Below are positions 1-64,000 of a DNA stretch of 64,000 nt, in pieces. How positions within the stretch are numbered: position 1 is the stretch's first letter; each line of letters opens with the position of its first letter. The translations under genes and the position numbers were made by a program. Source of the stretch: Burkholderiales bacterium (GTDB lineage: Bacteria > Pseudomonadota > Gammaproteobacteria > Burkholderiales > Burkholderiaceae_C); the NCBI GenBank assembly GCA_947381415.1, contig CANCVB010000012.1:1-64000 (forward strand). The letters run 5' to 3'. A model generated the notes under the pieces. The model was not told the DNA's origin, searched no databases, and saw nothing but the letters and a program-made list of their open reading frames with translations.

Positions 1-400
1 GCATCAATGCGGCAGGAATCATCAGCCAAAAACTGAAGTTGTTCATGCGGGCAAAAGCCATATCGGCTGCACCAATTTGCAATGGAATCATCCAGTTAGC
101 AAAACCCACAAATGCAGGCATGATGGCGCCGAACACCATGATCAGGCCGTGCATGGTGGTGAGTTGGTTGAACAACTCGGGGTTAACCAATTGGAGTCCG
201 GGTTTGAACAGCTCGGCACGGATACCCAAAGCCAAAATGCCACCAATGATCAACATGGTGAATGCAAACAGCAGGTACAGGGTGCCAATGTCTTTGTGGT
301 TGGTCGCATAGACCCAACGGCGCCAGCCGTGAGGCGCGCCATGGTGGTCGTCGTGTGCGTGGTCGGCCCCGTGGCCATGGGGGTGAAGTACAGCGCTCAT
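1..400 (-). CDS. ctaD: cytochrome c oxidase subunit I, N-terminal part (truncated by window edge)
   Basis: Reverse-strand reading from ATG at 400: MSAVLHPHGHGADHAHDDHHGAPHGWRRWVYATNHKDIGTLYLLFAFTMLIIGG..., typical CoxA N-terminus; directly downstream of coxB. Confidence 0.93.
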   Translation of the reverse strand, partial: MSAVLHPHGHGADHAHDDHHGAPHGWRRWVYATNHKDIGTLYLLFAFTMLIIGGILALGIRAELFKPGLQLVNPELFNQLTTMHGLIMVFGAIMPAFVGFANWMIPLQIGAADMAFARMNNFSFWLMIPAALM

Positions 401-426
401 AGAAGATTCCTTCGATTTAAACGGGG

Positions 427-1590
427 TTACTGACGGGCGGCATGCACTTCGGCAGGCTGAACCATTTGTCCGGTCTTGTTAGACCAATTGTTTTTGGTGA
501 AGCTGATCACAGCAGCGATTTCGCTGTCAGACAACTGTTTCCAAGCAGGCATGGCGTTGTTTTGGCCATGCAACAAGACGTGGATTTGCTTGCCCTTGTC
601 GGTATCCAAGACAACAGCCGAGCCGTCGAGAGGCTTGATGGGGCCCATGCCTTTGCCGTTGGGCTGGTGACAAGCTTGGCAGTTAGCGGCGTACACCTTC
701 TCGCCCTTTTGCATCAAATCGGCCATGCTCCACACTTTGTTGGGATCGTCTTGCTTGGCTGCGAGTTTTTTGTTTTGCTCAGCCACCCAAGCGGTGTAGT
801 CTTCAGCACTGACGACTTTGACATGGATGGGCATGTAGGCGTGTTCTTTACCGCACAACTCTTGGCATTGGCCGTGGTAATCGCCCACTTTTTCCGCGCG
901 GAACCAGGTGTCACGCACAAAACCTGGGATGGCGTCTTGCTTGACACCAAAGGAGTTGATGGCAAATGAGTGGATCACGTCGTTAGAGGTGGTGATGATG
1001 CGCACTTTGCGATCCACAGGAACCACCAAGGGATTGTCGACTTTCAACAGGTAGTCGTCGGTGGGTTCAGGGTGACCACTGTTGGACATTTCGCGTTGCG
1101 CGTTGTCCAAGGTAGAGATAAAGCCAATGCCTTCACCTTCACCCTTGATGTAGTCGTAGCCCCACTTCCACTGGTAACCCGTTGCTTTGATGGTCAGGTC
1201 AGCATTGGAGGTGTCTTTGCTGGCCACGACCGCTTTGGTTGCGGGTAAGGCCATCAAGATCACGATGACAAAAGGCACCACGGTCCATGCAATTTCCACT
1301 TTCAGTGATTCATGGAAAGTGGCTGCTTGGTGGCCTACCGATTTACGGTGTTTCCAAATGGAATAAAACATGACGCCAAACACCGCCACAAAAATCACCG
1401 TGCAGATGATCAGCATGAACCAGTGCAACCAAACTTGCTCTTCAGCAATTTTGGTGACAGGTGGATGCAGGTTCAATTGACGCACTGCGGGGCCACCCGG
1501 CAAATCGTTGACGGCCCATGCCATGGTGGAAACCAAGGCAAACAAGGCAATGCTTGCCTTTTCAAATTTTTTGTAAATGTTGTTCATCAT
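427..1590 (-). CDS. ctaC: cytochrome c oxidase subunit II with C-terminal cytochrome c domain
   Basis: Signal peptide, two TM helices, CuA motif CQELCGKEHAYMP, C-terminal haem motif CQACH. Confidence 0.95.
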   Translation of the reverse strand: MMNNIYKKFEKASIALFALVSTMAWAVNDLPGGPAVRQLNLHPPVTKIAEEQVWLHWFMLIICTVIFVAVFGVMFYSIWKHRKSVGHQAATFHESLKVEIAWTVVPFVIVILMALPATKAVVASKDTSNADLTIKATGYQWKWGYDYIKGEGEGIGFISTLDNAQREMSNSGHPEPTDDYLLKVDNPLVVPVDRKVRIITTSNDVIHSFAINSFGVKQDAIPGFVRDTWFRAEKVGDYHGQCQELCGKEHAYMPIHVKVVSAEDYTAWVAEQNKKLAAKQDDPNKVWSMADLMQKGEKVYAANCQACHQPNGKGMGPIKPLDGSAVVLDTDKGKQIHVLLHGQNNAMPAWKQLSDSEIAAVISFTKNNWSNKTGQMVQPAEVHAARQ

Positions 1591-1678
1591 GTTTGTAAAG
1601 ATTCAACAAGGGGGTAAAGCCACCAAAAACCCAACGATTCTAACCATCCCCGACGGCGTGGAGCCTGACACCAATCTT

Positions 1679-2608
1679 TCAAGTACCAAGCTTGTCATTG
1701 CGACGACTTGGCAACTGCATGCGCAAGTCCTGTAATGACACCTCAACCAAGTTTGACTGCGATGGTTTAGCTGGCAGTTTAAAAGCATGTCCGTAAATGA
1801 TTTCAAACGTCAGGGCCAATCGCCCTGAAGAATCAGGGGCAAGCAAGCCCATGCGCAAAGCCTCGCGGAAACGCAACAGCCATTGCCGACCGCGCAAGCC
1901 CTGAAAACGCTGGGGATGCAAGTTGCGCCCCAAGGTTCGCAACTCAGCCAGCAAGGCGTTTTCATCCGCATAGGTCAAGGTGATGCGCTCCATGTCCATC
2001 ACAGGTTGTGCAAACCCGCTCGCCAGCAACATATCGCCCCAGTCGTGCATGTCGGTGAAGTTGTGCGCAGCGGGTGGCCAGCCCTGCTGGAGATGCAAAG
2101 ATTTCAGGGTTTGCAAGGTATCTGGGCCCAAACACGAAAACATCACAAAACCTTCGGGGGCCAAGGCCGCGTGCCATTGCGCCATCACGGCCTGGGGGCG
2201 TGCCTGCATGTGCAAACCCATGTTGGCCCACAGCATTTGCGCAGGTTGATCGGGCATCAAGGCAAACTGCGGCGATGCGGTGAGCCAACGTCGCCACCAC
2301 GGCGGCATCCATTTTTGTCGCGCTTGTGACAAAAGTGATTCATTGGCCTCCACCACGGTGCACCGCGCTTGAGGGTATTGCTGGCTGACAAGGGCCTGCG
2401 AAGCCCACCCGCCCATGCTGGCTTGCCAATGCACCCAATGCTGGGGCTGGTTGCGAATCAGCGCCAAGCGCTGGGCCATGCGCTTGCCAACCTCGTCGTG
2501 CAACCACGCAGCAGGTGCGTGCATGGCCAACCGCGACCATCGCTTGGCAGCCAAGGGGTCTAAGGGGGGAAGCAGTTCACTTTTTTCGAGTGAAGAATTC
2601 GCAGACAT
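1679..2608 (-). CDS. SAM-dependent methyltransferase (BioC-like)
   Basis: Class I methyltransferase-like sequence; next to ComF as in many beta-proteobacteria. Confidence 0.7.
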   Translation of the reverse strand: MSANSSLEKSELLPPLDPLAAKRWSRLAMHAPAAWLHDEVGKRMAQRLALIRNQPQHWVHWQASMGGWASQALVSQQYPQARCTVVEANESLLSQARQKWMPPWWRRWLTASPQFALMPDQPAQMLWANMGLHMQARPQAVMAQWHAALAPEGFVMFSCLGPDTLQTLKSLHLQQGWPPAAHNFTDMHDWGDMLLASGFAQPVMDMERITLTYADENALLAELRTLGRNLHPQRFQGLRGRQWLLRFREALRMGLLAPDSSGRLALTFEIIYGHAFKLPAKPSQSNLVEVSLQDLRMQLPSRRNDKLGT

Positions 2609-2637
2609 GTGTGGTGATACGTGTTGTGATCTTGGCT

Positions 2638-3360
2638 ATGCCAACGATTCCCTCAGCATACCGAAGATGGACAAGCCGCTTTGCTTGGCCTCGCCTGCCA
2701 CTGCCCGGACTGTGCCATGCCTGTGGTCAATGGGCTTGGCAGGCCTTGTGCACCTCATGCTGGGATGCAACGGCCCTGCTCACCACACTGCGCTGCCAGG
2801 CTTGCGCGCTTCCCGAGGCACAAACCCTCTGCCATGCGTGCCTCACGCATCCGCCAGCGTGGTCGCGTTGTTTGGCCGCAGTTCCCTATGCCCATCCTTG
2901 GAAAGACATGATCACGGCTTTCAAGTTTCATGCCCAGCCGGGTTTGGCTCGGTTTTTGGCTGATGTCATGCGCAGCCACCCCGCCATAGCGAAACTGACG
3001 CACGAATGTGATGCGCTGATACCTGTTCCCTTGTCGGCACAGAGACTGCGTGAGCGTGGCTTTAACCAAGCCTTGTTGCTGGCCAAGCAACTCGCCCCCC
3101 AGCGTGTTGTGGCAACCGGTCTTTTGCGTATTCGAGACACTGCTGTGCAATCCAGCCTGACGCGAGAAGCGCGCTTGCACAACCTGACACATGCCTTCAT
3201 GGTGGCGCCCGCGCACACGGCAGTTTTGCGTCAATCTCGGGTGGTGTTGCTCGATGATGTGATGACCACAGGTGCAAGCTTGCGCGCCTGCACCCAGGCT
3301 TTGCTGGTTGCGGGTGTTGCGCGGGTGGATGTGGTGGTGTTGGCCCGCACCCCTTTGTGA
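2638..3360 (+). CDS. comF: ComF family protein / amidophosphoribosyltransferase-like
   Basis: N-terminal Cys-pair zinc-binding-like region, PRTase motif VVLLDDVMTTGASL. Confidence 0.9.
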   Translation: MPTIPSAYRRWTSRFAWPRLPLPGLCHACGQWAWQALCTSCWDATALLTTLRCQACALPEAQTLCHACLTHPPAWSRCLAAVPYAHPWKDMITAFKFHAQPGLARFLADVMRSHPAIAKLTHECDALIPVPLSAQRLRERGFNQALLLAKQLAPQRVVATGLLRIRDTAVQSSLTREARLHNLTHAFMVAPAHTAVLRQSRVVLLDDVMTTGASLRACTQALLVAGVARVDVVVLARTPL

Positions 3361-3875
3361 GTCAAGCCACAATGCATGCTTCACAGAAAGACCGCATGTT
3401 TCACATCGTTTTGGTTCAGCCTGAAATTCCCCCCAATACCGGCAACATCATTCGCTTGGCCGCCAACACCGGATGCCGCTTGCATTTGGTTGAACCGCTG
3501 GGGTTTTCCATGCAAGACAAGCAAATGCGCCGTGCCGGCTTGGATTACCACGAATACGCCAGCGTGAAGCGCCATGCCGATTGGCAAGCCTTGGTGGACA
3601 ACGAGCACCCTGATGTGTCACGCTGTTTTGCGCTAACCACCCATGGAACATCTTCGGTGTTTGGTGCGGCTTTCCAAGCAGGTGATTGGTTGGTATTTGG
3701 CTCGGAAACCAGTGGTTTGGCCACCGAGGTAAGGGCCTTTTTTCAAACCCACAACATGCTTCGCTTGCCCATGTTGGCAGGGCAACGCAGCTTGAACCTC
3801 TCTAACGCCGTCGCCATCACTGTCTACGAGGCTTGGCGTCAAAATAGCTTTGCGATTGCGCCGCCTCAGGGGTAA
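3357..3875 (+). CDS. trmL: tRNA (cytidine(34)-2'-O)-methyltransferase
   Basis: SPOUT family motifs VLVQPEIPPNTGNIIRLAANTG, FGSETSGL, LNLSNAVAITVYEAWRQ. Confidence 0.93.
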   Translation: MSQATMHASQKDRMFHIVLVQPEIPPNTGNIIRLAANTGCRLHLVEPLGFSMQDKQMRRAGLDYHEYASVKRHADWQALVDNEHPDVSRCFALTTHGTSSVFGAAFQAGDWLVFGSETSGLATEVRAFFQTHNMLRLPMLAGQRSLNLSNAVAITVYEAWRQNSFAIAPPQG

Positions 3876-4321
3876 CGACGCACCAAAGATTCGGCCACAC
3901 ACACTGGCTTGTCCGAACCCTCACGCTCCACACTCACCTTCCATGTCATTTGCATGCCTTGGTTGTCAATGGCTTCGCATGCCAGCAAATGCATATGGGC
4001 GCGCAAGCGGCTGTTGACCGGCACTGGTGCGGTGAAACGCACTTTGTTCAAGCCGTAATTGATACCCATGCGCGAACCTTTGATGTCAATTGACGACTCA
4101 AAAAATTGGGGCAACAGCGACAGGGTCAAGAAACCGTGGGCGATGGTGCTGCCAAATGGGCCGCTTTGGGCTTTGTCGGCATCGGTATGTATCCATTGGT
4201 GGTCGCCCGTGGCTTGTGCAAACAAGTTGATTTGGTCTTGGGTGACAGTGACCCAGTCGCTGACCGCGACATCTTGGCCCACGCAGGCCATCAGGTCTTG
4301 CAAAGCGTTGAATATTTTCAT
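3866..4321 (-). CDS. MaoC family (R)-hydratase
   Basis: MaoC motif FAQATGDHQWIHTD...FGSTIAHGFLTLSLLP. Confidence 0.9.
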   Translation of the reverse strand: MKIFNALQDLMACVGQDVAVSDWVTVTQDQINLFAQATGDHQWIHTDADKAQSGPFGSTIAHGFLTLSLLPQFFESSIDIKGSRMGINYGLNKVRFTAPVPVNSRLRAHMHLLACEAIDNQGMQMTWKVSVEREGSDKPVCVAESLVRRYP

Positions 4322-4429
4322 GAAACAACCTGTTGTGACGGTCTAAAAGAAAGCAGTCTAGCGCCTTGGCATTGCAGCAGGGCTGGCTCCTTTAAAATCG
4401 ACCGTTTTACCCACAGCCAAAGTACCGCT

Positions 4430-5203
4430 ATGAGCGCTTTTAACGACGAAACCGTGTTGTCTGTCCACCATTGGACCGACCGCTTGTTCAGTTTCACCAC
4501 CACCCGTGACATGGCTTTGCGCTTTTCCAACGGTCACTTCACCATGATTGGTTTGCGCGTCGAGGGCAAGCCTTTGTTGCGCGCCTACAGCATCGTCAGC
4601 GCCAACTACGAAGAGCACCTCGAATTTTTAAGTATCAAAGTCCCCGATGGCCCACTCACCTCCAAACTGCAACACATTCAAGTGGGCGACAAAATTGTGG
4701 TTGGGCGAAAACCCACGGGCACTTTGCTGATCGATTATTTGCTACCTGGTAAAAACCTGTATTTGCTAGGCACCGGTACGGGCATGGCACCTTACATGTC
4801 CATCATTCGTGACCCCGAAACCTACGAGCGCTTTGAAAAAGTGATTTTGGTTCACGGTGTGCGTGAAGTGAAAGAACTGGCTTATCACGACTACCTCACG
4901 CAAGACTTGCCTCAGCATGAACTCTTGGGCGAAATGGTCAGCGCCCAAATGCTGTACTACCCCACCGTCACCCGTGAACCGTTTCGCAACCAAGGCCGCA
5001 TCAACGACTTGATGGAAAGTGGCAAGCTGTTTGCCGACCTCGGGCTGCCCGCGCTCAACCCCGAGACCGACCGCGTCATGCTCTGCGGCAGCCCGCAAAT
5101 GCTGAAAAGCTTGAAAACCCTGCTGGAAGATCGCCACTTCAAAGAAGGCAACACCACCACACCGGGTGACTTTGTGGTGGAGCGGGCTTTCGTCGAGCAG
5201 TAA
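4430..5203 (+). CDS. fpr: ferredoxin--NADP reductase
   Basis: RAYSIVSANYEEHLEFLSIKVPDGPLTSKLQ, GTGTGMAPYMSIIR, MLCGSPQMLK; start moved to ATG at 4430. Confidence 0.92.
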   Translation: MSAFNDETVLSVHHWTDRLFSFTTTRDMALRFSNGHFTMIGLRVEGKPLLRAYSIVSANYEEHLEFLSIKVPDGPLTSKLQHIQVGDKIVVGRKPTGTLLIDYLLPGKNLYLLGTGTGMAPYMSIIRDPETYERFEKVILVHGVREVKELAYHDYLTQDLPQHELLGEMVSAQMLYYPTVTREPFRNQGRINDLMESGKLFADLGLPALNPETDRVMLCGSPQMLKSLKTLLEDRHFKEGNTTTPGDFVVERAFVEQ

Positions 5204-5206
5204 GCC

Positions 5207-6409
5207 TCAAACCCTCTCAATGATGACTGCAATGCCCTGCCCCACGCCTATGCACATGGTGCACAGCGCATAGCGCCCACCGGTTCGGTGCAGCTGGTTG
5301 GTGGCGGTGGTGACCAAGCGTGCGCCACTGGCACCCAGTGGATGACCCAAAGCAATCGCACCACCATTGGGGTTGACGCGGGGGTCGTCGTCTTGCAAGC
5401 CGAGCAACCGCAACACAGCCAGTCCTTGCGCTGCAAACGCTTCATTGAGCTCAATCACATCCATTTGTGCCAGCGTCAACCCTGTCAGCGCCAGCACTTT
5501 TTCAGTGGCAGGCGCAGGTCCTATGCCCATGATGCGGGGGGGCACACCTGCGGTGGCCATGCCTAGCACTCGTGCGCGTGGGGTTAAACCATGGCGGGCT
5601 GCGCTGGCTTCATCGGCCAACAAAATCGCACAGGCGCCATCATTCACGCCGCTGGCATTTCCTGCCGTTACCGTGCCATCGGGGCGCACCACACCTTTGA
5701 GCTTGGCCAGGGCTTCCAAACTGGTTTCGCGGGGGTGCTCGTCTTTATCGACCACGATAGCGTCGCCCTTTTTTTGGGGAATGGTCACTGATGTGATTTC
5801 TTGCGCCAAGATGCCAGCTTTCTGCGCTGCCACGGCCTTCATCTGGCTGGCCAAAGCCATGCGGTCTTGGGCTTCACGCTCGATCTTGTAGTCGGTGGCC
5901 ACGTTTTCTGCGGTCTCAGGCATGGCATCCACGCCGTAAAGGCTTTTCATGACAGGGTTGACGAAACGCCAACCGATGGTGGTGTCATAAATTTGGGGGT
6001 TACGGCCAAATGCAGCCTCTGCTTTGGGCATCACAAAAGGGGCTCGGCTCATGCTTTCGACGCCGCCTGCAATCATCAGGCTTGCTTCGCCTGCCCGAAT
6101 GGCCCGTGCAGCAGTTCCCAAGGCATCCATGCCAGAGCCACACAGTCGGTTGAGGGTGGCGCCGGGTACTTCAAGCGGCAAGCCCGCCAACAAACTCGCC
6201 ATGTGTGCCACATTGCGGTTGTCCTCGCCGGCTTGGTTGACACAGCCATACAAAACATCAGTCACCGCTTGCCAATCCACATTGGGGTTGCGTGCCATCA
6301 AGGCTTTTAATGGTACGGCGGCCAAATCGTCAGCGCGCACGCTGGACAAAGCGCCACCGTAGCGGCCAAAAGGGGTGCGAACAGCGTCGCAAATAAAAGC
6401 GTGTGTCAT
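5207..6409 (-). CDS. pcaF: acetyl-CoA acyltransferase, 3-oxoadipyl-CoA thiolase-like
   Basis: Thiolase motifs NRLCGSGMDAL, GGVESMSRAP, NPNGGAIALGHPLGASGAR, CTMCIGVGQG. Confidence 0.87.
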   Translation of the reverse strand: MTHAFICDAVRTPFGRYGGALSSVRADDLAAVPLKALMARNPNVDWQAVTDVLYGCVNQAGEDNRNVAHMASLLAGLPLEVPGATLNRLCGSGMDALGTAARAIRAGEASLMIAGGVESMSRAPFVMPKAEAAFGRNPQIYDTTIGWRFVNPVMKSLYGVDAMPETAENVATDYKIEREAQDRMALASQMKAVAAQKAGILAQEITSVTIPQKKGDAIVVDKDEHPRETSLEALAKLKGVVRPDGTVTAGNASGVNDGACAILLADEASAARHGLTPRARVLGMATAGVPPRIMGIGPAPATEKVLALTGLTLAQMDVIELNEAFAAQGLAVLRLLGLQDDDPRVNPNGGAIALGHPLGASGARLVTTATNQLHRTGGRYALCTMCIGVGQGIAVIIERV

Positions 6410-6436
6410 GCAAATCTCTGGTTAACAATACAAGCC

Positions 6437-6871
6437 ATGTTCAATCCCTCACAAGAAGATGTCAGGCGGTTTTTCTGCCAAGTCTATGCCAAGCAGCTAA
6501 GCGATCAATTAAGCGACGCTTTGGAGACGCTGGCAGGTTTGTGGGTGGACGAACACCCGGAGTACCACAGCGACTTGGCAGACTCCGAAGCGGCCCTGAA
6601 ACGCCATTACGGTGGCGAGGCGGGACAGTCCAACCCGTTTTTGCATTTGTCTATGCATGTTTCCATCAGCGAGCAATGCTCTATTGACCAACCCCGGGGT
6701 ATCCGTCAGGCGGTAGAGTTATTGGCTGCCAAGCGCAACAGTTTGCATGACGCCCACCACGAGGTGATGGAATGTTTGGGCACCATGCTTTGGGAGAGCC
6801 AACGCAGCGGTCAGCCGCCCGATGGCCAAGCGTATATTGATGCGGTGCAACGCCAAGCCACACGCGACTGA
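6437..6871 (+). CDS. DUF1841-like conserved protein
   Basis: MFNPSQEDVRRFFCQVY...NPFLHLSMHVSISEQCSIDQPRGI. Confidence 0.75.
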   Translation: MFNPSQEDVRRFFCQVYAKQLSDQLSDALETLAGLWVDEHPEYHSDLADSEAALKRHYGGEAGQSNPFLHLSMHVSISEQCSIDQPRGIRQAVELLAAKRNSLHDAHHEVMECLGTMLWESQRSGQPPDGQAYIDAVQRQATRD

Positions 6872-6879
6872 CAGGCACA

Positions 6880-6906
6880 AAAAAGCCCACTTGCGTGGGC
6901 TGTTTT
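6880..6906. terminator. Rho-independent terminator-like hairpin between convergent genes
   Basis: AAAAAAGCCCACTTGCGTGGGCTGTTTT. Confidence 0.7.
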
Positions 6907-6921
6907 GCTTAGGTGGGGAGT

Positions 6922-7584
6922 TCAGCGGAACTTAGACTGAGGGACAGTCTTTAACTCGCCCTGCTGGCTGCTGACGTATGCAGCCAATTCTTTGAGTTCG
7001 GCCAAAGTGAACTGCTTGGCAATACCACCCATGACGCCATTGGCACGGCCCCAAGTGGATTGGCCATCTTCTTTGTACGATTTGAGCGCAACGTAAAGGT
7101 AATCTTTGTGTTGACCCGCGATTTTGGGGTAGCCAGGCACCGTGGGTTTGCTCAGGTTGGCGCCGTGGCAAGAATTGCAAGCACCTTTGGCGACCAAAGC
7201 TGCGGCAGCACCGGTAGGCTCAGTGGCTTTTTCAGGCAATGTTTCGGAAGCATCCTTGCCATGGGATTCGTAATAGGCAGCCACATCGGCCATGTCTTTG
7301 GCCGACAGCGAAGCGGCAACACCACGCATGGTGGGATGTTTACGCTCGCCTTTTTGGTAAGCATTCAAGGCTGAAACGATATAGGCCGCGCTTTGGCCAG
7401 AAATCTTGGGAACCTTGTAAACCTCGGGGAAGGAAGCTTGGTAACCTTTGATGCCATGACAGCCAATGCACATGGCAATTTTGGTTTCACCCGCTTTGGC
7501 GTCTCCAACTGCATCTTGGGCGTAGGCCACCGAGGTCGCGGAAGCGACAAAAACCATGAAAACCGATGTTATGAGCTTGATCAT
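6922..7584 (-). CDS. dihaem cytochrome c4-like protein
   Basis: Signal peptide and two CxxCH motifs (CIGCHG, CNSCHG). Confidence 0.9.
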   Translation of the reverse strand: MIKLITSVFMVFVASATSVAYAQDAVGDAKAGETKIAMCIGCHGIKGYQASFPEVYKVPKISGQSAAYIVSALNAYQKGERKHPTMRGVAASLSAKDMADVAAYYESHGKDASETLPEKATEPTGAAAALVAKGACNSCHGANLSKPTVPGYPKIAGQHKDYLYVALKSYKEDGQSTWGRANGVMGGIAKQFTLAELKELAAYVSSQQGELKTVPQSKFR

Positions 7585-7675
7585 TTTGGACAGACAATCA
7601 TGAAAAGAAACTCCGAAGATTATATCGACGCAGTTTGTAAGCTCCATGTTGGAAAAAAATTAAAAGGCGCACTCC

Positions 7676-8530
7676 ATGAAATTCGCAGGATCTGATAACT
7701 ATGTCGCAACCCAAGACCTGATGCTGGCAGTCAATGCGGCCATCACCCTCAAACGCCCCCTGTTGGTCAAGGGCGAACCAGGCACCGGCAAAACCATGTT
7801 GGCCGAGGAAGTCGCGCAAGCCTTGGGCATGCCACTGCTGCAATGGCATGTGAAATCCACCACCAAAGCCCAACAAGGCCTGTATGAATACGACGCGGTC
7901 AGTCGTCTGCGCGACAGCCAAATGGCCGATTTAGACGGTGGCGAGCGGGTGAAAAACATCGACAACTACATCGTCAAAGGGGTTTTGTGGCAAGCCTTTA
8001 CCGCCACCGAACCCGTGGCCTTGCTGATTGACGAGATCGACAAGGCTGACATTGAGTTTCCCAACGACTTGCTGCGAGAACTCGACCGCATGGAGTTTTA
8101 TTGCTACGAAACCCGCGAACTGATCAAAGCCCAAACCCGTCCCTTGGTGTTCATTACCTCAAACAACGAAAAAGAATTGCCCGACGCTTTCTTGCGCCGC
8201 TGCTTTTTTCACTACATCAAATTTCCTGAGGCCGACACCATGCGGCAAATCATTGATGTGCATTTCCCCAACTTGAAAAAAGACCTGCTGGCCGCTGCAC
8301 TGAAAACCTTTTACGACGTGCGCGGCCTGCCCGGCTTGAAGAAAAAGCCCTCCACCTCAGAGTTATTGGATTGGCTCAAATTGCTGGTGGCCGAAGACAT
8401 CCCCTTGGCTGCACTGCAAACCCAAGACGACAAAGTGGCTGTGCCGCCACTGGTTGGCGCTTTACTGAAGAACGAACAAGACGTCACCTTGTTTGAAAAA
8501 CTCGTGTTCATGCAAAGCCGCAATCGGTAA
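7676..8530 (+). CDS. MoxR family AAA+ ATPase
   Basis: Walker A GEPGTGKT, Walker B LLIDEIDKAD, FITSNNEKELPDAFLRRCFF. Confidence 0.92.
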   Translation: MKFAGSDNYVATQDLMLAVNAAITLKRPLLVKGEPGTGKTMLAEEVAQALGMPLLQWHVKSTTKAQQGLYEYDAVSRLRDSQMADLDGGERVKNIDNYIVKGVLWQAFTATEPVALLIDEIDKADIEFPNDLLRELDRMEFYCYETRELIKAQTRPLVFITSNNEKELPDAFLRRCFFHYIKFPEADTMRQIIDVHFPNLKKDLLAAALKTFYDVRGLPGLKKKPSTSELLDWLKLLVAEDIPLAALQTQDDKVAVPPLVGALLKNEQDVTLFEKLVFMQSRNR

Positions 8531-8536
8531 GCCTCG

Positions 8537-9142
8537 ATGCAGCTTTCGCCCATCACCTTGACTGGCCAGCATGTGCGCCTTGAGCCGCTGGCCATGGCCC
8601 ATCTCACGGGCTTGCAAGAGGCTGTCCGAGATGGTGAGTTGTGGAAGCTTTGGTACACCACGGTGCCCCACCCAAACGACATGGCGACAGAAATTGAACG
8701 CCGCTTGAATTTGCAATCACTGGGTCAGATGCTGCCCTTTACCGTCATCGATGTGCAACGCGAGCAGGTGGCGGGCATGACCACCTACATGAACATTGAC
8801 CGAGCCAACCGCCGCTTGGAAATTGGCTCGACTTGGTACCGTCAAAATGTGCAACGCACTGCCTTTAACACCGAAGCCAAGCGTTTGTTGCTCAGCCATG
8901 CTTTTGAAGCGCACAAATGCATTGCCGTGGAATTTCGCACGCATGTATTCAACCAACAAAGCCGTCGTGCGATTGAGCGCTTAGGTGCCCGCTTGGACGG
9001 GGTGTTGCGCCAGCATCAAATCAACACACACCCTTTGGCACAACAAACCCTGCGTGACACCTGTGTGTACAGCATCATCGATACCGAATGGCCCAATGTC
9101 GAGTTGCATTTGGGGCATCAACTCAGCCGCCATCGGCTTTGA
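8537..9142 (+). CDS. GNAT family N-acetyltransferase (RimJ/RimL-like)
   Basis: Start MQLSPITLTGQHVRLEPLAMAHL, typical of ribosomal-protein acetyltransferase-like GNATs. Confidence 0.88.
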   Translation: MQLSPITLTGQHVRLEPLAMAHLTGLQEAVRDGELWKLWYTTVPHPNDMATEIERRLNLQSLGQMLPFTVIDVQREQVAGMTTYMNIDRANRRLEIGSTWYRQNVQRTAFNTEAKRLLLSHAFEAHKCIAVEFRTHVFNQQSRRAIERLGARLDGVLRQHQINTHPLAQQTLRDTCVYSIIDTEWPNVELHLGHQLSRHRL

Positions 9143-9157
9143 ACCTTTGGAAACCCT

Positions 9158-10342
9158 ATGCTGATCGACTTCTTTTATACCTTGCGTGCCGCCAAACTGC
9201 CGGTCTCGGTCAAGGAATACCTCACCCTGTTGGAAGCCTTGCAAGCCAATGTCATTGGACCGCAAAGTGAGGCTTGCAGCATGGATGATTTCTACCACCT
9301 CAGCCGCATGATTTTGGTCAAAGACGAAAAACATTTCGACAAGTTTGACAAGGCCTTTGGCGCCTATTTCAAAGGCGTTGAAATGCTGACCGACTTCACC
9401 AACGACGTGCCTTTAGAGTGGCTGAAGAAAACCCTGGAAAACGAACTCACGCCCGAACAAAAAGCCGCTATTGAAAAGATGGGCTGGGACGAGCTCATGG
9501 AAACGCTGAAAAAGCGTTTGGAAGAGCAAAAAGAGCGCCACGAAGGCGGTAGCAAATGGATAGGCACGGGTGGCACCTCCCCCTTTGGCAATGGCGGCTA
9601 CAACCCGCAAGGCATTCGCATCGGCGGCAAGGGCGGCAATAAAAGTGCCATCAAAGTGTGGGAACAACGCGCCTACCAAGACTATGACGATGGCGTGGAA
9701 TTGGGGACGCGCAACATCAAAGTGGCGCTGCGGCGCTTGCGCCGCTTTGCCCGCGAAGGTGCGGAAGATGAATTCGACTTGGACAACACCATTCGAAGCA
9801 CCGCTGCTAACGCAGGCTACTTGGACATCAAGATGCGACCCGAGCGCCACAACCATGTGAAGGTGCTGTTGCTGATGGATGTCGGCGGCACCATGGACGA
9901 ACATGTAGCCCGTGTCGAAGAGTTGTTCTCAGCGGTCAAAGGTGAGTTCAAGCACCTGGAGTTTTTCTATTTCCATAATTGTGTGTATGACTTTTTATGG
10001 AAAAACAACCGCCGCCGCTTTGCCGAAAAGTTCGATACCTGGGACGTGATTCGCAAATACAACAAGGACCACAAACTGATCTTCGTCGGCGACGCCACCA
10101 TGAGTCCCTATGAAATTTTGCAGCCCGGTGGCAGCGTCGAATACAACAACGAAGAAGCTGGCGCTGAATGGTTGCAGCGCCTGACCCACGCCTATCCCAA
10201 GTTTGCTTGGATCAACCCCGAGCCCTTAGGCGTGTGGCAATACCGTCAAAGCATCAGCATCATCCAGCAGTTGGTCAGCAACCGCATGTTTCCCCTGACC
10301 CTCAAAGGTTTGGAAGACGCCATGCGTATGCTGAGCAAATAG
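9158..10342 (+). CDS. VWA domain-containing protein (CoxE-like)
   Basis: VWA core LLLMDVGGTMDEHVARVEELFSAVKGEFKHLEFFYFHNCVYDFLW; located with MoxR. Confidence 0.88.
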   Translation: MLIDFFYTLRAAKLPVSVKEYLTLLEALQANVIGPQSEACSMDDFYHLSRMILVKDEKHFDKFDKAFGAYFKGVEMLTDFTNDVPLEWLKKTLENELTPEQKAAIEKMGWDELMETLKKRLEEQKERHEGGSKWIGTGGTSPFGNGGYNPQGIRIGGKGGNKSAIKVWEQRAYQDYDDGVELGTRNIKVALRRLRRFAREGAEDEFDLDNTIRSTAANAGYLDIKMRPERHNHVKVLLLMDVGGTMDEHVARVEELFSAVKGEFKHLEFFYFHNCVYDFLWKNNRRRFAEKFDTWDVIRKYNKDHKLIFVGDATMSPYEILQPGGSVEYNNEEAGAEWLQRLTHAYPKFAWINPEPLGVWQYRQSISIIQQLVSNRMFPLTLKGLEDAMRMLSK

Positions 10343-10372
10343 TTCTTTTTCTCGTCACATTGCAAATCTATA

Positions 10373-12469
10373 TTGCAAACCTTCACTACTTGGATCCGTA
10401 CCGTGCAAAACCCCTCCCTTGGCTCGCTCAACAGAAGAAACGTCCTGCGACTTTTAGGCATCAGCCCAGTGCTGACGGCAGGCGGGTCTTGGTTTGCCTT
10501 TCCCGCCCAAGCGGCACAAGACAAACCCTATGCCACTGCGGTCAAGTTCAACGCATCGAGCAACCCGTCCACAGCAAGCCAACGGGCTGCGGTTTTCACG
10601 GATGCCACCATCGACATCACCTACAGCGACAACACGGTCAAGACGGCGCAGGCCTTGGCCTTTATAGAACTGTTTCGCACGGGTCAGACATTGACCAAAC
10701 CCCCTGCAGCAGGTGGAGGCAGCGTCCTTGCAGCGGGCTATACACGCCCCGACGGTGTCACACCCATTTTGGATACCGATGGCAAACAAATGTTTTCTGA
10801 CTGTGTCGACGGCCAATCCTTGATCAGACTCGCCAACCCCTCAGTGCCCGGCATTGATGGCCACACATTGTTTTTGGTCACGCAATACGAATACAAGTCG
10901 GTCAATCTGGCTGGTGCAGCCATTTATGGCACCTTGCCCTGCCCGATGTCGATCACCACATTGGCGCAGAACACCCAAACCGGCGCATTGAGTGTCAAGT
11001 ACCACTTCCCCTTACCCACCAAAGCCGTGCATGGCTTGTGGACCACCTGCGCCGGCAGTCTCTCGCCCTGGAACACCCATTTATCCAGTGAAGAGTACGA
11101 GCCTGACGCTTGGTTGGTGATGATGCGAAAAGCCAAAGGTTCTGCCTTGACCGCCGCAGAGCTCACGGGGTGGAGAGCCTCGCATGTTTCACTGGCCAAC
11201 ACCAGTTTGTCCAAGTTCTTTGAGTTCAGCCGCAACACACTTGATGCGCCAAACACACCTGAGGCCAACACCTCCGCCAACCCCTACCACTATGGCCATG
11301 TGCCTGAAGTCAGCGTCAACCCTGATGGCACTGGAAGCATCCAAAAACACTATTGCTTGGGCAGAATTTCCCGCGAATTGGTGCAGGTCATGCCTGACCA
11401 ACAAACCGTATTGATGGGCGACGACTACACCGGTGGTGCCATGTTCATGTTCATCGCCGACGTTGCGGGGAACTTGTCAGCGGGTACTTTGTATGGGGCC
11501 AAGATGGAACAAACCAGTGCCACCTACGGCGGCACCTTCCAACTGCGTTGGATCAAATTGGGCAGTGCCAAGAGCGCAGAGATCAAGGCCTTGGCCGATT
11601 CGCTCTCACCCAAAGACATCTTGGATGTGCGTTTCATCGACCCTGGCGACAAGGCTTATACCCACATGGCCTTGGATGGCTGGGGTTACCAATGGGTGAA
11701 AGTGTTGCCCAAACAAGCCAAAGCTGCCGCATTTTTGGAAACCCACCGCTATGCCGCGATTGCGGGCGTGACCATGGAGCTGACAAAACTCGAAGGCGTG
11801 AGTGTCAACGCCAAAGACAAAATTGCCTATTTCGCCGTTTCACGCATTGAAACCACCATGTTGGCAGGCCCTGAACAAACGGCGACAACCCGCCCTGATG
11901 CAGACGATATCCAGCTACCCGCCCTGCGCCCAGGGGCAGTCTATGCAGCCGAACTCAGTGCGGGTCAAGTTGACAGCATGGGGGACCCTATTCGAAGTGC
12001 TTGGGTGCCCACGCGGTTTTATGTACCCAAGGGCTTATTGGGTGAAAACATCGCGACAGATGCAGATGGCAATAATGCCAATATCCTCAAAATTTCTCAG
12101 CCCGACAATGTGAAGTTTTCAGAAGCTATGCGAACGTTGTTTGTGGGCGAAGATGGCTCGGGCCATTTAAACAACTATGTCTGGGCCTACAACGTAGATA
12201 CGCAGCAACTCACCAAACTGTTGTCTACACCTGCTGGCGCCGAATGCACAGGCTTACAAGCGGTAGACAACCTCAACGGCTTTGCCTATGTCATGTCGGC
12301 ATTCCAGCATGCAGGCGACTGGTCCTATAACGCCACCACAGGCACCGGAACCTTGAACGGTAAAATCGTTCCCGCTGAGCTTATGTCTGCCATCAGCAGC
12401 CAGTGGGGCGGCATCAACCAACAATCTGCGGTGGGCTATATCAGTGGATTGCCGGTGGTGCGTCCTTGA
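10373..12469 (+). CDS. PhoX family (DUF839) phosphatase-like protein, Tat-exported
   Basis: Twin-arginine-type leader NRRNVLRLLG; PhoX-like EEYEPDAW, GDDYTGGAMFMF, TRPDADDIQLPA. Confidence 0.85.
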   Translation: MQTFTTWIRTVQNPSLGSLNRRNVLRLLGISPVLTAGGSWFAFPAQAAQDKPYATAVKFNASSNPSTASQRAAVFTDATIDITYSDNTVKTAQALAFIELFRTGQTLTKPPAAGGGSVLAAGYTRPDGVTPILDTDGKQMFSDCVDGQSLIRLANPSVPGIDGHTLFLVTQYEYKSVNLAGAAIYGTLPCPMSITTLAQNTQTGALSVKYHFPLPTKAVHGLWTTCAGSLSPWNTHLSSEEYEPDAWLVMMRKAKGSALTAAELTGWRASHVSLANTSLSKFFEFSRNTLDAPNTPEANTSANPYHYGHVPEVSVNPDGTGSIQKHYCLGRISRELVQVMPDQQTVLMGDDYTGGAMFMFIADVAGNLSAGTLYGAKMEQTSATYGGTFQLRWIKLGSAKSAEIKALADSLSPKDILDVRFIDPGDKAYTHMALDGWGYQWVKVLPKQAKAAAFLETHRYAAIAGVTMELTKLEGVSVNAKDKIAYFAVSRIETTMLAGPEQTATTRPDADDIQLPALRPGAVYAAELSAGQVDSMGDPIRSAWVPTRFYVPKGLLGENIATDADGNNANILKISQPDNVKFSEAMRTLFVGEDGSGHLNNYVWAYNVDTQQLTKLLSTPAGAECTGLQAVDNLNGFAYVMSAFQHAGDWSYNATTGTGTLNGKIVPAELMSAISSQWGGINQQSAVGYISGLPVVRP

Positions 12470-12518
12470 TTCAAATTAAATGCAGCCTTAATCTGGGGCT
12501 CATCACTTTGGCGCATGC

Positions 12519-12656
12519 CTACCCCCCAGGATGCTGCTCATCCGATGCTTTTTGACTTTCCCTTTTGATTCGCTCTTTCTTCAAGTCATTCCATTGGTGG
12601 ATAGCGAAAACAAAAACCAAAGCAAAAACACCTAATTCAATCCACATGCCCATCAT
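12519..12656 (-). CDS. small single-pass membrane protein (45 aa), not in supplied ORF track
   Basis: Reverse strand translates MMGMWIELGVFALVFVFAIHQWNDLKKERIKRESQKASDEQHPGG*; preceded by AAAAGGAGGAC. Confidence 0.65.
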   Translation of the reverse strand: MMGMWIELGVFALVFVFAIHQWNDLKKERIKRESQKASDEQHPGG

Positions 12657-12715
12657 GTCCTCCTTTTGGTCAGCACAAGGACACTGTATCTTGCAACCCT
12701 ACAATTGAACTGAAC

Positions 12716-12790
12716 GCCGCCGTAGTTCAATGGATAGAACGAGCGCCTCCTAAGCGCTAGATACAGGTTCGATTCCTGTCGGGGGCGCCA
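12716..12790 (+). tRNA. tRNA-Arg (anticodon CCT)
   Basis: Cloverleaf: D-stem GTTC/GAAC, anticodon stem AGCGC-CTCCTAA-GCGCT, T-stem ACAGG/CCTGT, encoded CCA. Confidence 0.95.
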
Positions 12791-12915
12791 TCTATATGCT
12801 TATACAAACTAGGGTTATTCTTTTCTCTTGGGGTTTATCCCATCTTTAATTAATCAATAGTATCTTGTTTTGGCAACCATAGCCCTTTAAATTACCCTTT
12901 TGTTTTCAGGCGTGG

Positions 12916-13581
12916 GTGATGTTTACCAAAATTCGATTACATAGCTGGTGTGTTGGGGTGTTTGCGCTGTGTTCTGGCATTGCCCTTGCACATCCGCATT
13001 TACGAATGGCCTACCAAATTGAACCCTTGCTCAACGATGGCGCTATTCATGGCTTTCACATCAGTTGGCAAATGGATGCACAAAACAGCTTGCTGGTTCG
13101 TGAAAACATCGATTTAAACCAAAACGGGCAACTCGACCCCGACGAGTTGCAGGCTTTCGCCGATGGCAACCGCTCGTTGATGCAGCCTTACAACTATTTT
13201 TTAACCCTTGAAGACGGGCAAAGTGCCATGCCCTTGTCGTTTGAAGTAAGCCATTTTTCTGCGCGCGATGGCGGACGAGGGTTTCAAGGTGGTGTCTACC
13301 TCGAGTTTGATGTGCAACTCGCCCAACCTCTGAGCCACAACCAAGCCCATATGCAAATGCAAGACCCCACTTGGTATATCGGTTTTATGCCTCGCATGGG
13401 GCAGGTGCTGACCGCTGACAGTCAGTGCAGTTCTGATTTCACGCGTGAAAAACGACAAACGCCAACGCAAGGCGAACAAGAAGTTCAACGCATCGTTGTT
13501 CAATGTGCAAAGGGCGCCGCGGCTCAGCCTCATGCACAGGTTTCCCCCTTCAATGAGCCCACCAACGGAGACAATTCATGA
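12916..13581 (+). CDS. DUF1007-like secreted protein
   Basis: Signal peptide, HPHLRMAYQIEP start, EF-hand-like DLNQNGQLDPDE. Confidence 0.7.
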   Translation: MMFTKIRLHSWCVGVFALCSGIALAHPHLRMAYQIEPLLNDGAIHGFHISWQMDAQNSLLVRENIDLNQNGQLDPDELQAFADGNRSLMQPYNYFLTLEDGQSAMPLSFEVSHFSARDGGRGFQGGVYLEFDVQLAQPLSHNQAHMQMQDPTWYIGFMPRMGQVLTADSQCSSDFTREKRQTPTQGEQEVQRIVVQCAKGAAAQPHAQVSPFNEPTNGDNS

Positions 13582-14534
13582 AAATCAAAAAAATGACTGC
13601 CGCACTCTTTGCAAGCGCCCTTTTGGGTAGCTTGTCCATGGGAAGCGCCTTGGCATATGAAAGTTGCCATAAATCCAAATGGGGTCCCAACGACCAAATC
13701 GGTGCCCTGAACAACATCACGCAGGACAATATTTTGGCGGCCACCAAGCTGATCAAAAAAGGCAAAAAAATGGCCATGGCAATTGAGACCAATGCCCAAA
13801 CGCCCGCTTTTGCGCCCCGAACCTATTCCGTGACCATCGTCAAACCTGGCCAAGAAAATGGCCAAACGCTGGGTGTCACAAAAACCAGTTACCACGATGA
13901 CATTTTGCAAACTTGGGTAGGTATCGGTACACAATTGGATGGACTGGGCCACATTGGTATTGACAATGTGTTCTACAACTGCACGCCAGGTATTGAAGTG
14001 ACAGGTATCAGTGGATTGAAGAAATTTGGTATTGAAACCTTCCCAGGCGTGGCCACCCGTGCTGTCATTCTGGACATGACCGGTCTGATGGGTAAAGACA
14101 TCGTTCCCGAGGGCACGGCTTTTAACCAAGCAGAAATTGAGGCGGCCCTCAAGCGCCAAGGCAATATGAAAATCAACAAAGGCGATGTGGTGATTTTCTA
14201 TACCGGTTGGCACAAACTGCTGGGCGTTGATAACAAGCGTAACGGTTCTGTTGAACCTGGTTTAGGTGTGCAAGGCGCTCGTTACTTGGCCTCCTTGGGT
14301 GTAGCCATGATTGGCTCAGACACATGGGCCGTGGAAGTGATTCCATTTGAAAACGAAGGCCAAGTGTTCCATGTGCACCAAATCTTGTTAGCAGAAAACG
14401 GTATCTTCATTTTGGAGAACGTGGTGGCCCAGCAAGCAGTGAACGACAAGGTGTATGAAGGCATGATCACAGTGGGACCACACCGCACCACCGGTTCGGT
14501 ACAAGCCATCGTGAACCCTATTTTTGTGTACTGA
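13578..14534 (+). CDS. cyclase family protein (kynurenine formamidase-like)
   Basis: Motifs GTQLDGLGHIGI, GKDIVPEGTAF, VVIFYTGW; signal peptide. Confidence 0.82.
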   Translation: MKIKKMTAALFASALLGSLSMGSALAYESCHKSKWGPNDQIGALNNITQDNILAATKLIKKGKKMAMAIETNAQTPAFAPRTYSVTIVKPGQENGQTLGVTKTSYHDDILQTWVGIGTQLDGLGHIGIDNVFYNCTPGIEVTGISGLKKFGIETFPGVATRAVILDMTGLMGKDIVPEGTAFNQAEIEAALKRQGNMKINKGDVVIFYTGWHKLLGVDNKRNGSVEPGLGVQGARYLASLGVAMIGSDTWAVEVIPFENEGQVFHVHQILLAENGIFILENVVAQQAVNDKVYEGMITVGPHRTTGSVQAIVNPIFVY

Positions 14535-14552
14535 TTGTTCTTTCTGTTCATG

Positions 14553-14582
14553 AAAAAGGGCGCCTCACAGCGCCCTTTTTTT
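14553..14582. terminator. Rho-independent terminator
   Basis: AAAAAGGGCGCCTCACAGCGCCCTTTTTTT. Confidence 0.85.
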
Positions 14583-14596
14583 ATGCCCATAGCGAA

Positions 14597-15685
14597 TCAA
14601 TATTTTTTAGTTGCTGGCAACTCAGGAAACGCCTCGTGAATGGTGGATACCTGTCCACAGTGCGCAGCGGTATAGCCTGGGAGTTGGTTAACCGCGAACT
14701 GAAATTCATCGCTGTTGAGCACCTTGAGGACCGCTTGCAAATGCGGGCGCTCCAAGTCCGATTGGTTGCACAACAAAAAATAACGCTCGGTCGCTAAAGG
14801 TAAAAATTCCAGCTTAAAACGCCTGGCCGGCGTCTCCACGCCAAAGCCAACATCCGCCATGCCACTGGCTACGAATGCCGCCACCGCCGCATGGGTGAAC
14901 TCGGCTTGTTCGTAACCTGAAATCTGGGTGGGATCGATATGGGCTTTCTTCAAAAAGCATTCCAATAAAAACCGCGTGCCGCTGCTGGGTTGGCGGTTGA
15001 CAAAACGAATTCCTTTGCGAGTCAGGTCTTGCACTTCATAAATTTTGTGGGGATTACCACTGGTCACCATAAAGCCTTGGCGACGCGTGGCGACGTGGAT
15101 GATGCGACTTTCCTTGGGCACAAGCCACTTTGCATAGTGCTTGAAAGCCGTTTCCTCAAACTCACCTTGCGGAATATGAAAACCTGCAATTTCACAGGCA
15201 CCCTCATGCAAAGACGCCACAGCTTCATTGCTTCCAACATACTTGCGCTCCACACGGGTGCCAGACAAGGCCAAGGTTTGAATCAATTTTTCTACCGCAA
15301 AGCCATGGCTGGCATGCACCCTCAGCACCTCACTGCCAGCCGACAAGACGCGCCCAATTTCGCCCTCTAACTCAGAAGCCAAGGTTTCCAACATAGGGGT
15401 CAATCGCGCAGAAATACGGTGTCCAGCCCACACCAGCTTTTCTGCCAGCGGCGTCAACGTGGAGCCCTTGCCACGTTCCATGTTCAACAAGGGCATGCCC
15501 AGTTGTTCCTCACCTTGGCGAATCAAACTCCACGCATGACGGTAAGAAGCCCCGGTTTTTTTACAAGAACCCGACAAACTGCCATGCCCTTGCACCTCCG
15601 AGAGCAGTTCTAGCAACCTGGGCGCCAGGTTTTGCCCTTTGGCGTCGCTGATGGTCCATTGCGGTTTGATCGAAACTTTATGCAT
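14597..15685 (-). CDS. ModE-like HTH regulator with periplasmic-binding-like domain
   Basis: N-terminal LysR/ModE-type HTH (GSLSGSCKKTGASYRHAWSLI) fused to PBP-like domain; divergent from the fds cluster. Confidence 0.85.
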   Translation of the reverse strand: MHKVSIKPQWTISDAKGQNLAPRLLELLSEVQGHGSLSGSCKKTGASYRHAWSLIRQGEEQLGMPLLNMERGKGSTLTPLAEKLVWAGHRISARLTPMLETLASELEGEIGRVLSAGSEVLRVHASHGFAVEKLIQTLALSGTRVERKYVGSNEAVASLHEGACEIAGFHIPQGEFEETAFKHYAKWLVPKESRIIHVATRRQGFMVTSGNPHKIYEVQDLTRKGIRFVNRQPSSGTRFLLECFLKKAHIDPTQISGYEQAEFTHAAVAAFVASGMADVGFGVETPARRFKLEFLPLATERYFLLCNQSDLERPHLQAVLKVLNSDEFQFAVNQLPGYTAAHCGQVSTIHEAFPELPATKKY

Positions 15686-15746
15686 GCGAATATAGGCTCT
15701 TCAAAGCATATTAGTTGTGTTGATGAAGCGAAGCTTACCTTACCTA

Positions 15747-15772
15747 CACTGTCATATTGCCGCAATACAGTG
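15747..15772. promoter_or_regulatory. candidate operator dyad in the regulator/fds divergent region
   Basis: CACTGTCATATTGCCGCAATACAGTG: CACTGT...ACAGTG outer arms, ATTGC-C-GCAAT core. Confidence 0.45.
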
Positions 15773-15861
15773 ATTTCCCTAGACTTACATGTGCTTCAAA
15801 AGCATAAGTTCAGTTAAAGTCTTGGGGTTAACTCAGAACTTATTCCAAGAATGGAGACAAC

Positions 15862-17508
15862 ATGACTACTGTTGATGACGCCCCTGGTTTTTTGTCCAAA
15901 GAACGCATCGTTGCACCTGAAGGCTTTAACCGTTGGTTGGTGCCACCTGCCGCCTTGGCTATTCATTTATGCATTGGCATGGCCTATGGCTTTTCCGTGT
16001 TTTGGTTGCCCTTGTCCAAAGCCTTGGGTATCAAAGAAGCCATCAAATGCGGTCCTGAGATAGGTTTCTTCCAAGAACTTTTCATCACCACCTGCGATTG
16101 GAAAGTCTCCACGCTCGGCTGGATGTACACCTTGTTTTTTGTGCTGTTGGGCAGCTCAGCAGCTTTATGGGGCGGCTGGCTGGAACGCGTGGGCCCACGC
16201 AGAGCAGGCGTGGTCAGCGCGTTATGCTGGTGCGGAGGCATGTTGATTTCGGCGGTGGGTGTGTATTACCACCAGTTCTGGATGATGTTGCTGGGGTCTG
16301 GCTTTATCGGTGGCATTGGCCTTGGCTTGGGCTATATCTCCCCTGTCAGCACCTTGATCAAATGGTTTCCTGACCGCCGTGGCATGGCCACAGGCATGGC
16401 CATCATGGGTTTTGGTGGCGGCGCCATGATTGGTTCGCCTTTGGCCGCTGAATTGATGAAAGTCTTCGCTTCGGATAGCCAGGTCGGGGTTTACCAAACC
16501 TTTGTCTGCATGGCCTTGGTTTACTTTGTCTTCATGATGTCCGGTGCTTTGGGTTACCGCATCCCTGCGACCGGTTGGAAACCCGCGGGTTGGACGCCCC
16601 CTGTGAATCAGCAGGCCAACGCCATGATCACCCAAGGCCATGTGCATGTCAGCAAAGTGTGGGGCATTCCCCAATTTTGGATGGTGTGGGTGGTGTTGTG
16701 TATGAACGTCTCAGCGGGTATTGGCGTGATTGGCATGGCCAGCCCCATGCTGCAAGAGGTGTTTGGCGGTAGCTTGATGGGCGTGGATGCCAAGTTTGTC
16801 GACCTGGACAAAGCCCAACTGACCACGATTGCGGGAATTGCCGCAGGTTTTACCGCGTTGTTGAGCCTTTTCAATATTGGTGGTCGGTTTGTTTGGGCCA
16901 GTTTGTCTGACAAGCTTGGACGCAAGTTGACCTACATCATTTTCTTTGTCTTGGGTGGAGCGTTGTACGCATCGGTGCCAGCCAGTGCCATGGCGGGAAA
17001 CAAACTGTTGTTTGTTGCGGCTTTTTGCATCATCTTGAGCATGTACGGCGGTGGTTTCGCCACCGTGCCAGCTTACCTTGCTGACTTGTTTGGTACACAA
17101 ATGGTGGGTGCGATCCACGGCCGCTTGCTCACAGCCTGGGCCACCGCTGGTATTTTGGGCCCCGTGGTGGTGAATTACATGCGTGACTACCAACTGGGCT
17201 TGGGCATCCCCCGAGAACAGGTCTACAACCAAACCATGTTCATCTTGGTAGGTATGTTGGTCGTGGGCTTGATTGCCAACCTGATGATCAGACCGGTGGA
17301 CGCCAAACACTTCATGACCGCAGAAGAGTTGGCACACGAAAAGAAACTCGCCCATGAAAAAGCCAGCGCCTCTGAAGTAGGAAGCGCCAGTGCCAACGCC
17401 AGCGTATCTAACCCCTTGTGGGTCGCTTTGGCTTGGACGGCGGTGGGTATTCCGTTGACCTGGGGCATTTACCGCACGCTGTTGAGCGTGGGCAAATTTT
17501 TTAACTGA
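15862..17508 (+). CDS. OFA family MFS transporter (oxalate/formate antiporter-like)
   Basis: 12-TM MFS; IGLGLGYISPVSTLIKWFPDRRGMATGMAIMGFGGGAMIGSPL. Confidence 0.9.
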   Translation: MTTVDDAPGFLSKERIVAPEGFNRWLVPPAALAIHLCIGMAYGFSVFWLPLSKALGIKEAIKCGPEIGFFQELFITTCDWKVSTLGWMYTLFFVLLGSSAALWGGWLERVGPRRAGVVSALCWCGGMLISAVGVYYHQFWMMLLGSGFIGGIGLGLGYISPVSTLIKWFPDRRGMATGMAIMGFGGGAMIGSPLAAELMKVFASDSQVGVYQTFVCMALVYFVFMMSGALGYRIPATGWKPAGWTPPVNQQANAMITQGHVHVSKVWGIPQFWMVWVVLCMNVSAGIGVIGMASPMLQEVFGGSLMGVDAKFVDLDKAQLTTIAGIAAGFTALLSLFNIGGRFVWASLSDKLGRKLTYIIFFVLGGALYASVPASAMAGNKLLFVAAFCIILSMYGGGFATVPAYLADLFGTQMVGAIHGRLLTAWATAGILGPVVVNYMRDYQLGLGIPREQVYNQTMFILVGMLVVGLIANLMIRPVDAKHFMTAEELAHEKKLAHEKASASEVGSASANASVSNPLWVALAWTAVGIPLTWGIYRTLLSVGKFFN

Positions 17509-17515
17509 TTGAGCC

Positions 17516-17998
17516 ATGAATTCATCCCAAGCTTCGCCAGATCAGGCACTTATTGATCAACTTGTGCAACAACACGCAGCAGAGCCTGGCGGGTTGTTGC
17601 CTTTGTTGCACGCCATTCAAGACAAGCTTGGATTTATTCCTGCCAGTTGCGTGGCTTCGGTCGCGCAAGGGCTGAATTTGTCTCGCGCGGAAGTCCATGG
17701 TGTTGTGACCTACTACCATTTCTTTCGCAGCACAGCGCCCGGTAAACATGTGATTCAGGTCTGCCGTGCTGAAGCCTGCCAATCATGTGGCAGCGAGGAA
17801 CTGTGGGCATTGGCCGAACAATTACTGGGTTGCAAAGCCCACGAAACCAGCGCCAATGGTTTGTACTCGCTAGAGCCGGTGTATTGCTTAGGGCTGTGTG
17901 CATCCTCTCCCGCTGTGCAGATTGACGACACCTTGCACGCGCGCGTCAGCGAAGCCAAACTGACGCGTTTGGTGAAATCTTTGGAAAGCGCCGCATGA
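17516..17998 (+). CDS. fdsG: NAD-dependent formate dehydrogenase gamma subunit
   Basis: NuoE-like 2Fe-2S subunit; CRAEACQSCG, CLGLCASSPA; followed by fdsB and fdsA. Confidence 0.93.
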   Translation: MNSSQASPDQALIDQLVQQHAAEPGGLLPLLHAIQDKLGFIPASCVASVAQGLNLSRAEVHGVVTYYHFFRSTAPGKHVIQVCRAEACQSCGSEELWALAEQLLGCKAHETSANGLYSLEPVYCLGLCASSPAVQIDDTLHARVSEAKLTRLVKSLESAA

Positions 17999-19551
17999 GC
18001 ATCACCGTTTTTGTTCCCTGCGACTCTGCCTCAGTTGCCGCCGGTGCCAATGAGGTCGTCGATGCCATTCACAAAGAAGCTGCTGCGCGTGGTTTGGGCG
18101 TTGATGTTCAGCGCAACAGTTCGCGCGGGATGTTTTGGCTAGAGCCTTTGGTGGAAGTGCTCACGCCACAAGGTCGCGTGGCTTATGGTCCGGTGGAATA
18201 CGAAGATGTGTCTTCGCTTTTTGATGCGGGTTTTTTGAATGGGGCTCAACATCCCTTGTTCTTGGGTGTTACCGACCAAATTCCTTATTTGGCCAAGCAG
18301 CAGCGCCTGACCTTTGCGCGCATGGGTATCACCCGGCCTTTGTCACTCGACGACTATGCAGCTCATGGTGGTTGGGTGGGCTTGCAACAAACCGTGGCCC
18401 TGGATGGCGCTGCCGTGGTGCAAGAAGTGCTGGACTCCGGTCTGCGTGGTCGCGGTGGCGCGGCTTTTCCTGCGGGCATCAAATGGCGCACGGTGCGCGG
18501 CACCACCGCAGCGCAAAAGTACGTGGTGTGCAATGCCGATGAAGGCGACTCGGGCACTTTCTCTGACCGCATGACCATGGAGGGTGACCCTTACATGCTG
18601 ATCGAAGGCATGGCCATCGCCGGATTGGCTGTGGGGGCGACTCAGGGTTACATCTACATCCGTTCCGAATATCCCCACGCGATTGCCACCATGAATACCG
18701 CCATTGCCTTGGCTGAAGCTGCAGGCTATTTGGGCGAGAACGTGCTGGGCAGTGGCAAGGCTTTTCATCTGCAAGTTCGCAAAGCAGCAGGTGCTTATGT
18801 GTGCGGCGAAGAGACTGCCATGCTCGAGAGCATCGAGGGCAAGCGCGGCGTGGTTCGTGCGAAACCACCGCTGCCTGCACTCGAGGGTCTGTTTGGCCAA
18901 CCCACCGTCATCAACAACGTCATCACATTGGCGAGTGTGCCCATCATCATGGCCAAGGGCGCGGCCTTTTACAAAAACTTTGGCATGGGCCGCTCCACTG
19001 GCACCCTGCCCTTCCAAGTCACCGGCAACATCTTGCAAGGTGGTTTGGTGGAACGGGCATTCGGTTTGACATTGCGTGAACTCTTGTTCGAGTTCGGTGG
19101 TGGCAGCCGCAGTGGTCGACCCATCAAAGCGGTACAAGTAGGTGGCCCCCTGGGTGCTTATGTGCCCGAGTCCCAATGGGATGTGCCCTTGGACTATGAA
19201 GCCTATGCCGCCATGGGTGCGGTGGTGGGTCATGGTGGCATCGTGGTGCATGACGACAGCGCCAACATGGCCAAGCTGGCCCGCTACGCCATGGAGTTTT
19301 GTGCCCTGGAGAGTTGCGGCAAATGCACACCCTGCCGCATCGGTTCCACACGCGGCATGGAAACCATCGACCGCATTGGCAGCGCCCAGAACAAAGAACA
19401 ACAAGTGCATTTGCTGCGCGATCTGTGCAACACCATGTTGCATGGCAGTTTGTGCGCCATGGGCGGCATGACGCCCTTTCCCGTGCTCTCAGCACTCAAC
19501 CATTACCCGGCAGACTTTGGCTTGCCAGCCCAAGTTGCAACCGAGGCTTAA
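17995..19551 (+). CDS. fdsB: NAD-dependent formate dehydrogenase beta subunit
   Basis: NuoF-like; GRGGAAFPAGIKW, CNADEGDSGTFSDR, ESCGKCTPCRIGS. Confidence 0.95.
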   Translation: MSITVFVPCDSASVAAGANEVVDAIHKEAAARGLGVDVQRNSSRGMFWLEPLVEVLTPQGRVAYGPVEYEDVSSLFDAGFLNGAQHPLFLGVTDQIPYLAKQQRLTFARMGITRPLSLDDYAAHGGWVGLQQTVALDGAAVVQEVLDSGLRGRGGAAFPAGIKWRTVRGTTAAQKYVVCNADEGDSGTFSDRMTMEGDPYMLIEGMAIAGLAVGATQGYIYIRSEYPHAIATMNTAIALAEAAGYLGENVLGSGKAFHLQVRKAAGAYVCGEETAMLESIEGKRGVVRAKPPLPALEGLFGQPTVINNVITLASVPIIMAKGAAFYKNFGMGRSTGTLPFQVTGNILQGGLVERAFGLTLRELLFEFGGGSRSGRPIKAVQVGGPLGAYVPESQWDVPLDYEAYAAMGAVVGHGGIVVHDDSANMAKLARYAMEFCALESCGKCTPCRIGSTRGMETIDRIGSAQNKEQQVHLLRDLCNTMLHGSLCAMGGMTPFPVLSALNHYPADFGLPAQVATEA

Positions 19552-19560
19552 GGAAACACC

Positions 19561-22449
19561 ATGTTGATGTACTTGAAACAAGAGCGTGACCACGGCACCC
19601 CAGAGCGCAGCTCCACTGAAACCGTGCAACTCAGCATTGACGGTTATGAGGTCAGCGTGCCCAAAGGCACTTCCCTCATGCGCGCCGCCGTGGAAGCTGG
19701 CATCCAAGTGCCCAAACTCTGTGCCACCGACAGCCTGGAGCCCTTTGGTTCCTGCCGTTTGTGTTTGGTGGAAATTGACGGGCGCAAAGGTTTTCCCGCT
19801 TCTTGCACCACACCTGCGGAAGCAGGCATGGTGGTACACACCCAAACACCCAAGCTGCAAGACCTGCGCAAAGGCGTGATGGAGTTGTACATCTCCGACC
19901 ACCCGCTGGACTGCCTGACCTGCAGTGCCAATGGCAATTGCGAATTGCAAGACATGGCGGGCGTCACGGGGTTGCGCAATGTGCGCTATGGCGTGGGAGC
20001 CGCCGCTGGTGCCCACCACTGCGATGCTGAGAAAGACGAGTCCAACCCCTACTTCACCTATGACGCCAGCAAGTGCATTGTGTGCAACCGCTGTGTGCGA
20101 GCTTGTGAAGAAACACAGGGCACCTTTGCGCTCACCATCTCGGGACGCGGGTTCGAGAGCCGTGTGTCGCCTGGCCAAGACCAGCCGTTCATGGACAGCG
20201 AATGTGTGTCTTGTGGCGCCTGTGTGGAAGCCTGCCCCACGGCCACCTTGCAAGAAAAATCCATCATCGAACTCGGCCAACCCGAGCACAGCCTGATCAC
20301 CACCTGCGCTTATTGCGGCGTGGGTTGCGGCTTCAAGGCCGAGATGAAGGGCAACACCGTGGTGCGCATGGTGCCTTGGAAAGATGGCAAAGCCAACGAA
20401 GGTCACTCCTGCGTGAAAGGTCGTTTTGCCTGGGGGTATGCCACCCACCAAGACCGCATCACCAAACCCATGATTCGCGCCAAGATCACCGATCCATGGC
20501 AAGAAGTGAGCTGGGACGAAGCCATCAACCATGCGGCCTCTGAGTTCAAACGCATCCAAGCCAAGCACGGCAAGGATTCTGTGGGCGGCATCACCTCATC
20601 ACGCTGCACCAACGAAGAAACCTACCTGGTGCAAAAACTGGTGCGCGCCGCTTTTGGCACCAACAACGTGGACACCTGCGCCAGGGTATGTCACTCGCCC
20701 ACTGGCTACGGTCTGGGTCAAACCTTTGGTACCTCGGCAGGCACGCAAACATTCAAATCGGTTGAACACACTGATGTGATGTTGGTCATTGGTGCCAACC
20801 CCTCGGACGCGCACCCTGTGTTCGCATCGCGCATGAAGCGCCGTTTGCGCGGTGGCGCCAAACTCATCGTGGCCGACCCCCGCAAGATCGATTTGGTCAG
20901 CAGCCCCCATGTGAAAGCACAACACCATTTGGCCTTGAAGCCCGGCACCAATGTGGCACTCATCAATTCGCTGGCCCATGTGGTGGTCACCGAAGGCCTG
21001 GTTGCCAAAGACTATGTGGCCCTGCGTTGTGAAGACAAGAGCTTCAACGAATGGTGTGAATTCATCTCCAAACCAGAAAACTCGCCTGAAGCCTTTGAAA
21101 CCGTGACAGGCGTGCCCGCCGCCGAAGTGCGTGCTGCTGCGCGTTTGTACGCCGCAGGCCCCAACTCAGCCATCTACTATGGCCTGGGCGTGACCGAGCA
21201 TTCCCAAGGCTCCACCATGGTGATGGGCATTGCCAACCTCGCCATGGCCTGTGGCATGGTGGGACGTGAAGGCGTGGGTGTGAACCCCTTGCGCGGCCAG
21301 AACAATGTGCAAGGTGCTTGCGACATGGGCAGTTTCCCGCACGAGTTGCCTGGCTATCGCCACATCTCAGACACCACCACCCGAAGCCTGTTTGAAGGCG
21401 CATGGGGCGTGGCACTCAGCCCAGAGCCCGGTTTGCGCATTCCCAATATGTTTGAAGCCGCCATGGACGGCAGCTTCTTGGGTTTGTATTGCCAAGGCGA
21501 AGACATCGTGCAGTCCGACCCCGACACCCAGCACGTGGCCGCCGCTTTGTCCGCCATGGAATGCATCGTGGTGCAAGACATCTTCTTGAACGAAACCGCC
21601 AAATACGCCCACGTGTTTTTGCCCGGGTCTTCATTCTTGGAAAAAGACGGCACCTTCACCAATGCCGAGCGTCGCATTTCCCGTGTGCGTCAAGCCATGC
21701 CCCCCATGGCCGGTTTGGCGGACTGGGAAGTCACGGTCAAGCTGGCCAAGGCCTTGGGTTACGACATGCAGTATGCCCACCCCGAAGAGATCATGAAAGA
21801 AATTGCGGCCTTGACGCCCAGCTTTGCAGGTGTGAGCTATGCCAAGATCGACCAGCACACCAGCCTGCAATGGCCTTGCAACGACGACACGCCCGAGGCG
21901 GGCATGGACATCATGCACACGCAAGGTTTCATGCGCGGCAAGGGCAAGTTCTTCCCCACCCAGTACGTGGCGAGTGACGAAAAAGTCACCCGCAAATTCC
22001 CATTGCTGCTCACCACGGGGCGCATCTTGTCGCAGTACAACGTGGGGGCGCAAACCCGTCGCACCGACAACAATTTGTGGCACAGCGAAGACCGCTTGGA
22101 AATCCATCCACATGACGCCCAAGATCGTGGCATCCAGCAAGACGACTGGGTGGGCATTGAAAGCCGAGCAGGCCGCACTGTGTTGCGCGCGCAAATCAGC
22201 GAGCGCATGCAAGCGGGTGTGGTCTACACCACCTTCCACTTCCCCGAGTCTGGCGCCAACGTCATCACCACCGATGCCTCGGACTGGGCGACCAACTGCC
22301 CCGAATACAAGGTGACGGCGGTGCAAGTGGTGGCCGTGAGCCAACCGTCCGAGTGGCAACAGAACTACCAACAGTTCAACAAAAACCAACTCGGTTTGCT
22401 GGCCCAGGCCCAACACAAATCCGAAGCCCTTGAGGTGATGGGCAAGTGA
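19561..22449 (+). CDS. fdsA: formate dehydrogenase alpha subunit (Mo-bisPGD)
   Basis: N-terminal 2Fe-2S/4Fe-4S domains plus molybdopterin domain; active-site cysteine context CARVCHSPT. Confidence 0.96.
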   Translation: MLMYLKQERDHGTPERSSTETVQLSIDGYEVSVPKGTSLMRAAVEAGIQVPKLCATDSLEPFGSCRLCLVEIDGRKGFPASCTTPAEAGMVVHTQTPKLQDLRKGVMELYISDHPLDCLTCSANGNCELQDMAGVTGLRNVRYGVGAAAGAHHCDAEKDESNPYFTYDASKCIVCNRCVRACEETQGTFALTISGRGFESRVSPGQDQPFMDSECVSCGACVEACPTATLQEKSIIELGQPEHSLITTCAYCGVGCGFKAEMKGNTVVRMVPWKDGKANEGHSCVKGRFAWGYATHQDRITKPMIRAKITDPWQEVSWDEAINHAASEFKRIQAKHGKDSVGGITSSRCTNEETYLVQKLVRAAFGTNNVDTCARVCHSPTGYGLGQTFGTSAGTQTFKSVEHTDVMLVIGANPSDAHPVFASRMKRRLRGGAKLIVADPRKIDLVSSPHVKAQHHLALKPGTNVALINSLAHVVVTEGLVAKDYVALRCEDKSFNEWCEFISKPENSPEAFETVTGVPAAEVRAAARLYAAGPNSAIYYGLGVTEHSQGSTMVMGIANLAMACGMVGREGVGVNPLRGQNNVQGACDMGSFPHELPGYRHISDTTTRSLFEGAWGVALSPEPGLRIPNMFEAAMDGSFLGLYCQGEDIVQSDPDTQHVAAALSAMECIVVQDIFLNETAKYAHVFLPGSSFLEKDGTFTNAERRISRVRQAMPPMAGLADWEVTVKLAKALGYDMQYAHPEEIMKEIAALTPSFAGVSYAKIDQHTSLQWPCNDDTPEAGMDIMHTQGFMRGKGKFFPTQYVASDEKVTRKFPLLLTTGRILSQYNVGAQTRRTDNNLWHSEDRLEIHPHDAQDRGIQQDDWVGIESRAGRTVLRAQISERMQAGVVYTTFHFPESGANVITTDASDWATNCPEYKVTAVQVVAVSQPSEWQQNYQQFNKNQLGLLAQAQHKSEALEVMGK

Positions 22450-23228
22450 ACACCGCACGGGGCACTGAATGGGCTTTGGCCGAAGAAGTGCCAGTGGCTT
22501 TGGTGTTCAATGGCATTTCGCACGCAGTGATGATGGCCAGCCCATCTGACCTGCAAGACTTTGCGCTGGGCTTTGCCTTGAGCGAAGGCTTGCTGCAAAC
22601 GGCCTCACAGCTTTACGGCGTGGATGTCGAGGTCTTGGCTCAAGGCATTGAAGTGCGTTTGGAAGTGGCTGCTCAAGCCGAACAACATTTGAAAGAGCGC
22701 CGCCGCAGCATGGCAGGGCGCACGGGTTGTGGCTTGTGTGGCGCGGACAGCTTGGGCCAAGTGCGTTTGCCCCTGCCCCAGGCACCTGCAGTGACGCTGG
22801 ACACCCAAGCCCTGTTCAAGGCGCACGGCATGTTGCGCTCCTTGCAACCAGAAAAACAACGCACAGGCGCCACCCACGCGGCGGCATGGGCCTCATTGGA
22901 TGGCGACATTCTCTTGGTAAGAGAGGATGTGGGCCGACACAATGCTTTGGACAAACTCATTGGTGCCATGGTGAAAACAAGCACCGACCCGACCCAAGGT
23001 TTTGTGTGCATCACCAGCCGTGCCAGTTTCGAGATGGTGCAAAAAACCATTCAAGCAGGCGCTGGGGTTTTGACTGCGGTCTCAGCACCCACCGCTTTGG
23101 CGGTTGACATTGCGCAAGATCACAACCTGCTGTTGACTGGCTTGGTCAGAGACGGTAGTTACATAGCCTATAGCCAAGCCCATCGGATCAACACTTCACA
23201 ACCTTTGGAAGCACTTCATGGACATTAA
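22446..23228 (+). CDS. fdhD: formate dehydrogenase accessory sulfurtransferase
   Basis: RTGCGLCGADSL, VREDVGRHNALDKLIG. Confidence 0.95.
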   Translation: MNTARGTEWALAEEVPVALVFNGISHAVMMASPSDLQDFALGFALSEGLLQTASQLYGVDVEVLAQGIEVRLEVAAQAEQHLKERRRSMAGRTGCGLCGADSLGQVRLPLPQAPAVTLDTQALFKAHGMLRSLQPEKQRTGATHAAAWASLDGDILLVREDVGRHNALDKLIGAMVKTSTDPTQGFVCITSRASFEMVQKTIQAGAGVLTAVSAPTALAVDIAQDHNLLLTGLVRDGSYIAYSQAHRINTSQPLEALHGH

Positions 23229-23466
23229 CAACTTAGTTCGAATGGCCAATCAAATTGGTGAATTTTTTTCGGCATACCCTGATCGCAAAGAAGCCTTGGA
23301 TGGCATTGCCAACCATATTCACAAATTTTGGGAACCCCGCATGCGCGGGTTGATTTTGAGCCATTTGTCGCCAGAACAAACACCGGAAATGTCGCCACTG
23401 GTGCGCGAATCTCTCAACTTGCATGCCAATGAATTGCAGCCAAAATTTGCCACATCTGCCACTTGA
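23218..23466 (+). CDS. fdsD: formate dehydrogenase delta subunit
   Basis: Small FdsD-like protein, last gene of the fds operon; overlaps fdhD. Confidence 0.9.
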   Translation: MDINNLVRMANQIGEFFSAYPDRKEALDGIANHIHKFWEPRMRGLILSHLSPEQTPEMSPLVRESLNLHANELQPKFATSAT

Positions 23467-23553
23467 AAGCGGGTTCTGCTCTATATTTACTGAAAACTAT
23501 TTTAAATTTTTGAAGCCTGTCCAAGCTTTTTGAATTCTTCCGAATGCATGTAC

Positions 23554-23645
23554 TGACAGGGATGTTTGCTTTGTGTCGCGCCTGTCAAAAAGCCAGCAAA
23601 CAGCTGGACTTTGATTTGCTTTTCTCCTGCGCAGCCCACAGGAGA
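23554..23645 (+). promoter_or_regulatory. structured leader with three successive stem-loops, the last covering the SD
   Basis: TGACAGG(23554-23560)/CCTGTCA(23581-23587); CCAGC/GCTGG (23593-23607); TCTCCTG(23623-23629)/CAGGAGA(23639-23645), ATG at 23651. Confidence 0.5.
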
Positions 23646-23650
23646 TTGAC

Positions 23651-24154
23651 ATGCAACACAAAGTTTCACACCTACAAACCAAACCAGTCCGCGCCCGCTT
23701 CAACTACTGCAACGAGGGGATCGTTGGCGTTATCCTGAGTTTGACCTTGCTGTCACCTGTGGCTGCCCAAACAACCACCTTGGGACTGCACACCGTGAGT
23801 TACCACGACCATGGCAATTTCAACAACAACAACACCGGCGTCTATTTACAGCACAACGGATGGACGGGTGGGTATTACAAAAACAGCATTAACCAAGATT
23901 CGTTTTATGGTGGCTATGTGCTGGAGTGGGATTTACCTCCCAACCCTGTATTCCAATCTGCATCCATCCTGGGTGGGGTGGTATCGGGTTATCGCAGTCG
24001 CACCTACAACCACGACTATTCAGTCATGGGTGCATTCAGTTTGAAACACGATTTCAATGAACAGCAGGGTTTGCGTTTGTCTATCCTGCCTACCCACAGG
24101 AAAAGTCCAGCCAACTATGTGTTACACCTGAGTTATGAGTTCAAGTTAAACTGA
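23651..24154 (+). CDS. small outer-membrane beta-barrel-like protein
   Basis: Signal-peptide-like region, alternating strands, aromatic-rich; resembles 34480..34959. Confidence 0.55.
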   Translation: MQHKVSHLQTKPVRARFNYCNEGIVGVILSLTLLSPVAAQTTTLGLHTVSYHDHGNFNNNNTGVYLQHNGWTGGYYKNSINQDSFYGGYVLEWDLPPNPVFQSASILGGVVSGYRSRTYNHDYSVMGAFSLKHDFNEQQGLRLSILPTHRKSPANYVLHLSYEFKLN

Positions 24155-24157
24155 ACA

Positions 24158-24895
24158 TCAATTACCGAATCCAAATTTCATCAATACGGCCTGACCACTG
24201 GGAGATTGCACAAACGCCACAAACTTACTGGCCAAATCGGGGTGTGCGCTTGCAGACAGTTTGGCAATAGGGTATTGAATGGGGCTAACCGTTGGCACCG
24301 TGATCAACACTTTGACTTTTCCAGACATCAACTGCGCATCGCTGGCGTACACAAAGCCTGCATCCACTTCATCGCGGGCGACGTAATCCAAGGCTTGTCT
24401 TACATTGCTTGTGCTGATGATTTTGTCTTTTACCTGACCCCACAGCCCCATTTTTTCTAAAGTCATTTGCGCGTAGTGGCCCGCAGGCACGCTGGCAGGT
24501 GTACCCATGGCAATGCGCTTAATTTCGGATCTCTTCAAATCAGAGAGCTGTTGAATATTTGCAGTAGACGGGGCAGGCGCTATCAATACCAATTTATTGG
24601 TGGTAAATATTTTCACGTCAGCCAAAGCAAGGACACCTTTGGCTACCGCTTTGTCCATGGTGTCTGTGTCAGCACTGGCGAACACGTCCACAGGCGCACC
24701 ATTGGCAATCTGCTGCATCAAAGCACCCGACGCGCCAAAGTTGAACTTCACTTTGGTACCCGGGTTTAGACTTTCAAATTGAGCGCCAATGTCTTGAAAC
24801 GCCTGCGTCAAACTGGCGGCAGCAGACACCGTTAAATCTGCTGGCCAAGCGAGGGCGTGAAAAAAAATAAGGTGTGCAACAGCCCATTTCTTCAT
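24158..24895 (-). CDS. modA: molybdate ABC transporter substrate-binding protein
   Basis: DLTVSAAASLTQAFQDIGAQFE, FNFGASGALMQQIANGAPVDVFASAD. Confidence 0.95.
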   Translation of the reverse strand: MKKWAVAHLIFFHALAWPADLTVSAAASLTQAFQDIGAQFESLNPGTKVKFNFGASGALMQQIANGAPVDVFASADTDTMDKAVAKGVLALADVKIFTTNKLVLIAPAPSTANIQQLSDLKRSEIKRIAMGTPASVPAGHYAQMTLEKMGLWGQVKDKIISTSNVRQALDYVARDEVDAGFVYASDAQLMSGKVKVLITVPTVSPIQYPIAKLSASAHPDLASKFVAFVQSPSGQAVLMKFGFGN

Positions 24896-25058
24896 TTGTC
24901 TGGCTTAATTATCAGAATTGGAATTGCTATTCATGAAATGAATTTAAATATAACATTTACGCTTGCACGTTTAAACAATAAATCTCCAATTTTTTATGTC
25001 ACTGCCTTCGAGAGAAATGCAAAGCGTTACATTTAGTCACCCATCAGGAAAACCCAAT

Positions 25059-25388
25059 ATGCGCAACACTTCTGCCTTGCTATGCAAAACTTTGTTTGCT
25101 CAGTGCTTGCTTGTTTGCTTCTTTCAAGCGCAAGCGCAAGAATCTGAAAAACTTCACCAACGTGCCAATGCCGCCATGTGCGCCAATTGCCATGGCAGTG
25201 AAGGCAGAACGGTAGACAAATCTGCGGTCCCCCCCTTGGCAGGCTTGCCTCGCGACTACCTCATTCAACAAATGCAATCATTCAAAGACGGGTCGCGTAA
25301 AGCGACTGTGATGCATCAAATCAGCAAAGGCTTAAGTGATTCGCAAATCACCAGCCTGGCCGACTATTTCGCCACTCAATCTCGCTGA
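25059..25388 (+). CDS. fccA: flavocytochrome c sulfide dehydrogenase, cytochrome subunit
   Basis: Signal peptide, CANCHG, followed by fccB. Confidence 0.85.
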   Translation: MRNTSALLCKTLFAQCLLVCFFQAQAQESEKLHQRANAAMCANCHGSEGRTVDKSAVPPLAGLPRDYLIQQMQSFKDGSRKATVMHQISKGLSDSQITSLADYFATQSR

Positions 25389-25397
25389 AAGCCCGCC

Positions 25398-26678
25398 ATG
25401 CAAAGAAGACAACTGCTTCGATACAGCCTTGCCATGGGGTCCACGACCTCCCTGTTGGGCCATACTGTTTTGGCACAAAATGCGTCCTCTAAAGCCCAAG
25501 TCATCGTGATTGGGGGTGGCTACGGCGGCGCGACTGCGGCCAAATACATTCGACTTTTGTCAGGCTACAAAATTCCTGTCGTGCTGATTGAGCCCAATGC
25601 ACAATTCATTTCATGCCCAATGTCCAATTTGGTCTTAGGTGGTAGCAAAAACCTGCAAGACCTCACGACCTCTTACGATGCACTCGCCAAAAAACATGGC
25701 GTTCAGATGGTGCGGGATCGCGTTACCCGTATTGACCCCGAAAAGAAAACAGTGACGCTGGCCAATGGCCCCACCATGGCCTATGACAAGCTGGTACTTT
25801 CTCCAGGTGTGGACCTGATGCTTGATAGCATAGAGGGCTTGAAAGCGGCCCAAGAAAGTGGTCGCATTCTGCAAGCTTGGAAAGCAGGACCAGAAACCAC
25901 GGCTTTGCGCAAACAACTGCAAGACATGCCCGACGGGGGCGTATACGCCCTCACCGTTCCTGAAGCCCCCTACCGCTGCCCACCTGGTCCCTACGAGCGA
26001 GCCAGCCAAGTGGCCTTTTACTTTAAGCAACATAAACCCAAATCCAAAGTGCTTATTCTTGATGCCAACCCGGATGTGACATCTAAAGGGCCTTTGTTCA
26101 AAAAATTCTGGTCAGAGCAATACAAGGACATCATTGAGTTCCGACCCAACCACAAAGTCACTGCAGTGGATGCCAGCGCTGGGCTGATCAAATTTGACGT
26201 TCAAGAAAGTATTCATGCAGATGTGCTGAATGTCCTCCCCAGCATGCGTGCGGGCAGCATTGCCACGCAAACTGGACTGGCCAATGCCAACCAGCGTTGG
26301 TGTGGCGTCAACTACCTGACTTTTGAATCTTCTGTGGCAAAAGACATCCACATTTTGGGTGATGCCATGCTGGCAGCACCTGCCATGCCCAAATCAGGCC
26401 ATATGGCCAATTCCCATGCCAAAGTTGCTGCGGCGGCTGTCGTTGCCCAACTCAGCGGCCTTGAGATCAACCCTGCGCCTTTTTTGACCAATACCTGCTA
26501 CAGCTATGTCAGTGACAACATGGTGGTTCATGTGGCCTCTGTGCACCAGTTCAATGTTGAAGAAAAAACCTACAAAACTGTGCCTGGCTCGGGCGGTGTT
26601 TCCGCGGAAGCCAATACCTTAGAAGCGACCTATGCTTGGAACTGGGCCCAAAATATTTGGTCAGACAGTTTGCTTTAA
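25398..26678 (+). CDS. fccB: flavocytochrome c sulfide dehydrogenase, flavoprotein subunit
   Basis: FAD motif VIVIGGGYGGATAAKYIR, SCPMSNLVLGG, C-terminal CYSYVSD region. Confidence 0.9.
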   Translation: MQRRQLLRYSLAMGSTTSLLGHTVLAQNASSKAQVIVIGGGYGGATAAKYIRLLSGYKIPVVLIEPNAQFISCPMSNLVLGGSKNLQDLTTSYDALAKKHGVQMVRDRVTRIDPEKKTVTLANGPTMAYDKLVLSPGVDLMLDSIEGLKAAQESGRILQAWKAGPETTALRKQLQDMPDGGVYALTVPEAPYRCPPGPYERASQVAFYFKQHKPKSKVLILDANPDVTSKGPLFKKFWSEQYKDIIEFRPNHKVTAVDASAGLIKFDVQESIHADVLNVLPSMRAGSIATQTGLANANQRWCGVNYLTFESSVAKDIHILGDAMLAAPAMPKSGHMANSHAKVAAAAVVAQLSGLEINPAPFLTNTCYSYVSDNMVVHVASVHQFNVEEKTYKTVPGSGGVSAEANTLEATYAWNWAQNIWSDSLL

Positions 26679-27976
26679 CCCAAGCCTGGCGCATGGTAAG
26701 CCATGCGTCCATCCACCAAAGTCGCCCTGACTTGGGCAGTCATCTCACTGCCGCTCAAGTCGAAAGCAAACGGCGTGTGTTTGCTTTGGCTTCGAAGGTT
26801 TTCAGGCAGAACTTGCCAACTTGCTGCAGGGTCTATCACGCAAATATCTGCAACGCCCCCCACTTGCAATCGACCTTTGCCAAGCTCTTGACCCAGCAAT
26901 GCGGCAGGTGCACTGGTGAGCACTTGCAATGCACGCAAACTGTCAACCTGGTCTTGTGCAGCCCATTTCAAACTGGCGCTGAGTAACAACTCCAGACCTG
27001 TGGCACCTGGCAGCGCTTGCGCAAAAGGCAAGGCCTTGGCATCTCCCTCTACTGGCGTGTGGTCTGACACCAAAACATCTATCGTGCCATCGGCTAAACC
27101 TTGGCGTAAAGCGGCACGATCGCTTTGTTGCCTCAGCGGCGGGGTTAAACGAGCCCGCGTGTCGAAATAGCCGATGTCCGCATCAGTGAAATGCAAGTTA
27201 TGAATGCTGACGTCACAGGTCAAAGGCAATCCCTCTGCTTTGGCTGAACGCACCAGTTCCACGCCTGCAGCACTGGAGAGCTTGCTGACATGAACGCGGG
27301 CACCCGTCATGCGCATGAGGTCAATAAAGGTGTGCAGTGCAATCGTTTCAGCAGCAACAGGCACGCCACTCAAGCCCATGCGTGTCGCCAAAGGTCCACT
27401 GGCCACAATTCCCTGACCCAAGAAACCATCTTGCGCCCTGAGCCAAACACAAAAACCAAATGTGGCCGCGTATTGCATGGCACGCTGCAAACCTTGGGTG
27501 TTTTGAATGGCTTTCTCTGCCTGGGTAAAACCAACGCAGCCAGCGGCAGTGAGTTCGACCATGGGGGTCAAAATGTCACCCTCTAGACCTCTGGTCAATG
27601 CCCCCAAAGGAAATACATTGGCCAATTGCAGCCGCTTTGCACGAAACTGCAACATCTCGACCAAGCCCGGCTCGTCCAACACTGGTTGCGTGTCTGGCAA
27701 ACACACCACACTGGTGACCCCACCAGCCACGGCTGCGGCCAGTTCACTTTCAAGCATGCCTTCATGCGCATGGCCTGGTTCACCCAAGCGAGCGCCAGCA
27801 TCGACCAAGCCGGGGGTCACCCAACAATGCGACGCATCTATGTGCGAATCGGCATAAAAGTCAGAGGGGATGACGCCTATGCCGACGACAGTGCCATGCG
27901 CAACTGCCACATCAGCTTGGGTGTTCAAACCACTGGCTGGGTCCATCACATGACCGTTTTGGATCAAAATTCTCAT
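26675..27976 (-). CDS. pyrX: dihydroorotase-like protein, probably non-catalytic (PyrC'/PyrX type)
   Basis: Dihydroorotase fold, but metal HxH site reads [15 protein letters not shown]; overlaps pyrB by 4 nt. Confidence 0.85.
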
Positions 27977-28935
27977 GCGCCATTCCCCGCAACGATGGAC
28001 ATGACAGCCATGCGAACTGCGATACCAAAAGTCACCTGATTCAAAATCACACTTTGTGGTCCATCAACCACGGCCGACTCGATTTCAACGCCTCGGTTAA
28101 TGGGGCCTGGGTGCATCACAATTGCATCGGGTTTGGCAGCTTGCAATCTGCTTGTCGTCAATCCGAAATTTTTAAAGTACTCTTGGCTCGAAGGCAACAA
28201 GGCACCACTCATGCGTTCGTTTTGTAAACGCAAGGCAATCACCACATCGCAATCGCGTATCCCTTCCTCTAGGGAATAAAAAACCTTGACCCCCAGCTGC
28301 GACAAGTCAGAAGGTATGAGCGTTCGCGGCCCCACCACCCGGACCTCTGCACAACCCAGGGTTGTGAACGCATGAATATCCGATCGCGCCACGCGTGAGT
28401 GCAAAACATCACCCACAATCGCCACCCTTAAATTTGAAAAATCATTTTTGAAATGGCGTATGGTGTATGCGTCAAGCAAGCCTTGGGTAGGATGGGCATG
28501 GCGACCATCGCCAGCGTTGATCACATGCACGTGCGGCGCAACATGCTGTGCAATCAAGTACGGGGCGCCCGATTCGCTGTGACGAACCACAAAAATATCG
28601 GCAGCCATGGCACTCAGATTGGCGATGGTATCCAACAGTGTTTCGCCTTTGCTGGCCGATGAGCGCGCTATGTCTAAATTGAATACATCGGCGCTGAGGC
28701 GTTTGGCGGCTATTTCAAAGGTGGTACGGGTACGGGTGCTGTTCTCGAAAAAAAGATTAAACACCGACTTGCCACGCAGCAGAGGAACTTTTTTGACATC
28801 GCGGTCACTGACCGATACAAACTGGCTGGCTGTGTCCAAAATATGTGTGAGGATGTCGCGCGACAACCCCTCTGTTGACAGCAAATGGATGAGTTCGCCG
28901 TTTTTATTGAGTTGCGGATTACGTTTGTACAGCAT
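27973..28935 (-). CDS. pyrB: aspartate carbamoyltransferase catalytic subunit
   Basis: [37 protein letters not shown]. Confidence 0.97.
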
Positions 28936-28938
28936 GCC

Positions 28939-29439
28939 TTAGTCTTCCAAGGAAAACGTAAATTGACCTTGATTGTCACGTGTCAAACGCAAGGTCTGGT
29001 TAGATGGCAAGCTGACTTGCGTCGCAACCACATCAGCTTGGACAGGTAACTCACGCCCTCCACGGTCGACCAACACAGCCAAATGAACCGCTTTGGGGCG
29101 ACCATAGTCGAACAGTTCATTCACCACAGCGCGCATGGTTCGTCCTGTGAAAAGCACATCATCGATAAGCCAAATCACTGCACCTTCAACGTCAAAAGGC
29201 AATTTGGTGGCGACGCTTTCAGCCATGCCACGCTTGAAAAAATCGTCTCGATGCAGGGAGGAAGAGACGATACCCAAAGAGGTGGGCATGGCCAAGTCTT
29301 GGTGCAAGGCCTGCGCCAACCAGGCTCCGCCCGAGGTGATGCCCACCAAATGCGCGTCAGGTGTGACAACACGTTGCAGGTTTTTGACAAGCTGTTGGTA
29401 CAGCGCTTGCGCATCCATCGAGAAAAGACCTGCATTCAT
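28939..29439 (-). CDS. pyrR: bifunctional PyrR / uracil phosphoribosyltransferase
   Basis: VIWLIDDVLFTGRTMRAVVNELFDYGRPK; upstream of pyrB. Confidence 0.93.
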   Translation of the reverse strand: MNAGLFSMDAQALYQQLVKNLQRVVTPDAHLVGITSGGAWLAQALHQDLAMPTSLGIVSSSLHRDDFFKRGMAESVATKLPFDVEGAVIWLIDDVLFTGRTMRAVVNELFDYGRPKAVHLAVLVDRGGRELPVQADVVATQVSLPSNQTLRLTRDNQGQFTFSLED

Positions 29440-29858
29440 GTATTCAGACTTCGAAGAAATTGATCCAATATGACACAAGCCGAGGCTGCATCCACATCTT
29501 TTGCGCCTTGGCTGCGGGCTTCCGTGGTGGAGTAACGCTCATCCACCTCAAACACGGGTAAACCAAAACGGGCACGTAACTGTCTGGCAAATTTTTGTGC
29601 TTGCAAGGTATTTTCGTGGCTTGCACCATCGGGATGGTAAGGAACACCGACCACCAAAGCTTGAGGCTGCCATTTTTCAATGTGCTTGGCGATCAACGGC
29701 CAACGTGCTTGGCCACTGGCGTGAACACTGGCTTGTGGCCTTGCCTGTCCCAGCAAGCGCGACGCATAGGCAACGCCGGTGCGTTGCTGACCAAAATCAA
29801 AAGCCAAAAAAGAGTGCAACCCGGTTGCAGCCATGGGAGTCGCCACAGCAAGCGTCAT
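29436..29858 (-). CDS. ruvX: Holliday junction resolvase RuvX/YqgF
   Basis: FLAFDFGQQRTGVAYA, VDERYSTTEA. Confidence 0.92.
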   Translation of the reverse strand: MTLAVATPMAATGLHSFLAFDFGQQRTGVAYASRLLGQARPQASVHASGQARWPLIAKHIEKWQPQALVVGVPYHPDGASHENTLQAQKFARQLRARFGLPVFEVDERYSTTEARSQGAKDVDAASACVILDQFLRSLNT

Positions 29859-30463
29859 GCGTGACCCGCGTGGGGCGAAAGCATCCAAGCTTGCAAACCC
29901 AACAATGCCAATGCACGGTCGTAACGCTGCTCGATAGGTGTATCGAAAATAACCTGCGGGTCTGCTTCAACCGTTAACCAACTGTTTTCTGCCAACTCAG
30001 ATTCCAGTTGCCCTTGAGCCCAAGCCGAATAACCCAAAGTGATAAGCACACGTTTAGGCCCAGCACCTGTGGACAAAGCTTCGAGAACGTCTTTGGATGT
30101 TGTCATTTCAAGCCCACCAGGAATCGATAAGGTGGAGGCATAGGTGGCCTCAGTGACTTCTGATGTTGGCGGCGCAACGGACAGCGGTTCATGCAATACA
30201 AAGCCACGCTCGGTGTGGACCGGACCACCTTGAAACACTGGAATTTCAATCAAATCGGCGCGACCCAAATTGAGTTCCACTTTTTCAAAAAGGTCTTGCA
30301 TGCTTAGCGTACTGGGTTTGTTGATAATCAAACCCAGAGCGCCCCTGTCGCTGTGTTCACACATATAAACCACACTGCGATTGAACGATTCATCCATCAG
30401 GCCGGGCATGGCGATCAGAAAATGATGGGTGAGGTTGATCGGTGCAGAATCTAATGACATCAC
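29855..30463 (-). CDS. YqgE/AlgH family protein
   Basis: HFLIAMPGLMDESFNRSVVYMCEHSDRGALGLIINKP. Confidence 0.95.
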   Translation of the reverse strand: MMSLDSAPINLTHHFLIAMPGLMDESFNRSVVYMCEHSDRGALGLIINKPSTLSMQDLFEKVELNLGRADLIEIPVFQGGPVHTERGFVLHEPLSVAPPTSEVTEATYASTLSIPGGLEMTTSKDVLEALSTGAGPKRVLITLGYSAWAQGQLESELAENSWLTVEADPQVIFDTPIEQRYDRALALLGLQAWMLSPHAGHA

Positions 30464-30481
30464 ACTATTTTAAGGCGGAAG

Positions 30482-31972
30482 ATGAAAGCTACTCCATCGG
30501 AGCGATTTGACCGATCACTGGTGTGGTTTAGGCGCGATTTACGTGCGCAAGACCACACTGCATTGCACCATGCACTGCAGCAAAGCAAGCAGGTCTTTTG
30601 TATGTTTGTGTTTGACAACCACATATTGGCCTGTCTGCCTCGTCAAGACAGGCGAGTGGCATTCATACACGGCAGTCTGCTGGATTTGGACGCGCAACTT
30701 GTGGCACTTTCAGGTGTAAGCGAGGCCGGTCTGATGGTGCGACAGGGTGAGCCTTTGGCGTGTTTGCAAGAAATGGTGAACGCCTTGCGCATACAAGCTG
30801 TTTTCACCCACCATGATGATGAACCCTATGCGCTTGAGCGCGACAAGGCGGTGCGCGAGGCACTGGCCAGCATGGGCGTGGCATTTGTGAGCCACAAAGA
30901 CCATGTGGTTTTTGAACGCAGCGAAATATTGACCCAGAACGGGCAACCCTATGGCGTCTTCACACCCTATAAGAACAATTGGCTGAAAAAAGTCACACCA
31001 GCTGATTTGCAAGAGCAAAAAGTCCAACCAATGCAGGGACAACTGGCGGCCATCCCCGAGGCTGTCAGACGACCCCTGCCTAGCCTCGAAGCGCTTGGCT
31101 TTGCATCCATCGATTTGTCACAGTTACACATTCAAACAGGTACCCGTGGTGCAGAAAATTTGCTCAAAGATTTCGCACCGCGGTTAAGTCACTATCAACA
31201 AACACGTGATTTTCCCAGCGTCAAAGGCCCAAGCTACCTCAGCGTGCATTTGCGTTTTGGCACCATCTCCGTCAGACGCTTGGCCAGACTGGCCTATCCC
31301 TTGGCCAAGCAAGGCGACGCAGGCGCTCAAACATGGTTGGGAGAACTGATTTGGCGAGACTTTTATCACCAAATACTCCACCATCATCCCCGCGTTGTAA
31401 AGCAATCTTTTAAGCCGGCTTATGACGCGATTGAATGGGAAACAGACTCGGATGCTCAACAATTGTTTGCCGCATGGTGTGAGGGACGAACCGGCTACCC
31501 TTTGGTGGATGCCGCCATGGCCCAAATCAACCAAACCGGCTATATGCACAACCGCTTACGCATGGTCGTGGCAAGTTTCTTGGTAAAAGACTTGGGGATC
31601 GACTGGCGCTGGGGTGAGCAGTATTTCGCACAGCACTTGATTGATTTTGACTTGGCCGCCAATAACGGGGGCTGGCAGTGGGCAAGTTCCAGCGGGTGTG
31701 ACGCGCAACCTTATTTTCGGATTTTCAACCCCATCAGCCAAAGCGAAAAGTTTGATCCGCAAGGAAAGTTCATTCGGCGCTATGTCCCGCAACTGGCCAC
31801 GCTGCCAGACGATGCCCTGCATGCGCCATGGCAAGCCAAGCCTTTGGTGCTACAAGCGGCTAACGTCAAATTGGGTGAGACCTATCCATTTCCTGTTGTG
31901 GACCACGCCAAGGCCCGCTTGAAAACGTTATTGCGCTACAGCGTGGTCAAAAACAAGTCAGAGGATGCTTGA
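30482..31972 (+). CDS. phrB: deoxyribodipyrimidine photolyase
   Basis: LVWFRRDLRAQDH, WQWASSSGCDAQPYFRIFNP. Confidence 0.96.
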   Translation: MKATPSERFDRSLVWFRRDLRAQDHTALHHALQQSKQVFCMFVFDNHILACLPRQDRRVAFIHGSLLDLDAQLVALSGVSEAGLMVRQGEPLACLQEMVNALRIQAVFTHHDDEPYALERDKAVREALASMGVAFVSHKDHVVFERSEILTQNGQPYGVFTPYKNNWLKKVTPADLQEQKVQPMQGQLAAIPEAVRRPLPSLEALGFASIDLSQLHIQTGTRGAENLLKDFAPRLSHYQQTRDFPSVKGPSYLSVHLRFGTISVRRLARLAYPLAKQGDAGAQTWLGELIWRDFYHQILHHHPRVVKQSFKPAYDAIEWETDSDAQQLFAAWCEGRTGYPLVDAAMAQINQTGYMHNRLRMVVASFLVKDLGIDWRWGEQYFAQHLIDFDLAANNGGWQWASSSGCDAQPYFRIFNPISQSEKFDPQGKFIRRYVPQLATLPDDALHAPWQAKPLVLQAANVKLGETYPFPVVDHAKARLKTLLRYSVVKNKSEDA

Positions 31973-31985
31973 AGCTAGCCAGGAT

Positions 31986-32159
31986 TTAAATTTGCACCAT
32001 TTCAAAATCTTCTTTGCGCGCACCACACTCCGGGCAGGTCCAATTCATAGGCACTTGCTCCCAAGGTGTTCCAGCGGCAATGCCTTCTTCGGGTGCACCC
32101 AAAGCTTCATCGTATATCCATCCACAAATCAAGCACATCCAAGTCTTGTTCACAGTCAT
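31986..32159 (-). CDS. rubA: rubredoxin
   Basis: CLICGWIYDEALG...WTCPECGARKEDFE. Confidence 0.96.
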   Translation of the reverse strand: MTVNKTWMCLICGWIYDEALGAPEEGIAAGTPWEQVPMNWTCPECGARKEDFEMVQI

Positions 32160-32230
32160 GTCTTTCAAGTTAATGAGGTAAAACCCGCTAAAGCGGTGGC
32201 ATAGAATGATTCTGATTCTATAGACGGCAC

Positions 32231-33163
32231 ATGAACACTCCTAACCCCTTACCCGATGAAGGTCAAACTGAGGAAATGGCGCACCCCTGTGTGCTGTGCT
32301 TCAATGCCAACGATCCCAGTGGTGCAGGTGGTTTGACAGCTGACATCTTGGCCATGTCATCCGTGGGCGCGCATGTCTTGGCCATTTCTACGGGCAGTTA
32401 TGTTCGCGATACAGCAGAAGTCTTTGACCATGTTGCCGTCGATGAGGACACCGTGGATGAACAAGCACGCACCATTCTTGAAGACATTGCTGTTCAAGTG
32501 ATCAAGATTGGTTTTTGCGGCTCTCCCGATATTTTGTCCACCGTCGCCGAAATTTGCGCCGACTATGCAGATGTTCCCGTCGTTGCCTACATGCCTAGCC
32601 TGTCTTGGTGGCAAGACGAGCCCATCGATGCCTACCAAGATGCCTTCATGGAGTTGGTATTGCCTCAGACCACGGTTTTGGTAGGTAATCACAGCACGCT
32701 TTGGCGATGGCTATTGCCTGAATGGGGAAGCGACCGAAACCCCACAGCCAGAGATTTGGCCAAAGCCGCCGCAGAAAAGGGCGTGCCCTACACCTTTGTC
32801 ACTGGACTGCCCCAAGCAGGCGGTCAACAACTGGAAAATGCCCTAGCGACCCCTTTAAGTGTCATGGTCAGTGAAAACATCGAGCGATTTGATGCGGTTT
32901 TTACTGGGGCTGGTGACACCTTGAGCGCCGCCTTGGCTGGGTTATTGGCCATGGGAGATGACTTGGAAGCTGCAGTCGGTGAATCGCTGGGTTACCTCGA
33001 TGGCAGCTTAGACGCAGGATTTCGTCCCGGCATGGGTCATGCCGTTGCAGATCGTTTATTCTGGGCACACAGCATGGACGACAGCATCGAATTGACAGAT
33101 GACGACGACCTCACCGCCACAGTGGACGATTTTTCCTTGCCTGGCCACCAGACACGACACTGA
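32231..33163 (+). CDS. hydroxymethylpyrimidine/phosphomethylpyrimidine kinase (ThiD-like)
   Basis: FNANDPSGAGGLTADILAMSSVGAH; GAGDTLSAALAGLLA. Confidence 0.88.
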   Translation: MNTPNPLPDEGQTEEMAHPCVLCFNANDPSGAGGLTADILAMSSVGAHVLAISTGSYVRDTAEVFDHVAVDEDTVDEQARTILEDIAVQVIKIGFCGSPDILSTVAEICADYADVPVVAYMPSLSWWQDEPIDAYQDAFMELVLPQTTVLVGNHSTLWRWLLPEWGSDRNPTARDLAKAAAEKGVPYTFVTGLPQAGGQQLENALATPLSVMVSENIERFDAVFTGAGDTLSAALAGLLAMGDDLEAAVGESLGYLDGSLDAGFRPGMGHAVADRLFWAHSMDDSIELTDDDDLTATVDDFSLPGHQTRH

Positions 33164-33187
33164 CCTATTTCTCACCCTTGAAGCACC

Positions 33188-34483
33188 ATGACCGATCTGA
33201 ACCAAACCCTGTTTGACCGCGCCCGCCAAGTCATCCCTGGCGGCGTCAATTCACCTGTTCGCGCTTTTCGCGCCGTGGGCGGCACGCCTCGCTTCGTCAA
33301 GCGTGCCCAAGGGGCTTATTTTTGGGACGCCAACGACAAGCGCTACATCGACTACATCGGCTCTTGGGGCCCCATGATCCTGGGTCATGGCCACCCCGCC
33401 GTGGTGGAGGCCGTGCAAAAAGCGGTGTTGGAAGGTTTCTCCTACGGTGCGCCCACCGAGCGTGAAATCGAACTCGCCGAGGCTCTTCTGAAACTTATGC
33501 CGTCCATGGACATGGTGCGCTTGGTCAGCTCGGGCACCGAAGCGGGCATGAGCGCCTTGCGCTTGGCGCGCGGTGCCACAGGGCGCAGCAAGATCATCAA
33601 GTTCGAGGGTTGTTACCACGGCCACGCCGATGCGCTCTTGGTGAAAGCCGGTTCGGGCTTGGCCACCTTTGGCAACCCCACCAGTGCCGGCGTGCCGCCC
33701 GAGGTGGTGCAGCACACCTTGGTGCTGGAGTTCAACAACATCCCGCAATTGGAAGAGGCCTTTGCCCTGCACGGCAAAGAGTTGGCGTGTTTGATGATCG
33801 AGCCCATCGCGGGCAACATGAATTTCGTGCGTGCCAGTGTGCCCTTCATGAAGCGCTGTCGCGAGTTGTGCACCGAACACGGCGCTTTGCTGGTGTTTGA
33901 CGAGGTGATGACCGGCTGCCGTGTGGCCTTGGGCAGCGCCCAAAGCGTGTACGCCAAGTCCTTGCCCGGTTTCGAGCCCGACCTCACGGTGCTGGGCAAG
34001 GTCATCGGTGGCGGCATGCCCTTGGCTGCTTTTGGCGGCAAACGTGCCGTGATGGAACAACTCGCCCCCTTGGGGCCGGTGTACCAAGCGGGCACCTTGA
34101 GTGGCAACCCCGTGGCCACCGCTTGTGGCTTGGCCACCTTGCATGAAATTTCCAAACCTGGCTTCTTCGATGCACTGTCAGCCCGCACCCAAAGCCTGGT
34201 CGATGGCCTCAAAGCCGCTGCGGCCAAAGCCGGTGTGCCGTTCAGCGCCGATTGCCAAGGCGGCATGTTTGGCTTCTTCTTGCTGCCCGAGTTGCCGCAA
34301 AACTATGCCAAGGTCATGACCAGCGACAGCCCCAAATTCAACGAACTTTTTCACGGTTTGCTAGACCGTGGCGTTTACATCGCCCCCGCGCTGTATGAAG
34401 CAGGTTTTGTCAGCGGTGCCCACACGGCAGATGACATCGCCGCCACGGTGCAAGCAGCCGCTGAGGTGTTTGCCACTTTATGA
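33188..34483 (+). CDS. hemL: glutamate-1-semialdehyde 2,1-aminomutase
   Basis: [47 protein letters not shown]. Confidence 0.98.
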
Positions 34484-34959
34484 AATGGTTATGGCCTCTC
34501 TTGCGAGGTATCAGCATTGGTTTTTTTTTAAATACCAGCCTTGTCAAGGCAGACAGTGATTTAGGTCAAACCCTGTGGGTCAATACGGGTTTTTATACCG
34601 CTCACTTTGACCAGAACAAGGGCCTGAGAAATGCCAATCCTGGCTTGGGCATAGAGTTGTCATTGAATGACACCTATTCCTTCACGGCGGGTGGATTCAA
34701 AAACAGCGATAACCAACATTCCGATTACCTGGGTATGTATGTCATGCCATGGCGATGGCATTCTTGGAAAGTAGGTGCTGTTGCAGGTGTCTTTGATGGC
34801 TATCCACGCGCCCATCAAGGCGGTTGGTTTCCAGCTTTGATTCCAGTTGTATCCCTTGAGGGCACGCAATGGGGATTAAACACAGCGATTATTCCTAACG
34901 TCAAAGACAAGCTTTACGGTGGAATTAGCTTTCAATTGAAATACAAACTGACGCATTAA
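34480..34959 (+). CDS. small outer-membrane beta-barrel-like protein
   Basis: Signal-peptide-like region; 4-nt overlap with hemL stop; shares YxxGGxKNSxxQxSxYxGxYV-like stretch with 23651..24154. Confidence 0.55.
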
Positions 34960-34963
34960 CACC

Positions 34964-36214
34964 ATGCCCCACAAAACCAGCACACGCAGACAATGGCTTC
35001 AATCATCTGGCGCGCTGGGTCTTGCCGCCACAAGCGCTGTGGGCAGCTTTGCCCAAGAGCCATCCAACAACTTGCCTCCCCATGTGCCGACCTGGTCGAA
35101 AGGGCTTGGCAAACCGTTTTTAAGTCCTGCTTACGGTGTTCCGTCGCCCCATGAGCAACACGTTAAACGTGCCCTCTTGCCCCATCCGGGACCTTATCCC
35201 ACAGCTTCGCGTACACCTTTGCAATCCTTACACGGCACCCTCACTCCCAATGGTTTGGTTTTTGAACGCCACCATGCAGGCTTTCCCACGATTCCCCCAG
35301 ATGAACATCGGCTCATGCTGCACGGCATGGTGAACCGCCCCTTGATATTCACCATGGAGGATATCTTGCGATTTCCCTCTGAGTCCAAAACTTATTTTTT
35401 GGAATGTTCGGGTAACAGCGCCTTGGAGTTGAAGAAACCCACGGGTATCACGGCCCAAGATACACACGGCTTGTTGTCGTGTTGCGAGTGGACCGGCGTA
35501 CGACTCTCTACCGTACTGGAAGAAGCTGGCATTCAAAAACAAGCGAGTTGGTTGTTGGCTGAAGGGGCTGATGCTGCGAGCATGACTCGCAGCATTCCGA
35601 TGGCCAAGGCGTTGGATGATGCCTTGTTGGTCTATGCCCAAAACGGCGAGATGTTGCGCCCCGAACAGGGTTACCCCCTGCGTCTTTTTCTGCCCGGATT
35701 TGAGGGCAACATGAGCGTGAAATGGTTGCGTCGCCTCAAACTGGGAGATGCCCCTTGGCAAAGCCGCGAGGAAACCAGTGCCTATACAGATTTGATGCCC
35801 GATGGGACAGCACTTCAATTCACGTTTCACATGGAAGTCAAATCCGTCATCACCTCGCCATCAGGTGGTCAAACCTTGAAGCAAACAGGTTTTCATGAAA
35901 TTCAAGGCTTGGCTTGGTCAGGGCGAGGAAAAATTCGCAAGGTAGAGGTCAGCATAGATGGCGGCAAATATTGGCAAGATGCCGTGCTTCAGGAACCCCT
36001 GCAAAGCAAAGCCTTGGCACGCTTTCGCCTACCTTGGCAATGGAATGGACAAATGGCCTTGCTGCAAAGCAGAGCAACCGATGAATACGGTCATGTACAA
36101 CCAAGCCGACAACAACTCATTGCGGATAAAGGGATGAACTTTTATTACCACAACAATGCCATTCAAACATGGCAAATTTCTGCGCAAGGCGAGGTTCGCA
36201 ATGTTCATGCTTGA
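34964..36214 (+). CDS. soxC: SoxC-like sulfite dehydrogenase molybdopterin subunit
   Basis: Twin-Arg leader STRRQWLQSSG; sulfite oxidase motif YFLECSGNS, GFEGNMSVKWLRRLKLGD. Confidence 0.9.
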   Translation: MPHKTSTRRQWLQSSGALGLAATSAVGSFAQEPSNNLPPHVPTWSKGLGKPFLSPAYGVPSPHEQHVKRALLPHPGPYPTASRTPLQSLHGTLTPNGLVFERHHAGFPTIPPDEHRLMLHGMVNRPLIFTMEDILRFPSESKTYFLECSGNSALELKKPTGITAQDTHGLLSCCEWTGVRLSTVLEEAGIQKQASWLLAEGADAASMTRSIPMAKALDDALLVYAQNGEMLRPEQGYPLRLFLPGFEGNMSVKWLRRLKLGDAPWQSREETSAYTDLMPDGTALQFTFHMEVKSVITSPSGGQTLKQTGFHEIQGLAWSGRGKIRKVEVSIDGGKYWQDAVLQEPLQSKALARFRLPWQWNGQMALLQSRATDEYGHVQPSRQQLIADKGMNFYYHNNAIQTWQISAQGEVRNVHA

Positions 36215-36755
36215 TATTCGCAAAGGCCTGAACATGCTGTCAGTGGCTTGTGCCTTGACGGTGTCATTGACAGGCGAGGCCCAAGCTGCGCACTTGGGCC
36301 TCGGACAACCACTGCCTGATGCTGTGTTGGCTGGATGGAATATTGATATCTCAAGCTCTGGCCAAGGTCTTCCAGCAGGACAAGGAAATGCCAAGGTGGG
36401 CGCTCAACTTTATGCGGAAAAATGCCAAGCTTGTCATGGCACCCAAGGAACTGGTGGCCCCGCCAATAAATTAACTGGTGGCTCTGGCTCATTGAGCTCG
36501 AGTTCACCTTTGAAATCCATAGGCAGTTTTTGGCCCTATGCCACAACATTGTTTGACTATATTCGTCGCGCTATGCCGCTCACAGCACCGCAATCCTTGA
36601 GTGCAGACCAAGTCTATGCGTTATCAGCTTATTTGCTGTTCATCAACGGCATCATTGAGGAGTCGCACACCATGGATGCCCAAAGTCTTGCACAAGTTCG
36701 CATGCCCAATAACCAAGGGTTCAAACCGGTGATGGACGTATTGCCGCGTCAGTGA
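36201..36755 (+). CDS. soxD: SoxD-like cytochrome c subunit
   Basis: CQACHG motif, GQPLPDAVLAGWNIDISSSGQGLPAGQG; overlaps soxC stop. Confidence 0.87.
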   Translation: MFMLDIRKGLNMLSVACALTVSLTGEAQAAHLGLGQPLPDAVLAGWNIDISSSGQGLPAGQGNAKVGAQLYAEKCQACHGTQGTGGPANKLTGGSGSLSSSSPLKSIGSFWPYATTLFDYIRRAMPLTAPQSLSADQVYALSAYLLFINGIIEESHTMDAQSLAQVRMPNNQGFKPVMDVLPRQ

Positions 36756-37012
36756 TTATTTTGCGCCGCTAAGGCATGTGCATGGGTCGCAATGTCAAAT
36801 GCCTTGGCTTTGCCAATGTAAAACCGATCAATACGCCAATCTTTAAGAACTTCAATGGCCAAATCAAAATCAGCGGTGTCTAAGCTGTAAAGATCTTTCA
36901 CCGAAAACTCAACGTCAGACTCCAAGGACAGAATAAGCTTAGAAAAAGTTTGCCCAACGGAAGAGTTGGGATTTTTTTCAATCAATTTTTTTACCTGCTT
37001 GATGGCACGCAT
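36749..37012 (-). CDS. small conserved hypothetical protein (87 aa)
   Basis: ORF between convergent/co-directional genes with no overlapping alternative. Confidence 0.6.
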   Translation of the reverse strand: MRAIKQVKKLIEKNPNSSVGQTFSKLILSLESDVEFSVKDLYSLDTADFDLAIEVLKDWRIDRFYIGKAKAFDIATHAHALAAQNNH

Positions 37013-37093
37013 GAACTACCCCTTTTACATAAGGGAATACTACTATGCGGAGTAGCAGAATTTTGTGTCAATCGTGTGACAAACTGATTTGGA

Positions 37094-38698
37094 TCAATGC
37101 CGAAAATGACGCACGCCAGTGAACACCATGGCTACCCCACGCTCATCAGCCGCTGCTATCACCTCTGCATCCCGCACAGAGCCCCCGGGTTGAATCACAC
37201 AAACAGCGCCCGCATCAACCACCACATCCAAACCATCTCTGAATGGGAAGAAAGCATCGCTGGCAACCACTGACCCTTTAAGGGTTAGGTTGGCATGGCC
37301 TGCTTTGATACCCGCCATGCGAGCAGAGTCTAGACGACTCATTTGTCCCGCCCCAACGCCTAAGGTCATGGCATTACCCGCAAACACAATCGCATTGCTT
37401 TTGACAAACTTGGCAACTTTCCAAGCGAACAACAAGTCGCGTAATTGCTCTGGGCTGGGACTCAGCTGTGTCACCACCTGCATATCTTGTTGCTGAAGTT
37501 GGTGGTTATCGGCGGTTTGCATCAACAACCCTGAGCCTATGCGCTTGACATCAATCACATTGTGACCTTGCGACCAGGCATCATCGCCACCAGGTGGCAA
37601 AGCAATTTGCAAGACGCGCACATTGGCTTTGGCTTGCAACAGTTCAAGCGCTTCACCCGTAAAAGAAGGCGCCATCAATACCTCAACGAATTGTTGACCC
37701 AATGCTTGCGCAGTAGGTAAATCAATGGGGCAGTTAAAGGCGATGATGCCGCCGAACGCGGAGGTGGGATCGGTTTGATAGGCTTTACGGTACGCCGTCA
37801 ATGCATCTTCCGCCAGTGCAACCCCACAAGGATTGGCGTGTTTAACGATGACACAAGCCGGTGTGTCAAAGCTTTTGACGCACTCCCATGCGGCATCGGC
37901 ATCTGCAATATTGTTGTAAGAGAGTTCTTTGCCCTGCAATTGTTTGGCGGTCACCAAAGAACCTGGCGCAGGATGGGTGTCTCGGTAAACCGCAGCCAAT
38001 TGGTGCGGATTTTCACCATAGCGAAGGTCTTGAAGTTTGATAAAACGGCCATTGGCTTGGTCGGGGAAGATGCTTCTTTGACCTGAGGCCAAATCGAGAG
38101 AAGACAAATAGTCACTGATGGCACCGTCGTATTGGCTGATGCGATTGAATGCGCTGACAGCTAATTGGAACCGCGTCAATTCGCTCACTGCATTGTGCTG
38201 CTGAAGTTCACTGATGACGAGTGCATATTGACTGGCATCTGTCACCACAGCCACGTCCTTCCAGTTTTTGGCTGCACTTCTGACCATCGCTGGGCCACCA
38301 ATATCGATGTTTTCAATGGCGTCTTCCAAAGAACAGTCTGGCGCCGCAACCGTCGCTTCAAAGGGGTAAAGGTTAACCACCAATATATCGATAGCTTCGA
38401 TGCCGTGAGTTTTTAATGCTTGCATATGCGCTGGCATGTCTCGCCGCGCAAGTAAACCACCGTGCACCGCAGGGTGCAAGGTTTTTACACGACCATCAAG
38501 CATTTCAGGAAAACCGGTTAAATCGGCCACCTCTTGCACGGACAACCCTTGGGCGCGCAGCAACTGAGCGGTTCCACCAGTAGAAATCAATTGCACACCG
38601 CAGCGAGATAAAGACTGGGCAAACTCAACAATTCCTGTCTTGTCAGACACGGAAATCAGGGCTTTCATAGACATCCTTTTCTGCTTGCTAGGGGGCAA
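37094..38698 (-). CDS. purH: bifunctional AICAR transformylase/IMP cyclohydrolase
   Basis: [36 protein letters not shown]. Confidence 0.98.
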
Positions 38699-38707
38699 TG
38701 CAGCACA

Positions 38708-38941
38708 TCACAATAATTTATGTTCAGTCAATTTTTTACGAAGGGTGTTGCGATTCAAACCCAACCAAACAGCGGCACGGGATTGATTGCCCTCTGCGTG
38801 CTTCATGACAACGTCCAACAAAGGCTTTTCAATCACATTGATCATCATGTGGTGCAACTGATCGGGGTCTTCACCATGCAGGTCTTTGAAGTACACCTCT
38901 AAGCTGTGTCGGACAGCTTCTTCAATTTGTTTTTTACTCAT
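38708..38941 (-). CDS. fis: Fis family DNA-binding protein
   Basis: MKHAEGNQSRAAVWLGLNRNTLRKKL, downstream of dusB. Confidence 0.95.
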   Translation of the reverse strand: MSKKQIEEAVRHSLEVYFKDLHGEDPDQLHHMMINVIEKPLLDVVMKHAEGNQSRAAVWLGLNRNTLRKKLTEHKLL

Positions 38942-39969
38942 TCCGTTGTCTCCATCTCAGTCACAGATGCAGCATAAGCCAAGCGGTCAGTCTGCTGCCC
39001 CAATGCATCCCAAAAATTCGAAACTGCCAAAATTTGCTTCTGGCAATCTTCGATAGCGTTCAAATACTGTCTAAATTCTGTAGCGCCAGGCAATCCTTGG
39101 ACATACCATCCAATGTGCTTTCTCGCTGTACGAACCCCTGTATAACTTCCGTACAAACTGTAATGGTCTTCCAGATGTTGCAACAACAACCGTTTAACTT
39201 CTGCAAGCAAAGGCGGTGCTAAAAGTGTGCCATGCATAAGGTAATGGTGTATCTCACGAAATAGCCAAGGGCGGCCTTGCGCAGCGCGCCCAATCATCAC
39301 AGCATCTGCTTTGGTCTGCTGCAATACCTGCAAAGCTTTTTGGGGTGAGTCAATATCGCCATTGGCCACCACAGGGACAGAGACACTGTTTTTCACTTCA
39401 GCGATGGTGCCATATTCGGCCTGACCTTTATAGCCTTGGTCACGGGTACGACCATGTACCGTGATCATTTGCACACCAGCCGATTCGGCTTTAATGGCTA
39501 AAGAGACTGCATTGCGCTGGTTGGTGTGCCATCCGGTGCGCATTTTTAGCGTGACAGGGGCGCCAAAGGGTTGAGCGGCTTTCACGACAGCCTCAATGAT
39601 TGAAAGTGCCAACGTCTCATCTTGCATCAACGCAGACCCCGCCCATTTGTGACATACCTTCTTGGCGGGACATCCCATATTGATATCTATGATTTGCGCG
39701 CCGCGTTGAAGGTTATAGGCCGCTGCTTGCGCCATCATGTCAGGCTCAGTGCCAGCGATTTGCACAGCTATGGGACCGCTTTCACCGGTATGGTCTAAAC
39801 GACGTGAGGTTTTCAAACTGTGACGCAGGTCTTCTCTGGAGGTCACCATCTCGGACACCGCGTAGGCAGCCCCCCATTGCTTGGCCAATATGCGATAGGG
39901 TCTGTCCGTCACCCCAGCCATAGGCGCAGCAAAAACTGGGTGAGATATGTCGTAGGTACCGATTCGCAT
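38938..39969 (-). CDS. dusB: tRNA-dihydrouridine synthase B
   Basis: APMAGVTDRPYRILAKQWGA, DINMGCPAKKVC, VANGDIDSP. Confidence 0.97.
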   Translation of the reverse strand: MRIGTYDISHPVFAAPMAGVTDRPYRILAKQWGAAYAVSEMVTSREDLRHSLKTSRRLDHTGESGPIAVQIAGTEPDMMAQAAAYNLQRGAQIIDINMGCPAKKVCHKWAGSALMQDETLALSIIEAVVKAAQPFGAPVTLKMRTGWHTNQRNAVSLAIKAESAGVQMITVHGRTRDQGYKGQAEYGTIAEVKNSVSVPVVANGDIDSPQKALQVLQQTKADAVMIGRAAQGRPWLFREIHHYLMHGTLLAPPLLAEVKRLLLQHLEDHYSLYGSYTGVRTARKHIGWYVQGLPGATEFRQYLNAIEDCQKQILAVSNFWDALGQQTDRLAYAASVTEMETTE

Positions 39970-40114
39970 GAGGCTTGGCTGTGTAACGGGCTGCTGAAAA
40001 ACGAGGCACGATTCTAGCGGCGCAACTTTTAAAATGGGACAAATTTTTCATGTTTATTTATGTGTTTTCTATGCACGCACCTGTGCGTGAAGTGCCCGCT
40101 TACACTGCCAATCA

Positions 40115-40621
40115 ATGGACTATTTTTTTCAAAATCTCTTGACAAATCTCTCAAACCCCGCCTTGGGGTTGGGCATTTTGTTCCTATGTGCCACCTTAGC
40201 CGCCACCTTGTTGCCCTTGGGATCAGAGCCCGTATTGCTGGCCTTATTGGCCTTTCATCCCGACCTTGTTTGGCCCGCGTTACTGACAGCCAGCGTGGGA
40301 AATACTTTTGGCGGTGTCATTGGTTGGTGGATGGGTTGGGGCGCTGAGCGTTGGCTGACACAGCACCTAAACCAAGACCAGGTGAACACGCATAGGCGGG
40401 CGCTGAATTGGCTGCAACACTTGGGCCCAAAGGCTTGCCTAGGTGCTTGGTTGCCCATCATTGGCGACCCATTGTGTGTAGTGGCTGGCTATTTGCGTTT
40501 GCCTTTTTGGCCTTGCGTGGTTTACATGGCCATAGGCAAAACTTTGAGATATGTCGTACTGGTGTGGGGTTGGTCGTGGGCCTTAGCTATGTGGCCCAGT
40601 GCTGTAAACCTTATGAACTAA
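40115..40621 (+). CDS. YqaA/DedA-like membrane protein
   Basis: [38 protein letters not shown]. Confidence 0.85.
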
Positions 40622-41702
40622 ACAAAAAGTTCATCACATCCCCATCTTTCACAACATACTCTTTGCCCTCGGCACGCATCTTTCCGGCCTCTTTGGCGCC
40701 TTGTTCGCCTTTGAACTGAATAAAGTCTTCAAAGGCAATGGTTTGGGCGCGTATATAACCCTTCTCAAAATCGGTGTGGATCACACCTGCAGCCTGAGGG
40801 CCAGTGTCACCGACTCGAATGGTCCATGCCCGCACTTCTTTGACCCCAGCTGTGAAGTAAGTTTGCAGCCCCAACAAGGTATAAGCTGAGCGAATCAAAC
40901 GGTTCAAGCCTGGTTCATTTTGACCCAACTCACTTAAAAACATATCGCGGTCTTCATCGCTCATTTCACTCATTTCGGCTTCGAGCTTGGCGCATATGGC
41001 TACGACAGGCGCATTTTGCGAAAGTGCATAGGCGGTGAGTCGGTCCAGCAAAGGATTGTTGTCAAAGCCATCTTCCGACACATTCGCCACAAACATGGCT
41101 GGCTTGGCGGTGATCAGAAAAAACTGTTTGAGCAACGGTTTTTCTTCCTTGCTGAAGTCAATGGTGCGTACCGGCTTGGTATCGTTCAAAGCGGCTTGGC
41201 ATTTCTCCAAAATAGCCACCAGTTTGGCGGCTTCTTTGTCGCCAGAGCGTGCCGTTTTTTGCACACGATGCAAGGCTTTTTCAACGCTGTTCAAGTCAGC
41301 CAAGCACAGTTCGGTTTGAATCACTTCAATGTCAGAGATGGGGTCCACCTTGCCTGCCACGTGTATCACGTTGTCGTCCTCGAAGCAGCGCACCACATTC
41401 ACAATGGCATCGGTTTCACGGATGTGGGCCAAAAATTGATTACCCAAGCCCTCGCCGGTGCTGGCGCCTGCCACCAATCCAGCGATGTCCACAAACTCCA
41501 CGATGGCAGGCACAACGCGTTCGGGCACGACTATGGTCGACAGTTGTCCTAAACGTGGATCAGGCACCTCAACAACGCCCACATTGGGTTCAATGGTGCA
41601 AAAAGGGTAGTTTTCAGCCGCGATACCGGCCTTGGTCAAGGCATTGAAGAGAGTGGACTTGCCCACATTAGGAAGGCCAACGATGCCGCATTTCAAACTC
41701 AT
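40611..41702 (-). CDS. ychF: redox-regulated ATPase/GTPase YchF
   Basis: [43 protein letters not shown]. Confidence 0.98.
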
Positions 41703-41786
41703 GAGATTCTTTCAATCTGTACCGAAAGGTAGGGTTACGTAGTCAGTCCCAAATTCTACGTGCAGGCAACTTCTACAATCGCCTAT

Positions 41787-42914
41787 ATGACGACAACATA
41801 CGATGTATGCATACGTGGCAGTGGGATCGTGGGTAGCACCCTCGCACTTCTGTTGGCTCGACTGCGTCTGAAAGTAGCTCTTGTTGGCAGTCCTCCACCC
41901 GAGCATGATGTGAGAGCTTTTGCACTCAACGCAGCCTCTCAAAATGTCCTGAATGACTTACGCTGTTGGCCTAGCGCCGCGCATGCCACGCCTGTCCTCA
42001 GCATGCGTGTTTGGGGCGATCAAGGTGGCTCTATCCGTTTTGATGCGCCCCAAGGCACTTGTCTGAATCACATCATCGATGTGCCAGCACTCGAAAAATT
42101 ACTTCAAGAAGCTGTGGGTTTTCAACACAGCATTGAGCGTTTAGAGCAGCCTGTCACGGCTGGATTGACTGTAATTTGTGAAGGCAAAAACAGCTTGACA
42201 CGCCAAGAGCTTGGCATTGATTTTCAAGCTCTGCCCTATGTGCAACATGCAATTGCCACCCGTGTGCGCAGCGAATTCCTCCATCAACAACAAGCCTTTC
42301 AATGGTTTAGCCAGGATTCAAAAGAACTCTCCATTTTGGCTTTGCTGCCTTTGGGTGGCCCAACAGGTCATGAAAGCGCTGTGGTTTGGTCCTTACCCAG
42401 CGAGCAAGCCCATCGTTGTTATGCTGCAAGCGATGAAGAGTTTTCCCATCTCTTAAGCCAAGCCAGCCAACAAAGTTTGGGGCATTTGCAGGTTTGTTCA
42501 CCCAAAAGCATATGGCCGCTTCAGACCGCTGTGGCAAAACAATGGAGCGGACATTTTTCAAATGGTCGCAGTTGGGTGTTGGCAGGTGATGCTGCGCACT
42601 CGGTACATCCACTGGCAGGCATGGGTTTGAACTTGGGTTTGGCAGATGCCGTGGCATTAGCCAAAACACTGGCGCAGCGTGAAGCAAAAGAATATTGGCG
42701 CGGGGTCGGTGACAAATATTTACTGAGACAGTATGAACGTGAGCGTAAGGCAGGTATTTGGCCTACCTGGGTCGCTTGTGATGGATTGCAGCGGATTTTT
42801 TCCAATTCGCAATCGCTACCCCAATCTTTGCGCAACTGGGGCATGAGCAGTTTTGACAAGCTACCTACCCTCAAACAATGGACGGCTCACCAAGCCATGA
42901 ACCCCACTTTTTAA
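41787..42914 (+). CDS. UbiH/UbiF-family FAD-dependent hydroxylase
   Basis: GSGIVGSTLALLLARLRLKVALVG; WVLAGDAAHSVHPLAGMGLNLGLADA. Confidence 0.9.
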   Translation: MTTTYDVCIRGSGIVGSTLALLLARLRLKVALVGSPPPEHDVRAFALNAASQNVLNDLRCWPSAAHATPVLSMRVWGDQGGSIRFDAPQGTCLNHIIDVPALEKLLQEAVGFQHSIERLEQPVTAGLTVICEGKNSLTRQELGIDFQALPYVQHAIATRVRSEFLHQQQAFQWFSQDSKELSILALLPLGGPTGHESAVVWSLPSEQAHRCYAASDEEFSHLLSQASQQSLGHLQVCSPKSIWPLQTAVAKQWSGHFSNGRSWVLAGDAAHSVHPLAGMGLNLGLADAVALAKTLAQREAKEYWRGVGDKYLLRQYERERKAGIWPTWVACDGLQRIFSNSQSLPQSLRNWGMSSFDKLPTLKQWTAHQAMNPTF

Positions 42915-42925
42915 CCAAGGCACAC

Positions 42926-43648
42926 ATGCGTCATATTTATCAATTCATTGCAGTTCTTTGTTTCACCCTTGTCATTCCCATGGCATGGGGGCAAGGCGAA
43001 GAAGCGTTCATTCGCAAAACCCTTAAAGAACGCATGCCACATATCCATCCGATCGATGAAGTCAAGCGAACCCCTATGCCGGGTTTGTTTGAATTACGGG
43101 TTGATGGTTCTGAAATTTATTACACCGATGCCAGTGCGAATTTTTTGATACAAGGTCATTTGATTGAAACCAAATCGCAAAGAGACCTGACCGAAGAGCG
43201 AATTCAAAAAGTCATGGCGGTCGACTTCAAATCGCTGCCCTTCAAAGATGCGATAGTCATCGTTCGTGGCAAGGGTGAACGCAAAATGGCCATGTTTGAA
43301 GACCCGAACTGTGGCTATTGCAAGCGCTTCGAACGCGAATTACAAAGCGTTGATAACGTCACGGTATACCTTTTCCTCTATCCTATATTGGGCAAGGACT
43401 CGGTTGATAAATCCAAAGCCATTTGGTGCGCCAAAGATCCCGCCAAAGCTTGGCAAGACCTCATGCTGCGTGACCAAGCACCCACTCCAACAGGATGCGA
43501 TACCACTGCACTGAAACGCAATGTCGATTTTGGTCAAAAGCAAAGGGTAAATGGCACGCCCACCACGGTATTTGTCGATGGAACCCGAATTTCTGGCGCG
43601 GTTGAGATCGCGCAAATTGAAAAACTCCTCTCCGCCTCTAAGCCTTGA
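42926..43648 (+). CDS. dsbC: DsbC-family disulfide isomerase
   Basis: Signal peptide, MAMFEDPNCGYCKRFERELQ, GTPTTVFVDGTRISG. Confidence 0.93.
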   Translation: MRHIYQFIAVLCFTLVIPMAWGQGEEAFIRKTLKERMPHIHPIDEVKRTPMPGLFELRVDGSEIYYTDASANFLIQGHLIETKSQRDLTEERIQKVMAVDFKSLPFKDAIVIVRGKGERKMAMFEDPNCGYCKRFERELQSVDNVTVYLFLYPILGKDSVDKSKAIWCAKDPAKAWQDLMLRDQAPTPTGCDTTALKRNVDFGQKQRVNGTPTTVFVDGTRISGAVEIAQIEKLLSASKP

Positions 43649-43660
43649 CCCTGTAAGCAG

Positions 43661-45436
43661 ATGGCAGCCACCAAACGCAAACCCCTTGGCGTTCACTACA
43701 AGATCCAGGTTGAGAACCCACATGCCCACCTTTGGCGAGTCATTGTGTTGGTTGAACAACCTTTGGCCAAACAACATTTCCAGTTACCTGTTTGGATCCC
43801 TGGAAGTTACTTGGTCAGAGAATTTTCAAAACAATTGAGCGCGGTTCATGCTGCTCAGAGGGAAAAGTCTTTACCCGTCAAGCAATTGGATAAGTCCACT
43901 TGGGAAGTGATTTGCAAACCCAGCCAAACTTTGGAATTCCAGTACCTCGTTCATGCGCACGACCATTCTGTGCGAACAGCTTGGCTAGACGTGAACCGAG
44001 GTTTTTTCAACGGCACCAGCATGTGTGTTCAGGTAGTGGGTAAGTCTTCCCAAGCAGTCAAACTGGACATCATTCAACCTGCACATACGGACACTTGGCA
44101 AGTGGCCACCGCCCTCAAGCCTGTGCGCGTTAACCGCGAGGGTTTTGGTACCTACCGAGCCGAAAGCTACGACGAACTGGCAGACAGCCCTGTTGAAATG
44201 TCTGATTTTGTTCAGACGGAATTTACACACCGTCAATCTAAGCACCGAGTGGTTGTCACTGGGGCTCCCTTGTCTTTTGACAAGCAACGTCTTCACCAAG
44301 ACGTTGAAAAAATATGCCAAACCATTACTGACTTCTGGCAACAAGGTAAAGCACCTCCCTTTAAAAACTATGCGTTTCTGTTGAATGCTGTTTCGGATGG
44401 CTACGGAGGACTCGAACATCGCAACAGCACCGCTTTGCTTTGTCGACGCAAAGACCTTCCCAAACTGTCTGACAACAATCGAACAGATGATTACATTGGC
44501 TTGCTGGGTCTGTTCAGCCATGAATACTTTCACAGTTGGAATGTCAAAAGACTTCGCCCTTCCAATTACGAACACTATGCCTACCAAAGCGAGCAATACA
44601 CCGACATGCTTTGGTTTTTTGAAGGCTTTACAGACTATTTTGATAACTTGATGCTGTGTCGTGCGGAATTGATTTCGCCAGCGCAATACCTCAAGCTTTT
44701 GAACAAGTCGATACAACTGTATTTTCAAACCCCTGGAAGACTCACCCATACAGTTGCACAGTCCAGTTTTGAAGCTTGGACCAAATACTATCGACCAGAC
44801 AGCAATACGCCCAATATCACCGTCAGTTATTACACCAAAGGCTCTTTGATAGCTTTGTGTTTTGATTTGGCTTTAAGGCAATCTGGGCAAAGCTTGGACA
44901 AGGTGATGCGCGCGCTTTGGCACGATTGCCAAGGTGGTCCCATGACTGAAAGTGATATTTTGCAAGCTTTGGCAAACATAAGCGGTAAGCCATGGCGTAA
45001 GCAACTCAAAGCATGGGTTCATAGTGTGGATGAACTTCCGTTGCAAGAACTGTTGCAAAAGCAAGGTGTCAAAGTGGACCACGAACCTTCCCCGCTCGCG
45101 CAGCAACTGGGTCTACGCGTGAAAGAAGATCACAGTGTCCACATACAAACTGTTTTTCGTGACAGTGCAGCTGAAAAGGCAGGGTTTGCTGCGGGGGACG
45201 AATGGTTAGGCATCGAGATCGGCCGAGGCAAAGCCTTGCAGGCGTGGCGCTTGCAACGCTTAGACCAATTGGGCTTGGTGTTGGGTCAGCATATGCAGTG
45301 CACAGCGATGGTTGCACGCGACGGTCAAATACAGCGATTAAATTTGTCCCTGCCAGACAAAGACCCAACGCCATTGTGGCGGTTGGGTATTGCAGATCCC
45401 ATCAAAGTGGGTAACTGGCTTAGCGACAAACCCTAG
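43661..45436 (+). CDS. M61 family metallopeptidase with PDZ domain
   Basis: LFSHEYFHSWNVKRLRPSNYE zinc site; C-terminal PDZ-like segment. Confidence 0.92.
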   Translation: MAATKRKPLGVHYKIQVENPHAHLWRVIVLVEQPLAKQHFQLPVWIPGSYLVREFSKQLSAVHAAQREKSLPVKQLDKSTWEVICKPSQTLEFQYLVHAHDHSVRTAWLDVNRGFFNGTSMCVQVVGKSSQAVKLDIIQPAHTDTWQVATALKPVRVNREGFGTYRAESYDELADSPVEMSDFVQTEFTHRQSKHRVVVTGAPLSFDKQRLHQDVEKICQTITDFWQQGKAPPFKNYAFLLNAVSDGYGGLEHRNSTALLCRRKDLPKLSDNNRTDDYIGLLGLFSHEYFHSWNVKRLRPSNYEHYAYQSEQYTDMLWFFEGFTDYFDNLMLCRAELISPAQYLKLLNKSIQLYFQTPGRLTHTVAQSSFEAWTKYYRPDSNTPNITVSYYTKGSLIALCFDLALRQSGQSLDKVMRALWHDCQGGPMTESDILQALANISGKPWRKQLKAWVHSVDELPLQELLQKQGVKVDHEPSPLAQQLGLRVKEDHSVHIQTVFRDSAAEKAGFAAGDEWLGIEIGRGKALQAWRLQRLDQLGLVLGQHMQCTAMVARDGQIQRLNLSLPDKDPTPLWRLGIADPIKVGNWLSDKP

Positions 45437-45447
45437 AGGCACGCAAG

Positions 45448-46743
45448 TTAACGTTTGTCGACAACGCGCTTGGCTTTGCCCATGCTTCGCTCAACGCTAC
45501 CCTCACTGCACAATTCCACGACCAAGCTTGTACCAATATAGGCTTTAGCCTCGTGTTCCAAGCTTTGTGCAGCCTGCATGGCCTCGGCAGAATTGCACGA
45601 CAAGCCTTGCCGTGTTTCAACCCTGACAGTCAGCGTGTCTAAAGGTCCCTCTTTTTGAAGAATGCATTGGTAATGTGCACTCAGCGCAGATTGCCTGAGT
45701 ATCAATTCTTCGATTTGGGTGGGAAAGACATTCACCCCTCTGACAATCATCATGTCATCACTGCGACCCGTGATTTTTTCCATGCGGCGCATGGTTCGCG
45801 CGGTTCCAGGCAACAGACGCGTGAGGTCGCGTGTACGGTAGCGGATGATGGGCAGAGCTTCTTTGGTCAAACTGGTAAATACCAGTTCACCTAACTCACC
45901 ATCAGGCAACACTTCACCCGTGTCTGGATCAATAATTTCAGGATAAAAGTGGTCCTCCCAAATCGTAGGACCATCTTTGGTTTCCACGCACTCGCTTGCC
46001 ACCCCCGGACCAATCACTTCTGACAAGCCGTAAATATCAACGGCATCGATACCCATTCGCTTCTCAATGGCCAAACGCATATCGTTGGTCCATGGCTCAG
46101 CACCAAAAATACCAATACGTAAGCTACTTAGACTGGGGTTGAGTTTTTGGCGCTCAAATTCATCTGCCAAAGCCAGCATGTAACTGGGTGTAACCATGAT
46201 GATGTCGGGAGAAAAATCTTGCAAGAGTTGCACTTGGCGCTCGGTTTGCCCCCCGCCAAAAGGTATCACGGTCAAGCCTAACTGTTCTGCACCGTAATGA
46301 GCGCCCAAGCCACCCGTGAACAATCCATAGCCATAACTGACATGGACTTTGTCACCGGGTCTGGCGCCAGCAGCACGAATGCTTCTTGCAACGCAGTTAG
46401 CCCACATCGCAATGTCGTTGGCGGTATAGCCCACCACAGTGGGTTTGCCCGTTGTTCCACTGGATGCATGAATTCGTACCACCTGCTGTTGGGGTACAGC
46501 GAACATACCAAAGGGGTAACTGTCTCTCAAATCTGATTTGGTGGTGAACGGGAATTTATGCAAGTCTGACAAGCTATGGCAATCGTCAGGATGCACGCCT
46601 GCCGCATCAAACTTGGATCGGTAAACCGCGGAATGTGCATAGGCATGCTGCAGAGTGGCTTTTAAGCGTTTCCATTGCAAGTGACGCAATTCATCTACGC
46701 TGGCCTTTTCAATGGCTTCAAGTGTGAACGACTGAGGACTCAT
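45448..46743 (-). CDS. paaK: phenylacetate-CoA ligase
   Basis: IHASSGTTGKPTVVGYT; IYGLSEVIGPGVASEC. Confidence 0.95.
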   Translation of the reverse strand: MSPQSFTLEAIEKASVDELRHLQWKRLKATLQHAYAHSAVYRSKFDAAGVHPDDCHSLSDLHKFPFTTKSDLRDSYPFGMFAVPQQQVVRIHASSGTTGKPTVVGYTANDIAMWANCVARSIRAAGARPGDKVHVSYGYGLFTGGLGAHYGAEQLGLTVIPFGGGQTERQVQLLQDFSPDIIMVTPSYMLALADEFERQKLNPSLSSLRIGIFGAEPWTNDMRLAIEKRMGIDAVDIYGLSEVIGPGVASECVETKDGPTIWEDHFYPEIIDPDTGEVLPDGELGELVFTSLTKEALPIIRYRTRDLTRLLPGTARTMRRMEKITGRSDDMMIVRGVNVFPTQIEELILRQSALSAHYQCILQKEGPLDTLTVRVETRQGLSCNSAEAMQAAQSLEHEAKAYIGTSLVVELCSEGSVERSMGKAKRVVDKR

Positions 46744-47180
46744 ACTGGCACCACGGTTCCTTGAATTTGTGCGCTTTTACCTCTGAACAGCGCGATGATT
46801 TCATGGTTTTGGTTTCGCACCACCATGTCATAAATGCCATGGCGTCCACTTAGCACCTGCTCTTGACCATCACATACCAACACATCGTCCAATTGGGCAG
46901 GTTTTAAAAACTCAATAGAGGCCGAAGCCGCCACAGCAACTTTGTTATGGCTATTGCATGCAAACGCAAATGTCGAGTCAGCCAAGGTAAAAATAAAACC
47001 GCCGTGACAGATACGGTGTCCATTCAGGTGGCGTTCAGTCACTTTCATCTGCATGCGTGCTTGGCCTGGCTTGCAAGAAACCAATTCCATGCCCATGGTT
47101 TGACGGGAAGCCACATCTGCAGAAAACATGACCTCGCCTACCTGAAAAGCAAGCGCATCTTGTGTGGAGGGCGTCGTCAC
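46740..47180 (-). CDS. paaI: hydroxyphenylacetyl-CoA thioesterase
   Basis: HLNGHRICHGGFIFTLADSTFAFACN hotdog motif; overlaps paaK by 4 nt. Confidence 0.93.
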   Translation of the reverse strand: MTTPSTQDALAFQVGEVMFSADVASRQTMGMELVSCKPGQARMQMKVTERHLNGHRICHGGFIFTLADSTFAFACNSHNKVAVAASASIEFLKPAQLDDVLVCDGQEQVLSGRHGIYDMVVRNQNHEIIALFRGKSAQIQGTVVPV

Positions 47181-47182
47181 GG

Positions 47183-47977
47183 TTATTGCCCTGTGAATAC
47201 GGGTGCGCGTTTTTGTAAAAAAGCCGTCACACCTTCGATGTAGTCATGCGTTTTACCAAGTGCCGATTGCGTGTCGCGCTCGGTATCGAGTTGCTGGGTA
47301 AGACTTTTTTGCCCTGCCTCACGTAAAAGATGGCGCGTCGCCACCAATGCTTGGGTGGGCATGGTTGCCAATCGGTCTGCCATGGATGCAGATGCTGCCA
47401 TCAAGTCATCGGTCACATCCCAAATCAAACCCCATTCCTTGGCCTGTGCAGCCATCAGTTTGTCACCTGTCATGGCAAGCGCCATTGCTCGGGCCAAACC
47501 TAATCGCTCGACCAAGAACCAGCTACTGCCAGCATCGGGTATCAAGCCAATTTTGCTGAACGCTTGAATAAAGGAAGCATTCGGTGACGCAATGGCAATA
47601 TCACAGGCCATGACAAATGAAGCCCCAGCACCGGCAGCCACGCCATTCACAGCGGCAACCGTGGGCATACGCAACTGCTGTAGGCGGCGCGTTGTGGGGT
47701 TAAATGCCTGGTCAATGACTGGGCCTGGGTCGGCCCTTTCTTGCAAATTCGGACCCTCTGCCAAGTCGAATTCCGATAAATCTGCCCCAGCGCAAAAGCC
47801 ACGCCCTGCTCCAGTAATCACCATGGCACGAATCACGGGGTTGGCCTCTGCAAGATCAAAAGCTTCCCATAAATGGCGGTGCATTTCACGTGTAAAACTA
47901 TTTAACGCCTGGGGTCTGTTGAGGGTGAGCCATGCAACTGCACCACGCTCCTCGTATGTGACTGTCTTTTCACTCAT
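47183..47977 (-). CDS. paaG: 2-(1,2-epoxy-1,2-dihydrophenyl)acetyl-CoA isomerase-like crotonase
   Basis: MSEKTVTYEERGAVAWLTLNRPQALNSF; GRGFCAGADLSEFD; operon with paaIK. Confidence 0.9.
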   Translation of the reverse strand: MSEKTVTYEERGAVAWLTLNRPQALNSFTREMHRHLWEAFDLAEANPVIRAMVITGAGRGFCAGADLSEFDLAEGPNLQERADPGPVIDQAFNPTTRRLQQLRMPTVAAVNGVAAGAGASFVMACDIAIASPNASFIQAFSKIGLIPDAGSSWFLVERLGLARAMALAMTGDKLMAAQAKEWGLIWDVTDDLMAASASMADRLATMPTQALVATRHLLREAGQKSLTQQLDTERDTQSALGKTHDYIEGVTAFLQKRAPVFTGQ

Positions 47978-48067
47978 GGTGGTCTCCTTAAGGGGTAATT
48001 TATCATCCCAAGACTTTCTTCCATCTTGGGTATAGTTCACCGAAGAAATTCCTCAATGGAGACATCT

Positions 48068-48847
48068 ATGGCCTATGAATTCATCCAAGTACGAACCGAA
48101 GCAGACAAAGTGGGCGTCATCACCTTAAATCGCCCCAAGCAATTGAATGCGCTTAACAGCGAATTGATGGTTGAATTGGGGCAAGCCCTCAAAGCATTTG
48201 ATGCCAGTCCTGAGATTGGTTGCATTATTTTGACTGGCAATGAAAAAGCCTTTGCAGCTGGTGCAGATATTGGTGCCATGGCGACGTTTACCTATGCAGA
48301 TGTCTACAAAAACGACTACATCACCCGCGACTGGGAAACCCTGCGCAGTATCCGCAAACCTGTGATTGCAGCAGTCGCTGGCTTTGCCCTTGGTGGCGGT
48401 TGTGAAGTTGCAATGATGTGCGACATCATTATTGCCGCGGATAACGCACGTTTTGGTCAACCCGAGATCAAGCTGGGCATCATCCCTGGGGCTGGCGGTA
48501 CACAACGATTGCCACGCGCCATTGGAAAGGCCAAGGCCATGGATTTGGCATTAACAGGTCGAATGATGAACGCCGATGAGGCTGAGCGCTCTGGGCTCGT
48601 CAGTCGGGTGGTTCCTTTGGCGCAGTTGATGGAAGAGGCACTTGCGGCGGCTCTTTCGATCTGTCATTACTCTCAAATCGCAGTCATGTCTGCCAAGGAA
48701 TCGATCAACAGAGCCTACGAAAGCAGTTTGTCAGATGGCGTCATGTTTGAACGACGTTTGTTTCATGCACTTTTTTCCACCCAAGACCAGAAAGAAGGCA
48801 TGGATGCTTTTGTCAACAAGCGCCCAGCCGTTTTTAAGCACCTATAA
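48068..48847 (+). CDS. paaF: enoyl-CoA hydratase (PaaF-like)
   Basis: [50 protein letters not shown]. Confidence 0.85.
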
Positions 48848-48861
48848 ACCAAGGAGTCCCC

Positions 48862-49884
48862 ATGAGTTTTGAAGCACACTTACAGCCCCCCAAAACAAGC
48901 AAGGTTTTATTTGCAATCAAGCTCTTGCTAGGTGCGATTCTTTTAGCGGTTGTAGCCTTTTTTATGGGGCCTTCTAACGAATTTGGCGCTGACACACCTA
49001 GCCAAAGAGTTGCACCTCCTACCCAGATGACTGAACTTGATGCTTGGCTTGTACACAGCGAGTCTCAAATCAGTGGCATCAAACCCGGCACAGCAAAAGG
49101 CATTGTCTGGGCCAATGACGCCCACCAAAAAACCCCTTGGGCCATTGTGTATTTGCATGGCTTTTCAGCCAGCAGATTAGAGACCGCTCCAGTGGCCGAC
49201 CATGTGGCCAAACAATTGGGTGCAAACCTCTTTTACACCCGCTTAAGCGGACATGGCTTACCAGGTGAAGCACTTGGGCAAGTGACTGTGCAAGATTGGT
49301 TGGCTGACACGCAAGAAGCAGTCCGTATTGGCAAGACTCTAGGCGACAAAGTCTTGGTCATCAGCTGTTCGACGGGCTCTACCTTGGCCACATGGCTTGG
49401 CTCCTCATCGGCTGCCAGTATGGTCCAAGCGCATGTATTTATTTCGCCTAATTTTGGCTTGAAAGACAAACGCTCTGAATTGATCAATGGTCATTGGGGA
49501 AAACAACTTGCTATGGCCATCACGGGTCCGCAACTGAATTTTCCTGAAGTCAATGCACAAGAGTCGACAGCGTGGACCAAAAGTTATCCGACGTCTGCAT
49601 TGTTCCCCATGATGGCATTGGTCAAGAAAGTGCGTGAAAGTGATGTCAGCCAATTCAAAGCCCCTTTGCTGGTCCTCTACAGCGCAGATGATCAAACAGT
49701 GGATCCCATTGAAACCAAAAACATAGTTGACCGCATGGGGTCTGCCAGTAAAACGCTAGAGTTGGTGGCCTACAGCAAAAGCCAAGGACAACATGTTCTG
49801 GCCGGTGACATTCGCGACCCACAAGCGGTTGACCCGATGGTCAACACCATCGTTCAATGGATAAAAGCTCAGGCTATTGAATAA
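48862..49884 (+). CDS. alpha/beta hydrolase
   Basis: VYLHGFSASRLETAPV, VISCSTGSTLATW nucleophile region, membrane anchor. Confidence 0.85.
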   Translation: MSFEAHLQPPKTSKVLFAIKLLLGAILLAVVAFFMGPSNEFGADTPSQRVAPPTQMTELDAWLVHSESQISGIKPGTAKGIVWANDAHQKTPWAIVYLHGFSASRLETAPVADHVAKQLGANLFYTRLSGHGLPGEALGQVTVQDWLADTQEAVRIGKTLGDKVLVISCSTGSTLATWLGSSSAASMVQAHVFISPNFGLKDKRSELINGHWGKQLAMAITGPQLNFPEVNAQESTAWTKSYPTSALFPMMALVKKVRESDVSQFKAPLLVLYSADDQTVDPIETKNIVDRMGSASKTLELVAYSKSQGQHVLAGDIRDPQAVDPMVNTIVQWIKAQAIE

Positions 49885-49901
49885 CTTGTTTGAACTTTGA
49901 T

Positions 49902-50261
49902 TTACTGAGATTGAAGTTCACCTGAATCAATCAGCGATTTCACGTCTTTGGAACCACCCAACAAAACCCCATTGCAAAAAACCATGGGGAAAGTTGGCCA
50001 TCCTGACCACATCTTTAAAGCCAAGCGACGCCGCCACTGGCTGAAATAGCTTCCGTACTCTAAATAAACATACGCTATTCCAGCCTCGGTCAATTGTTTT
50101 CGGACAGTTTTGACAACTGTATTTTGAGCCATACCCACCACAACCACGCGATGGCTGCTGATAGCCTGCTGCACTTCTTGAACAGTCTCTTTGTGAAAGT
50201 TGACTACAGTTGCTTGAATAGTGGGGTGGAGATTCTCTAATGGCAAAATGCTTCTAGACAT
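49902..50261 (-). CDS. glutaredoxin-like protein lacking the CxxC/CGFS motif
   Basis: VVVVGMAQNTVVKTVRKQLTEAGIAYVYLEYGSYFSQWRRRLALKMWSGWPTFPMVFCNGVLLGGSKDV. Confidence 0.75.
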   Translation of the reverse strand: MSRSILPLENLHPTIQATVVNFHKETVQEVQQAISSHRVVVVGMAQNTVVKTVRKQLTEAGIAYVYLEYGSYFSQWRRRLALKMWSGWPTFPMVFCNGVLLGGSKDVKSLIDSGELQSQ

Positions 50262-50310
50262 GGGTACCCTTCAGTTGATCATTTATCGCACACCAAGAAT
50301 AATACGCCTT

Positions 50311-50640
50311 ATGAAGTACTTGTTTGGACTGATTGTTTGTTTTCAATACACGTTGGCGCTGTCGCAAATCACATCCCCTGTGCTTGTCTGTGGCAAGTAC
50401 TTCTTGGGAGTTCCATTGCAAGTACATTTTCAAGGCGCTGTGGCCGAGGTCAGCTTCAAAGACGAAACCTACACCTTAAAGTTCAATCGCTCTTGGGTGA
50501 CAACACAAGGTGAGCATTGGAGCGATTACACCGATGGTCAGTACATATTGGCCTCAAGTTACCCCGATGAACCGTATGTGGCCATCAGCTTGAAAAACCA
50601 GAAGAATGCATTTGCATCCTGTGATGTGATTGAACGCTAG
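50311..50640 (+). CDS. small secreted hypothetical protein
   Basis: Signal peptide MKYLFGLIVCFQYTLALSQ; ATG at 50311. Confidence 0.5.
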   Translation: MKYLFGLIVCFQYTLALSQITSPVLVCGKYFLGVPLQVHFQGAVAEVSFKDETYTLKFNRSWVTTQGEHWSDYTDGQYILASSYPDEPYVAISLKNQKNAFASCDVIER

Positions 50641-50641
50641 C

Positions 50642-50908
50642 CTACTCTTCCTTTTTAGGTTCCGTTTTACGAATTTGGTAGGCATTGTTTCTCTGTATTT
50701 TCACCACCATGAAATAGCATTCACGCTTTTTTTCACCGTTGCCTATCAAGTCGCAAAAAGTCGCGCTGCCGGCAAATGAAGCCTTGCAAAAATTCACTTC
50801 GTCTGGGGTTTTCTTCATTGTGCAAGAACTAAGATCCTCTCCCCATGCAAAGGGCGACAAACCAAACACCAACAAGATACTGCCTAATTTCTTCTTGCTA
50901 ATCATCAC
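50642..50908 (-). CDS. small secreted Cys-containing hypothetical protein
   Basis: MMISKKKLGSILLVFGLSPFAWGEDLSSCTMKKTPDEVNFC... Confidence 0.55.
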   Translation of the reverse strand: MMISKKKLGSILLVFGLSPFAWGEDLSSCTMKKTPDEVNFCKASFAGSATFCDLIGNGEKKRECYFMVVKIQRNNAYQIRKTEPKKEE

Positions 50909-50986
50909 TTGTTCTCATTCAGTACGACATTGAAAGCGATATTAATACACAAATTACCTTTCTCTAACAAACCCCTTTGCCGCCAT

Positions 50987-51898
50987 TCAGTACCGCTCAG
51001 GAACAATCATGTGGTCAGGCACGGGATTTCGAATGTAGTCCGGGTTGCGAACTCTGGCTGGAAGCGAGATTTCAGGGTGCTCAATCTCATGGTAATTGAA
51101 CTGCGAAAGCAAATGGTGAATGCAATTGAGGCGCGCACGTTTTTTATCAACGGCCTGAACAACCCACCAAGGCGCCTCGGCTATATGGGTGCGCTCAATC
51201 ATGGTTTCTTTCGCCCGCGTGTAGTCTTCCCACCTGCGACTGCTTTCTAAATCCATCGGACTGAGCTTCCACTGCTTCAAAGGGTCGTGAATACGTCCCA
51301 AAAAGCGAGCATGCTGCTCATCATCGGTGATTGAAAACCAATATTTCAGCAAAATGATGCCGCTACGCACAAGCATCTTTTCAAATTCTGGCACCGTTCT
51401 GAAGAACTCCTCGTACTCGTCTTCTGAACAAAAACCCATCACTCTTTCCACACCGGCTCGGTTGTACCAACTGCGGTCGAACAACACAATCTCCCCTGCT
51501 GCAGGCAAATGTGTGACGTAACGCTGAAAATACCACTGTGTACGCTCTCTGTAGTTAGGTGCTGGCAATGCAGCTACTCGGCAAACACGGGGATTTAACC
51601 GTTGGGTGATGCGTTTGATCACGCCCCCCTTACCCGCGGCATCTCTGCCCTCAAAAAGAATCACGACTTTTTGCTTGGTAGCGACAACCCAGTCTTGCAG
51701 TTTGACCAATTCACCTTGCAAGCGCAACAGTTCGCGAAAGTAAAGGACCCTGGCTTTCTTTTCTTCTTCGGTTGCGAAAGGGCCCATTTCATTGCCACCA
51801 TCCTCTATGGCCATCTCTAACTCTTCATCAATTGAATCCAAAATGTCTTCTCGGATTTTGCGTAACTGCTCTTCATCGAGGGGGGCTTTATCGCTCAT
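50987..51898 (-). CDS. ppk2: polyphosphate kinase 2
   Basis: VVILFEGRDAAGKGGVIKRITQRLNPR, LFDRSWYNRAGVERVMGF. Confidence 0.97.
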   Translation of the reverse strand: MSDKAPLDEEQLRKIREDILDSIDEELEMAIEDGGNEMGPFATEEEKKARVLYFRELLRLQGELVKLQDWVVATKQKVVILFEGRDAAGKGGVIKRITQRLNPRVCRVAALPAPNYRERTQWYFQRYVTHLPAAGEIVLFDRSWYNRAGVERVMGFCSEDEYEEFFRTVPEFEKMLVRSGIILLKYWFSITDDEQHARFLGRIHDPLKQWKLSPMDLESSRRWEDYTRAKETMIERTHIAEAPWWVVQAVDKKRARLNCIHHLLSQFNYHEIEHPEISLPARVRNPDYIRNPVPDHMIVPERY

Positions 51899-52171
51899 AG
51901 GAATTCAACCTTGGTTTGACCATTTCAACCCAATGGGGTACGTAAACCCTTTTTAACCTGGATTTGTGAATACCCCATGAATTCATACAAAAATCAGAGG
52001 AGTGACGCCATCCACAGGCATTTGTTTAAAAGTCATTCGCCTGGAACGCTAAGGAACATTTGCCTGCGGATATAGAACTTAAAGGTATTTGAAATCATAT
52101 TTGTTAGCCATAAAAGCATCTTTCATATTATTAAAAAAATAATAAGATTCATTCTTTTAAGGAAAATTTCA

Positions 52172-52684
52172 ATGCCATTAAAAAAGCTTTCCATAATTAG
52201 CATTTTTACCCTTTTGGGTTCTGTTAGTGCTTATGCAACTTGCACTTCTTCGCCCTCTGGAAAAACATATTCAGGCTCAATGAGTGATGTGCTTTATTAT
52301 GAAACTACAGATAAAAAAAGCATGTCCCAGATTTGGGGCCGAAGGTGGGCTGTTCGTATGACATTCAATGCTACTGGATCAACTGTAACCATAACTGGTT
52401 ATGCGATTGCGGGCGGTGATGGTGGGAGTGCTATATCTATCAACACCACCACTACAACTTACAAAGCCACTTGGACTTTCGACTCCACCACCTGTAGTGG
52501 CACTATTGCTGTAGCGCCAAGAACGGGAGCCACAACCAACAACACTTACAACGTTTTCTACCAATTGGCTTCATCTGGTGCTGTCATCAATACTGTTAAC
52601 AAAAACACACCTTCGTCAATTTTCACTCAGACAACTGGTAGCACAACGACTATTGTCGGAGGCGGTACTCTTTGGCAAGAATGA
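52172..52684 (+). CDS. secreted Thr/Ser-rich hypothetical protein
   Basis: Signal peptide MPLKKLSIISIFTLLGSVSAYA; beta-rich T/S-rich mature part. Confidence 0.65.
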   Translation: MPLKKLSIISIFTLLGSVSAYATCTSSPSGKTYSGSMSDVLYYETTDKKSMSQIWGRRWAVRMTFNATGSTVTITGYAIAGGDGGSAISINTTTTTYKATWTFDSTTCSGTIAVAPRTGATTNNTYNVFYQLASSGAVINTVNKNTPSSIFTQTTGSTTTIVGGGTLWQE

Positions 52685-52893
52685 CATACCCGTACTTTTT
52701 CTTTGTATTGGTTGCTTTGAGCTCTTGTGGATCTGGCGAGTCTGTGGAGAACGACTCGTCCTTTTTCGGAAAACCATTGGTTGTGGGAGCTCAACAGCCA
52801 AATTTAAGCCTTCCTGAGCCCATTTCTATAGCCAGCTCGCAAGTGTCCGATGAGACTGAACACTCCGCTGTACAAAACAATTCAAGCGATTGA
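52681..52893 (+). CDS. small lipoprotein
   Basis: ATGA overlap with upstream gene; lipobox LSSC-GSG. Confidence 0.6.
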   Translation: MTYPYFFFVLVALSSCGSGESVENDSSFFGKPLVVGAQQPNLSLPEPISIASSQVSDETEHSAVQNNSSD

Positions 52894-53042
52894 ATATGGG
52901 TCAGTTTTTTCTTTTTAAATTGTCAGAATGATGTTCAAATGGTGGATACAAACTTTATGGGATCAATAGTGACCAAGTATCCAGTGTAGCTTCACCCACA
53001 TACTATGTTGAGTCCATGGATTGGTGGAAAGAATAAAGGGAT

Positions 53043-53237
53043 ATGCGGCTTCCAAGGTGGTCAATATCCACGTCCATCCTCATGTGTTTATTCTTCAACG
53101 GATGTGGTTCAGGTCAAACGGACGAGGAAAGCAATGTCAATCCCTCGATTCATACAACACTAGAGGACAACACTCCTCCACCTTCTGCCAGCACTTTCGC
53201 GCAAGAGTCTGGCCCCAAACCCGGCTCTGCTGACTGA
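53043..53237 (+). CDS. small lipoprotein
   Basis: MRLPRWSISTSILMCLFFNGC-GSG lipobox-like. Confidence 0.45.
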   Translation: MRLPRWSISTSILMCLFFNGCGSGQTDEESNVNPSIHTTLEDNTPPPSASTFAQESGPKPGSAD

Positions 53238-53271
53238 ACCTAAATTTTGTTTTATATTTTGCGAGCCTGAT

Positions 53272-54288
53272 ATGCGCTGGATATTACTTTCCCTCTTGGC
53301 AACATTTCTAATATCTTGTGGCGGCGGGGGAAGCTCATCCAATGGATTTTCTCAAACATTCACAAGTTCAGCTTCCATAGGTGAATTGATTAATTTCACT
53401 GTAGATACAGTAAACAAGACCTATGCATACACAATCACCCAAAGCTCCTATGGCTTGAAAGGTACAACCGGAAATGGAACCCTCATCAGCAATGCAGATG
53501 GAAGCTACTCACCTTCTACACAGACTTATTCAAAAATTTATGCCGTCAAAAATGGATTGCTTGTTGGTAGCGTTAATCTGACGATCAATGGCTCATCTGT
53601 CGATGTGCCTGTATACGGCACATCTTCACCCGTCAAAAGTTTATCTGCATTAGCAGGTACCTATAACTATGTTTCAAGTACTTGTACTGACAATACAAGT
53701 GGACAAAGGTGTGGAACAACCAACTATGGGACAGTGAAAGTACTGTCAACAGGCCAATTTGTTCAGTGCTTGCGGACCGACATAACGGCCAATCCGACTT
53801 GCAGTAACTCAACCGGCACCATTACGTACATTTCAAATGGTATTTGGAAATACCAACGCACAGGTTCAACCAATACCAATTATCTGATTGCATTTTCTTC
53901 ATCAAACGGCCAAAAGGTTTTCATTACTGACTTTAATGATCCTGGTGCAGGCGGTTATGGATATGGACAAGCGATTGGGTCAACACAATCTCCCATCGAC
54001 ACCCATGGTGAAAATGATGGAACATATTTCTCCCACACCAACGCTGAAACTTCTGCTGTCACCCAAGTATCTGGTACATCTTTTGTGACGCAAAACTACT
54101 ACGCGGATGGACGGAATAGCGATAGCAACACAGGCGTTTTAACAATTGATCAACCATGGACCGGTATGTTCCAAGGCACTGGGAATAACGGAAACAGCAT
54201 GGGAATTCTTGCCGGAACAGGTGCATTTGTTGGGAGAAGCACGACTGCGGGACAAGAGTGGTATTACATGATTGGTCTGAGAAAATAA
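53272..54288 (+). CDS. secreted lipoprotein, unknown function
   Basis: MRWILLSLLATFLISC-GGGGSSS lipobox; 338 aa. Confidence 0.75.
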   Translation: MRWILLSLLATFLISCGGGGSSSNGFSQTFTSSASIGELINFTVDTVNKTYAYTITQSSYGLKGTTGNGTLISNADGSYSPSTQTYSKIYAVKNGLLVGSVNLTINGSSVDVPVYGTSSPVKSLSALAGTYNYVSSTCTDNTSGQRCGTTNYGTVKVLSTGQFVQCLRTDITANPTCSNSTGTITYISNGIWKYQRTGSTNTNYLIAFSSSNGQKVFITDFNDPGAGGYGYGQAIGSTQSPIDTHGENDGTYFSHTNAETSAVTQVSGTSFVTQNYYADGRNSDSNTGVLTIDQPWTGMFQGTGNNGNSMGILAGTGAFVGRSTTAGQEWYYMIGLRK

Positions 54289-54349
54289 ACATCTACCCAC
54301 TGACATTTCTTACTGTCAACAGACATTTTTTTTCAAATCAATCCATTGA

Positions 54350-54754
54350 CTAAGGTTCATCGTTCAATCGAAGATAGTCAATGACACAGTTGATGGCAAG
54401 TTTCCCCGAGGATAGATAGGGATCAAAGTCGGGAACTTTGATTCTGATCATTTCATACAAAGTAGAAATAGGTATGTAATCCATTGACCAGGCATAAAAA
54501 GCCCGTTCATTTATTTCTTCATAATGAAGTAATTCAATATCGGTATGTCTATCGTCGCGACAAATTTCGGTATAAAGCTTGTTGACTTTGCTGCGATAAC
54601 CTTCAAGTACTTGTAAAAAAACCCCTTCACCACCACACAGAACCCCAGTGATATCGTTTAGCTGGTTGGACTTTCGAAACCTATCTAAATTGATTTCAGC
54701 GAAGTTGGATGGTAACGATGCAATTTGTTTGCTGACGTAAAGAAGCCTGATAAG
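54350..54754 (-). CDS. BLUF-domain blue-light sensor
   Basis: MLIRLLYVSKQ, NQLNDITGVLCGGEGVFLQVLEGYRSKV, flavin-site Tyr, Asn and Gln positions present. Confidence 0.9.
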   Translation of the reverse strand, partial: LIRLLYVSKQIASLPSNFAEINLDRFRKSNQLNDITGVLCGGEGVFLQVLEGYRSKVNKLYTEICRDDRHTDIELLHYEEINERAFYAWSMDYIPISTLYEMIRIKVPDFDPYLSSGKLAINCVIDYLRLNDEP

Positions 54755-54908
54755 CATTGCAACCTCCAAACTGTTTAAATTTATTTGAACAGTAATTCAT
54801 AAAATCAATGAAGTCAAGAATTAACGCCTACCCACACGGCTCAATTAATTCTAAAGAATGCTGAAATATGAGCTGCTCTGAGTTCCCACTTTCGCCCGAC
54901 TTGGTATT

Positions 54909-55703
54909 TCATATGCTCAACCATGTAGAGATTCCCCAAAGCAGAATATAGAAAACCGACGCTGAGATTAATCCAGATTGGGCATATGAGCCCATGTACT
55001 TTGCAGCAGCAATACCGAACAACGGTATGAATTGTTGGGCGTGTACCCCAAGAAAATGGGCTGGTCGAATATCCTTATGAAGATGCCAACCCACAATAGG
55101 TAAACCTTGTCCTGCGGGTGGCTGATTTCCTCCAAGCATAAATCCGCTGATGGTTGAGAGGATAAATGTCAGTACAAGTCCAATGATCACACCCAGTGTT
55201 TCGACTGGAATGTCTGCACTTTGTTTTTCATGCCATATTTCCCATGCCAACCACCCTTGTGAGGCTGTTAGTCCAACAGCTGCAATACCCATGATTCCGA
55301 ACATAAAAGCGTGGAAAGGGTCACTGACGTTGTAGTGAGAAGCAGATGATTGAGATCCTTGGTAGCTGATATAAACCACTTCAAACAATGACGTTGATAC
55401 CAGTAATGCGACGATCCAGATATAAACGTCTGCTTGATCGATATGGGAATCTGCGACTTTGAGGACCCAAACGGTCGTCAAAGCAAACATGGCTGTAGCC
55501 GCCATGAATTTCATGGGCTTCACCCAAACACCTACACCGCGGATGACACGATGGTCGTTGAGAGACCAAGCATAAGTAAGCATGAGCGCGATAAGCATCA
55601 GAACCCCGTAGCCCACCAGAACCTTGGAAGTCATGCTGAGCGACTGCCACGCAATACCTATCCATTCTTGATAGGGGTACCAGAGATTCATATGTGTCAT
55701 CAT
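54909..55703 (-). CDS. multi-pass membrane protein of unknown function
   Basis: 264 aa, several hydrophobic helices, GWHLHKDIRPAHFLGVHAQQFIP. Confidence 0.75.
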   Translation of the reverse strand: MMTHMNLWYPYQEWIGIAWQSLSMTSKVLVGYGVLMLIALMLTYAWSLNDHRVIRGVGVWVKPMKFMAATAMFALTTVWVLKVADSHIDQADVYIWIVALLVSTSLFEVVYISYQGSQSSASHYNVSDPFHAFMFGIMGIAAVGLTASQGWLAWEIWHEKQSADIPVETLGVIIGLVLTFILSTISGFMLGGNQPPAGQGLPIVGWHLHKDIRPAHFLGVHAQQFIPLFGIAAAKYMGSYAQSGLISASVFYILLWGISTWLSI

Positions 55704-55747
55704 TCTTTCTAGTAATGCTATTTTTCAATATATAGAGTTCATCATCT

Positions 55748-55990
55748 GTGTTTTTTGCAACAGGTTTAACATATGATTTATCAAACGCATCTTCCGCAGA
55801 TTACAGGAACAGCATAACTGGTTGGGGATATGGTTTTGGTACCAAGCACAAAATAGATAAAAATTTATTTGTTAATTTGGAAGTGCAACAAATTGGCTAT
55901 GAAGCATACATACCGGGCGCAAGTGTATCTTCCCAATCAATTTCACATACAACCACACTTGGCACAATTGGACTCGGCTATCAATTTTAA
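55748..55990 (+). pseudogene. C-terminal remnant of an outer-membrane beta-barrel
   Basis: GTG-started fragment ending TTTLGTIGLGYQF*, no signal peptide, stop in frame just upstream (55733-55735). Confidence 0.5.
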
Positions 55991-56033
55991 TTGGAATACT
56001 ATTGCAACATCACGAGTTTTCTCATCGCTCCTC

Positions 56034-56465
56034 ATGTACGTCAGCAAAGAAACACCCTCTCAAACTGCATCGCGCTTACGAGCTGTTATCCAAACAGCAG
56101 AGCTCGTCATATACGATGGGCATTTCTGCTTTCAAGAGTTTGGTGTCGCTGACTTTCCAAGCCATTTACTTAATGAGGCTCTGGCTTTTGTTCGCGACAA
56201 GGATGTTTGGAGTGCACTAGCGCCAACTTCAGACAGTGTCTCAGAAAAGTTCTTGATATTCAGCTTTCACTTTAAGCCTGAATTAGACAACTCAGGATTT
56301 GTAGGTTGGTTGGCATCGCACATCAAGACAGCGGTTGGTAGCGGTGTTTTTGTGGTGTGCGGACAAAATACCTTACGTGGTGGCATCTTTGATTATTGGG
56401 GCGTACCAGTCTCGGTTGCTTCGGCAGTGATTAACGAAGTGAACAAACTTCGGGTAAGCCATTGA
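56034..56465 (+). CDS. conserved hypothetical protein (DUF6196-like)
   Basis: FSFHFKPELDNSGFVGWLASHIKTAVGSGVFVVCGQNTLRGGIFDYWG. Confidence 0.6.
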   Translation: MYVSKETPSQTASRLRAVIQTAELVIYDGHFCFQEFGVADFPSHLLNEALAFVRDKDVWSALAPTSDSVSEKFLIFSFHFKPELDNSGFVGWLASHIKTAVGSGVFVVCGQNTLRGGIFDYWGVPVSVASAVINEVNKLRVSH

Positions 56466-56523
56466 ACTCAAATCAGAACGGAGATTTAGAAGATGGAAAT
56501 TTCCAATAGTGTTTACAAGGAAA

Positions 56524-57609
56524 TCAGGGAACCAGTGTTAAAAACAAAAAAGTAACAAACAGCACTAAATGTATGGCACCTTGCATCACATTTGTTCGTC
56601 CAGAACCTAAAGTAATCGCGCCAACTAAAAAACTCAAACCTAGCAAAACAACGTCTTTCATTTCTAAACCTAAATTTAGATTGAAATTGAAAAACACAGA
56701 GGAGGCAATGATCAGGGGAATGGTTAGCCCCATGCTGGCTAAAGCTGAACCAATCGCCAGATTCATACTGGTTTGTAACCGATCAGCTTTTGCAGCACGT
56801 AAAGCCGCCCATGTTTCTGGTAGCAAAACAATAAGCGCAATGACGATACCTACAACCGCTTTAGGTGCTTGGTATTTAATGACCAACGTCTCAATGGATG
56901 GCGATAGCAATTTAGCAAGACCAACCACACTGACGAGGGAAATCATCAACAGCACAAAACTGATGCTCGCTGCGCCAATGCTAGGAGGCGTTGCATGATT
57001 ACTCTCATCACTGGTAGATGACTCAGGCAGGAAATAGTCTCTGTGGCGAACGGTTTGAATAAAAGTAAAAATTATCCAGAGTAGCAAAGATGAAATTGCC
57101 ACAAACAGCAATTGAGAATTTGTGTACGTACCTTCAGTTGAGCTCACCGTATAAAGCGGCATGATAAGAACAAGAACTGACAAAGTTGCCAATGCGGCAA
57201 AACCTGGTCCAGTGCCTTCTATTTTGAAATATTGTTCCTTGTGGTGCATGCCGCCAATGAGCAAACACAAACCAACAACGCCGTTGCAGATAATCATCAC
57301 AGTTGCATAAATGGTGTCCCGGGGAAGAGATGAAACCTTCTCCGAACTACTTAGAAGAATTGAAATTAAAAGTGACGTTTCAATAATGGTCACTGCCAAC
57401 CCTAACACCAGGGTGCCGTAGGGTTCTCCTACTTTGTGTGCAATCACTTCTGCGTGATGAACTGCTGAGACAACTGACAGCAATAAAATCAAAAGGACAA
57501 ATAAAGAAATGACACCGTTTAAAGGAAAATTAAGCAGGCCGTATAAAGAAGAAGCTGCGATAAAGGGTAAGTAATTAAGTACAGCATCAACTGAAGATAT
57601 ATTTTTCAT
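56524..57609 (-). CDS. chaA: calcium/proton antiporter, ChaA-like
   Basis: VHHAEVIAHKVGEPYGTLVLGLAVTIIETSLL; LLPETWAALRAAKADRLQTSMNLAIGSALASMGLTIP. Confidence 0.9.
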   Translation of the reverse strand: MKNISSVDAVLNYLPFIAASSLYGLLNFPLNGVISLFVLLILLLSVVSAVHHAEVIAHKVGEPYGTLVLGLAVTIIETSLLISILLSSSEKVSSLPRDTIYATVMIICNGVVGLCLLIGGMHHKEQYFKIEGTGPGFAALATLSVLVLIMPLYTVSSTEGTYTNSQLLFVAISSLLLWIIFTFIQTVRHRDYFLPESSTSDESNHATPPSIGAASISFVLLMISLVSVVGLAKLLSPSIETLVIKYQAPKAVVGIVIALIVLLPETWAALRAAKADRLQTSMNLAIGSALASMGLTIPLIIASSVFFNFNLNLGLEMKDVVLLGLSFLVGAITLGSGRTNVMQGAIHLVLFVTFLFLTLVP

Positions 57610-57794
57610 ATCACCTTTATTGCGTCTTCCTGAGTTGTGATTCTAATTCCCTACTCATTTTTTCTAGACAGCTCATAACGGGCAGCTGATTGATGCTGAG
57701 AAAAAGTCTTGTATCACGGCACCAAATACGCTCAGACCCACTCACTACACCCTAGGCAAACCCTTCGCCAGAGTCTCGCTATAATTTGCAGCTC

Positions 57795-57812
57795 GGCGCT
57801 TTAGCTCAGTCG
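57795..57812 (+). pseudogene. possible tRNA 5'-end fragment
   Basis: TATAAT (57780-57785) followed by GGCGCTTTAGCTCAGTCG, resembling tRNA acceptor + T8A9 + D-arm start; no downstream cloverleaf. Confidence 0.35.
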
Positions 57813-57983
57813 TGCAAACGAAAGTTCTATAATTAATCTACGGTTCTCTAACCAAGCACCTACCATTATCAACTGCCGCAACGCCTCCACTGCGTGAGTT
57901 TTCATCATAGTTTATGCACTCCACTATCAGCAGACATCAGCTGCCAGTGGCGTTGATTTGACCTTCCATTAATAACTGCCCTG

Positions 57984-58011
57984 TTGTAGCTAAGTCTGCG
58001 GTTAGCTACAA
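57984..58011. repeat. 10-bp perfect inverted repeat with 8-nt spacer
   Basis: TTGTAGCTAA-GTCTGCGG-TTAGCTACAA upstream of the integrase. Confidence 0.85.
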
Positions 58012-58175
58012 ATTCACTGCTGTGTGTGGCTTTTTTGCGGCTTTTATCGTGCTGATTTTTTGGGTGCGTGATTGGTGACATTGTGGTGTTCGCTGGCAGT
58101 GATTGACTCTGCACTCATCACCTGCATTTTTTGATTTTGGTTGCTCGCCAGGTTAACTACATGTAAGCTGCGTTC

Positions 58176-59471
58176 ATGCAGGTTTTTGAGCATGGCGCAG
58201 CAGCAAACGACACCCAGTATCTGCCTGCACGGCACCGCACTCTACCCATACCAGAGTCTGTCACACCCATAGCCAACTACCCTACCAAGTTACGCATCTT
58301 CAAAACTCTTGCCAGCCGTTATTGGCAGGTGCGTTGTTATCTGCGAGGGAAGACTTACACACAGAGTCTCAAAACCACAAACAAGTCAGCTGCCATCAGT
58401 CAAGCCAAGCAGTTCTTTCACATCAAAACCGCAGAGCTGTATGGTGAGCACGTGGTGGTGCGTGAAGACCGTCCTGTGATATTCAATGACTTGGTAGTTG
58501 CAACACTTGCCCAGCAGCAGGCACGTGTGGAGCGTGGGGAACTCACAGCATTGAGTCTCGCCATCCTACGCAGCAGGCTCAGCAAGAACATACAGCCCTG
58601 CTTTGGTGCAATGCCCATTGACACCATCAACTACCAGCACTTGACGGATTTTGTGCAGCGGTTGAACCAAAAGGGTTTGAGTCCCACCAGTATTCAGCAG
58701 CACATCGTTGCTGCCAGAAAGGTGTTTCACTATGCACACGGAATGAACTTGATCAAGAGCTTGCCACGTTTTCCCAGTGTGAAGATCAAGAGCCAGCCAC
58801 GTGGCAGCTTCACAGTTGGGGAATACCGTAGCTTGGTAAGTTGGGCAAGAAGACTTATAGGAACGCGAGTCCCAACTTCTGTGACCGCCAAAAGCCGACG
58901 TGGTGAACTCAATGTCAATCAGTATGGGCGCATCAGCACGGACTTGGCTTGGTTGATACGCTTTATGGTCAATGGCTTTATGCGTCCCAGTGACATCAAA
59001 TTCTTGCAGCACCAGCACGTGACTGTTGTGAGAGCCAAACACATCTACTTGCGGCTGAACCTGCCAGAGACCAAGAAGCACGACAAACCCATAGTCACAC
59101 TACAGCCTGCTGTGCATGTGTATGAACGGCTGCTGGCTTGGCAGGTGAGTCAGGGATACGGCAAGCCCACTGACTATGTGTTCCTGCCTGAACAGAGCAA
59201 CAGAGACTTGGTCTTGGAAACCTATCGCTGGCAGTTCACGTGGACGCAGCAACAAGCAGGCATTGGTAAAAACGCTGCAAATGGGCAGAGCAGAACCTTG
59301 TACAGCCTGCGGCACTCGTCAATGACATTTAGGCTGTTGTATGGCAAAAACATTGACTTGCTGACTTTGGCACGCAACGCCAGAACGTCAGTGGAAATGG
59401 TTGAGAAGTTCTATTCATCAAACTTGGCAGCTGAGATGAACATTGACTTGCTGCAGGGACGGCGGGATTGA
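58176..59471 (+). CDS. tyrosine recombinase / integrase (full length, 431 aa)
   Basis: N-terminal SAM-like region, NGFMRPSD, YSLRHSSMTFR, MVEKFYSS nucleophile region. Confidence 0.88.
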   Translation: MQVFEHGAAANDTQYLPARHRTLPIPESVTPIANYPTKLRIFKTLASRYWQVRCYLRGKTYTQSLKTTNKSAAISQAKQFFHIKTAELYGEHVVVREDRPVIFNDLVVATLAQQQARVERGELTALSLAILRSRLSKNIQPCFGAMPIDTINYQHLTDFVQRLNQKGLSPTSIQQHIVAARKVFHYAHGMNLIKSLPRFPSVKIKSQPRGSFTVGEYRSLVSWARRLIGTRVPTSVTAKSRRGELNVNQYGRISTDLAWLIRFMVNGFMRPSDIKFLQHQHVTVVRAKHIYLRLNLPETKKHDKPIVTLQPAVHVYERLLAWQVSQGYGKPTDYVFLPEQSNRDLVLETYRWQFTWTQQQAGIGKNAANGQSRTLYSLRHSSMTFRLLYGKNIDLLTLARNARTSVEMVEKFYSSNLAAEMNIDLLQGRRD

Positions 59472-59488
59472 TCATTACGATGCCATCA

Positions 59489-59520
59489 TGCAATAGTGTC
59501 GGTTGAACCGACACTTTGCA
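59489..59520. repeat. palindrome copy 1 (22-bp direct repeat core at 59491-59512)
   Basis: TGCAATAGTGTCGGTTGAACCGACACTTTGCA; shares CAATAGTGTCGGTTGAACCGAC with 62142-62163. Confidence 0.9.
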
Positions 59521-59537
59521 ACCTTATCCAAATTAAA

Positions 59538-60293
59538 TTAACTTCTCAAGTTTGAAATCTTTGAGACAGCAACTTGTCCCGCTTTTTTTGCCTGATTAGC
59601 TCCCATTACAACATCAGTAAATATGCTTCTTGCTGATCCACGTCCAGCAATCACTACTTGATCCAAAGCCGCATCTGGCGGAGGCGTTAAGTTTGCATTG
59701 GTATAAACGCGACGTAGTATTGGCCGCCACTGAATTGCTGGAGGTAGGTTCATATCAATAAGAACACTACGGTTCTGTATACCTTGATCTATCTGATCTA
59801 AATTGTTGGTTGTCATGATGAAGACCACATTGGGTTTATTCATGATTGCCTTAAAACCTGCTTGAGCTGCATCTGTGAGGTTGTCGACTTCATCCATGAT
59901 CACAAAGTGATATCGACTGGCATTAAGAGAAACGAAATTTGTCCTTGAATTTATAGCTTGAGTCAATTGAGCACCATTCTGACCTTGGGCGCATGGATGA
60001 TGATCAAAATATGTGTCTTCGCTGCTGATCATTTGGCCTGGCTGTTGGGTTAATGCCGCTGGATCTGACTTGGCAAAATCAATCAGACCCGGCAGCAAAT
60101 TTGCCAAGGTCGTTTTTCCAGTTCCATACAAACCGTAAAGAATAATTCCGCACACACCATTTGCTGGAAATGGCAGTGTTAAATCCAAGATGCTTTCCAG
60201 TTTGAACTTGCTATTTGGTTGTAGTGCAAAGTCATCTAAACACCTTGGCTCAGGTACTGTGACTGCGTTTGATGCAATTGATTGAGCAGACAT
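59538..60293 (-). CDS. AAA+ ATPase, clamp-loader-like
   Basis: Walker A GLYGTGKTT, Walker B FVIMDEVDNL, sensor MTTNN, QNRS; AGGAG SD. Confidence 0.85.
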   Translation of the reverse strand: MSAQSIASNAVTVPEPRCLDDFALQPNSKFKLESILDLTLPFPANGVCGIILYGLYGTGKTTLANLLPGLIDFAKSDPAALTQQPGQMISSEDTYFDHHPCAQGQNGAQLTQAINSRTNFVSLNASRYHFVIMDEVDNLTDAAQAGFKAIMNKPNVVFIMTTNNLDQIDQGIQNRSVLIDMNLPPAIQWRPILRRVYTNANLTPPPDAALDQVVIAGRGSARSIFTDVVMGANQAKKAGQVAVSKISNLRS

Positions 60294-60327
60294 CTGATTC
60301 TCCTATTTGAAATGATTGAGATAGAAG

Positions 60328-60361
60328 GAATGACTGCACCTAGCGGGCGGCACAGTCATTC
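60328..60361. repeat. 9-bp inverted repeat between two island genes
   Basis: GAATGACTG (60328-60336) / CAGTCATTC (60353-60361). Confidence 0.75.
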
Positions 60362-60380
60362 ACATTGCCAACAAGCGCTT

Positions 60381-61193
60381 TCAGCCTGTTTTGAGCGCCA
60401 TGCGAGCTTTAGCTCTTTCTTCCTCAATTGCTTGCATTTCATCCTGCAACTTCTGCGCTTTTTCTTTTTCCTGCCCAATACTGGCGCAAGCTGCCAAAGC
60501 GCTGTTAACTGCGCCACTGTTTTGAACAACTCGCCGAATTGCAAAGCTGCCGTCATCTTCTTTCGTGGCAAGCAGAACAACACCTTCTTCCAAACTGCTG
60601 TTTGAAAAATGGGCATTCAAGTTGTCACTCTGAACCTTTGCCAGAACATCGTTTTCCAGTACTACTCGACCCAGACGTACCTTGTCCTTTAGTGTCTTGG
60701 TCTTGGTTGCAGTTGCACTGCGGCGAACTTCTTCAATTCCGCCGTGCTCTCTAAAGAATTTTGGCAACTCCATGACACTGATCTTTTCTGCCATGGCCAC
60801 TCGTAAAGCACTGCTATAGGCGCTGACACGCCGACGATCCACGCCAAAAACGCATTTGACTACTTTGGTAATGAGTGGCGTTGATTCATTGAAGATGTAC
60901 TTTTGCTCGGCAATGTAATTGGCTAATCCTTTCTTCAATGCCTTGGCTGTTGAGTCAGTTCCTGACATTGCGTTATTGACTGCCAAGCAGTGTTGAAGCA
61001 GTCGGTACAAACCGTCATTGGCTGCTGCCAGTTCATTGGTTTCCCAGTCTTTGCGCTGAACTACCAATTTTTCAATAGCATCACCAATTGCTCGTTCTGG
61101 ATTACTTCCTGTCAACAGATTGCCCACATTGATAGCAAAGGGATTAGGGCGGTCATTAGATGCATTCTCTTCATCTACTTTTTCTTTAATCAT
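60381..61193 (-). CDS. hypothetical protein of unknown family (270 aa), C-terminal charged helix
   Basis: Start moved to MIKEKVDEENASND with AGGAG SD; no recognised domain. Confidence 0.7.
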   Translation of the reverse strand: MIKEKVDEENASNDRPNPFAINVGNLLTGSNPERAIGDAIEKLVVQRKDWETNELAAANDGLYRLLQHCLAVNNAMSGTDSTAKALKKGLANYIAEQKYIFNESTPLITKVVKCVFGVDRRRVSAYSSALRVAMAEKISVMELPKFFREHGGIEEVRRSATATKTKTLKDKVRLGRVVLENDVLAKVQSDNLNAHFSNSSLEEGVVLLATKEDDGSFAIRRVVQNSGAVNSALAACASIGQEKEKAQKLQDEMQAIEEERAKARMALKTG

Positions 61194-61330
61194 GGTTTCT
61201 CCTAGGTTGTTTGAAAAAGTGCCCATCCGCTGAGCACAAATTGATTTCAACCATTAAAGTGTTTGTCGTATACATACCTTTTGAACGGACGAGAAAAAGT
61301 AGACAGATATTTAATTGAGGAGAAAGCGCC

Positions 61331-62131
61331 ATGCGTCAAATGGACAAGCAGCGAAAAGTACAGGCTGATCAATGGAAACAAGATGATCAACGCCTTTTTT
61401 TCAATTTCTTGCGCTTTAGTCCTACCTATTGGCAGGTTTGCAGTAGCACTGAAAAACTTCGTCTATATAAAGATATGCACGATGATCAAAGGGCTGCCAT
61501 TCAGTGCCACAGGAGGTATGGCAATGTTTTTGAGACTAACTTTGATGATTGGTCAATCGCAAATCACCGAAAGTTTATGAACGATGCCAAGCCAGCCATT
61601 CAACTATTGCGTGGTACTGAGGCAGAATTGATTAAGCCAGCTGATCACTTTATACATCTACCCCATGGCACACAAGTAAATTCAATCGATCTCAAAGAAT
61701 TGCTAAGTGGCTTTAAGGTTCAAAACGTCATCAAGACAGCTGTTACAGCAGCCAAAGTAAGAGTTGCAAGTCTTTGGAAAATTATCAATTTGGTTTACAC
61801 CCGAGCACTTCATCCCGATATTGAGCAGTGGCGTGTTGGCGCATTGGTTAAATTAGTCAAAGCTTTTGAACATCTTCTCGATCCTTGGGCAGCAAGAAGT
61901 GTTAGAGGCCATGAGGATATGCGTAGGCATATGAATTTAATGGTCAAGCGTTGGTTGGATCGAGCGGCTCTGATTGCAGAAAACGCAGCTCGGGATTTAT
62001 TTCCCAATGATCAAGGAGAGCTGCATCCTCAGTTCAAGTTGAACTTTGGCGATAGTCGATTTACCAGCAGATTATTTGCACAAGGTGAATGCGAAGCAAT
62101 TTATGCTCGCACTCGGGTCTTGTGCACGTAG
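61331..62131 (+). CDS. hypothetical protein of unknown family (266 aa)
   Basis: GAGGAG SD before ATG; W/R-rich alpha-helical sequence; divergent from 60381..61193. Confidence 0.7.
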   Translation: MRQMDKQRKVQADQWKQDDQRLFFNFLRFSPTYWQVCSSTEKLRLYKDMHDDQRAAIQCHRRYGNVFETNFDDWSIANHRKFMNDAKPAIQLLRGTEAELIKPADHFIHLPHGTQVNSIDLKELLSGFKVQNVIKTAVTAAKVRVASLWKIINLVYTRALHPDIEQWRVGALVKLVKAFEHLLDPWAARSVRGHEDMRRHMNLMVKRWLDRAALIAENAARDLFPNDQGELHPQFKLNFGDSRFTSRLFAQGECEAIYARTRVLCT

Positions 62132-62141
62132 AGGGTTGATT

Positions 62142-62163
62142 CAATAGTGTCGGTTGAACCGAC
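62142..62163. repeat. palindrome copy 2 (22-bp direct repeat)
   Basis: CAATAGTGTCGGTTGAACCGAC identical to 59491-59512. Confidence 0.9.
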
Positions 62164-62197
62164 TATGCGACAAGGGGTCTGATACTAAAAAGACCTG

Positions 62198-62770
62198 TCA
62201 CACCAACTCAACTGCTCGGCGCAGCATGTCATCGCTGGCATCCACATATCCGATAGTGGTCGAAATATTGCGGTGGCCTAGGATTTTCATCAGCACCCTG
62301 ATACTTGCGCCTCGGCTGCTGAGCGAAGTTGCAAACGTCCTCCTGCCACTGTGGCTGCTGGCACCATCAATTCCTGCCGCCCGATACATGTTTAAGAAGT
62401 GCTGAGCCAATGTGTTTGGCGTAAAGCCTCTGCGTGGGTGTTTCTGTGTGTAAAAGAACGCAGCTGTGTCTTCACGCTGCTTGATAGAACTGGCATAGGT
62501 TTGTAGTTCTTTTTGCAGCTTGGGACTGATGTACACGGTGCGTGGATGTCTGCCCTTGGTCTGGTCGGCATTCAAACGCACTTCCTCGCGCACCCGCCCT
62601 TCTGCGTTTATGACATCCGTCCAAGTAAGTTGGGCAACTTCCCCCACGCGAAGTCCCGCCAAATGGGTCATCATCAGCATGGCTCTGTTACGGGCAGGAT
62701 GTGCTCTTGTAGCTATGGAATCAGTTACACGGCGCAATTCAGCAGCTGTGAGTGTTTTTGCTTGTTTCAT
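62198..62770 (-). CDS. minimal tyrosine recombinase (catalytic domain only, 190 aa; FimB/XerD-like)
   Basis: GLRVGEV (R), TKGRHPR (K), HSGRRTFAT (HxxR), LGHRNIS (H), TTIGYVDAS (Y); lacks N-terminal arm domain. Confidence 0.9.
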   Translation of the reverse strand: MKQAKTLTAAELRRVTDSIATRAHPARNRAMLMMTHLAGLRVGEVAQLTWTDVINAEGRVREEVRLNADQTKGRHPRTVYISPKLQKELQTYASSIKQREDTAAFFYTQKHPRRGFTPNTLAQHFLNMYRAAGIDGASSHSGRRTFATSLSSRGASIRVLMKILGHRNISTTIGYVDASDDMLRRAVELV

Positions 62771-62841
62771 TTCTGTGCTCCTAAAAGTAATAAATACAGA
62801 GCTACAGTTTGTTTTCTTTGATATGGTCTGGACAACCTGAA

Positions 62842-63111
62842 ACCCGAAACAGGTTCGGGTCAATGAAATCAATGCGTTACGCAAGAACCTCATGAAATGC
62901 ATATTTTGTGAGGTTTTTGCATCAGCGCCTGTGGATAACTCGTGGCTGTTACGCCACGATGTATTTAGCAGCCCTACAAGCAGTTTTTCAACAGCTGAGT
63001 AGCTTGGGGTGCTGGGCTAGGGTGATCTTGCGCTGTAGGGCTGATTTGACGCAGCTGCTGTTTGCCCAAATGGGGTCTGCAATCCTAATTTTTTCAGCTG
63101 CGAAAAATTAG
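62842..63111. repeat. cluster of six inverted repeats upstream of the minimal recombinase
   Basis: ACCCGAA/TTCGGGT 62842-62860; TGCGT-T-ACGCA 62873-62883; GCAAGAACCTCA/TGAGGTTTTTGC 62881-62920; TCGTGGC/GCCACGA 62940-62959; CAGCCCTACA/TGTAGGGCTG 62969-63043; CTAATTTTT/AAAAATTAG 63085-63111. Confidence 0.8.
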
Positions 63112-63248
63112 CACCCAGTACTTGACTTTTCGAGGTGGTGATTTTTAACCTATCCCGACCTTGTTTGCCAGAAATCGTTCGATGCAATTTACCATGTCGT
63201 TGTAATCTGATGCCACAGTAGTTTGATAAAGTTGAATTCAATCAGAAT

Positions 63249-63860
63249 TCAATCTAGAGAAAATCCTTTACAAAAAGCAATTAACTCTGACAAGCTATCA
63301 ACTTGCATCTTCGTCAGCACCTGAGCCCGGTGCTTCTTCACGGTGTCAGCCATCAAACCGGTGGAAGCAGCAATATCCTTATTGCCATGACCCAGGAGCA
63401 TCAAGGCAAACATGCTTTGCTCTCTGGGGCTCAGTCCTTCATACAAGCTGGCCACGCGTTTCAAGCGTTGTTGATCAGCGTGGCGTTGCGCATCCAGTAC
63501 CAAGCCTTTGTCGATGGCTTGCACCATTTGCAGTTGGGTAAAAGGTTTCCATAAAAAATCAATCGCCCCCAACTTCATGGCATCAATGATTTCTTGGTTT
63601 TGACTGTCCCCGCTCATGTAAATGATGGGCAAGGGCCAGTCCTGTGCATGGAGTGCTTTTTGCAAATCCAAGCCCGTCATCTGAGGCATGCGCATGTCCA
63701 ACACCAAGACGGCTGGTGACACAGACTTTGCTTGCTGCAAAAAAGCTGCTGCGCTTGCATGGTCGGCCACGCCATAGCCAAGCTGACGCAACACATCGCC
63801 CAAATGAAAGCGAATGTCGTGGTCATCGTCCACCAAAAAAACATGGCCTTTGACTGTCAT
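63249..63860 (-). CDS. FixJ/NarL-type response regulator (receiver + LuxR HTH)
   Basis: VFLVDDDHDIR, VLDMRMPQMTGLD, FLWKPF, LSPREQSMFALMLLGHGNKDIA. Confidence 0.92.
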   Translation of the reverse strand: MTVKGHVFLVDDDHDIRFHLGDVLRQLGYGVADHASAAAFLQQAKSVSPAVLVLDMRMPQMTGLDLQKALHAQDWPLPIIYMSGDSQNQEIIDAMKLGAIDFLWKPFTQLQMVQAIDKGLVLDAQRHADQQRLKRVASLYEGLSPREQSMFALMLLGHGNKDIAASTGLMADTVKKHRAQVLTKMQVDSLSELIAFCKGFSLD

Positions 63861-64000
63861 GGTGTGTGTGGGTTCATGGCGGCTTATTGTGAGTCAATTG
63901 GGATGCAAGACTATTACAAAAATATAATATTTAGGTATTCACCTGCTGAAACTATTTGTGGGTATTCATGAGAAATTCCCCATTTGGGGATAGGCGAGAC

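Follow-up and report, generated by a model that had tools for sequence, protein, structure and literature searches.

A conserved island family at tRNA genes with palindromes that probably mark the ends of exchanged gene modules

Genomic islands are mosaic, and the swapping of their parts is rarely visible. Several described systems approach the kind of locus reported here. In Acinetobacter, pdif (XerCD) sites are short sequences with inner inverted repeats that bound adaptive modules in varied contexts; they are 28 bp long, dif-like (11+6+11) and located on plasmids (PMC6449649). In Streptomyces turgidiscabies, the island PAISt is excised in modular fashion via recombination between palindromic direct repeats (PMC4057263). 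Tycheposons, as far as the account of them in Methylophilaceae goes, are found at tRNA genes of streamlined aquatic bacteria, carry cargo and have a tyrosine recombinase (PMC10872708), and the strand-biased circularizing integrative elements are of small size and carry two or more tyrosine recombinases (PMC10214605).

The locus compared with these systems lies on a contig of a Burkholderiales bacterium (GCA_947381415.1, CANCVB010000012.1), in the window, by which we mean the whole 64,000-nucleotide stretch of DNA that was analysed. Our reading, which we hold to be rather probable, is that the locus carries the core module of a tRNA-integrating element and that element-specific, hairpin-forming palindromes mark the module ends, where modules were exchanged.

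The element and its paired repeats

The first-pass annotation had singled out a three-gene unit, an AAA+ ATPase and two proteins of no recognised family, bracketed by identical 22-bp palindromic direct repeats and placed between two recombinases. The features of the locus, with the names used below, are as follows (positions in the window).

57772-57812, + strand: left end of the element, a tRNA-Met(CAT) gene reduced to its promoter and initial 18 bases, cut in the D-arm between GCTCAGTC and GTGCAAACG
57813-58175, + strand: conserved leader from the tRNA fragment to int1, 85-92% identical in L030 and L031
58176-59471, + strand: int1, tyrosine recombinase of 431 aa, integration module (phrog_1 integrase, 3.5e-20)
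59491-59512, + strand: repeat 1, between the convergent ends of int1 (59471) and AAA (59538); same place in related elements
59538-60293, - strand: AAA, AAA+ ATPase of clamp-loader (RFC/DnaX) type, 251 aa (Pfam AAA, 1.2e-7; phrog_168 clamp loader, 7.7e-16)
60381-61193, - strand: p270, core protein of no known family, start ATG at 61193, conserved in 32 loci
61331-62131, + strand: p266, core protein encoded divergently from p270, with neither a known family nor a known fold
62142-62163, + strand: repeat 2, between the convergent ends of p266 (62131) and int2 (62198); same place in related elements
62198-62770, - strand: int2, compact tyrosine recombinase, catalytic domain only, ~190 aa (Pfam Phage_integrase, 2.9e-27)
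63000-63190, no strand: conserved non-coding segment of the element family, with a copy at 86% identity elsewhere in the genome (C10:120-310)

Profile searches bore out this gene content, including the tyrosine recombinase on either side, while two gene starts were adjusted, the 270-aa gene beginning at the ATG at 61193 and the right-hand recombinase likely at 62770. The int2 ORF extends to 62902, and because its relatives begin at a position matching 62770, this is most likely the true start; the start and the R..K..HxxR..H..Y residues are kept in 16 relatives. int1 is 63-65% identical to the int1 of L077, L078 and L023 and shares only local matches (24-41% identity) with that of L021/L022. 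The AAA protein, 73-74% identical in L021 and L022, matched the NCBIfam models DnaX and RFC, and its family profile matched RFC chains (3e-12) as well as T4 gp44 chains. p266 is 51-53% identical in L021 and 30-32% in L022. For p270 there was no match at threshold in Pfam, NCBIfam or PDB; for p266 there was none in the curated families. The structure searches proposed earlier for these two proteins gave no fold match, either for the predicted structure of p270 (pLDDT 71, mostly helical) or, in PDB, for the model of p266 (pLDDT 77).

The 63066-63147 part of the non-coding segment recurs beside a palindrome in L022 and partly in L021, is found in L021, L022, L077, L078, L132, L145, L150, L155, L164, L166, L167 and L170, and holds inverted TTTTTCGC..GCGAAAAA plus AAGTACTT and GGTGGTGATTTTTA. 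The segment 63000-63190, mainly this part of it, is possibly an origin or a recombinase arm-binding site.

The direct repeats were located correctly by the first-pass annotation, as was their placement between the convergent ends of int1/AAA and p266/int2. CAATAGTGTCGGTTGAACCGAC occurs in two exact 22-bp copies in one orientation, at 59491-59512 and 62142-62163, with no further copy in the window at <=3 mismatches and with 0 such repeats in 100 dinucleotide shuffles of the window. Their description as a 22-bp palindrome holds in part: the copies are identical, but the palindrome is confined to the final 15 bases, GTCGGTTGAACCGAC (59498-59512 and 62149-62163), and CAATAGT is a left flank common to both repeats. 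In the 2.5-Mb genome, one extra copy is present at <=1 mismatch, on contig C10, and both exact copies lie in the island described here. The first 53 kb of the window contain no repeated palindrome.

An element family at tRNA genes

AAA, p270 and p266 are the conserved core of a family of integrative elements of freshwater bacteria, ordered int1 / AAA, p270, p266 / int2. They are not cargo, and the earlier view of the three genes as an exchangeable cargo or defence cassette gives way to that of a core within an element that includes both recombinases. A same-genus DNA search found the whole row int1, AAA, p270, p266, int2 in other genomes, the family order being int1, AAA with p270, p266 and int2, usually followed by a DUF6641 gene (Pfam, 4.9e-14) and cargo; the first-pass annotation had asked whether the three genes co-occur, and in this row they do. 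The cargo of relatives includes a CHAT protein, a MmgE/PrpD enzyme, a TonB receptor and a Fic pair. An alignment scan of 85,462 species genomes with p270 gave 32 loci, among whose named carriers are Polynucleobacter, two Limnohabitans isolates, a Methylophilaceae MAG and uncultured betaproteobacteria; p270 is present in 3 of 159 genera in the order sample and in 12 of the 84 genomes of the window's genus. No relatives were found among viral contigs (queries p266, AAA and p270), plasmid records (queries DNA, p270, p266 and AAA) or phage records (query p270), and there was no packaging, relaxase or conjugation gene among the five core proteins, cargo having been sampled only. The tRNA island family with palindrome-marked modules is a real, conserved architecture. 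We found no description of it in the searchable literature; the islands as such may have been mentioned earlier, in work on Polynucleobacter.

A wider int1-p270-p266 island superfamily without AAA and int2 was also seen (L131, L132, L135 and L140), three of its members at tRNA-Val or tRNA-Asn. In the genus, 48 high-scoring matches to the int2 family occur in 25 of 84 genomes, most of them at palindrome-free loci; the genome of the window has one at C8:2510-3076.

Complete members of the family, 10-13 kb long, are bounded by direct repeats, exact in sequence, that derive from tRNA-Arg, -Met or -Phe genes. The repeats measure 95 bp in a tRNA-Arg region around the 11.4-kb element of L079, 60 bp of tRNA-Met around the 10.1-kb element of L101, and 65 bp of tRNA-Phe around the 12.6-kb element of L104; L082 has an exact 47-bp direct repeat of part of a tRNA gene, and L030 a 43-bp direct repeat at 98% identity. 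Insertion into tRNA genes is evident from these repeats in the relatives, and int1 would be the enzyme that carries it out. Polynucleobacter sp. Tro8-14-1 carries two family elements in tandem at a single tRNA-Arg gene (L079, 1-5341), and in one of them a Fic module replaces the core.

The window shows a tRNA fragment at the left end of its element only, 363 bp from the int1 start. The fragment matches intact tRNA-Met genes in L020, L025, L027 and L030, and the junction is identical in L030 and L031. The right end of the element is rearranged or runs past the contig. After the segment 63000-63190 comes a response-regulator gene, chromosomal or cargo, and contig C10 of the same genome holds an intact tRNA-Met, a DUF6641-like gene and a third palindrome; end overlap gave no join of contig C12 to C10. 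The response-regulator cluster to the right of the element (63249 to C12:67504) leads to a stretch (C12:67420-67504) that repeats part of the element segment at 74% identity, and this cluster may be a module between repeats. We also considered the palindrome itself as the integration site, as 12 of its 15 bases resemble the tRNA-Met D-arm by eye, but the idea was rejected since tRNA-Arg and tRNA-Phe genes also serve as insertion sites in the family.

Palindromes and probable module exchange

The same gene order, with palindromes at the same two places, is found in L021, L022, L077-L091 and others. Six palindromes were counted in 15 kb of L021 and eight in 12 kb of L079 (two tandem elements); integrase, core and a variety of cargo are each enclosed by them. 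Their arms vary by element lineage (GTCGGTT, GTCGTTT, GTCGTGT, GTCAATT) at constant position; in distant relatives the palindromes are GTCGTTTNAAACGAC (L098, L101, L129, L184-L186), GTCGTGTNACACGAC (L130) and GTCAATTNAATTGAC (L134). This co-divergence points to recognition by an element-encoded factor or to homogenisation via recombination among sites. No such palindrome is present in L131, L132, L135 and L140, which have p270 and p266 but neither AAA nor int2. Homologous islands lacking the palindromes, a finding that the first-pass annotation had regarded as contrary to its proposal, therefore exist, but only among distant relatives from which AAA and int2 are missing too.

Palindrome cores of 15 bp and 16 bp occur within one element (L079, L082). 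Complementarity beyond the core is raised only in the first few bases and is not significant past ~9 bases. A long attC-like outer stem was considered and dropped: it is striking at single sites (CCCCCT/AGGGGG in L021), but over the set it was not above cross-site pairing. Many copies of the palindrome in the genus are paired a few kb apart in islands, the total count in the genus is close to that of a reversed control pattern, and 12 eighteen-base palindrome matches in IMG/VR are possibly due to chance. In two genomes of the GTCGTTT lineage, a palindrome lies within the 5' coding part of p270 (L098 9959-9973 and L185 1531-1545). A second palindrome set (L028, L054, L055, L061, L062, L065, L068, L069) has more than 100 bp of context in common, GACCCT..GGTGTCGGTTGAACCGACAT..CCGTCCCGTTACTGGACGCTG, and brackets single secreted-protein genes; it may be another cassette array. 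A lactonase-like propeller is among the genes bracketed in L054, L055, L061, L069 and others.

In 28 instances, an alignment between elements stops at a palindrome in each of the two partners, where shifted positions give an expectation of 0.11. Per 1000 site pairs, the palindromes have 10.8 alignment ends and other gene 3' ends 0.48, a difference of ~22-fold. All these counts include related pairs and are not independent events. Individual comparisons illustrate the pattern. A Fic module (Pfam Fic, 2.4e-18) stands in the place of the core between palindromes in L079 and beside the core in L076; the two modules are ~93% identical, and their similarity ends at the palindrome. The integrase alignment of the window with L077 begins 1 base before the palindrome, and while the AAA, p270, p266 and int2 proteins of L077 and L022 are 82-94% identical, the integrase of L022 is of another type. 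In L093, a 5.7-kb block (alcohol dehydrogenase, AraC regulator) lies between int2 and p266, flanked by near-identical copies of a ~52-bp site that is single in relatives. The modularity proposed by the first-pass annotation, with exchange between palindromes, is supported by the Fic pair in the interval (L079), the duplication of site with cargo (L093) and the integrase swap (window/L077 versus L022), the Fic pair also being a case of other genes between the same palindromes, which it had suggested looking for. These alignments support the view that gene modules have been joined and swapped at palindromes.

In the mechanism that we propose, palindromes would mark the ends of an integrase module, a core module, a module of int2 with the DUF6641 gene, and cargo modules. 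The comparisons support past replacement, insertion and swapping of modules with breakpoints at palindromes, and the exchange step would most likely be recombination between two ~50-bp palindrome sites. The palindromes may end transcription as well.

Agents, rival roles and known systems

As for the agent, exchange by the compact recombinase int2, helped by the AAA ATPase, is a distinct possibility, if one short of an even chance. int2 retains its catalytic residues and usually adjoins a palindrome in these elements (exception L095), but the coexistence of 15- and 16-base cores is ill-suited to a recombinase with a fixed spacer, and the association of int2 and palindrome at the genome level is weak, 9 genomes holding both. 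A strict link of the two was rejected: tried on ~40 additional int2 loci, it failed, and palindromes are missing downstream of other int2 family members. Neither an excised circle nor a recombination product was seen. Exchange by homologous or annealing recombination is also quite possible, and we entertain it tentatively.

The most serious rival, though a somewhat unlikely one, is that the palindromes are terminators or insulators between convergent modules and that breakpoints gather there since cuts between transcription units are harmless, with no special site involved. The sites do favour gene 3' ends, 26 of 52 being convergent versus 19% of background gaps and 5 of 52 divergent versus 29%, and a run of six T comes behind the post-AAA hairpin of L101, L103, L104 and L106, which gives it the classic form of an intrinsic terminator. 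The rival stays serious because of these textbook terminators, which belong to one site type in one lineage; to this extent the bidirectional terminators offered as an alternative by the first-pass annotation are real, but the terminator scan did not pick up the palindromes of the window, and a T run is missing from most sites. Some sites lie at the 5' side of cargo or at an element end (L021 18263, L082 16617, L083 8169). Stem sequence is kept within a lineage and at few places per genome, neither of which terminators need, and the breakpoint density is ~22 times that of other gene 3' ends.

That int2 and the clamp-loader AAA+ ATPase recombine short hairpin sites, and so form a second, integron-like cassette system exchanging modules that include the tRNA-target integrase, we regard as doubtful and on balance unlikely. 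It is improbable that the palindrome is instead bound by p270, p266 or AAA as an operator or a centromere-like site, serving control, copy number or segregation and carried along by modules. The joint absence of palindrome, AAA and int2 from L131, L132, L135 and L140 and the copy in the 5' coding part of p270 in L098 and L185 would fit such a site, which leaves unexplained, however, the copies flanking unrelated cargo and the breakpoints that coincide with them. That the unit is a defence or maintenance cassette standing alone between two repeats is very improbable: the cargo of relatives does include the Fic pair and the CHAT protein, but the three genes are a core present whatever the cargo, and PADLOC matches were weak for AAA and nil for p270, p266 and the recombinases. 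Dispersed REP-type extragenic palindromes, in the island by chance, are scarcely credible, for although these are short palindromes at gene 3' ends with a genus total near that of the reversed control pattern, the 2.5 Mb hold two exact copies, both in one island, and the copies of the genus are often paired in islands.

On our preferred reading, that of exchanged modules with palindromes at their ends, an island reveals its joints through a short, recognisable site whose sequence has diverged together with the element, and the integrase module itself has been traded at such joints. Cultured carriers exist among Polynucleobacter and Limnohabitans isolates, so that the re-tooling of an island's cargo and target site becomes testable at the bench. 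The palindrome is usable to delimit cargo in many environmental genomes, and palindrome-bounded modules are a plausible new cassette-like route of island building.

The island family lies outside the integron and pdif kinds because no IntI, attC boxes or dif site were seen. int2 scored 39 bits against integrase_gron (cut-off 265) and int1 had no match, no RYYYAAC and GTTRRRY boxes of attC were found by eye in the 45-bp flanks of the window sites, and inspection gave no dif-like XerC/XerD site at the palindromes. Like integrons, the family has serial modules, each with a hairpin-forming site at its 3' end, beside a tyrosine recombinase. In contrast to integrons, its genes stand in both orientations, its modules hold several genes, it has no IntI and the whole element moves into tRNA genes; moreover, attC is conserved at its R boxes, whereas the palindromes here have their conserved core in the centre. 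The pdif modules differ in that the sites of the present elements have 15-16 bp cores with variable flanks, in chromosomal elements with their own recombinases. The palindrome of PAISt is the integrase's own att site in bacA (PMC4057263), while here the tRNA att site and the palindrome differ in sequence. The strand-biased circularizing integrative elements are set apart by their description as gammaproteobacterial elements with another core gene set (PMC10214605). Tycheposons, in so far as their account extends, are described with neither palindromes nor an AAA/p270/p266/int2 core (PMC10872708), but two of their features, integration at tRNA genes and a tyrosine recombinase, are shared by this island family.
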